Shown: positions 1 through 31,654 of the stretch, one piece after another
Numbering within the stretch: position 1 is the stretch's first letter
How the letters are laid out: every line of letters starts with the position of its first letter
Virus record (IMG/VR): IMGVR_UViG_3300008263_000725
Location: 1-31,654 of that record
Strand: one strand, 5' to 3'
DNA: 31,654 bases
Source: a virus
The notes under the pieces: model-generated
The model's input: the letters and a program-made list of their open reading frames with translations, nothing else
Told to the model about the DNA's origin: nothing
Databases searched by the model: none
Position numbers and translations under genes: made by a program

Positions 1-160
1 CTGACTTTCCTAGAGTGTGCATAGTGTCCCGTCCAACCTGATCTTTTCCGCTTGCTAAACATCCACAATCTGAAATTTCGGCTTCAGTTAAATAAACCCC
101 TGATGTTAGGGCGTATTCGGTGACATAGACTTTTAGCAGTTTTGGTTGTGGATTATTCAT
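1..160 (-). CDS. Small conserved-looking protein, 3' end outside the window
   Basis: An open frame on the minus strand runs from an ATG at 160-158 to the window edge: 53 codons without a stop, starting MNNPQPKLLKVYVTEYAL. The sequence is protein-like, with a YVTEYALTSGVY stretch and two cysteines (DCGC), but I do not recognise a family and assign no function. No good Shine-Dalgarno sequence is visible upstream of the ATG. Its upstream side faces the foldback element at 235-1027, whose internal promoter reads toward it, which would give a leader of about 575 bases. The gene is incomplete, so length and C-terminal domains cannot be judged. Confidence 0.5.
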   Translation of the reverse strand, partial: MNNPQPKLLKVYVTEYALTSGVYLTEAEISDCGCLASGKDQVGRDTMHTLGKS

Positions 161-234
161 TGTAAATTTTTTGGAGGGTTGATTAGCTGTTCCCAGTTTA
201 ACAGAATTTTTCCAAACTGTCAACAGTTGATAAC

Positions 235-1027
235 TGTACTACTTAACCAAAATCAATAAAACTCAATCATATCAAGGGTTTTAACATTTTACACTTTAAA
301 AAACACCATTTTAAAATCAATAAAACTCAGTCATAGTATAGCTTAGACCTGTTTGTACTATGTAGTAGGGGGGATAACTTTATTTTTTTTATCCCTACCC
401 TCTTTAATCATCGCATTTAAATACTAAAAAACATATACAATCTAGAGTGAGCAGATTGAAGCATTTGGAAGCCTCAACGAGTCAAAACTGTTTTTTGCTT
501 TGACAAGGTGGGGGTTTAGACTTTTTCGTTTATCAGCCTTTTCCCACACTTCAGAGCGGGTCATGATACTTTTACCATTAAACTAATTTGTAATGGTCTG
601 AGGGGTAAAAATGGGTAAATGGGTGAATGTGGGCTAATTATATAAAATATATATTTAATTTTTGGTAGGCTGATTTGTGAATACCCTAGGATTAAAGTAT
701 CCTAGTATCCTATCCACCACTCTATTTTTTGATATGTATATAGCATAGCATAGGAATAAACAAAATGTCAAGAGGTAGTGGAAAAATATTTTTGGGGTAA
801 AGGGGGTGGGAGGGAAGAAGGCAAAAAAGCATGAGAGTATTTAAATGCGATAATTAAAGAGGGTAGGGATAAAAAAAATAAAGTTATCCCCCCTACTACA
901 TAGTACAAACGGGTCTAAGCCATACTATGACTGAGTTTTATTGATTTTAAAATGTTGTTTTTAAATTTCTAAAATGTTAAAACCCTTGATATGATTGAGT
1001 TTTATTGATTTTGAGCTAAGTAGTACA
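235..1027 (-). repeat. Foldback element copy 1 with ~190 bp inverted arms
   Basis: The 793 bp unit begins TGTACTACTTA and ends with its complement. The left arm (235 to about 430) matches the reverse complement of the right arm (about 835 to 1027) over nearly its whole length, including the TATCCCTACCCTCTTTAAT segment. Each arm carries two copies of ATCAATAAAACTCA and one TACTATGTAGTA near-palindrome. The unique core holds a conserved ACCATTA...TAATGGT hairpin, a short run of GGGTAAAT repeats and a minus-strand promoter. Related copies lie at 23312-24074 and 26632-27392. It has no protein-coding potential or transposase, and I find no clear target-site duplication. Confidence 0.85.
742..771 (-). 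promoter_or_regulatory. Sigma70-type promoter in the core of foldback copy 1
   Basis: On the minus strand TTGACA (771-766) is followed after 18 bases by TATGCT (747-742). The same boxes with the same spacing occur in the other two copies. It reads leftward through the left arm toward the gene starting at 160. Confidence 0.55.
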
Positions 1028-1134
1028 ATCAATTTTGAGTATGTCAAAAAGTAGTTTAATTTAGAGATTTCTAAGTCCTTTGCTTTTTTCGCTCAAAATA
1101 TGATTGACTTTCCACTTAAAGAATTGATTTAATT

Positions 1135-1617
1135 ATGCCCGAAACTTTGCCTAAGACTTCTATAATTGCCCAATTTTTAGATGAAGGGGAACCATTAGGT
1201 ACTTTAATGCTAGATGGGACGGAATATAAAATCACAGCCCCTGAAGATTTATCTGAAGCCGAATATATTGAATATTTTCAAGCTAGAGCAGAAGCTATGG
1301 ATGTTTTGCTTCTTGTTTACGGTGTTGAAAATGAAGATGGAGAACTAATACTTGAAAAAAGTGTAGGTGCTTCAGATTCAGTAAAAAAAGCGAAATTAGA
1401 AGCTTTAATGTATAAACCTGCCCGTCGAATGGTTGAAGCATTGTTAGGAGTACCGGCTGGGACATTTAAACGAAAAAGAAGTAAAACAGTGATGTCATTA
1501 TACAATCATTGTCAACAACTTTTAGAAGAAAAACAAACTGTCGAGCCAGTCAACAAAAAACAAAGTGCTGAGGAAGATTTAGAAGTCCCTTTGGATGGGA
1601 GAATCGAGCAAGAGTAG
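1135..1617 (+). CDS. Putative tail assembly chaperone, upstream frame (gpG-like)
   Basis: This encodes 160 residues, acidic at both ends, with a helical middle (around residues 40-110) and a lysine/arginine patch at residues 110-116. I cannot place it by sequence alone. The call rests on architecture. Its last codons overlap the next frame, and an in-frame slippery heptamer CCCTTTG lies at 1587-1593, read C|CCT|TTG in this frame, with the -1 frame open from 1572 through the following ORF. This is the G/GT layout of tail assembly chaperones in many siphophages (lambda uses GGGAAAG). Normal reading gives the short form; slippage would give a protein of about 264 residues. Oddly, no tape-measure gene follows. 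It could also be an unrelated phage protein pair. Confidence 0.5.
   Translation: MPETLPKTSIIAQFLDEGEPLGTLMLDGTEYKITAPEDLSEAEYIEYFQARAEAMDVLLLVYGVENEDGELILEKSVGASDSVKKAKLEALMYKPARRMVEALLGVPAGTFKRKRSKTVMSLYNHCQQLLEEKQTVEPVNKKQSAEEDLEVPLDGRIEQE
1587..1593 (+). promoter_or_regulatory. Candidate -1 ribosomal frameshift heptamer CCCTTTG
   Basis: It fits the X XXY YYZ pattern in the frame of the upstream ORF (codons GTC CCT TTG). After a -1 slip the ribosome would read CCC TTT and continue in the frame of the ORF ending at 1928. It lies 22 bases upstream of the zero-frame stop. Confidence 0.5.
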
Positions 1618-1928
1618 TGAGATATGTTAACACTCTTATCGATTGTCTACCAATATTCTATAGTTTTGGTATTTCTAGATTAGAACTTTTAAAAATGCGC
1701 CATTGGGAAGTTCTAGAAATCATATCAGGACACTATAAACATCGTGCTAGGTTAGTGCTTGATTTGACCGATGCTGTAACTTTAGGGGCTGGATGGGGTG
1801 ATGCCGAATCTAAAGAACAAATGCAACGTGATTTAGTGGGTAAAGCTGGATTCCCCCGTCGTAAAACGAAAGTACCTAAAAAGTTTACAGGAAAATCTTG
1901 GACTTCTGATTTGATGACCGCCATTTAA
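1617..1928 (+). CDS. Putative tail assembly chaperone extension (gpT-like), probably made by -1 frameshift
   Basis: The frame can be read from a GTG at 1617 that overlaps the preceding stop by one base (TAGTG). That start has no Shine-Dalgarno sequence, and the frame is already open from 1572, so expression as the tail end of a frameshifted fusion is more likely than independent initiation. The 103 residues are hydrophobic at the start, then contain WEVLEIISGHYKHRAR, reminiscent of gpT-type domains, and end in a basic stretch (RRKTKVPKKFTGK). The similarity is from memory and weak. Its job, if the call is right, is to hold the tape-measure protein during tail assembly. The true 5' boundary of the translated segment would be the slippery site at 1587-1593. 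Confidence 0.45.
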   Translation: MRYVNTLIDCLPIFYSFGISRLELLKMRHWEVLEIISGHYKHRARLVLDLTDAVTLGAGWGDAESKEQMQRDLVGKAGFPRRKTKVPKKFTGKSWTSDLMTAI

Positions 1929-1985
1929 TGGGATACAAGTCCCAACCTTGAAAACAAATAGCCAAATTAAGTATCTCAAAATGGA

Positions 1986-2528
1986 ATGTCTAAACTAATT
2001 AAATTAACTAATCCTGAAGAAGTTCCTGAGTTAATAAAAGAGGCTATTTGTTATTATAGGGGTTGTTATCCTCAATATTCAGATGCTGAAATAGCCAGAC
2101 GAGTAAATAAAAATCTTGATTGCATTAATATAGACGAAAAACTTGTTTTAGATGTTTTAGAATTAGAGCCAGACCGTCTTTTTAAACATAAATTTGGAGG
2201 AGCGGAATCTGTAAAATTGGGGATACTTTTAGGGGAACTAAAATTTTCAACTTTACACTCTAGAGTCAAATTTTTAACCGAGATAATGATAATGGGTAAA
2301 GAAGGATATGAAGAACAAAAAGCCACTAACAGAGGTGATATTGTTACTTTGACAGCTAAAAACCTCAATGCCTCATTAGAAGCACATAAACAATTAGGAA
2401 TGATTCTCGAAAAAGTTGATTCTCTGACAGAACGGGAAGAAGAAGTTTTTTTAGAAGTTGATGTTTACCCCCAATTTTTACCGACTACTAACCTTGCTTC
2501 TAATGATGAAGACGATGTTTTGAACTGA
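1986..2528 (+). CDS. Unknown phage protein, possible small terminase subunit
   Basis: This encodes 180 residues. Near the N-terminus (about residues 28-45) the sequence YSDAEIARRVNKNLD looks like a helix-turn-helix, followed by a long helical middle and an acidic tail ending DEDDVLN. A DNA-binding N-terminus, helical oligomerisation region and acidic C-terminus in a 150-190 residue protein is the usual plan of small terminases, and TerL lies 1.7 kb downstream on the same strand. I recognise no diagnostic motif, so this is inference from layout; a regulator or another assembly protein is equally possible. The chosen ATG at 1986 gives MSKLIKL; an out-of-frame ATG at 1981 terminates after five codons. 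Confidence 0.4.
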   Translation: MSKLIKLTNPEEVPELIKEAICYYRGCYPQYSDAEIARRVNKNLDCINIDEKLVLDVLELEPDRLFKHKFGGAESVKLGILLGELKFSTLHSRVKFLTEIMIMGKEGYEEQKATNRGDIVTLTAKNLNASLEAHKQLGMILEKVDSLTEREEEVFLEVDVYPQFLPTTNLASNDEDDVLN

Positions 2529-2577
2529 AAGTAACCACGCCCATTTCAAAAGTAATCCTTTATTTAAAACCTACCAA

Positions 2578-3216
2578 ATGGTCAACATTGCAAAAGGTCT
2601 TAAACCCAAGAACCACTCGCAAGCAAAATTCTTACAGTCCATTCGAGAAAATACCATTACGTTAGGAATTGGTGAAGCAGGGACAGGAAAAACGTTATTA
2701 GCCATGTATGCGGCTATTTTAGCTATAAATAATCCTGACTCACCTATTGATTCTATTCTTTATGTCAGACCATTTGTTAATGAACCAGATGAACAAGATA
2801 TTGGGGCTTTACCCGGTGAATACGAGGAAAAAATTGATTTTTTAGGACTTCCTCTTTGGACTAATTTATCTGAAATTTGTTCCCCTGATGAGCTTAGAAA
2901 GTTTAAAACCAGATTAGAAATTTCACATATTGGAAAACTTAAAGGGGCATCATTATCTAACACATTTATTATTTTTGATGAAGCAGAAGATGCGACTCAA
3001 AGACTTTTTAATTGTGTAATCACGAGAATATCACACGGGTCAAAACTTGTTATTATTGGCGACCCATCCCAAAGTAGTCTTTATTGCGGAGGCTTTTTTC
3101 ATGTTGCGGCACATAGATTATTTGATACTCCAGATGTAGGGATTGTTTGGTTTCCTAAAGGTTCCTGTGTAAGACACCCTATAATTCCCCATGTATTAAG
3201 TGCTTTGGCATCTTAA
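2578..3216 (+). CDS. phoH: PhoH-like P-loop ATPase
   Basis: A compact 212-residue ATPase. Walker A is GEAGTGKT at residues 32-39, Walker B is FIIFDEAEDA with Asp134-Glu135, and a sensor-like IGDPSQS follows near residue 163. The YVRPFVN segment after the first strand and the overall length fit the single-domain PhoH family common in cyanophages. The biochemical role of PhoH is uncertain: it is an ATPase linked to RNA metabolism and phosphate stress in bacteria, and in phages its use is unproven. It follows the possible small terminase by about 50 bases, so it may be cotranscribed with it. Downstream it converges on the MazG-like gene; only a minus-strand terminator separates the two. Confidence 0.85.
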   Translation: MVNIAKGLKPKNHSQAKFLQSIRENTITLGIGEAGTGKTLLAMYAAILAINNPDSPIDSILYVRPFVNEPDEQDIGALPGEYEEKIDFLGLPLWTNLSEICSPDELRKFKTRLEISHIGKLKGASLSNTFIIFDEAEDATQRLFNCVITRISHGSKLVIIGDPSQSSLYCGGFFHVAAHRLFDTPDVGIVWFPKGSCVRHPIIPHVLSALAS

Positions 3217-3218
3217 TC

Positions 3219-3249
3219 AAAAAAAAAGTTACCAACTTTTGTTGGCAAC
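3219..3249 (-). terminator. Rho-independent terminator of the MazG-like gene
   Basis: On the minus strand a stem GTTGCCAAC / GTTGGTAAC with an AAAA loop (3249-3228) is followed by nine T residues (3227-3219). It lies just beyond the stop of the minus-strand gene. Confidence 0.8.
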
Positions 3250-3279
3250 AGTTCACCGAGCTTAATAAGTTGACAAACC

Positions 3280-3912
3280 TTAACGGAAATCACCGTCTCC
3301 CTGAATAGTACCCGCATTTTTGCGTTTTGTCAACTTATTAGTATTATCGTCCATGACAGTTTTCAAATCACTATTCAAGTCATAGGCTAGTTCGTCAATT
3401 ATCAAGAACAGAAGGAATAGGTAGGATTCACAAAAAACCTGTAAAAGAGACAATTCTTGATAATTGGAGTCACCACGAACATATTTTTTGATAAGCCCTG
3501 CTAATGTTCCCGACGCAAAATTAAGAGCCATATAAGTCGTGAAAAAATCAGATTCTTCAAGACTTTTATTAGATTTCGACTCTAAATAATTTTGAGCATT
3601 AACTAGAAAAATTTTGACAGAGCGATAACCGAGGTGAATACACAAACGAGTCACATAGTAAAGTATATCGCCTAGTTCTAAAAGCAACGTGGTTCGTTCT
3701 AAGTCTAAAACACTTTCTTCGACCTCTAGCGCACCGTCTTGGTGACCAATAAGCAAGGCAAAAGAGTCGTTAGCAAATTCGTTGATTTCACTAATCAAAC
3801 CGAGAGTAACGTATTCCAGTGATTTTTCTGAAGGATATACGGCGGTAGTGCTTGTGAACTCCCAGTAAGAAGCTAGAGCATTTACAAATTCATCGGAAAT
3901 GGATTGACGCAT
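3280..3912 (-). CDS. mazG: MazG-like nucleotide pyrophosphohydrolase
   Basis: This 210-residue all-alpha protein has the metal-binding signature of MazG-like NTP pyrophosphohydrolases: EINEF with Glu42 and Glu45, then LLLELGDILYY with Glu79 and Asp82. The C-terminal stretch NKLTKRKNAGTIQGDGD is typical of the phage branch. Such enzymes hydrolyse nucleoside triphosphates or (p)ppGpp to monophosphates; in phages they are thought to adjust host nucleotide or alarmone pools or to remove host-derived nucleotides. It is encoded against the surrounding structural genes, between PhoH and TerL, and has its own terminator. The gene starts from an ATG at 3912. A probable insertion-sequence remnant lies directly upstream, so the gene may sit at an insertion hot spot. 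Confidence 0.85.
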   Translation of the reverse strand: MRQSISDEFVNALASYWEFTSTTAVYPSEKSLEYVTLGLISEINEFANDSFALLIGHQDGALEVEESVLDLERTTLLLELGDILYYVTRLCIHLGYRSVKIFLVNAQNYLESKSNKSLEESDFFTTYMALNFASGTLAGLIKKYVRGDSNYQELSLLQVFCESYLFLLFLIIDELAYDLNSDLKTVMDDNTNKLTKRKNAGTIQGDGDFR

Positions 3913-3939
3913 ATCTTGTATTAGCTAAGATTAAATTAT

Positions 3940-4190
3940 GCTTGACATACTCACCGTCCTAAAAGAGCGGTGATTCTTGACACTTCACTGACCGATGCAA
4001 CCAAAGTAGTCTTACCCAGTCTCCATGTCCGTTTAAAGTCTCCCAATGCCCTATGGCGACTATACACCAATTATAACTTAAAGCCGTCCTACTTGTCAAG
4101 GAGTTTTTGCAAATCTGTGTTGAAACTACCGTTAAGGAAAGTTTCGCCCATTTTTTTTGATGAGAGTTTCGATAAACTTTGAATAGGGTT
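3940..4190 (-). mobile_element. Probable IS200/IS605-type right end with degenerate tnpB tail
   Basis: Read on the minus strand the segment contains GTCGCCATAGGGCATTGG and GGAGACTGGGTAAG and then ends in a palindrome (TCACCG / CGGTGA, 3973-3951) bordered by copies of CTTGACA or TGTCAAG. Translated, this gives GHWETLNGHGDWVRLL followed by ESPLF, which resembles the C-terminal coding tail of TnpB proteins of IS605 elements, where the guide RNA and right end overlap the gene. Only about 250 bp is present and there is no transposase or full tnpB, so it would be a solo end or decayed insertion. The identification is from memory of such ends. The overlapping plus-strand frame (3970-4182) is not considered a gene. 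Confidence 0.4.
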
Positions 4191-4194
4191 TTGG

Positions 4195-7050
4195 ATGTTA
4201 AAAAAGGATAAAACATTAAAGTTATATTTGCACCCAGGTCAACAAACAGTGTTTGTTAGTCCTAAAAGATTTAAAGTATTAGTGAGTTCCCGAAGATACG
4301 GTAAATCGAGACTCATGATAACAATGATTATTGATAAGGCACTAAATTATAAAGGGGCGTATGATAAAGCATCACCACCAGTAGTTTTATTAGGAATGCC
4401 ATCTTTAAAACAAGCCAAACAAATTCATTGGAATCCTTTAGTAAAATTATTAGAGGGGCATCCTGGAATAGAGAGGATTTATAAATCTGAATGTCGAATT
4501 TCATTTAAAGGAAACAAACCAGATATAATTTTAAGGGGTTTAAATGAGGACAATGGGGACAATTGTAGGGGGTTAAAAATTTATTTCGCAGGATTAGATG
4601 AAATGCAAGACGTTAAACCTATAGCATGGACGGAAGTTATTATGCCAGCATTAATTGATACAAAAGGGTCATGTGCTTTATTGACAGGTTGTGTGGCTCC
4701 TAACACCTTTGTCTTACCTAGACAAGGCATGACAGAAATTGTTGAATTTAATCAGGATAGTTGTGCAAAAGAGTATCAACCGCTAAAAGATGTTGAACTT
4801 TATGGACTCAATAATGAATTTCATAAAGCAGATTCTTTTTTTAATAATGGATATACCGATACCAAAATCATCACATCTTCTTTTGGATTCACTTTAGAAG
4901 CTTCTTTAAACCATCCTATTTGGACAAAAAATGGCTGGAAAAAAATGGAAGAACTGAAAGAGGGGGACACAGTGGCTATAGCACATGGTATGGACATTTG
5001 GGGTACTAAAGACCCTATAGATGGTTTCAAAATCAAAAGACAATATGTTCCTAAAACAAAAGGTTGGCTACAACCTAATCAAGGCATGACCAAAGATTTT
5101 GCTTATTTTCTTGGTCTATGGTTTTCTCAAGGAACCCACAAAAAACAAAATGGTAAGTATTACATTTCCGTAAAAACTACTACTCAACAAATGAGAGAGT
5201 TTCTAGAAAGTGGTAAGATTTTAGGGGCTATTTTTAAACAAGATGTAGGAAATGTTTGGTCGTATGTAGATAGCGATTTAGTAGAGTTACTAAAGCATAT
5301 AGGGATGTCCACTGTGAGTCGGAGAAGAAGAACCTTACCATTATGGTTGTTTCAAGGGCGTAAATCTTGGGCTATCTCTTTTATTCAAGGGTATATGGAC
5401 ATTGCTGGTTCGATTGGTACTACAGGTAACAGAGTAGCAAAAATTATCCATTTCACTTGTAATAAAACATTAGCTCAACAATTTCAATTGTTACTTTCTA
5501 ACTTAGGGGTAATTGCAAAAGTATTTTTATTGCCACATGACCCAGAAATGGCTCAATTAGAACTAACTGGTTCACATTTTGATACTTATTGTCAATTAAT
5601 TGGTTTTGGGTCTGATAACAAAAAAACAAGTAGCCTAGGAGTACAAAAGTTAAACCCTCCCGATGAACCGTTTAATTTTAATGACTATTTTTGGGACACT
5701 ATAGAATCAATTAGTGACTCTGAAAATCAGACTTATGATTTTACAGTACCTAACACAAATTCTTTTTGGAGTAACGGGTTTATTAGTCATAATACACCTA
5801 AAGGTTATGGAACTTTTTTTCACAGTTTGTACGAAAATGGTGATAAATACAAAGATTGGGGTGCTTTCCATCGTACAATTTATGACAACCCCTTTATTCC
5901 TCGTGAAGAAATTGAACGTATAAAAGAATCTTTACCAGAAAAAGTATTTAGACAAGAATGTTTGGCTTCTTGGGAAAATTTTGATGGTCAAATTTTTTCT
6001 GCCTTATCTACTGACAATATTATTTCTGATGAGAATTTACCTACTTACTTTGAACAAGTATATTTAGGTGTTGACTGGGGAGATGTCAATCCTGCTTTAG
6101 TTGTGGTGGGTAAAATGGGTAACACTTACTTTATTATTGATTTCTGGGAAAATCCTAACCCTAATACTGCCATTGAACAACGAGTACACAACGACAAAGC
6201 TCTTCAGTTTGTGAGTGAACACAATGTGAGCCGTGCATTTGCTGACCCTTCACAACCCGGTCGAATTTTAACTATGAGAAAGTCTGGGATTCCTAAACTT
6301 ATGGGGGGTTATAACCGTGTTAGTGAAGGTAATGGTATTGTAAACACTTTACTTTATCAAAAACGCTTAATGATAGCCGAATCTTGCAGAAGGGTTTATG
6401 AAGATATGGGAGCATATCATCGGGCATCCAAAGAAGGATTTATTAAAGAAGAAGTCGCTGAATCTCAACAAGACCATCTTTGTTTTGTGGCTGGCACACA
6501 GGTTTTAACAGAAACAGGATGGCAAAATATAGAAAGCCTGAAAGTTAAAGACAAAGTGTGGTCTTCTAATGGTTTAAAAAATATTACTTTCACTGGTTCC
6601 CGATTGGCAGAAACGATAGAAGTTAAAGATTACAATTCTTCTGCTATTGTGCGCTGTACTCCAGACCACCCCTTTTACACGAATAATGGTTTGATAAGTG
6701 CCGAGAACCTTAGTGTTATGAACCATTTAAACCATCTTGACCAATCTCAATGGGAGTCACTTATTGGAATTTCTAATTTAACAGATACTCTATGGTCAAG
6801 TCCAGCCCTAGAATGTGTAGGTAAATGCTCAATAAACCGAGTATATAACATAGAAGTCGAGGAGTCACACAATTACTTCATCAAAATTGGCTCAAACGCA
6901 GTCTTAGTCAGTAATTGCGATGCTTTAAGATATGTGTTAGCAACTTTAGAACACAAAAACATCGAAAACATTATCCCAGAGGGTTCTGTCATTACTACAC
7001 CAGAAAAACCCGTTACAAAGTCTAACTCTTTATTTGCTGGTTTAATTTAA
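4195..7050 (+). CDS. terL: Terminase large subunit (TerL) interrupted by two inteins
   Basis: The 951-residue precursor would be spliced to a 438-residue terminase, a normal TerL length. ATPase motifs are Walker A SSRRYGKS (31-38) and Walker B FAGLDEMQD (Asp135-Glu136). The coupling motif reads LLTG-TPKG once intein 1 is removed. The nuclease domain has VDWGD (Asp627, Asp630), AFADPSQPG and, after removing intein 2, DHL-CDALRY with Asp909. TerL packages DNA into the prohead using ATP and cuts the concatemer. Both inteins interrupt conserved active-site motifs, so activity needs splicing. A terminator-like hairpin follows immediately, and the portal-like gene starts 42 bases downstream. The upstream in-frame limit and the ATG at 4195 (MLKKDK) give a normal N-terminus. 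Confidence 0.92.
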   Translation: MLKKDKTLKLYLHPGQQTVFVSPKRFKVLVSSRRYGKSRLMITMIIDKALNYKGAYDKASPPVVLLGMPSLKQAKQIHWNPLVKLLEGHPGIERIYKSECRISFKGNKPDIILRGLNEDNGDNCRGLKIYFAGLDEMQDVKPIAWTEVIMPALIDTKGSCALLTGCVAPNTFVLPRQGMTEIVEFNQDSCAKEYQPLKDVELYGLNNEFHKADSFFNNGYTDTKIITSSFGFTLEASLNHPIWTKNGWKKMEELKEGDTVAIAHGMDIWGTKDPIDGFKIKRQYVPKTKGWLQPNQGMTKDFAYFLGLWFSQGTHKKQNGKYYISVKTTTQQMREFLESGKILGAIFKQDVGNVWSYVDSDLVELLKHIGMSTVSRRRRTLPLWLFQGRKSWAISFIQGYMDIAGSIGTTGNRVAKIIHFTCNKTLAQQFQLLLSNLGVIAKVFLLPHDPEMAQLELTGSHFDTYCQLIGFGSDNKKTSSLGVQKLNPPDEPFNFNDYFWDTIESISDSENQTYDFTVPNTNSFWSNGFISHNTPKGYGTFFHSLYENGDKYKDWGAFHRTIYDNPFIPREEIERIKESLPEKVFRQECLASWENFDGQIFSALSTDNIISDENLPTYFEQVYLGVDWGDVNPALVVVGKMGNTYFIIDFWENPNPNTAIEQRVHNDKALQFVSEHNVSRAFADPSQPGRILTMRKSGIPKLMGGYNRVSEGNGIVNTLLYQKRLMIAESCRRVYEDMGAYHRASKEGFIKEEVAESQQDHLCFVAGTQVLTETGWQNIESLKVKDKVWSSNGLKNITFTGSRLAETIEVKDYNSSAIVRCTPDHPFYTNNGLISAENLSVMNHLNHLDQSQWESLIGISNLTDTLWSSPALECVGKCSINRVYNIEVEESHNYFIKIGSNAVLVSNCDALRYVLATLEHKNIENIIPEGSVITTPEKPVTKSNSLFAGLI
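4690..5793 (+). other. Intein 1 in TerL (368 residues), with degenerate LAGLIDADG endonuclease domain
   Basis: It starts at Cys166 (CVAPNTFVLPRQG, block A) and ends HN at residue 533, with Thr534 as the +1 extein residue. Block B is EASLNHPIWTKNGW, with the block-B histidine; block F is TYDFTVPNTNSFW. The central part has two LAGLIDADG-like helices, LGLWFSQG and FIQGYMDIAGSIG. The acidic metal-binding positions appear changed to Gln and Ala, so splicing looks intact but homing cleavage is probably lost. Confidence 0.9.
6481..6915 (+). other. Intein 2 in TerL (145-residue mini-intein)
   Basis: It starts at Cys763 (CFVAGTQVLTETG, block A) and ends at Asn907, with Cys908 as the +1 residue. Block B is RCTPDHPFYTNNG and block F is VYNIEVEESHNYFI. 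There is no endonuclease domain. The residue before the terminal Asn is Ser rather than the usual His. It lies directly before the last catalytic Asp of the nuclease domain. Confidence 0.9.
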
Positions 7051-7061
7051 GCCTAAAATCG

Positions 7062-7089
7062 CCCAACACTCTAGTAGCGTTGGGTTTTT
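7062..7089 (+). terminator. Terminator after terL
   Basis: A stem CCCAAC / GTTGGG (7062-7067 and 7079-7084) with an extra CT/AG pair inside is followed by a T run. It ends three bases before the ATG of the portal-like gene, so it may attenuate rather than fully stop transcription. Confidence 0.65.
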
Positions 7090-7091
7090 AA

Positions 7092-8999
7092 ATGGAATAT
7101 CCAAAAAAAGTAGCATTTGAAATTTTAGAATCTGTCCATCCTGAAGTTGAACAAAATCAGGAACTTTTTAATATGACTGACGACTTGTTAGGCGGCGGGC
7201 AAAGATTAAAAGATAATTTAGAGAAATATTTAATTAAAAAACCTGATGAAGATGCTGAAATTTACAAATACCGTAAAAGACTCTTCACTTATGTTCCTAT
7301 TTTAGGGCAATGTTTAGCTCAATTATTGAATAGGATGACTGCCTCTAATCATACTATTAATGGTTTTTCAGAAAGCCCTAAACGCAAAGAATTTTGGTTT
7401 AAATTTAGAGAATCTATTAACGGTAATCATCAAAAAGAAAAAGCTTTTATTAAAGATGTTTTCTTTAAACTTTTAAAATATGGAAAAGTATACGCAGTAA
7501 TAGAAAAAGATTATTCAGACATTTTACCGACTAATAAAAAAGAAGAAGAAGAATTAGGTTTAATGCCTTATATTGCGTTGTATGACCCTCGTTCTGTTAC
7601 TCACTATCAAGAACTTGATGGAAAGCTAAAATGGATAAAAATTAGAGAATTAGAAACCAATTATAGCCCTGTAGGTGAAACGCAATATTTTCTGAAATGG
7701 ACATTTATCGATGATACTTTTATTACTAGCTATCGTTGCCCAATGATTCTTAGTAATACTGGAAAACTTGCACCCGATGTCCAATCGGAGTTTAATTCAA
7801 GTTCTTATATGATTCCTTTATTTAAACAAGTTGCTCATGAAAGAGGCACTATTCCCGTTGTAAATATTCAAATTCCTGAAAATCTTTGGGTCACTAAAGA
7901 AGCTATATTTTTAGTTTTGGAGCATATTAGGGTTCATAATAATTTGACATATACCGCAAATGTTGCTGGTCAAATTCAAAGATTATTTACTCCTATGTCA
8001 GAATCCGCAGATAAAATGGTTGACTTGGAAGAAGCCAGAGGTCAAACAGGAAACCATCGAGTATTAATTGGACAAGGATTTACTTTTAATGAAACTACTG
8101 GTACGGCTATTAATACCATTGCTGGCTATCTAGGAAAACTAGAAAGTAGAATTAAAGATTTAATTTTTTCTAATGGTATTTCTGCTGGTGATGATAGACC
8201 AATGCAAGAATCTGGCGTAGCTAAAAGTATGGACTTTATTAGTCAAGAACAAGCTCTTGCCGCTTACGGTGAACAATTATTGTTTTTTCTTGAAGAATGT
8301 TATAAATTAGTTGCTTTAACTCAGGGTTTTAGTAAAGAGGAAATTTCTCAAATTTCAGTTTCTGGTCTTAATGAATTTGTTTTAGATACTGTTGACACAA
8401 AAGTAAATAGAATTTCCCTTTTAGAGGCTTTAGACACTCCTATTTCCAATACTGCTATGCGCCTAGTGGTTGAAGACCTACAACGAGCTTTAACCCCTAA
8501 CGCTTCAATTCTTGAACAAGAAATTATTCATAACGAAACGTTACAAGACTTCTCAGCAGTCGACCATCCTGAACTTGGTTTAGAAGAACTTACGTCGTTA
8601 GTCTTAAACCAAATCGTTTCTGTTTCTACTGCTCAAAAATTATTAGGCTTTGACCCCTCTGTAGAATGGGACAGAATTAAAGAACAAATGCTTGAAATGC
8701 AAGCTATTCAAAACCCTGAAGGTAAAAACTCACCTACAACTGAAACTGAAGAAACTGAAGAAACTGAAGAAACTGAAGAAACTGTTGACCCCTTTGAAAC
8801 TGTGGTAAATCTAGCTAATGCCTTAGCTACTCTTTCTAATAAAAAAACTGAAGATATTCTTGCTTCTGTTAATTTTAATGAAGATATTTCATCTGACGAA
8901 GCAAAACAAATAATTATGATATTAGCTAAAGAATTAGGTAAATTAATTGACGCTACACCAGAAGAAGTTTTAGAGGGGGTTGGTTATGAGGCGGAATAG
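7092..8999 (+). CDS. Portal-like head protein (DUF4055 type)
   Basis: This encodes 635 residues. The N-terminal part (about 30-110: DLLGGGQRL, EIYKYRKRLFTYVPILGQCLAQLLNRM) is the pattern of DUF4055 portal-like proteins, and its place directly after TerL fits a portal. A portal forms the dodecameric ring at the capsid vertex through which TerL packages DNA. The middle contains long helical stretches and a region rich in Thr/Gly/Ser. Residues about 551-562 are four TEE repeats coded by perfect ACTGAAGAA units (8745-8780), forming an acidic linker before the last helical segment. Assignment rests on order and remembered family pattern, not on a search. The following gene overlaps its end by 14 bases. 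Confidence 0.7.
   Translation: MEYPKKVAFEILESVHPEVEQNQELFNMTDDLLGGGQRLKDNLEKYLIKKPDEDAEIYKYRKRLFTYVPILGQCLAQLLNRMTASNHTINGFSESPKRKEFWFKFRESINGNHQKEKAFIKDVFFKLLKYGKVYAVIEKDYSDILPTNKKEEEELGLMPYIALYDPRSVTHYQELDGKLKWIKIRELETNYSPVGETQYFLKWTFIDDTFITSYRCPMILSNTGKLAPDVQSEFNSSSYMIPLFKQVAHERGTIPVVNIQIPENLWVTKEAIFLVLEHIRVHNNLTYTANVAGQIQRLFTPMSESADKMVDLEEARGQTGNHRVLIGQGFTFNETTGTAINTIAGYLGKLESRIKDLIFSNGISAGDDRPMQESGVAKSMDFISQEQALAAYGEQLLFFLEECYKLVALTQGFSKEEISQISVSGLNEFVLDTVDTKVNRISLLEALDTPISNTAMRLVVEDLQRALTPNASILEQEIIHNETLQDFSAVDHPELGLEELTSLVLNQIVSVSTAQKLLGFDPSVEWDRIKEQMLEMQAIQNPEGKNSPTTETEETEETEETEETVDPFETVVNLANALATLSNKKTEDILASVNFNEDISSDEAKQIIMILAKELGKLIDATPEEVLEGVGYEAE
8745..8780 (+). repeat. Four perfect 9-bp tandem repeats inside the portal-like gene
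   Basis: ACTGAAGAA is repeated four times in frame (TEE x4). In-frame 9-mers can expand or contract without breaking the gene. Confidence 0.9.
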
Positions 9000-11529
9000 A
9001 AAGGCTAAAGGCTTAAAAATAAATACCAAAGCCAAAATTAAAGGGTCAATTGCCTATCGCACAAAAGCTTTTGGTAAGTTTAACATATACAGAACATTTA
9101 AAGAATCTGATGTTAAACGAGATGCTAGTGGGAAATTTACATTTGAGGGAGCCGTAAGTAAAGCTTATGGTAAATTTAATCGTCAACAAATAAATGAAAA
9201 GATAGCTAATGATAAAAAATCTCAACTTAAAAATCAAAATCAGGAGTCTAAATCTAATCTTATAAATCAGGATTCCAAAAGTGCAAAAAAAAATCAACCT
9301 AACTCAAAATTGATTCGCATATCTTTTGCTAAAAAAATTAAGCCTCTTTTAGAAAAAATTGAAGAAATAGTTACTCAAAAAAGTAAACCCTTAAGTTCCA
9401 AAGGTACAGCTTTACCTAAAGATTCTAGAGGTAAAATAAAACCAGCCGGTATTATGCTAAAATCGGGTGAGCGAAACTTTTCTGTTATGCTAAACAATCT
9501 TAAAGAATTTAGAGATGCTTTTGGAGAATTTTCAACAAAACAAATTTTATTGTCTTATAATATTAGTCTGCTTACTGCTGAAAATAGAAAAAAACTCTTA
9601 GATGAATATCGAAGATTTCTGAATTTTAAGGCTCCTGAACTTTTTGCTGACGGTCAAGTTTACAATTCTTTAAAAGATATTAGAGCGGCTTTAATTAAAC
9701 AAAACGACGTAGACGCATTAAACAAAGAATTTTTTGAAAGTAGGTTAGTTGCTTCTTTTTTAAGTTCTACGACTTCGGCAAAATTAAGCACTGTTCCAGA
9801 ATATAAAGTTAATGAACTATTTAAAGATATTAAATCTATCTATGATTCTGCAAATTCAAAGCTAAAAAACTTTAGAGCCGCAAAAGAAGCTGGTACATAT
9901 AAGGTCGAAAAAGTTGCTGACAAAGAGCAAATAGCACAGTTCCTAAAATCAGCTATAGACTCCATTAACATTCAAAAAGAAGAACTTATACGAAATGCTT
10001 TAATTGCTAACGAATCCGCAAAAGTACCCAAATCTGATAAAGAAATAATAAAAGAAATAGAAACAGAAACAAAACTATTAATTGAGTATGTTACAAAACT
10101 TGGTAGAAATGCTGAAGTCGTAGGTGATAGAACTATTCTTAGTAATAAACTCCAAATTAAGGATACGTTTTTAAGAAAATTACCAATTTTAGAATTAATG
10201 CAATTACGGGAACAATTACGTTTTGAAATTGCTAATGATGTTGATAAGGCAAAAATTCAACTTTTTCTTTTTAACTTGGAAAAAGATGATATTTATAAAG
10301 TCCCTATTACTAAAATTAAACAGGGGTATCAACTCCATCATGTAAACCAATTTGCATCTTTTGATGTTAATGGTAATCCTTATTTTGCCATTGAAAAAGC
10401 TTATGGTAGTAATAGTAAAGATTCACTTAAAGCTATTTCCGAAGAAGATTTGTTAGGCTTAACCGTAAACTATGATGAAAATGGTAATATATCTTATTTT
10501 TCTAAAGATTATTTCTCGGAAAAAGGCGCAAAAATAAAAGGTTCTGTTTTTTTTAAAGATTTACCATTAAGTTATTATCGCAATAATTGGGAGTTAATTG
10601 TAGACAAAACCGACAACACTATCATTGGGTTTAAAAATCCTGAATCTGGAGAAACTGTTTCTTGGGACAAAGCTATTTCTGAAATGAACCACTCGCCTAA
10701 GTTATATCTGGATTTACCCATTGCTTATCATGAGAAGTCTAGAGTAAACAGTTTATATGGTTTATTACACCCTGTCGAAAATTACACCATAAACCCTGAT
10801 AATGAGATTCAAAAATCTCAACTATCAAACCTTTCTGAATTAGCTTCTAAATTAAACGTCTCTAAAAAACTTCAGACAGAATTAGAAGAAGGACTCAAAA
10901 CAGGAAAGTTAAAAGCTGGTAAAGGTCAAGTAGAGTCTGAAAAACATGATGAGGTTCGTGATAATTTATACTTGTATCGTCGTATTGAACTTTATGAACA
11001 AGTTGAAAAAGCAGTAATATCTCTACTTGAAGAAATACCCTCAGAAAGAGAAAAAGCTATTATCTCTAATTCCGCTAAGTATAATTACTACAACAATGGA
11101 ATCAGACCTTCCTATGTCAATAATTTGAGTAAATTAGAAGAAAGATTAGCTTTTTTAACCCAGTCTGCGGCTTCAATAAATGATTTGTTACCTTCAGACC
11201 AAAATTCTTCCCAAAGTGAGGCTATTAAAAATCTTCAAGAAAAAATAAAGAACACAAAAAACGTGATTAAAGAAATTGATAAGGTGACTAAATTCATTAT
11301 CAATCAAGGACTTAACGCTGACTATATTAGAAATCACACACCAAGCCAATTCTTTGACTCTGCTATAAAAAATCCTAGAATTTGGGGACTTCCTGCTAAT
11401 GCTACCCCCAAAATGGTGATGAATGCTATAATGAATGGACTTAATGGCTCGACTCTATCAGACAACTTCCCTAATTTAGACGACCAATTAAAACCTTTGC
11501 CTAAAGAACCAAAAAATCCCGATGAATAA
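8986..11529 (+). CDS. Large unknown protein of the head module
   Basis: From the ATG at 8986 this encodes 847 residues. That start is preferred over an in-frame TTG at 8980 because GAGGGGG lies at 8973-8979, seven bases upstream. The N-terminus is strongly basic, then contains SDVKRDASGKFTF near residue 40. A short RDxxGKF motif of this kind occurs in minor head and capsid-associated proteins encoded next to portals. The rest is lysine-rich and mostly helical with coiled-coil-like stretches; the end (KPLPKEPKNPDE) is proline-rich. I recognise no enzyme domain. From position after TerL and portal it could be a minor head, scaffold or decoration protein, or a fused head-morphogenesis protein. 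The next gene overlaps by eight bases (ATGAATAA), suggesting translational coupling. Confidence 0.75.
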   Translation: MRRNRKAKGLKINTKAKIKGSIAYRTKAFGKFNIYRTFKESDVKRDASGKFTFEGAVSKAYGKFNRQQINEKIANDKKSQLKNQNQESKSNLINQDSKSAKKNQPNSKLIRISFAKKIKPLLEKIEEIVTQKSKPLSSKGTALPKDSRGKIKPAGIMLKSGERNFSVMLNNLKEFRDAFGEFSTKQILLSYNISLLTAENRKKLLDEYRRFLNFKAPELFADGQVYNSLKDIRAALIKQNDVDALNKEFFESRLVASFLSSTTSAKLSTVPEYKVNELFKDIKSIYDSANSKLKNFRAAKEAGTYKVEKVADKEQIAQFLKSAIDSINIQKEELIRNALIANESAKVPKSDKEIIKEIETETKLLIEYVTKLGRNAEVVGDRTILSNKLQIKDTFLRKLPILELMQLREQLRFEIANDVDKAKIQLFLFNLEKDDIYKVPITKIKQGYQLHHVNQFASFDVNGNPYFAIEKAYGSNSKDSLKAISEEDLLGLTVNYDENGNISYFSKDYFSEKGAKIKGSVFFKDLPLSYYRNNWELIVDKTDNTIIGFKNPESGETVSWDKAISEMNHSPKLYLDLPIAYHEKSRVNSLYGLLHPVENYTINPDNEIQKSQLSNLSELASKLNVSKKLQTELEEGLKTGKLKAGKGQVESEKHDEVRDNLYLYRRIELYEQVEKAVISLLEEIPSEREKAIISNSAKYNYYNNGIRPSYVNNLSKLEERLAFLTQSAASINDLLPSDQNSSQSEAIKNLQEKIKNTKNVIKEIDKVTKFIINQGLNADYIRNHTPSQFFDSAIKNPRIWGLPANATPKMVMNAIMNGLNGSTLSDNFPNLDDQLKPLPKEPKNPDE

Positions 11530-11884
11530 CAATATCGATTTAACCATCTACTCCCCTTATAATGCTTCACTGATGTTGGCTGTTAATAATCTTTCTGAAG
11601 ATTTTTGGCTAAATGTGAATGAATACTCCGACAATCAAAATTATTCCTTTTTTGGGTATGCTTTTGGTGGTGGTTCTGCTAAACATATTCTTAATCCTGA
11701 TAAGTGGATTTTGATTAAAGATACTGATTTGCTCTCTATACGCCCTTCTGAAAATCCTAACGCCACTCCAGATTCTGTCTACGAATGGGATGTCTATAAC
11801 GGCTTAGTTATTGGTTTGAAAGATGACCAATTTGGATTATTTGATTATCACAAAATTCCTTTTATTCATCCTGATATTTTATAG
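11522..11884 (+). CDS. Unknown small protein coupled to the large head-region gene
   Basis: 120 residues, starting MNNNIDLTIYSPYNAS at an ATG that overlaps the previous stop region by eight bases. It is acidic and aromatic-rich (FWLNVNEY, YSFFGYAFGGG, YEWDVYNGLVIGL), predicted mostly beta, with no signal peptide or membrane segment. I do not recognise a family. Overlap with the upstream gene implies coexpression in the head module, so a minor structural or assembly role is plausible but unproven. Confidence 0.6.
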   Translation: MNNNIDLTIYSPYNASLMLAVNNLSEDFWLNVNEYSDNQNYSFFGYAFGGGSAKHILNPDKWILIKDTDLLSIRPSENPNATPDSVYEWDVYNGLVIGLKDDQFGLFDYHKIPFIHPDIL

Positions 11885-11934
11885 ACCTTTAAAAGCCTTA
11901 ATTTCCCCAGTGTGTCCTAATCAGAAAAAAGTTG

Positions 11935-11963
11935 TTGACAAATTTAAACTAATCGGTTATAAT
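11935..11963 (+). promoter_or_regulatory. Consensus sigma70 promoter
   Basis: TTGACA (11935-11940), 17 bases, TATAAT (11958-11963): a perfect match to consensus. The expected start is near 11970, and only a terminator follows before the next promoter. Confidence 0.8.
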
Positions 11964-11969
11964 AAAATT

Positions 11970-12031
11970 GTAACTCCTTATAGCTTAAGCCCTCTACTTG
12001 ACCCTCTACCAAATTAGAGGGCTTTTTTTTT
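11970..12031 (+). ncRNA. Predicted ~60 nt small RNA unit
   Basis: A consensus promoter is followed about 30 bases later by hairpin arms and a T run, with no ORF between. Two CCCTCT segments (11990-11995 and 12003-12008) can each pair with AGAGGG (12016-12021), so two alternative hairpins are possible; the outer pairing extends to eight base pairs (AGCCCTCT / AGAGGGCT). The RNA is inferred from promoter and terminator only. Confidence 0.45.
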
Positions 12032-12117
12032 GACCTACGCTATAAGTTTTTTTTATGTGTTGTATAAGGATTATTAATATTAAACCAGTAGCATCTTTCA
12101 ACCACATCTGCTATATT
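12003..12117 (+). repeat. Terminator-promoter cassette A
   Basis: This consists of a terminator (12003-12031), then GACCTACGCTATAAG, then a -35 TAGCAT (12089-12094), 17 bases and a -10 TATATT (12112-12117). It is homologous to cassettes at 25253-25415 and 26263-26425. The promoter half would start transcripts near 12124, 42 bases before the NTPase-fragment gene. Confidence 0.75.
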
Positions 12118-12165
12118 AGCTATTAAGCGTTAAATGTGTACTTGAGCCTGTAATCTTCTTATTTT

Positions 12166-13008
12166 ATGTCAAATCGACAATCAACAAAATTCGCTACTCT
12201 ACCCACGGAGCCATTAAAAAACATGGCTAGTAATTTTCAAAATAAACTACCTGTGGTTATCTCAATTGGTGTTAATGTGGCGGGAAAAACCTTTAGTTAT
12301 ATTCAGCTATCTCGCCTACAGTCTTGGGAAAATCTTTTAAATAAAATTAACCCTCAAAATCAAAAAAATCCCTCCAAAAATCTTAGTTTAATGTTTCCTT
12401 TAATGCAATCGCAAAATTTAGAGGGTAAATTCAAAAATATTCTTGAGCAAGCACAACAAAATGTAAATAATGCACTCAATCATAATTGTCAATTTTCCAT
12501 ATCGGATTTAAAAGACAGAATAACGCAGTCACTATCTAATCAAGATTGGAACGAGGTTAATTGGGCAAAATTTTGGGTTAAAGAATTTTCGAGAGTTTTA
12601 GGATATAATCAGGAAAATTATCAACTAAATAAACTGGATGAATACCTTAAACAAAAAAACTCGAAGATTATATTTTTAATTGACGGACTAGAGAATATTT
12701 TTCCTGATTTAGCCTACGATAACCTTCAACAAACAGCTTTAAAAGCTTTAATCGATAATTTGCCGAATAAATTATCAGAAATTCGGCAATCTAATCTCGG
12801 ATTGATTGTCTTTCTGCGTCGAGATTTCTTGAGATATACAATCACACAAAACTCGCAACAATTTGAAAACTTATATCGTAATTATGATCTATCTTGGAAT
12901 CTAGAATCGTTTCTTAAACTTTCCTATTGGCTCTGCATACAATCATCGGTTATTAATGCTAACTCTCAGGATTTAGTCGGCTGTTCAATTGAAGATTTTC
13001 ATGGTTAA
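12166..13008 (+). CDS. Fragment of a cyanobacterial P-loop NTPase
   Basis: 280 residues. Walker A is GVNVAGKT (35-42), Walker B is KIIFLIDGLENIF, and LGLIVFLRRDFLRY follows as a sensor-like strand. From memory the segment resembles the NTPase part of long cyanobacterial P-loop proteins annotated as ParA-family or KAP/STAND-like NTPases, which continue well beyond this point. Here the similarity stops where the frame ends, and the upstream part of such proteins is also missing, so this looks like a captured internal fragment rather than an intact gene. Its 3' end abuts the first recognisable codons of the exonuclease in another frame. It has its own cassette promoter 42 bases upstream. Whether the fragment makes a functional protein is unknown. 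Confidence 0.65.
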   Translation: MSNRQSTKFATLPTEPLKNMASNFQNKLPVVISIGVNVAGKTFSYIQLSRLQSWENLLNKINPQNQKNPSKNLSLMFPLMQSQNLEGKFKNILEQAQQNVNNALNHNCQFSISDLKDRITQSLSNQDWNEVNWAKFWVKEFSRVLGYNQENYQLNKLDEYLKQKNSKIIFLIDGLENIFPDLAYDNLQQTALKALIDNLPNKLSEIRQSNLGLIVFLRRDFLRYTITQNSQQFENLYRNYDLSWNLESFLKLSYWLCIQSSVINANSQDLVGCSIEDFHG

Positions 13009-13070
13009 AAGCGGCATGGGCTTTAAAATTAAATAGGGGCTATACTGGATTACCTTATTTTCCGCATACT

Positions 13071-13799
13071 GTGGTGGTAGTCGACGACAGTTCCCCTTAT
13101 TGGAGAAACGATTATTTAAGAGAGCGAGGATTCCCCGAATATAAAGGAGGAAGACCCACTAAAACAGATGAATGGTATGATGTCAATCAAGCTGGTATTG
13201 ACTACATTCACGCACCTAACTCCCCCTTGCATTACCTTAAATTTGAAAGATTTGAAGCAGATGATATAGCTTCGGCACTTGTTCGCACAAGTCCTAAACG
13301 TTTAATCTTTCTTCACACTATCGACTCGGATTGGATGGGATTAGTCAAGGATGGTTGTCTCAATGCGAATTTTTCCTTAGACGAGGCAATTAAGGAACCA
13401 TGGGTGGAGACCACTGTTCAATGGGTCAACATGGACAAATGGACACCTCGTTTTAGAAATGTGGAAGGGGTAATCGCTCACACACTCAAAAGGGAAAAAA
13501 CCCAAATTGCTAACCCTACTCAAGTCTGGGATATTAAGGCTGAAAAAGGCGATAAATCTGACAATTTGATAAAAGGTAGCCCTCTAGAGGTGATTAATCT
13601 GTTAAATCCACCACCTCAATACGATTTGCTCAATATCCACAAATTTAAAGCCCAAATCGTCCAAGTAGCAAATGCTGGAACTCCGAACTCAAGTGTAAAG
13701 CATATCAAAAAAGCTCATCAATGGTTTTTGAATGCTGGACACCGTGTACCATTCTGGGGGTACTACGACTTTGTTCCAGACTTTTTGAAAAATATTTGA
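13071..13799 (+). CDS. FEN/PIN-type 5'-3' exonuclease lacking a normal start
   Basis: A GTG at 13071 gives 242 residues, but the homologous reading frame extends upstream to 12993 without an ATG (FSWLKAAWALKLNRGYTG precedes the GTG), so the true N-terminal strand carrying the first metal-binding Asp is outside this ORF. Visible motifs: DDSSPYWR, FEADD, TIDSDW and GDKSDN, the acidic clusters of flap-endonuclease-like 5'-3' exonucleases, which act on primers and flaps during phage replication and recombination. One extra T in GATTTTCATGG (12993-13003) would join the upstream NTPase frame to this one through IEDFSWLKAA. Either the gene lost its start by recombination and a frameshift, or the junction is expressed by slippage. 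A sequencing error is also possible. Confidence 0.7.
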   Translation: MVVVDDSSPYWRNDYLRERGFPEYKGGRPTKTDEWYDVNQAGIDYIHAPNSPLHYLKFERFEADDIASALVRTSPKRLIFLHTIDSDWMGLVKDGCLNANFSLDEAIKEPWVETTVQWVNMDKWTPRFRNVEGVIAHTLKREKTQIANPTQVWDIKAEKGDKSDNLIKGSPLEVINLLNPPPQYDLLNIHKFKAQIVQVANAGTPNSSVKHIKKAHQWFLNAGHRVPFWGYYDFVPDFLKNI

Positions 13800-13830
13800 A
13801 AAAAGGGGTTCTGTTTTAGACCCACCTTTG

Positions 13831-13848
13831 TTAACATTCATTAACATT
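13831..13848 (+). promoter_or_regulatory. Operator-like site O1
   Basis: TTAACATTCATTAACATT is the exact reverse complement of the site at 14079-14096. It lies 52 bases upstream of the first -35 box. Confidence 0.6.
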
Positions 13849-13900
13849 TACGGTGGTTTACTACTACGGTTAAAGTCTAAAAGATTTTTTCTCAACCCCC

Positions 13901-13929
13901 TTGACATCCTAACTACCATCTGTTATACT
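13901..13929 (+). promoter_or_regulatory. Strong sigma70 promoter P1
   Basis: TTGACA (13901-13906), 17 bases, TATACT (13924-13929). Confidence 0.8.
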
Positions 13930-13930
13930 A

Positions 13931-14070
13931 GGGTTGACCCAACAAAATTAGTTAAGCGAAAACCAAGCTTAATTATAACGGGTCAAAACCCCCTTTAACT
14001 AGGGTAAAGCGGGCAGTTAGCTCGTGTTAGTTTGTGGAGTGGTGTTAGGCCGTCCTTACCACAGTGAAGC
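13931..14070 (+). ncRNA. Candidate structured leader or small RNA
   Basis: Transcripts from P1 would begin here. Three hairpins can be drawn: GGGTTGACCC with GGGTCAAAACCC enclosing TTAAGC...GCTTAA; CTTTA...TAAAG; and GTGGTG...TACCAC with the loop TTAGGCCGTCCT. There is no T-run terminator, so it may be part of a longer leader for the 14368 gene. It matches no riboswitch that I know. Confidence 0.35.
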
Positions 14071-14078
14071 AAAAAATT

Positions 14079-14096
14079 AATGTTAATGAATGTTAA
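14079..14096 (+). promoter_or_regulatory. Operator-like site O2
   Basis: AATGTTAATGAATGTTAA ends 14 bases before the -35 box of P2. Direct repeats of AATGTTAA make it suitable for a dimeric or cooperative regulator. Confidence 0.6.
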
Positions 14097-14110
14097 CATT
14101 TTTATAACGG

Positions 14111-14139
14111 TTGACAACTCTAAAAAAACCAGCTAATAT
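14111..14139 (+). promoter_or_regulatory. Sigma70 promoter P2
   Basis: TTGACA (14111-14116), 17 bases, TAATAT (14134-14139). Confidence 0.75.
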
Positions 14140-14245
14140 AGAAATATAGACAAAGAAAGCGACTCGGTTCTAGCTTAAACACAGCACTACCCCCGCTCAA
14201 GTCTAAGGTCACTAACCCAAAATAGGGAGTTGATACCCTTATATA

Positions 14246-14261
14246 TTAACGAATGTTAATG
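14246..14261 (+). promoter_or_regulatory. Operator-like site O3
   Basis: TTAACGAATGTTAATG resembles O1 and O2 and lies in the untranslated leader, about 105 bases before the ATG at 14368. Confidence 0.5.
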
Positions 14262-14367
14262 TTTTATCAACTGGATACCACTGTCCATAATGCTAGTTTT
14301 GCTGATTCTAGCAAAAATCAAAAATCAGACTTCAAAATCAACCAAACTCTCTCAAAACCTACCAATT

Positions 14368-15345
14368 ATGTCCTACAACTCTGTCGTATCGTATGATAAA
14401 CTTGAATCCGTACTTTCCTCGAAAAATTGGGATAAATCCTACGTCAACCTTCCAAACTCGTCAATCGGAACTCTTCTTAAGTCCCAATTTAAATACATTT
14501 TCGAGTCCGTTGGAGAGACCTTCGCCGATAACGAATCAGTATTAACCGTACAAGCAGATAACGGGAACTTAAAACGCTTATACAGCCCTACTGTTTACCT
14601 CGTATCCAACGAGAAGATTCGTGAATCTGCCTACGCTAAAGCAAATCCTAGCTTATTTGAAGTTGATAGCACCCCTGTTTCAGACGAAGACAAAATCAAA
14701 GCAAAAACTCCTGAAGCCATCAAAGCTTATGAAGATTTATTGCTGAAAGGGCGTAATGTCGCTGTCCGTATGGGAGCTAAACTTTTTGTTCCTTTATTAG
14801 CTTTTAAAGCCATCGAAGGTTGCGATATTGCTTTAGACAACGGTGACATAGAGATTACCTTGCCAGAAACAGAACTGTTTCCTGAAGGTCTGACTGTAAA
14901 ATTCAGTGTTCGTTACTCTGAATCTGACATAGAGAAGCGGAAATCTCAAGAAGCATCTTTTAAACGGGCGTTTTCACGGTATCTCAAAAACTCCGAAAAC
15001 AACTTAGGTGCTTTTCTATGTGAACCCCCTACTGGTGGTGGTAGTGGTATTCCTCTCCGTGATATGGAAGAAAATTCTACTCATACCGTAATCGGTTATG
15101 AATTTAAAGAGTCGGAAAATGGGGGTTTTTACATCCTTTCGTTAGACTCTGGTATTCGTGTCATGAGCAACAAAGCTTTAGCTACTACCTTGCGTGGAAA
15201 CCCTATTATTTCTCCTGACAAACCCTGTACTCTGCGAATTGCGGACAAGAAAAAAATGGCCAATGGTAACATGAAGGTAAATGCCGCTCTTTTAATTCCT
15301 GTTGAGAACTATCCCAATGATGATGGTTTTAACCTAGACTGGTAG
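14368..15345 (+). CDS. Probable abundant early protein, possibly ssDNA-binding
   Basis: From ATG 14368 (MSYNSVVSYDKLES) this encodes 325 residues; an in-frame ATG at 14290 would add a hydrophobic, low-complexity stretch that looks untranslated. The C-terminus ends in an acidic tail (NYPNDDGFNLDW), and residues about 228-236 contain the glycine-rich PPTGGGSGI. A compact acidic C-terminal tail ending in an aromatic residue is characteristic of single-stranded DNA-binding proteins that recruit partners, and the neighbours (exonuclease, helicase) are replication genes. I do not see a clear OB-fold motif, so the function is inference. The most heavily promoted region in the window lies upstream, which suggests high, tightly regulated expression. 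Confidence 0.6.
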   Translation: MSYNSVVSYDKLESVLSSKNWDKSYVNLPNSSIGTLLKSQFKYIFESVGETFADNESVLTVQADNGNLKRLYSPTVYLVSNEKIRESAYAKANPSLFEVDSTPVSDEDKIKAKTPEAIKAYEDLLLKGRNVAVRMGAKLFVPLLAFKAIEGCDIALDNGDIEITLPETELFPEGLTVKFSVRYSESDIEKRKSQEASFKRAFSRYLKNSENNLGAFLCEPPTGGGSGIPLRDMEENSTHTVIGYEFKESENGGFYILSLDSGIRVMSNKALATTLRGNPIISPDKPCTLRIADKKKMANGNMKVNAALLIPVENYPNDDGFNLDW

Positions 15346-15419
15346 TCCGATTCTAGGGGTAGATTTCGTCTCTGCCCCTCCTTGTCCCCCCTTTAAACCT
15401 TTACCACCTTGTTTTTTCT

Positions 15420-15647
15420 ATGTCTAATAACTTTGACTTTTCTGAGTACAATGGAGAGCAAGAAAACGAATGTACTTTATTGACCCGTAGCATCATCAAT
15501 ACTCGTCGTCGCATTGAAAAAAATTTAGACTGTAACAATTCTCGTTTGGCTTCTCGCTCCAGTCTATTAGAAGCAGTTATCCATCTGAACTTGCTCCTAG
15601 TGTCTATATTTGATACCTACGAAGAATTTGTTGAAAAGTCGGAATAG
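15420..15647 (+). CDS. Small unknown protein
   Basis: 75 residues starting MSNNFDFSEYNGEQENEC, with an arginine-rich middle (NTRRRIEKNL) and a helical hydrophobic C-terminal half (LLEAVIHLNLLLVSIFDTYEEF). It follows the 14368 gene by about 75 bases and is closed by a strong terminator, so it is probably the last gene of that transcript. It resembles no family I know. Its size and amphipathic helix would fit an accessory factor of the upstream protein, but nothing shows this directly. Confidence 0.6.
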   Translation: MSNNFDFSEYNGEQENECTLLTRSIINTRRRIEKNLDCNNSRLASRSSLLEAVIHLNLLLVSIFDTYEEFVEKSE

Positions 15648-15667
15648 TTTCCTGCTTAAAACGCTCA

Positions 15668-15696
15668 AACCCAAGATTAGTATATCTTGGGTTTTT
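15668..15696 (+). terminator. Strong Rho-independent terminator
   Basis: A perfect ten-base stem AACCCAAGAT / ATCTTGGGTT (15668-15677, 15684-15693) with loop TAGTAT and a T run. It ends four bases before the endolysin ATG. Confidence 0.85.
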
Positions 15697-15699
15697 AAA

Positions 15700-16533
15700 A
15701 TGCTATCTGAAATTAGCAAGCCGCTTACTTTTAATCAACTAAAATCAAATTCTGAAATCCTTGCAGAATTGCAAACTTTACTCAAAGAAAAAGGATTTTA
15801 TCATTTAAAAATTGACGGAGTTTGGGGTCAAGGAACTGAGACTGCTATTGAGTCTGCCGCTAAATTATTAAACCTTAATAATTTTGATAAAAAATTAATT
15901 GGTAAAACTTTTATAAGCAAATTAACAAGTTACAATCCTGAAAAAGATACTGAAACTGAATTGGATGTTAGCCCAATCACAGAAGCTGACATTTTAGCAT
16001 TATCCCAATCTTTAGTCATTGAATTAGCAACCGTTAAAGCAGTTATAGACGTAGAATCTTCTGGTTCTTGGGTACAAAAAGATGGGAAACCTATTATTCG
16101 CTTTGAATCTCATATATTTAGTAGCCTAACTAATCATTTATACGATAAAGATTATCCTAATATTTCCAGCAAAAAATACAATCCAAGTCTAAATTTATCT
16201 TCTTCTGAAAAAGAATATTCCAGATTAGAGATTGCTATAGATTTAAATAAAACAGCCGCTTTAAAATCTGCTTCTTATGGGGCTTTTCAGATTATGGGCT
16301 TTAATCATGCTCTTGTTGGATTTAAAAACGTACAAGATTTTTATGAAGCTATGTTCAGCCCTAAAGAGCAATTAAAAGCTTTTGGTCAATTTCTAATCAA
16401 AAACTCATTAGTTAAAACTTTAAGAAATAAAGATTGGAAAGGGTTTGCTTATTCCTATAATGGGTCTAGTTACCATTTGCATAAACCCCCCTATGACGTT
16501 CGTTTAGCAAATGCTTATCAAAAATTTAAATAA
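15700..16533 (+). CDS. Endolysin: peptidoglycan-binding domain plus N-acetylmuramidase
   Basis: From ATG 15700 this encodes 277 residues. The in-frame ATG at 15610 lies inside the previous gene and its terminator and is rejected. Residues about 18-57 (SEILAELQTLL...GVWGQGTETAIE) form a PG_binding_1 domain. Residues about 85-277 match the DUF3380 N-acetylmuramidase pattern: VIDVESSGSW with probable catalytic Glu119, then FESHIF, SYGAFQIMGFN and YNGSSYHLHKPPYD. It should cut the glycan backbone of peptidoglycan at the end of infection. There is no signal peptide, so export would need a holin; none is obvious nearby. The ATG begins right after a terminator, and no separate promoter is evident, so expression may depend on readthrough. 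Confidence 0.88.
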   Translation: MLSEISKPLTFNQLKSNSEILAELQTLLKEKGFYHLKIDGVWGQGTETAIESAAKLLNLNNFDKKLIGKTFISKLTSYNPEKDTETELDVSPITEADILALSQSLVIELATVKAVIDVESSGSWVQKDGKPIIRFESHIFSSLTNHLYDKDYPNISSKKYNPSLNLSSSEKEYSRLEIAIDLNKTAALKSASYGAFQIMGFNHALVGFKNVQDFYEAMFSPKEQLKAFGQFLIKNSLVKTLRNKDWKGFAYSYNGSSYHLHKPPYDVRLANAYQKFK

Positions 16534-16562
16534 CTTGACAAAATTTCTACCATGGGCTATTA
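16534..16562 (+). promoter_or_regulatory. Promoter of the helicase gene
   Basis: TTGACA (16535-16540), 17 bases, TATTAT (16558-16563). An AAGGAG ribosome-binding site follows near 16580, before ATG 16596. Confidence 0.75.
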
Positions 16563-16595
16563 TGTGTAACATATCTAGTTAAGGAGTTTGTTTCC

Positions 16596-18554
16596 ATGCC
16601 CAGAAAAAAAGCATCTTCTAACAAAGTGGACAAATTTAACCACCCAGAGTATAATAGCCAAAATCTCTTAAAAGATGTCGAAGATACAGAAGATACAGAA
16701 GATTTAGGGGATAACTATCTTAGTGACTATGATAAATATGCAGAAGGTATTCGGGTATTAAGTTCTTTAGGTTATACTTTCATTCCCCATTCTAACCCTG
16801 ACTGTGTTGGACACAGGGTTTATGTCGATACGCCTTTCACCCTGATTTCTAAAGATGGTAAAACAATTACCGATGTTAACCCTCCAAAAAATTTCAAATG
16901 GCGTAAAAGAATTAGCCTTGGTGATGATTTACCTTTATTGTCTAATGCTTATTGTGCTATTCGTTCTCAATGTGGTAAATCAGTTGGTGATTTTTGGAAA
17001 CCTATGGTAGAGTTGGGTGGTGATAAACGAAAAGCCATTTTTAATCTTGCGTCCCTTTTTCTTGATGCTGAAAAGTTTAATTCCCGTCAAAAGTCTGATA
17101 ACTTAATCAGTCTTACAGGAGGCGATGGTGGTTTATATGTTGTCCCCCAAAAGTCTTGGTTTGACTCACGTTTTGATTCCATTTCTATTGGCGACCTTTT
17201 ATACCTTTTTCCCTCTGCTGAATCTAAAATGCTTCAGTACATCATTGGGCGGATTTTTGTGGGGCGTGGAGGTACAAAATCCGTTGAGGGTATTGTCGTT
17301 GAACATAAAGCCCGTTATATGGGTATAATTACTGGCGAACCTCGTTTAGGCAAATCAACCTTTTTAGACGCTATATCCGAAGCTATTCAATCTTTAGGCT
17401 TTGAAACTACTACCATTTCTGAGTCTAGCGGTCGTTTTGGTTGGGCTGAAATTGCCAGCAGTCATTTTACGTTTATCGATGACTTAACCAAAGAAACCCA
17501 ACGTCGTATTATTTCTTCTGGCAAAATTAAACAGATTGTTTCTAACAATGTTCTCAAAACTGAAAATAAGGGTGAAAGTGCTGTTAACACCCAATCCCAA
17601 ACCGTAATTATTGCCAGTAGCAATTCTTTCAATCTTCGTGATTTTTATAACGCTGACTCTGGTATTCAAGACAGAATCAAAATCTTAGAAATTAAAACTA
17701 AGGCTGAACTTTGTAAAGACAAATCTTTACCTTATCAGGTTGACGAAACTTGTCCTTTTAACCTTCATCGACATTGGCAATTTATTGCTGATAAGTACAA
17801 TGTTTCTTATGAGTCTCTCATTTATTGGTTGATTTACCTTTGTGTTCAAGAATTTTTGTCTGTTGTGGGCTATACTGAGGAAATTCCTCTTTTTCAACCT
17901 GAGAAATTTCCAGATATTGATGAAGATACTTATAAACATCTTCTCCGCTCTATAGCTCCTACTTTGAAAAAGACTAAGCCTTGTTCTCTTTATAAGACTG
18001 TCGAAGACTTAGAACGCAATTTCCGAATCCAAACTATGACTAATTCTACTCAAGCTTTAGTTTACTTTTGGCGGTTTTGTCTCATTCTTTTCACTTATAA
18101 CGTCGAAAAGAAACCATCTTTACCCCCTCCTGTTTTTGACGTTAATTTTCTTATTCACTTTTTAAAGGCTCATCAAGCTTTTTATTCCCCTGAATTTGAA
18201 CCCTTACGCACTTTTCTAGAGGCTGATTATCACTCTAATAACTCTCCTAAATGGCATCCTTATTCCGTGTTTTTAGAGGTTAACGGCACTTGTATCCCTC
18301 AAGCTATTTTGAAATGTCTTGAGGCTGAAAATCTTTATTACCCTCCTGCTAAAATGGTAGAAATTAGTTTAAATTTTTTTACTTCTTCTAAAGGGTTTGA
18401 ACTTCGTAAAGATTTACCTATCATTATGGAATCTTATTCCTTAGCTTCTGCTCATGATTCCTTTTTTGTTGACTTAACTTCTCATCTTTTTTATGAACAA
18501 CCAGCCCTCTTTGAATTAGTTCAAAAGGCTAAAAGACAAGTCCAATCTCGATAG
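16596..18554 (+). CDS. SF3/D5-type replicative helicase
   Basis: 652 residues. Walker A is GEPRLGKS (247-254), Walker B is FTFIDDL with Asp295-Asp296, and TVIIASSN is the motif C asparagine strand, so the core is a superfamily 3 helicase as in phage D5-like proteins. Residues 27-36 carry a short VEDTEDTEDL acidic repeat. The N-terminal 230 residues contain no primase motif that I recognise, and no separate primase is visible in the window. The C-terminal ~270 residues are unassigned. It likely unwinds DNA at phage replication forks. It has a good promoter and Shine-Dalgarno sequence, and the next gene follows 14 bases later with its own GGAGG, forming an operon with the 18569 and 19595 genes. 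Confidence 0.8.
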   Translation: MPRKKASSNKVDKFNHPEYNSQNLLKDVEDTEDTEDLGDNYLSDYDKYAEGIRVLSSLGYTFIPHSNPDCVGHRVYVDTPFTLISKDGKTITDVNPPKNFKWRKRISLGDDLPLLSNAYCAIRSQCGKSVGDFWKPMVELGGDKRKAIFNLASLFLDAEKFNSRQKSDNLISLTGGDGGLYVVPQKSWFDSRFDSISIGDLLYLFPSAESKMLQYIIGRIFVGRGGTKSVEGIVVEHKARYMGIITGEPRLGKSTFLDAISEAIQSLGFETTTISESSGRFGWAEIASSHFTFIDDLTKETQRRIISSGKIKQIVSNNVLKTENKGESAVNTQSQTVIIASSNSFNLRDFYNADSGIQDRIKILEIKTKAELCKDKSLPYQVDETCPFNLHRHWQFIADKYNVSYESLIYWLIYLCVQEFLSVVGYTEEIPLFQPEKFPDIDEDTYKHLLRSIAPTLKKTKPCSLYKTVEDLERNFRIQTMTNSTQALVYFWRFCLILFTYNVEKKPSLPPPVFDVNFLIHFLKAHQAFYSPEFEPLRTFLEADYHSNNSPKWHPYSVFLEVNGTCIPQAILKCLEAENLYYPPAKMVEISLNFFTSSKGFELRKDLPIIMESYSLASAHDSFFVDLTSHLFYEQPALFELVQKAKRQVQSR

Positions 18555-18568
18555 GTACGGAGGTTTTT

Positions 18569-19480
18569 ATGCGTCCCAGAGGCTATGGTAAAAAAGTCAC
18601 AGCTAAATCTTTTATGTTGCGAGATTTTGATAACTTGTCCCTTTCTGCTATTCAATCGGAAATTACCGACAAATCCTCTTTCATTAAAGTTCATAAAGAA
18701 TTTGAACTTTTTGTCTTAACCAATGTCCTTCCTGTTGGTTATACTTGCTCTCATCATCTCCAAATCTACAATCTTTTAAAATCCCTTCTTCCTCTCTTCA
18801 ATCCTCCCAAATCTAACGCTACTTCTGCTCAAGGTCTTAATAAAGCTATTCTCCTCGCTTTGGGTAGTAATTTGACCAGTCTCAAAAACCTTCCTTTTTC
18901 TAATAAGGCTCCCAATTCTTCCCCTAACTCTTTTTTAAAGGTTGAAACAATGGCTTTATCCCAGAAAATAGTCTCCCAACTTGACTATTCTCTTAAATAC
19001 TCTATCTTTTTTCTGAATCAATACGACTCTTGTTATCAGGCTACTCAGTCTTTTGATTTGCTCTCTTATTCCCCCTTTTGGAAACTTTTCAACTCTGAAC
19101 TTTCTCTCTCTCGTTCTGCCTATCTTGACCATTCTTTATCTCTTTGGTCTTCACTTTCTCTTTTTTATCTCCAATGTTTCAACTCTGTTATTTCTTTTTC
19201 TCAGTCAAAATTTAATCTTCCTTGCCCTCTCGAAGGTTTATTTTCTCATTTTGCACACAATCTCAATCAGGGTAATTCTCTCCCCTCTTTGATTGACACT
19301 TGGCAAGACCATTTGAATCAGGTTTCCCAAACTTCCTTTTTCTATAAGACTCCTAATCTTAACAAATGGTCTTCTTATCTTGAAACAGACTCTTGGGGTT
19401 CCTATTTTTATGATGGACATAACATTTCGGATTTGCTATCTGAAGCTTTTCCTTCAAAAATATATCAGGGAATGGGCTAA
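18569..19480 (+). CDS. Unknown serine/leucine-rich protein of the helicase operon
   Basis: 303 residues, preceded by CGGAGG eight bases before ATG 18569. It starts MRPRGYGKKVTAKSFMLRDF and becomes rich in serine, leucine and phenylalanine with helical stretches. No motif is recognised. Position between a replicative helicase and an RNA ligase suggests a replication role such as a helicase loader or priming partner, which is only a guess from context. At its end another frame (to 19568) stays open and continues with WANSKSFSTWFFPDFEPC, so a late frameshift may have truncated the protein by about 30 residues; I do not annotate that frame separately. Confidence 0.65.
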   Translation: MRPRGYGKKVTAKSFMLRDFDNLSLSAIQSEITDKSSFIKVHKEFELFVLTNVLPVGYTCSHHLQIYNLLKSLLPLFNPPKSNATSAQGLNKAILLALGSNLTSLKNLPFSNKAPNSSPNSFLKVETMALSQKIVSQLDYSLKYSIFFLNQYDSCYQATQSFDLLSYSPFWKLFNSELSLSRSAYLDHSLSLWSSLSLFYLQCFNSVISFSQSKFNLPCPLEGLFSHFAHNLNQGNSLPSLIDTWQDHLNQVSQTSFFYKTPNLNKWSSYLETDSWGSYFYDGHNISDLLSEAFPSKIYQGMG

Positions 19481-19594
19481 CTCAAAATCTTTTTCAACTT
19501 GGTTTTTTCCCGATTTTGAACCCTGTCCCCATCTCTCTGGCTTGATTTCTTGCACTTTGGATTTTTAACTCCCCCTCTCCCCTCCTAAAAACTT

Positions 19595-20614
19595 ATGGAA
19601 CGTAAACTTGCAACCTTAGAAGTCATCAAAGACCTTCAACCTATTCCCGGTGCTGACAATATTGAAGTGGCTACTGTCCGTGGTTGGAAAGTCGTAGTCA
19701 GAAAAGGTGAATTTGAAATTGGTAGCCTTTGTGTTTTTTTTGAAATTGATTCTTTTCTACCTGAACTACCAGAATTTGAGTTTTTGCGGAAGTCTTGTTT
19801 CGCAACCTTAGACACTGGTGAAACAGGTTTTCGTATCAGAACCGTTAAGCTGAGAAAACAATTAAGTCAGGGTCTAGTTTTGCCTTTATCTCACTTTTTC
19901 TCCATTTCTAAGTCCTTTAAACTTGGTACAGACCTCACTAATTTCTTAGGTGTCAAAAAATGGGAACACGATGTCTCTGCTTATCGAAGTGGTGATGTTT
20001 TAGACTATTTTCCCTCTTTTGTCCCTAAAACTAACGAAGAACGCATTCAAAATTTGAGTGAACTATACCCATTACTTTGTCAAAAATCCTTCAATGTTAC
20101 CGAAAAACTAGACGGCACTAGCTTTACTGCTTTCTACTACAACGATACTTTTGGTGTCTGCTCTCGAAACTGGGAATTAAAGGAATCCTCTAGCAACATT
20201 TATTGGCAAATTTTCCACCAGTATAAAATTGGTGATTTCCTAAAATCTTTACCCTTCCCCTCCGCTATTCAAGGCGAAATTGTTGGGGGTAAAATTCAAG
20301 GCAATCCTTACAAACTTCCAAACTATCGGCTTTATGTTTTCAATTTGATTAACCTTGACAATCAAAAAAGATTAGACATTTTTTCCTCTTCTAACCTCTC
20401 CCTTTTGTCCAATGCTGGACTTGATACAGTTCCTCTACTATTTCGTGACTTTTTTCTACCTTCTTCCCTTGATACTTTAATCGCTTTTTCCTCCGGTCAC
20501 TCCCTTGTTAATCCTAATACTACTCGTGAGGGTCTGGTTCTCAGAAACTTTGAAAATTCCTACACCAGTTTTAAAGTTATCAGCAACAATTTCTTGCTAA
20601 AACAAAAAGATTGA
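19595..20614 (+). CDS. RNA ligase (Rnl5/DraRnl-like)
   Basis: 339 residues. The N-terminal domain (MERKLATLEVIKDLQPIPGADNIE) has the OB-like fold pattern seen at the start of Deinococcus-type RNA ligases. The nucleotidyltransferase motif is EKLDGTS with probable AMP-accepting Lys171. SRNWEL, IQGEIVGGKIQGN and EGLVLRN fit motifs III, IV and V. Such ATP-dependent enzymes seal nicks with an RNA 3'-OH end. Phages use RNA ligases to reverse tRNA cleavage by host defence nucleases; the tRNA gene 113 bases downstream makes tRNA repair a reasonable idea, though not shown. A terminator closes the helicase operon after it. Confidence 0.85.
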   Translation: MERKLATLEVIKDLQPIPGADNIEVATVRGWKVVVRKGEFEIGSLCVFFEIDSFLPELPEFEFLRKSCFATLDTGETGFRIRTVKLRKQLSQGLVLPLSHFFSISKSFKLGTDLTNFLGVKKWEHDVSAYRSGDVLDYFPSFVPKTNEERIQNLSELYPLLCQKSFNVTEKLDGTSFTAFYYNDTFGVCSRNWELKESSSNIYWQIFHQYKIGDFLKSLPFPSAIQGEIVGGKIQGNPYKLPNYRLYVFNLINLDNQKRLDIFSSSNLSLLSNAGLDTVPLLFRDFFLPSSLDTLIAFSSGHSLVNPNTTREGLVLRNFENSYTSFKVISNNFLLKQKD

Positions 20615-20637
20615 ACATAGGATAGTTGATTCAAGCT

Positions 20638-20669
20638 AGTCTTCCTAGAAATTAAGAAGGCTTTTTTTT
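20638..20669 (+). terminator. Terminator after the RNA ligase
   Basis: A stem AGTCTTC / GAAGGCT (one G-T pair) is followed by eight T residues. Confidence 0.75.
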
Positions 20670-20726
20670 CGCTCAAATTATAAATACGGCATTTACCAAA
20701 ATTTAGTTTTATACTAAATAAAGCAA

Positions 20727-20800
<74 letters not shown>

Positions 20801-21018
20801 TTAAACTGAAATAGTCCTAATACTATGGCATAGAACGAGTTAGTTAGGACGCTTTCAATTTTCAAACTCTTATCGGTCAACGGTTTCAGCGATTGATTGT
20901 CCTAACCACCCCGCTCAAATTATAGATAAAAAGAAAATATTAAATTTAGACTTAAGTTTTAGGCTTTTAATTTTTCTTGTGCTATAATGAATTTGTATAT
21001 TCTCAATAGAGGTTTTTT
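20801..21018 (+). other. Gene-free stretch with inverted repeats
   Basis: GTCCTAA (20834 region) pairs with TTAGGAC about 30 bases on, enclosing CTATGGCATAG, and a further GTCCTAACC occurs around 20900. A TATAAT box near 20983-20988 is preceded only by a weak -35. No gene is seen. Confidence 0.4.
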
Positions 21019-22125
21019 ATGATTAATTTGCCATCAATCCTTCAGTTTATACCTGATTTAAAAATCAGTTTTGGCGTAATTGATTTGCCAAACACGGTTG
21101 ATATGGACGCTCAGGGAACCGCTCAGGTAATTGTCTCCAATCAAGGACAACGACTCGCCAGTGGTTCCGTTACTGTCAACCTGTACATTTCTACTGACGG
21201 TCAGATTGACAAAAACGATGCCTTACTCACCAGTGTCAGCACCAACTTGAACCTAAACGCTGGACAGTCAGTCACCCTAAACTTACCGTATCAAAACAAT
21301 ACTTCAGTCATCGCTCCGGGAGCTTACTTTCTCATTGCTGAAGTTGATACAGATAACCAAATTGCTGAACAACTGGAAACCAATAATGTCATCAGTAAAT
21401 TAGTATCAGGACGCAATACTAATGTCGTCATCGACTGGAATGCAATTGCCTTAAATGCGATTCAAGCTGAGGGCAAAGCAGGGCGAGGCGTTGCGCCAAC
21501 CGTAGGTTCTGGCTTAATGGCACTGGTTTCTACTGCCGTTTATGATACGGTTAATGCCTTCAACACTTTATATCCCTCCTACGCTGTAAATGTAAACGCA
21601 CCAAAAAATGCCTCGTTGGAGGCGGCGGCAGTCGGGGCGGCTTATCGAGTTCTCTCCACTCAATTACCTAAACAAAATAGCTTGTTCTCAGAGCAATTGT
21701 CTAATTCTCTGGCGGAGATTCAGGGCAGTGCCACCGCTAAAAACCAGGGATTTAATTTGGGCATTTTAATAGCCAATCAGAGCATGAATTTACGAGCTAA
21801 TGATGGTTCTAACGACAATACAACTTACACTCCCCCATCTGGAGACTACGTTTGGAAGCCAGAAGTAGATGGAGCCACTGCTGGGGTAGCAGTCGGTGCG
21901 AACTGGGGTAAGGTAACTCCTTGGACAATTGGCAACATTAACCAGTTTGTCTCGCAAAAACAACTTGATGTGATTCTTAATGGCCGTCTCGACAATCCTA
22001 ATGATCAGGGTGCATTGTATGCCCAAGAAATTGAAGAAGTCCGGCTCTACGGTGGATTGCAAAACACTGCTGTCACTACCAATTTACGCAATGCAGACCA
22101 AACAGAAGCCTATTCGCCGCTTTAA
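21019..22125 (+). pseudogene. Vanadium-dependent haloperoxidase, 5' part before a frameshift
   Basis: 368 codons. Residues about 10-125 form a CARDB-like beta domain (DLKISFGVIDLPNTV...VSNQGQRLASGSVTVNLYIS). The following part (VVIDWNAIALNAIQAEGKAGRG, STAVYDTVNAF) is the N-terminal helical region of cyanobacterial vanadium haloperoxidase/PAP2 superfamily proteins. The frame stops at 22125 with YSPL, while similarity continues in the -1 frame (AALNTAQADAVIVAW) from about 22116. All vanadate-binding motifs lie in the downstream part, so this piece alone is inactive. Base use is less AT-rich than in neighbours, suggesting capture from a host genome. It could be a true pseudogene or a sequencing error. 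Confidence 0.75.
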
Positions 22126-22580
22126 ATACCGCACAGGCAGATGCGGTAATCGTCGCTTGGAAAGAGAAATACACTGAACTCCAACCTCGCCCCGATGACA
22201 TAATTGCTGGCGGATTTTCCGCTAACGACGGGATAGCTTCTACTGTCAGCGACCCCAATTGGAAACCTTTGTTATCTGACTTAATGGGTGTTAATTCTCC
22301 TCCTTTCCCTGATTATATGTCGGGTCATTCCGCTATGGGTGGTGCATTTGCTGGTGTGATGACTCACTATTTTGGAGAGAACTATGTGTTTAATGCTGTC
22401 TCTCAAGAACTTCCCGGTGTCGTTCGTAATTTTGATAGCTTTTATGAGGCTGGTCTGGAAAATGCACTAAGCCGTATCTATGGCGGGGTTCACGTTCGAG
22501 AAGCTACTGTTGATTCTTTCAACATGGGATTAGCTGTTGGCAATTTTGCCTCATCAACTTTCAATCCACCACTTGTTTAA
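22116..22580 (+). pseudogene. Vanadium-dependent haloperoxidase, 3' catalytic part
   Basis: This is the continuation in the -1 frame of the 21019 gene. It contains the three vanadate/phosphate site motifs of the haloperoxidase/PAP2 fold: K-x6-RP in KYTELQPRP, SGHSAMGGA and SR-x5-H in SRIYGGVH. Without ribosomal frameshifting it could only start internally, for example at a TTG at 22269, which would omit the first motif. The intact enzyme would oxidise halides with hydrogen peroxide, or act as a related phosphatase. Joined, the two parts would give a protein of about 520 residues, a usual length for the family. Confidence 0.7.
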
Positions 22581-22589
22581 CTTTTGCTC

Positions 22590-22630
22590 TTTTTTGCTGG
22601 CACATTATTATTATTTGTGTCAGCAAAAAA
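22590..22630. other. Long hairpin between converging genes
   Basis: GCTGGCACA (22596-22604) pairs with TGTGTCAGC (22616-22624), extended by six T-A pairs outside. It lies at the meeting point of a plus and a minus gene, but T and A runs are on the wrong sides for a canonical terminator on either strand. Confidence 0.5.
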
Positions 22631-22653
22631 AAAACTTTTAGTTTAAACTTTTC

Positions 22654-22851
22654 TTAAGTTTCTATTGGGTTTGGATAATAAATTATCTCATTAGAACTTG
22701 GTATTGTTTGTCCAATTAACTCAGGGTCTGAAACATAAAATATGTCTTGCAAACTTGTAACTGTTTGCACAATTACCCCCTCTGTATTAACAATATATAT
22801 TATATTTTCTACCTCTGAGGCTAATATTTCCCCCATTATCTCAATTGCCAT
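22654..22851 (-). CDS. Small unknown protein
   Basis: 65 residues from an ATG at 22851 (MAIEIMGEILASEVENIIYIV), chosen because GAGGAGG lies nine bases upstream; an ATG six bases earlier is too close to it. The start lies inside the end of the upstream gene, giving an eleven-base overlap typical of translational coupling. The sequence is acidic with alternating hydrophobic residues and ends YYPNPIET. I recognise no family. Coupling to the preceding probable structural protein suggests a shared role in the virion or its assembly. Confidence 0.55.
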   Translation of the reverse strand: MAIEIMGEILASEVENIIYIVNTEGVIVQTVTSLQDIFYVSDPELIGQTIPSSNEIIYYPNPIET

Positions 22852-23266
22852 TTTCATTACCCTCCTCATTATCTTCATCATTATCTTCAAATACTGTCAC
22901 TTCTGGAGTGACATTCACTAAACCTTCAAATATTTTATACACTGTACTTCCATCTGGCGATTTCATTTTTAAGTCATAAACCCACGCATTTTGTCCTATT
23001 TTATCTCCTAATGCCGGCGGTATTGTTTGGGATACTAAATGTTCAAGCACTGGTGTTATTAATGTGTGATTTTCGTATGTGTTTTCCCCTATTACAAAGT
23101 CATCAAATACTACTTCCACTTCTCCTTCTGCTAATAATACCCCTTTATATCTTTTTCTTATTTGCCATTTAATTTCCCACCCACTATAATCCCCAGACAA
23201 TAATAATGACTTTCCTTTAAAATTTGCTCCTTGTCTTATTAATATGTTTTGTTTTATCGTTTCCAT
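22841..23266 (-). CDS. Probable phage virion protein (baseplate/neck beta-domain type)
   Basis: 141 residues. The pattern IRQGANFKGKSLLLSGDYSG...WQIRKRYKGVLLAE...WVYDLKMKSPDGSTVYKIFEGLVNVTPEVT is typical of small beta-rich phage proteins encoded among tail or neck genes, in which an IRQGA start and a YDL-x-SPDG-x-V-x-G ending flank a beta sandwich. The tail is very acidic (EDNDEDNEEGNENGN). The assignment is from pattern memory. It is the first gene downstream of the promoter in foldback element 2, which would give it a leader of about 527 bases. Structural genes on the minus strand here contrast with the plus-strand head genes. Confidence 0.6.
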   Translation of the reverse strand: METIKQNILIRQGANFKGKSLLLSGDYSGWEIKWQIRKRYKGVLLAEGEVEVVFDDFVIGENTYENHTLITPVLEHLVSQTIPPALGDKIGQNAWVYDLKMKSPDGSTVYKIFEGLVNVTPEVTVFEDNDEDNEEGNENGN

Positions 23267-23311
23267 TTCTTTTTTCCTTTTTTCTTTTATTTTTAACTTG
23301 AGCGTACCTAC

Positions 23312-24074
23312 TGTACTATTTAACCAAAATCAATAAAACTCAATCATATCAAGGGTTTTAGCGTTTTAGAGTTAAAAAGGCAACATTAAAAAATCAATAA
23401 AACTCAGTCAGGGTATGGCTTTGACCTGTTTGTACTATGTAGTGGGGGGGATAACTTTATTTTTTTTGTCCTTTGCCCTTTTAATCATCGCAGTTTAGGT
23501 ACTAAGAAACCTATAATATATAGAGTGTTTTTGCTTTAACAGAGCGGGGTTTAGACTTTTTCGTATACTACAGACATTCAAATCCACCCACTCCTTGCAG
23601 TTTAGAGCGGGTCATGATACTTTTACCATTAAACGATTTTGTAATGGTCTGAGAGGCAAAAAATGGGTAAATGGGTAAATGGGTAAATGTGGGCTAAATA
23701 TTTAAAATATATATTTAATTTTTGATAGGTTGATTTGTGAATACCCTAGAATTACATACTCTAGTATCCTATCCCCCATTCTATTTTTGCTATGTATCTA
23801 GCATAGCATGGTAATAAACAAAATGTCAAGAAATAGTGGAAAAATATTTTAGGGGTAAAGGGGGAGGGGTGGAACTTTGTTTTAAAGGTAAACTGCGATG
23901 ATTAAAAGGGCAAAGGACAAAAAAAATAAAGTTATCCACCCTACTACATAGTACAAACAGGTCTAAGCCATACCCTGACTGAGTTTTATTGATTTTTAAA
24001 TGGTGCTTTTTTAACCCTAAAATGTTAAAACCCTTGATATGATTGAGTTTTATTGATTTTGGTTAAATAGTACA
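23312..24074 (-). repeat. Foldback element copy 2
   Basis: 763 bp, with outer ends TACTGTACTATTTAACC perfectly inverted. The inner arms contain TTGTCCTTTGCCCTTTTAAT on both sides, differing from copy 1 in the same way on both arms. Four ATCAATAAAACTCA motifs, the ACCATTA...TAATGGT hairpin and three tandem ATGGGTAA units are present. Confidence 0.85.
23800..23829 (-). promoter_or_regulatory. Promoter in the core of foldback copy 2
   Basis: Minus-strand TTGACA (23829-23824), 18 bases, TATGCT (23805-23800). It reads toward the gene starting at 23266. Confidence 0.55.
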
Positions 24075-24172
24075 GTATTCGTATCTGGTTCAACTACGGC
24101 TAAAAGACTACGAAAAGCTGATACGCACAGTATTCGTATCAGGTTCAACTACGGCTCAAAGACTACGAAAAG
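24072..24172 (+). repeat. Two 46-bp direct repeats, period 55 bp
   Basis: The segment 24072-24117 recurs at 24127-24172 with two mismatches. The first copy overlaps the end of foldback element 2 by three bases. Confidence 0.85.
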
Positions 24173-24390
24173 AGCGTAACTACTGTTTACACCCTTGCCA
24201 AGATTGGAAATTCAATCTCCAAACAATTGAGTTTTTCAAAGCTTTGGAAACCTCACTAGAATCCCAGATACTTAGTACAAATGTATCAGGAGAACGGAGC
24301 TTGATGGGAACAACGGCAATCGTAGAAGTTGCTTTAAGAATTAATAATCCTAGACCACTTGCCATTTTTCGCCGTGTTTGCTATACTTAG
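24118..24390 (+). pseudogene. Coding-like remnant without a start
   Basis: A plus-strand frame from the second direct repeat to a TAG at 24388-24390 reads TVFVSGSTTAQRLRKERNY and ends NPRPLAIFRRVCYT, about 90 codons with no ATG, GTG or TTG at its beginning. The first repeat unit encodes the same VFVSGSTTA segment in another frame. Its 3' 35 bases are shared with the terminator-promoter cassettes. It may be the tail of a gene cut by insertion of foldback element 2, or chance. Confidence is low. Confidence 0.25.
24359..24387 (+). promoter_or_regulatory. Promoter (partial cassette D)
   Basis: TTGCCA (24359-24364), 17 bases, TATACT (24382-24387). The upstream 25 bases match cassette C at 26350. 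Confidence 0.7.
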
Positions 24391-24393
24391 ATT

Positions 24394-24463
24394 ATTGAAT
24401 TGAATATCTGTCATAACTTATCTCTACCAGTCTTCCTACGATAAATTGGAAGACTTTTTTTTT
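24394..24463 (+). ncRNA. Predicted ~70 nt small RNA unit
   Basis: The promoter at 24359-24387 is followed by no ORF and then by a terminator with stem AGTCTTCC / GGAAGACT (24429-24436, 24448-24455) and nine T residues. The same terminator stem closes the unit at 26412-26510. Confidence 0.45.
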
Positions 24464-24488
24464 GTTTAAAATTATCTTAAAAAAGAGT

Positions 24489-24517
24489 TGACATTTTTCT
24501 TTCTTTTTGCTATACTA
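24489..24517 (+). promoter_or_regulatory. Promoter of the BRO-type gene
   Basis: TTGACA (24489-24494), 17 bases, TATACT (24512-24517); start expected near 24524, 26 bases before ATG 24550. Confidence 0.8.
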
Positions 24518-24549
24518 GATTTATCCTTTAAAACTAGCGGTAGATAGTT

Positions 24550-25260
24550 ATGACTGATAATGCGATTCAATTGTTTCAATTTGATACCCACGAAGTTCGT
24601 TTTATCGATGGCAAAGCAGTGGCTAATGATGTAGCGTCTGCTTTAGGTTATAAAAATCCTGCTGATGCCGTTTATCGATTGGTTAAGGAAAAAAATAAAA
24701 CTCTCTGTAAAGCCCAGACAGTTGATGGAAAGCTTCGTGATGTTACCGTTTTAGAAGAACCGGGTATCTACCAACTCATCTTCGGTAGTAAAACAGAAGC
24801 CGCCGAACGTTTCCAAGATTGGGTCATTGAAGTTCTCATTCAAATCCGCAAAACTGGTAGCTATTCGGTTCATTCTCAACCTCAAACTACCCAATTGCGA
24901 CTTCCCGCTCACAAACTCGCTGAAGAAATTTCGGAATCGATTGTTAAAATCCAAAACAACCTTTCTGACAACAATCCTCGATTGGCACAATTTCTAATCG
25001 ATTTAGCAATTTCAGAAGTTATGCCAGCCAGTAATAGCTTAACAGGAGTTAAACTCAAAGGCGTTGCAGAGATTGCTGAATCTTTGGGTTTGGCTGTCGA
25101 CCTTAAAAATCGTTCTTTATTAGGCAAGTTTGTCAAAAAATCTTGTGGACATCTTGCTCAACAGGAAGAACGATTGGTTAATGGACAGCAACGAAGTGTT
25201 GCTTGCTATCCTGAAGATGACCCTGAAGTTATTGATGCCATCAGAGCTTTTTTTAGCTAG
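24550..25260 (+). CDS. BRO-N/antirepressor-like DNA-binding protein
   Basis: 236 residues. The N-terminal 105 residues (IQLFQFDTHEVRFIDG, VANDVASALGYKNPADAVYRLV, VTVLEEPGIYQLIFGSKTEAAERFQDWVIEVL) are a clear BRO-N domain, a DNA-binding module found in phage antirepressors. The C-terminal half is helical and has a second winged-helix-like segment (KLKGVAEIAESLGLAVDLKNRSLLGKFVKKSCGH) seen in other phage regulatory proteins. Such proteins control phage gene expression, often by blocking a repressor. It has its own strong promoter and is surrounded by repeated regulatory cassettes, which are natural candidates for its binding sites; this is not demonstrated. Cassette B begins at its stop codon. 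Confidence 0.85.
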   Translation: MTDNAIQLFQFDTHEVRFIDGKAVANDVASALGYKNPADAVYRLVKEKNKTLCKAQTVDGKLRDVTVLEEPGIYQLIFGSKTEAAERFQDWVIEVLIQIRKTGSYSVHSQPQTTQLRLPAHKLAEEISESIVKIQNNLSDNNPRLAQFLIDLAISEVMPASNSLTGVKLKGVAEIAESLGLAVDLKNRSLLGKFVKKSCGHLAQQEERLVNGQQRSVACYPEDDPEVIDAIRAFFS

Positions 25261-25415
25261 TTAGTTTGAATTTTTAATTTTTAGCATTCTTTAAATTAGA
25301 GGGCTTTTTATGACCTACACTATAAGTTTTTCTTATGCGTATTATAAGAATTATTAATTCTAGGTCAGTTGCAACTTTCAATCACATCTGTTATTATAAA
25401 GATATAAACAAAGCA
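25253..25415 (+). repeat. Terminator-promoter cassette B
   Basis: It is homologous to cassette C over about 160 bp. A weak terminator AGCATTCT / AGAGGGCT (25283-25309) is followed by GACCTACACTATAAG, the palindrome AGAATTATTAATTCT, then TTGCAA (25369-25374), 17 bases and TATTAT (25392-25397). It ends the BRO transcript and starts the next one near 25404. Confidence 0.8.
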
Positions 25416-25427
25416 ATAATTTTTTCG

Positions 25428-25714
25428 ATGAATCAAACACTACTAGCTAAAAAGATTAATCAATTTCTAAAAAAAAACTAACCAAAGCAGAACTAAAAGA
25501 AATAAAAATAAACCCACGCTCTTTAATCTTAACAATACGCAATCTTATCGAAAAGTTTTTACTTATCATTTTAGATAGTATCTTTGTTGATGTTCCCTGT
25601 GGGTGGGATAACTTTTTTTATAGCTTCTACTGTTGGCGGAAGCTAATACTTAAAAACAATAAATCAATAGGAGAGATTTATTTTTGGGAACCTCTCAATA
25701 ACTATAAAGAATAA
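25428..25714 (+). CDS. Small unknown protein requiring a frameshift at an A9 run
   Basis: ATG 25428 reads MNQTLLAKKINQFLKKN and stops after 17 codons. The run of nine A residues at 25469-25477 lies immediately before the stop. Re-reading one A (-1 shift) or adding one A to the transcript opens 78 further codons (LTKAELKEIKINPRS...WEPLNNYKE, stop 25712-25714), for a 95-residue protein. Runs of nine A are known sites of transcriptional slippage and of sequencing error. It has a cassette promoter 31 bases upstream and is followed after 16 bases by the 25731 gene. I recognise no family. It could be a pseudogene. Confidence 0.4.
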
Positions 25715-25730
25715 ACAAAAATTCAAAACC

Positions 25731-26186
25731 ATGCTACAAATCATCTCAGGATATAAACTAGAGGGGGTTTCAGTTGCTTCTATAGGAATGTGTGACTCCT
25801 TAGATTCAATTGATATCTTACTATCTCACTTCTTGATTAGAAGCAACTACCCAGTAATATCTAATGTTTTGGATTTTTTTACCACTAGGCAACTAGAGGA
25901 AACAAAACTATGCCAACTTTTAAAACACTGGCCACTTAGCAGTACATCGATTAAAATAGCATTTTCAGTAATTGAAAAAGACTCCCTTAGTGGACTATAC
26001 CTTTTTTACCGATTATTAGAAAGGTACAGCAAAGAGGCTAAAATACACACAACTTCTCTTGAGGTTGTTGATTTCTTGCTAGAATACTGGCCAAGCAATC
26101 AGATTACTGTAGTTAAAGAATCAAGAATATTAAACAAAGACCTCGCTCAAAGAATCAGAAATCGAGGATTAGATATATTAAGATAA
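25731..26186 (+). CDS. Unknown small protein
   Basis: 151 residues starting MLQIISGYKLEGVSVASIG. It is predicted all-helical, with regularly spaced leucines and repeated patterns such as LLKHWPLSSTSIKIAFSVI and LLEYWPSNQITVVKES, which look like two or three helical repeat units. The end is basic (RIRNRGLDILR). No family is recognised; tandem-helix proteins of this kind often bind other proteins. No Shine-Dalgarno sequence is visible, so it may depend on translation of the preceding small gene. A terminator in cassette C lies about 100 bases downstream. Confidence 0.5.
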   Translation: MLQIISGYKLEGVSVASIGMCDSLDSIDILLSHFLIRSNYPVISNVLDFFTTRQLEETKLCQLLKHWPLSSTSIKIAFSVIEKDSLSGLYLFYRLLERYSKEAKIHTTSLEVVDFLLEYWPSNQITVVKESRILNKDLAQRIRNRGLDILR

Positions 26187-26262
26187 ACCTTCACCCCAAA
26201 GGCGGCACTTTTTGAACTAAACAAAACTTCAAAACCATTTGACAAATTATCTCAGGTTTTAG

Positions 26263-26425
26263 CTATTTAGTTTAAATTTAAAATTTTTAGCCTTCTTTAA
26301 ATTAGAGGGCTTTTTTTTTGACCTACACTATAAGTTTTTCTTATGTGTACTATAAGAATTAATAATCCTAGACCACTTGCCATTTTTCACCACATCTGTT
26401 ATTATAAAGATATAAACAAAGCTAT
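26263..26425 (+). repeat. Terminator-promoter cassette C
   Basis: The terminator AGCCTTCT / AGAGGGCT (26289-26319, with nine T residues) is followed by GACCTACACTATAAG and by TTGCCA (26377-26382), 17 bases and TATTAT (26400-26405). It is the best preserved copy. Confidence 0.8.
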
Positions 26426-26510
26426 AAATCTAAATTTAACGGTTGTGGTTACTTGTTTGTGTACTCTTGTTGCTCTAGTCTTCCTACATTAAATTGGAAG
26501 ACTTTTTTTT
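26412..26510 (+). ncRNA. Predicted ~100 nt small RNA unit
   Basis: The cassette C promoter is closed by a terminator with stem AGTCTTCC / GGAAGACT (26477-26484, 26496-26503) and eight T residues. No ORF with a start lies between. Confidence 0.45.
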
Positions 26511-26531
26511 GCTTAAATTTATCTTAAATTT

Positions 26532-26604
26532 CGTTATCGCATTCCAGATAACGGAAACTATACAAGGTGTGGTTCGCTATGGGATTACCCATAACGGAAA
26601 CTGT
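26532..26604 (+). repeat. Two successive hairpins sharing ATAACGGAAACT
   Basis: CGTTATC / GATAACG (26532-26553) and CGCTATGGG / CCCATAACG (26575-26595) are each followed directly by GAAACT. The region 26511-26631 has no gene. Confidence 0.6.
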
Positions 26605-26631
26605 CGCTGTCGCTTTGTCAACTTTTTAACC

Positions 26632-27392
26632 TGTACTACCCATCTAAAAATCAATAAAACTCAATCATACCAAAGGTTTTAACGTTTTAGACTTTGAAAA
26701 ACACCATTTAAAAATCAATAAAACTCAGGTACAGTATAGCTTAGACCCGTTTGTACTATGTAGTAGGGGGGATAACTTTATTTTTTTTTATCCCTCACCT
26801 CATTAATCATCGCAGTTTACCGTTAAAACAAAGTTCCACTCCCCCCTTTACCCCTAAAATATTTTTCCACTACCTCTTGACATTTTGTTTATTCCTATGC
26901 TATGCTATATACATAGCAAAAATAGAATGGGGGATAGGATACTAGAGTATTAAATTCTAGGGTATTCACAAATCAACCTTTCAAAAATTAAATATATATA
27001 TTTTAGATATTTAGCCCACATTTAACCATTTACCCATTTTTTGCCTCTCAGACCATTACAAATTCGTTTAATGGTAAAAGTATCATGACTCGCTCTGAAG
27101 TGTGAGAAAAGGCTGGATTTTGAACCCGCTCTGAAAAGAAAGGAAAGGTAGTGTTATGAACCCGCTCTGAAAGGAAGAGAAAAGCTGTGTTTAATTTTGG
27201 AACCTAAACTGCGATGATTAAGGGGGGGGGGGATAAAAAAAAATAAAGTTATCCCCCCTACTACATAGTACAAACGGGTCTAAGCCATACCCTGACTGAG
27301 TTTTATTGATTTTTAAATGGTGTTTTTCAAAGTCTAAAACGTTAAAACCCTTGATATGATTGAGTTTTATTGATTTCAGACCAAGTAGTACA
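26632..27392 (+). repeat. Foldback element copy 3, core inverted
   Basis: 761 bp with the same arms, but the core reads in the opposite direction to copies 1 and 2. The right arm contains a run of 11 G residues (27222-27232). The core has two copies of GAACCCGCTCTGAAA (27121 and 27158 regions). Its outer left end is the least conserved. Confidence 0.85.
26877..26906 (+). promoter_or_regulatory. Promoter in the core of foldback copy 3
   Basis: TTGACA (26877-26882), 18 bases, TATGCT (26901-26906). It reads toward the gene at 27480. Confidence 0.55.
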
Positions 27393-27479
27393 TTTTTAGT
27401 AGCTCAATAGGTTGATTTTCGGTCAACCATGCTAAGATAAATTCTAGATGCTAAACGTACTACAACCCCCAATTTTTCG

Positions 27480-27746
27480 ATGAATACAATCAATGCCACG
27501 CTAATCCTCAAATTTATGGTCAAAACCAAAATCGTAGGAGATACTAAGCAGTTTGCCGTGTTTGCTAATGTTGTTATTACCACGAAACCTTATGTTAGTC
27601 TAAAAGAGGCTATGGAAGAATATTCTTCTCTGATTTCTGAGATGATTGAAAAGATAAAAACAGATTTGGAAAAAGAATACGGCGAAAGGTCTATGGCTTA
27701 TCTAGACACTGTAACGACCACATTTTTCGATTCTAGCAAGTCTTAG
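27480..27746 (+). CDS. Unknown small protein downstream of foldback element 3
   Basis: 88 residues, MNTINATLILKFMVKTKIVGD..., with a beta-rich first half (VVITTKPYVS) and a helical acidic second half (LISEMIEKIKTDLEKEYGE). No family is recognised. It starts 87 bases after the third foldback element, whose internal promoter points at it with a leader of about 567 bases, as for the genes next to the other two copies. A hairpin GGTTGATTTTCGGTCAACC (27420 region) lies between. It converges on the HNH gene, overlapping it by four bases. Confidence 0.6.
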   Translation: MNTINATLILKFMVKTKIVGDTKQFAVFANVVITTKPYVSLKEAMEEYSSLISEMIEKIKTDLEKEYGERSMAYLDTVTTTFFDSSKS

Positions 27747-28024
27747 TCATCAAATCGAGTATCAATCTTATTGCCTTGTGCCAAATTGCAACTAGGACAG
27801 AGCAAAACTAAATTCTTTAAATCAATGGCTAAAGATTTAGTTTGCTCTTCTAATTTAGATATAGGTATTAAATGATGAACATGATACCCATTGTTCAAAT
27901 TATTGAAACAGTTTGGACACATGAACCGTTGTTTTTTCTTCAGGAAATCAATTCCTGTTTTACCAACATTTGATTTTTTCCAATTATTAAATAATTTCCG
28001 ATATTCGTTTTGCTTTTTAGACAT
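27743..28024 (-). CDS. HNH endonuclease
   Basis: 93 residues. It contains CPNC, then HVHHLIPISK, then NLVLLCPSCNLAQGNK: the two zinc-binding CxxC pairs and the HH...N of a complete HNH nuclease domain. A basic N-terminal tail (KKQNEYRKLFNNWKKSN) may bind DNA. Small free-standing HNH proteins in phages act as homing nucleases or help packaging cleavage. Here it is isolated on the minus strand, away from TerL and not inside a host gene, so a homing role is more likely. Three-base spacing to the convergent 27480 gene leaves no terminator. Confidence 0.85.
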   Translation of the reverse strand: MSKKQNEYRKLFNNWKKSNVGKTGIDFLKKKQRFMCPNCFNNLNNGYHVHHLIPISKLEEQTKSLAIDLKNLVLLCPSCNLAQGNKIDTRFDD

Positions 28025-28106
28025 TGGTTTAGATTTTTGAATACTAAGCTATATATGTCCTAAATGCTTTAAATGACTTAGTACAGATATACCGTAAGTA
28101 AAATGC

Positions 28107-28135
28107 TTGACAAATTTTAAAAAATCTGTTTTAAT
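28107..28135 (+). promoter_or_regulatory. Promoter of the 28167 gene
   Basis: TTGACA (28107-28112), 17 bases, TTTAAT (28130-28135). Confidence 0.7.
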
Positions 28136-28166
28136 AGAAAAAAGTTAGCAAAATCCAAAAATCGTC

Positions 28167-28952
28167 ATGTCAAAAAAAGTTTTTGTAGATTTGGGTAATT
28201 TAGTCACTCCAAGCTTGCTAGAATTGTACGAAGAATTATCCCTTGATAAGTCAGGCCTTAGCGAAGCATCACAAATTGAATCAGGAGACATCTATTGTTT
28301 TGACTTTAAGAATTTGCCAATTCTATCTTGCAAAGAGGTTGACTGGCACAGAGACTGGGAAGAGCATAGTCTTTTGTGGATATTAGAGTCACATGGTCAC
28401 ATTTTCCAATTAGAGAATAAAGTCTCTGGAAAAATTATTTCTAAAAAACTTAAATTTGGGGATTTGATTTGTTTCAATCTTGACCTTAATCATCGATTAA
28501 TAAATAGTGATAGTGTTAGTAACCCACTTTTTGTCACTTTATCTTGGGATTTAGCGGCGTTTCAGCTTCCCAACGGTTATAATATTAAAAAATGGGAAGA
28601 CATAGCTCGTATCTTATTAAAAGAGAAAGTAGAAAGCAGAGGGTTCAAAGGGGTAAACGGTTTAGTCAATCATTTTGCTAAAATCCCCTCTAAAAGTGTT
28701 GTTTTAACCCAGTGGGAACGTTTACCTAACTCTGAAACCGAAGTTTTGCGAGAATGTAATAAGCCTTTAAAAACGCCTTATATTTGGGCGAAATTGAGTC
28801 CTTATTACTCCAGATTCAGAGTTTTGCCTTACAGTGAGCAAGACTACCTCAATTGGTTTAAGCTATCTTCTCCCCGTCAACAAAATTACGCCAAATGCAA
28901 AAAACAAATTGAAGAATATTTAGGTTTAGGTAAGCATTTGGTCGTTCAGTAA
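28167..28952 (+). CDS. Unknown protein with an HxD...H pattern (possible Fe/2-oxoglutarate dioxygenase fold)
   Basis: 261 residues. In the first half, WHRDWEEHSLLWILES has His61-x-Asp63 and the later FNLDLNHRLIN supplies His109, with glycine-led beta strands between (HGHIFQLENK, LKFGDLICFNLD). This HxD...H spacing of about 46 residues fits the iron site of double-stranded beta-helix dioxygenases, but the arginine that binds 2-oxoglutarate is not certain, so a cupin or unrelated fold remains possible. The C-terminal half is helical and unassigned. It has its own promoter, and the DNA methyltransferase gene follows 30 bases later, so a joint role in DNA modification is conceivable. Confidence 0.6.
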   Translation: MSKKVFVDLGNLVTPSLLELYEELSLDKSGLSEASQIESGDIYCFDFKNLPILSCKEVDWHRDWEEHSLLWILESHGHIFQLENKVSGKIISKKLKFGDLICFNLDLNHRLINSDSVSNPLFVTLSWDLAAFQLPNGYNIKKWEDIARILLKEKVESRGFKGVNGLVNHFAKIPSKSVVLTQWERLPNSETEVLRECNKPLKTPYIWAKLSPYYSRFRVLPYSEQDYLNWFKLSSPRQQNYAKCKKQIEEYLGLGKHLVVQ

Positions 28953-28981
28953 TTTTTCTAAAATAGCTAATAAGAGGTTTT

Positions 28982-29986
28982 ATGGTTTCAAATAGTTTCA
29001 AGTTTATCGACTTATTTGCGGGAATTGGCGGTTTTCGTCTTGCTTTAAGTAGTTTGGGTGGTGAGTGTGTATTTAGTTCGGAAATAGACAAGTTTTGCCA
29101 AAAAACGTATTTTGCAAATTTTGACAAGACCTTTGATAATTTAGACATTCGGGATTTAAACCCTGAAACTATTCCCGATTTTGATATACTGACTGCTGGG
29201 TTTCCATGTCAACCTTTTTCAACGGCTGGTAAAAGGTTAGGATTTCAAGATAAACGGGGTAATCTGTTTTTTGATATTGTCAAAGTTTTAAAGGCTAAAA
29301 GACCTAAAGCCTTTATTTTGGAAAATGTTAAAGGTTTAGTCTCTATTGAACGGGGAAAAACTTTAAAAACTATTTTGTCCAGCTTAAGAGAGGAGTTGGG
29401 CTATTTTGTCCCTGAACCAGAAATCTTGAATGCCCGCAACTTTTCAGTACCTCAAAATCGCCCTCGTGTTTTTATTGTAGGTTTTGAACCTAGCGTCGAA
29501 GCTTCTTGTAAATATCACTGGTTTAACTATCCCACTCCCGTAACCAGTAACCCTCACCTTCGTTTCATTTTAGAGACGGAACCCGTTGATTTGAAATACT
29601 ACCTAAACGAAGGTTATTGGCAAAGTTTACAGGCTCACAAATCACGCCATTTGGAATTGGGTAACAACTTTGGGTACGAAATACTTGACAAAGAGGATTG
29701 CTCTAATGCTATAATGGTTGGAGGTCAGGGGAGAGAGCGCAATCTTATTATAGATAATAATCATCCTTCTAATTATCCCCCTGAAAAAAATAGTCGTTTC
29801 ATTCGCTTTTTGACCCCTCGTGAATGGGCAAGATTGCAAGGATTTCCTGATTCTTTTCAAATTGTAGTGTCTGACACACAAGCCTATAAACAATTTGGTA
29901 ATTCTGTTGCTGTTCCTGTTGTCAAAGCTGTTGCCCGTAAAGTATTGTTAAAACTATACGGAAAGCCTTTCCTTCATGTCCACTAA
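28982..29986 (+). CDS. dcm: C5-cytosine DNA methyltransferase
   Basis: 334 residues, with all key motifs of the family in order: FIDLFAGIGGFRLAL (motif I), SSEIDKFC (II), FPCQPFS with catalytic Cys76 (IV), ILENVKGL (VI), QNRPRVFIVGF (VIII), a variable target-recognition region about residues 185-255, then LTPREWARLQGFPDSF (IX) and YKQFGNSVAVPVV (X). It transfers a methyl group from S-adenosylmethionine to cytosine C5. No cognate restriction nuclease is adjacent; the nearby HNH protein is separated and on the other strand. A lone phage methyltransferase usually protects phage DNA from host restriction. GAGG lies just upstream of the ATG. Confidence 0.95.
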   Translation: MVSNSFKFIDLFAGIGGFRLALSSLGGECVFSSEIDKFCQKTYFANFDKTFDNLDIRDLNPETIPDFDILTAGFPCQPFSTAGKRLGFQDKRGNLFFDIVKVLKAKRPKAFILENVKGLVSIERGKTLKTILSSLREELGYFVPEPEILNARNFSVPQNRPRVFIVGFEPSVEASCKYHWFNYPTPVTSNPHLRFILETEPVDLKYYLNEGYWQSLQAHKSRHLELGNNFGYEILDKEDCSNAIMVGGQGRERNLIIDNNHPSNYPPEKNSRFIRFLTPREWARLQGFPDSFQIVVSDTQAYKQFGNSVAVPVVKAVARKVLLKLYGKPFLHVH

Positions 29987-30018
29987 TCTTGAGCCTGAAA
30001 CTATCCCCCTCTAAAACT

Positions 30019-30312
30019 ATGTATCAACATATTAAGCCTCTTGACCAGTCTTTAACTCCGTTTTTGACCTATTTCTTTCAAGTTGAAAAAACCCAGTGCC
30101 TCTGCTACCGTATGCCGTCTCACCCAGACGGCTGGGTAATACAAGGTTTAGGTGAGCTAAAATACCAGCCAGAATACCAAAAATCTGTGAATGTTATTGA
30201 TTCTACTTTACCTAAATTCACTTCAACCCCTGAAAATTTTGATTCTGGAATTGTTGTGTCCGTAGTCTGTCTTAATGTAATTTTATCTGCGTTCATTCGT
30301 TTCCTAAACTGA
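30019..30312 (+). CDS. Unknown small protein
   Basis: From ATG 30019 this encodes 97 residues (MYQHIKPLDQSL); an in-frame TTG at 29989 would add ten residues. The middle has WVIQGLGELKYQPEYQKSVNV and the last 20 residues are hydrophobic (VVCLNVILSAFIRFL), possibly a C-terminal membrane anchor. No family is recognised. A short frame at 29976 (MSTNLEPETIPL) overlaps the end of the methyltransferase gene and could be a coupling peptide. It lies between dcm and the helicase and may share their transcript. Confidence 0.45.
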   Translation: MYQHIKPLDQSLTPFLTYFFQVEKTQCLCYRMPSHPDGWVIQGLGELKYQPEYQKSVNVIDSTLPKFTSTPENFDSGIVVSVVCLNVILSAFIRFLN

Positions 30313-30360
30313 GTTTCAATCAAAATTCGCTTTTTTCCATTCAACAAGGAGTTTTTCATT

Positions 30361-31654
30361 ATGTCAACGTCTGTAGCTATCGAAACCACACCCCTTCAAT
30401 TAACAGAAGACCAAAAGTTAGCTCTCGAAGATTTAGAACGTTGGTGGGTTTCAAAAAAGGGGGAACATTTAATTTCTGGAGGGGCTGGTACTGGTAAAAC
30501 CACTTTAATCGCTCATTGGATACAGTCACACCCTAATCTAAAAATTGCTATTTTATGTCCTACCAATAAAGCGGCTTCTGTCCTTAAAGAAAAGTTGACA
30601 TTTAAAGCAGATGTTTATACTATTCATGCCATTTTAGGACTTGTGATTCAAGAAAAAGGTGGGCAGTACAAAATGAAAGGTGTCCGAGTTACCAGAGACT
30701 CCGAAAAATCTACTTTAGATACCGGTAACTCTAAATTTGACACTAACCATTACCAGTTAATTATCGTTGATGAAGTTTCTATTCTTTCTAAGGATATGGA
30801 GTGTCGTTTAAGGGAAAAAGCGTCCCAAATCAAAGCTAAAATTCTTTGGGTTGGTGATTCTTGTCAACTACCCCCACCTGGTCAAAAAGCTAGTAATGTT
30901 TTTAATTGCGGTAGCAGTTCTATTTTAGAACAAGTCATGCGTTATGATGCTGGTGTTCTTAAAATTGCTGAACATCTTCGGAAACTCATTAATGTCCATG
31001 ACTCCCAAAAGCCAACGTTAAAGTCTATTATTGATAAACAATTGGTTTTAGACTCTGATTTGCACAATGTTGAACTTATTTCTGCTAATGAATGGTATGA
31101 AAAGCTAAAAAATACTGTAGTTTCAGAAAATATTGAGTTCAAAATATTAGCTCATAAAAACGATAAAGTTTGTCATTATAACGAACTTATTCGTTCGATA
31201 AAAGGTATCGCTAATAAACCCTTTGCTGATGGCGAACAACTTATCAGTTTACGCCGTAATAACTACTTTAAATATGTTAACCGTACTAATAAAGTTGCCA
31301 ATTTTGTTAATGGTGAAATCGTTTCCATCCTTAGTTCTCATTTTTCAACTTCCAAACTTTGTGACCCATTTAAAGAGAAAGAAATCGACATTTTTGATGC
31401 TAAAGAATTAGTGGAATTTACTCTTAATTTTCACAAAATGTCCAACTTTACTGTTGAAGTTTGGGATACTACTGTTCAATCTTTAGACAGAGATTTACAG
31501 TGGACGGTTTCTTTTATTGACCCTCGCAATAACGATAAAATGATTCAGGTCATGAATCGTTCTATAACTTTGCAAGAAGAATTGAAGGATTTAACAGCCA
31601 TTCTTTATTGTATCGATGGTTTAATCTCTGGCATAATTCCTAAAGTTCAAGACC
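30361..31654 (+). CDS. RecD/Dda-like SF1 helicase, 3' end outside the window
   Basis: This runs 431 codons from ATG 30361, which has AAGGAG ten bases upstream, to the window end without a stop. Walker A is GGAGTGKT (40-47), motif Ia is CPTNKAASVL, motif Ib region YTIHAILG, Walker B is IIVDEVS (Asp137-Glu138), and motif III is WVGDSCQLPPPG. These are hallmarks of the SF1B 5'-3' helicases RecD and T4 Dda, with an inserted segment of about 35 residues before Walker B. It probably unwinds DNA during phage replication initiation and recombination. Motifs V and VI should lie beyond the window. It is not fused to a nuclease in the visible part. Confidence 0.9.
   Translation, partial: MSTSVAIETTPLQLTEDQKLALEDLERWWVSKKGEHLISGGAGTGKTTLIAHWIQSHPNLKIAILCPTNKAASVLKEKLTFKADVYTIHAILGLVIQEKGGQYKMKGVRVTRDSEKSTLDTGNSKFDTNHYQLIIVDEVSILSKDMECRLREKASQIKAKILWVGDSCQLPPPGQKASNVFNCGSSSILEQVMRYDAGVLKIAEHLRKLINVHDSQKPTLKSIIDKQLVLDSDLHNVELISANEWYEKLKNTVVSENIEFKILAHKNDKVCHYNELIRSIKGIANKPFADGEQLISLRRNNYFKYVNRTNKVANFVNGEIVSILSSHFSTSKLCDPFKEKEIDIFDAKELVEFTLNFHKMSNFTVEVWDTTVQSLDRDLQWTVSFIDPRNNDKMIQVMNRSITLQEELKDLTAILYCIDGLISGIIPKVQD

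Follow-up and report, generated by a model that had tools for sequence, protein, structure and literature searches.

Two overlapping reading frames near the left end of a viral contig raise the question of whether they form one gene or two, and of which task their products would serve. The window, that is the whole stretch of DNA analysed here, comprises 31,654 nt (IMG/VR record IMGVR_UViG_3300008263_000725, positions 1 to 31,654). On its plus strand, ORF1 (1135..1617) encodes a G-like zero-frame product of 160 aa and terminates at a TAG at 1615-1617. Near its 3′ end lies the heptamer CCCTTTG (1587-1593, plus strand), and the −1 frame is uninterrupted between a TGA at 1569-1571 and a TAA ending at 1928, which leaves 1572 to 1928 open. 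The original prediction proposed a programmed −1 frameshift in a tail chaperone gene. Its placement of the heptamer in the correct frame is borne out by the ORF1 codons GTC CCT TTG, which give the slip phase C_CCT_TTG, and the limits that it gave for the open −1 frame agree with the sequence. Slippage at this site would join 153 residues of ORF1 to a T-like extension of 111 aa (1593..1928, plus strand) in a predicted fusion of 264 aa. The predicted tryptic peptide of the fusion is QSAEEDLEVPLGWENR (or ...EVPFGWENR), and its zero-frame counterpart is QSAEEDLEVPLDGR.

The window is a relative of Mic1, a long-tailed siphophage infecting Microcystis aeruginosa (PMC7156551), and aligns to the Mic1 genome over most of its length (about 80-98%). 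ORF1 is 98% identical to Mic1_94 and the −1 part is 96% identical to its Mic1 counterpart. Mic1_94 and Mic1_95 are thus direct homologues that differ in annotation: the Mic1 record lists both as hypothetical proteins and begins the second at an internal ATG, which leaves Mic1_95 with no more than the C-terminal 77 residues of the −1 ORF. When viral contigs were scanned with ORF1, the −1 part, gp96 or phoH, the same two clades came back each time. Clade 1 is Mic1-like and includes the window; protein identity between it and clade 2 is about 53% for ORF1 and 67-68% for the −1 part. Within the collections searched, scans with the clade-2 −1 part, gp96 and phoH revealed no third clade. Relatives were found neither in genome contigs (two scans) nor among plasmids, and Mic1 was the sole phage with meaningful scores in the phage collection. 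Leptolyngbya phage Lbo402-yong5, an outgroup candidate with portal similarity of the 31% class, and CrV-01T were both absent from the tblastn matches of ORF1 and of the clade-2 −1 part.

Several other features of the window were recorded along the way. Compared with Mic1 (window 1-432 and 27236-31654), the block from gp18 to gp93 is inverted, with breakpoints in repeated elements, and at the gp18/gp94 junction five clade-1 contigs are arranged like the window. An element of about 770-800 bp is present in three copies (232-1027, 23310-24076 and 26628-27398), bounded by terminal inverted repeats of about 190 bp that begin near TGTACTA; the terminal repeat recurs at 13 further places in Mic1 pieces. 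The three copies have the look of non-autonomous, MITE-type elements, here carried by a phage. The stretches 21019-22125 and 22269-22580 encode, in different frames, a CARDB and vanadium-chloroperoxidase-like N-terminal part and a PAP2 part; this CARDB/PAP2 haloperoxidase-like gene appears to be broken and lies in a stretch without a Mic1 match. A tRNA-Met(CAT) gene occupies 20727-20800.

A slippery heptamer by itself is unremarkable. Across 19 long ORFs of the window, 71 of 7,261 codon positions carry a heptamer of the form X_XXY_YYZ (Y = A/T), which gives a chance of about 13% of meeting at least one within the 14-codon overlap. The evidential weight comes instead from the retention of the heptamer and from −1-frame protein conservation that starts at the slip site. 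CCCTTTG is in phase in 18 of 18 sources (the window, Mic1 and 16 contigs), each with a −1 ORF of 113 codons, and contig 3300032050_014824 brings the count of records that hold the site in this phase to 19 of 19. Two contigs that end before it (3300028429_000482 and 3300015613_000463) fall outside this count. With 11 distinct sequences among the 18 and only two clades, the 19 records do not amount to 19 independent observations. The clade-2 contig L045 has another CCCTTTGGAT match at position 3112, with a long open frame; it sits in unrelated sequence and was put down to chance. From the first codon of the heptamer onward, both clades agree in the −1 frame (PFG-[WF]-[EQ]-NRARV), and this agreement begins upstream of every usable start codon. 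Directly 5′ of the heptamer the −1 frame is unconserved, and most clade-1 sequences have a stop in it 15 nt ahead of the site. Transcriptional slippage was ruled out because the site has no long homopolymer. From these comparisons, programmed −1 ribosomal frameshifting at C_CCT_TTG, giving products of 160 and 264 aa, is almost certainly how the two frames would be expressed.

Candidate stimulatory elements flank the slip site. A stem-loop is predicted 8 nt 3′ of the heptamer (1602..1644, plus strand; arms 1602-1607:1639-1644 and 1610-1615:1632-1637), with the ORF1 stop codon inside it. In the window, the 62-nt segment holding it folds at −18.1 kcal/mol (z −3.07), and a sliding scan of the ORF1-to-ORF2 stretch places the best 52-nt fold of the window at a start of 1598. 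The same arms fold in clade 2 after a 9-nt spacer, at a z of −1.15 that is no better than shuffles, and the segment that begins at the stem ranks 157 of 736 in the same scan. The stem arms are nearly invariant, which leaves too little variation for covariation to show; the sole pair changed on both sides belongs to the weak inner helix. Codons for identical residues are changed at 3 of 15 positions from the slip site to the end of the stem versus 29 of 58 beyond it (Fisher p 0.045), a difference that is partly explained by the first ten codons being constrained by the ORF1 overlap as well. Upstream, AGGAAG (1571..1576, plus strand) resembles a weak Shine-Dalgarno sequence 10 nt 5′ of the slip site, where clade 2 has AGGAGG. 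The best duplex of the window's version reaches −5.6 kcal/mol, matched by 15% of ORF 24-mers, while the clade-2 version reaches −10.3 kcal/mol, matched by 1.3%; the element is therefore strong in clade 2 only. The combination of an upstream Shine-Dalgarno-like element, a heptamer and a downstream stem-loop recalls the three-part cassettes of the dnaX type, in which the Shine-Dalgarno-like element sits about 10 nt upstream of the heptamer. The heptamer and the gene differ from those of dnaX, and clade 1, to which the window belongs, has a weak upstream element.

In the favoured model, ORF1 and the −1 ORF would constitute a single gene whose two products arise through a programmed −1 frameshift at C_CCT_TTG. 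Most ribosomes would run to the TAG ending at 1617 and release the 160-aa protein. A minority, stalled before the 1602-1644 hairpin and aided by the upstream AGGAAG or AGGAGG, would slip back to pair with CCC TTT in the −1 frame, producing the 264-aa fusion with its 111-aa C-terminal domain. The short form would coat the tape-measure protein, like lambda gpG, and the rare long form would recruit tail-tube subunits via its extra domain, like lambda gpGT. The heptamer, its phase, the conservation, the loss of alternative starts and the predicted hairpin come from the sequences; from them we infer frameshifting in vivo, its efficiency, the roles of the stimulators and the chaperone function. As a whole, the reading of the frameshift-made pair as tail assembly chaperones of the G/GT type is probably correct, being the best, if unproven, account of the locus.

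The comparison with known systems makes this reading plausible through layout and biology and not through a family match. According to a review, −1 G-T frameshifting is widely conserved in long-tailed double-stranded DNA phages; gpG and the G part of gpGT bind the tape measure, and T recruits the tail tube protein (PMC5009743). Mutants of phage TP901-1 also bear on the roles of G/GT chaperones (PMC4493119). The pair resembles the gpG/gpGT proteins of lambda and TP901-1 in its short upstream ORF, its X_XXY_YYZ heptamer near the 3′ end of that ORF, its −1-frame C-terminal extension and the long non-contractile tail of the phage, an arrangement expected of G/GT pairs. It differs from them in the heptamer itself (GGGAAAG in TP901-1 versus CCCTTTG; PMC4493119), in its lack of detectable sequence similarity, in its predicted downstream hairpin, in the strong upstream Shine-Dalgarno sequence of clade 2 and in its position, which is not beside a tape-measure gene. 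The virion-protein regions named in PMC7156551 do not take in ORF94/95, as would be expected of a chaperone, an observation that is compatible with the function and no stronger than that.

Searches for protein identity gave little to build on. The comparison of both ORFs with tail chaperone families that had been put forward with the original prediction yielded no significant match, and neither ORF1 nor the −1 part has one in Pfam, PHROGs or PDB sequences. Under loose limits, phrog_9475 appears below threshold in 5 of 8 members (best E 0.047) and DUF6760 (PF20546) in 3 of 8 (best E 0.018); the other sub-threshold Pfam and PHROGs rows have no bearing on identity. Membership in DUF6760 was rejected at 15.5 bits against a curated cut-off of 27, with none of four records above it. 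Against the four whole records, this profile gave the sole row in two (E 0.0011 and 0.0014, below the cut-off), and 5 of 14 control genomes gave a row with it as well. Phage_P2_GpE (PF06528) was likewise rejected, with no profile match in any of the four records. Profile searches of solved structures with both parts returned nothing of use. The AlphaFold models are poor (mean pLDDT 45.7 and 56.9, from nine and eight alignment rows). Foldseek against BFVD matched the ORF1 model to a 98%-identical protein of 160 aa, evidently that of Mic1 itself, and all other rows have E values of 0.08 and more. Among the 49 non-self rows of this low-confidence model, three are named tail assembly chaperone (ranks 2, 5 and 14; E 0.08-0.38), which hints at the predicted function without proving it. 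For the −1 part, none of 19 rows carries that name and none is useful. In the fold searches, for which the models are too poor, the best VIA Z, 5.1, was to a calmodulin-binding segment. The original prediction of a −1-frameshifted tail chaperone therefore divides: the frameshift is well supported, but the chaperone identity has no significant family match behind it and the pair does not lie beside a tape-measure gene.

The neighbourhood of the pair is where the alternatives for its function arise. Downstream of the −1 ORF, a homologue of gp96 of unknown function (1986..2528, plus strand) adjoins the pair in both clades; its earlier description as small terminase-like found no support in Pfam or PHROGs. 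It is followed by a PhoH-like ATPase (2578..3216, plus strand; E 1.3e-40), as had been predicted, and the statement that no tape-measure gene follows is right for the window. Further on, at 4195-7050, lies a terminase large subunit gene with two inteins, one with a LAGLIDADG part; a two-intein terminase large subunit has already been published for Mic1 (PMC7156551). Tail genes are less constant in position. Of 14 loci, five (L034-L037 and L040) place the tail-tube gene gp20 upstream of ORF1 at a distance of 1.3-1.7 kb and in the same orientation; the 14 include two clade-1 loci (L033 and L038) ending before the gp20 position, and seven clade-2 loci have gp6 upstream instead. In three whole records (G002, G004 and G005), capsid gp40 is followed by gp34 and then by gp20, all on the same strand as the pair. 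Two others (G001 and G003) carry these genes on the opposite strand, gp20 lying about 13 kb past the pair, and in G006 a whole-record search for gp40, gp34 and gp20 gave no match. Since gp34 adjoins the tape-measure gene in Mic1, it served as a proxy for the tape-measure position in these contigs, which is thus indirect. In Mic1 itself the tape-measure gene (gp35) is about 45 kb from the pair in record coordinates, on the other strand. The customary G/GT position between the major tail protein and the tape-measure gene is accordingly not the one observed, and with its gene away from that position the pair is classed as G/GT-like in its mode of action and is not counted among the established members.

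The same maps bear on a reading in which the −1 frameshift is real and the proteins serve head assembly or DNA packaging. Its main attraction is that the pair stays with gp96 and phoH throughout, and then terL, in both clades, whereas the tail-tube gene moves from upstream in the five clade-1 loci to the downstream site on the other strand in G001 and G003; the silence of the tail-chaperone profiles fits it too. Head protein families, however, do not match the pair either, and frameshift fusions of such a layout are mostly tail chaperones; in the PRFect training set, drawn from SEA-PHAGES genomes, these make up 2,397 of 2,476 genes annotated as frameshifted (PMC10885494). We regard a head or packaging role as unlikely. 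A related conception, which we hold to be rather improbable, is a stand-alone frameshift cassette bound to gp96-phoH-terL, and no longer to the tape-measure gene, with a three-part signal of the dnaX kind; its products may act in packaging or in the assembly of heads, or may link packaging to tail assembly, in place of a plain chaperone task.

It has also been considered whether gp18 and gp19 of Mic1, and not gp94/95, are the tail chaperones, a proposal that is compatible with a G/GT-like role of the pair. These proteins are called chaperones for tail assembly in the Mic1 transcriptome paper (PMC11237433), and in the clade-1 contigs L034-L037 and L040 gp18/gp19-like genes sit between gp20 and ORF1. 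In the loci examined they lie on the strand opposite to the tail genes; their sole above-chance match is phrog_22725, of unknown function, and a frameshift scan gave no candidate there. A non-significant Prefoldin match of gp19 (E 0.07) is possibly the origin of the chaperone label. We regard the proposal as unlikely. The 5′ part of a gp18-like gene, which belongs to the phrog_22725 family in Mic1 and has the paralogue gp19, occupies positions 2-223 of the window (minus strand); as the window begins inside this gene, the tail-tube gene probably lies just beyond its left edge. Mic1 gp38 was also tried as an alternative chaperone and dropped, having no tail-chaperone match.

Beyond function, the two frames might be separate genes, the second translated from GTG 1617 by coupling at TAGTG or from ATG 1695 as annotated in Mic1. 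The window does contain the overlap of the ORF1 stop with GTG (1617..1619, plus strand), which is the only canonical initiation codon that the −1 ORF offers after the slip site and ahead of ATG 1695, and the Mic1 record starts its second gene at ATG. This GTG is replaced by GTA in Mic1 and by AAT in clade 2, which makes a separate gene very unlikely. The Mic1 −1 ORF has no canonical start before residue 37, and in clade 2 the starts at codons 14, 27 and 37 fall inside or after conserved −1-frame sequence. Initiation at ATG 1695 would cost the protein 36 residues, of which 24 are the same in the two clades, and the conservation extends from the slip site, ahead of any start. Neither GTG 1617 nor ATG 1695 has a Shine-Dalgarno sequence. 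The original prediction had pointed to the poor GTG start; the observation stands, but it is weak evidence, because the starts of ORF1, gp96 and phoH lack a Shine-Dalgarno sequence as well. Both clades were checked for the refuting case named with the original prediction, homologues whose second ORF stands alone as a gene with a start codon of its own, and none occurred. Two separate genes are in our view most improbable. A broken single gene or a sequencing error, whose change of frame would look alike in one sequence, is practically dismissed by the same arrangement in 19 of 19 records, with 11 distinct sequences among 18 and both frames conserved.

A literature search on cyanophage tail assembly chaperones and cyanophage programmed frameshifting found no earlier description of the Mic1-type frameshift, and the main text of the two Mic1 papers leaves ORF94/gp94 unmentioned and makes no frameshift claim for Mic1 (PMC7156551, PMC11237433). 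In this virus of bloom-forming cyanobacteria, a −1 slip very probably lets one gene yield two proteins. Two genes listed as "hypothetical" in Mic1, the model siphophage of Microcystis, thereby gain a likely role, and the truncated annotation of Mic1_95 is corrected. The displaced gene position is the one unusual feature of the Mic1-type frameshift gene, and the displaced cassette offers a test of whether adjacency to the tape-measure gene matters for tail chaperones.
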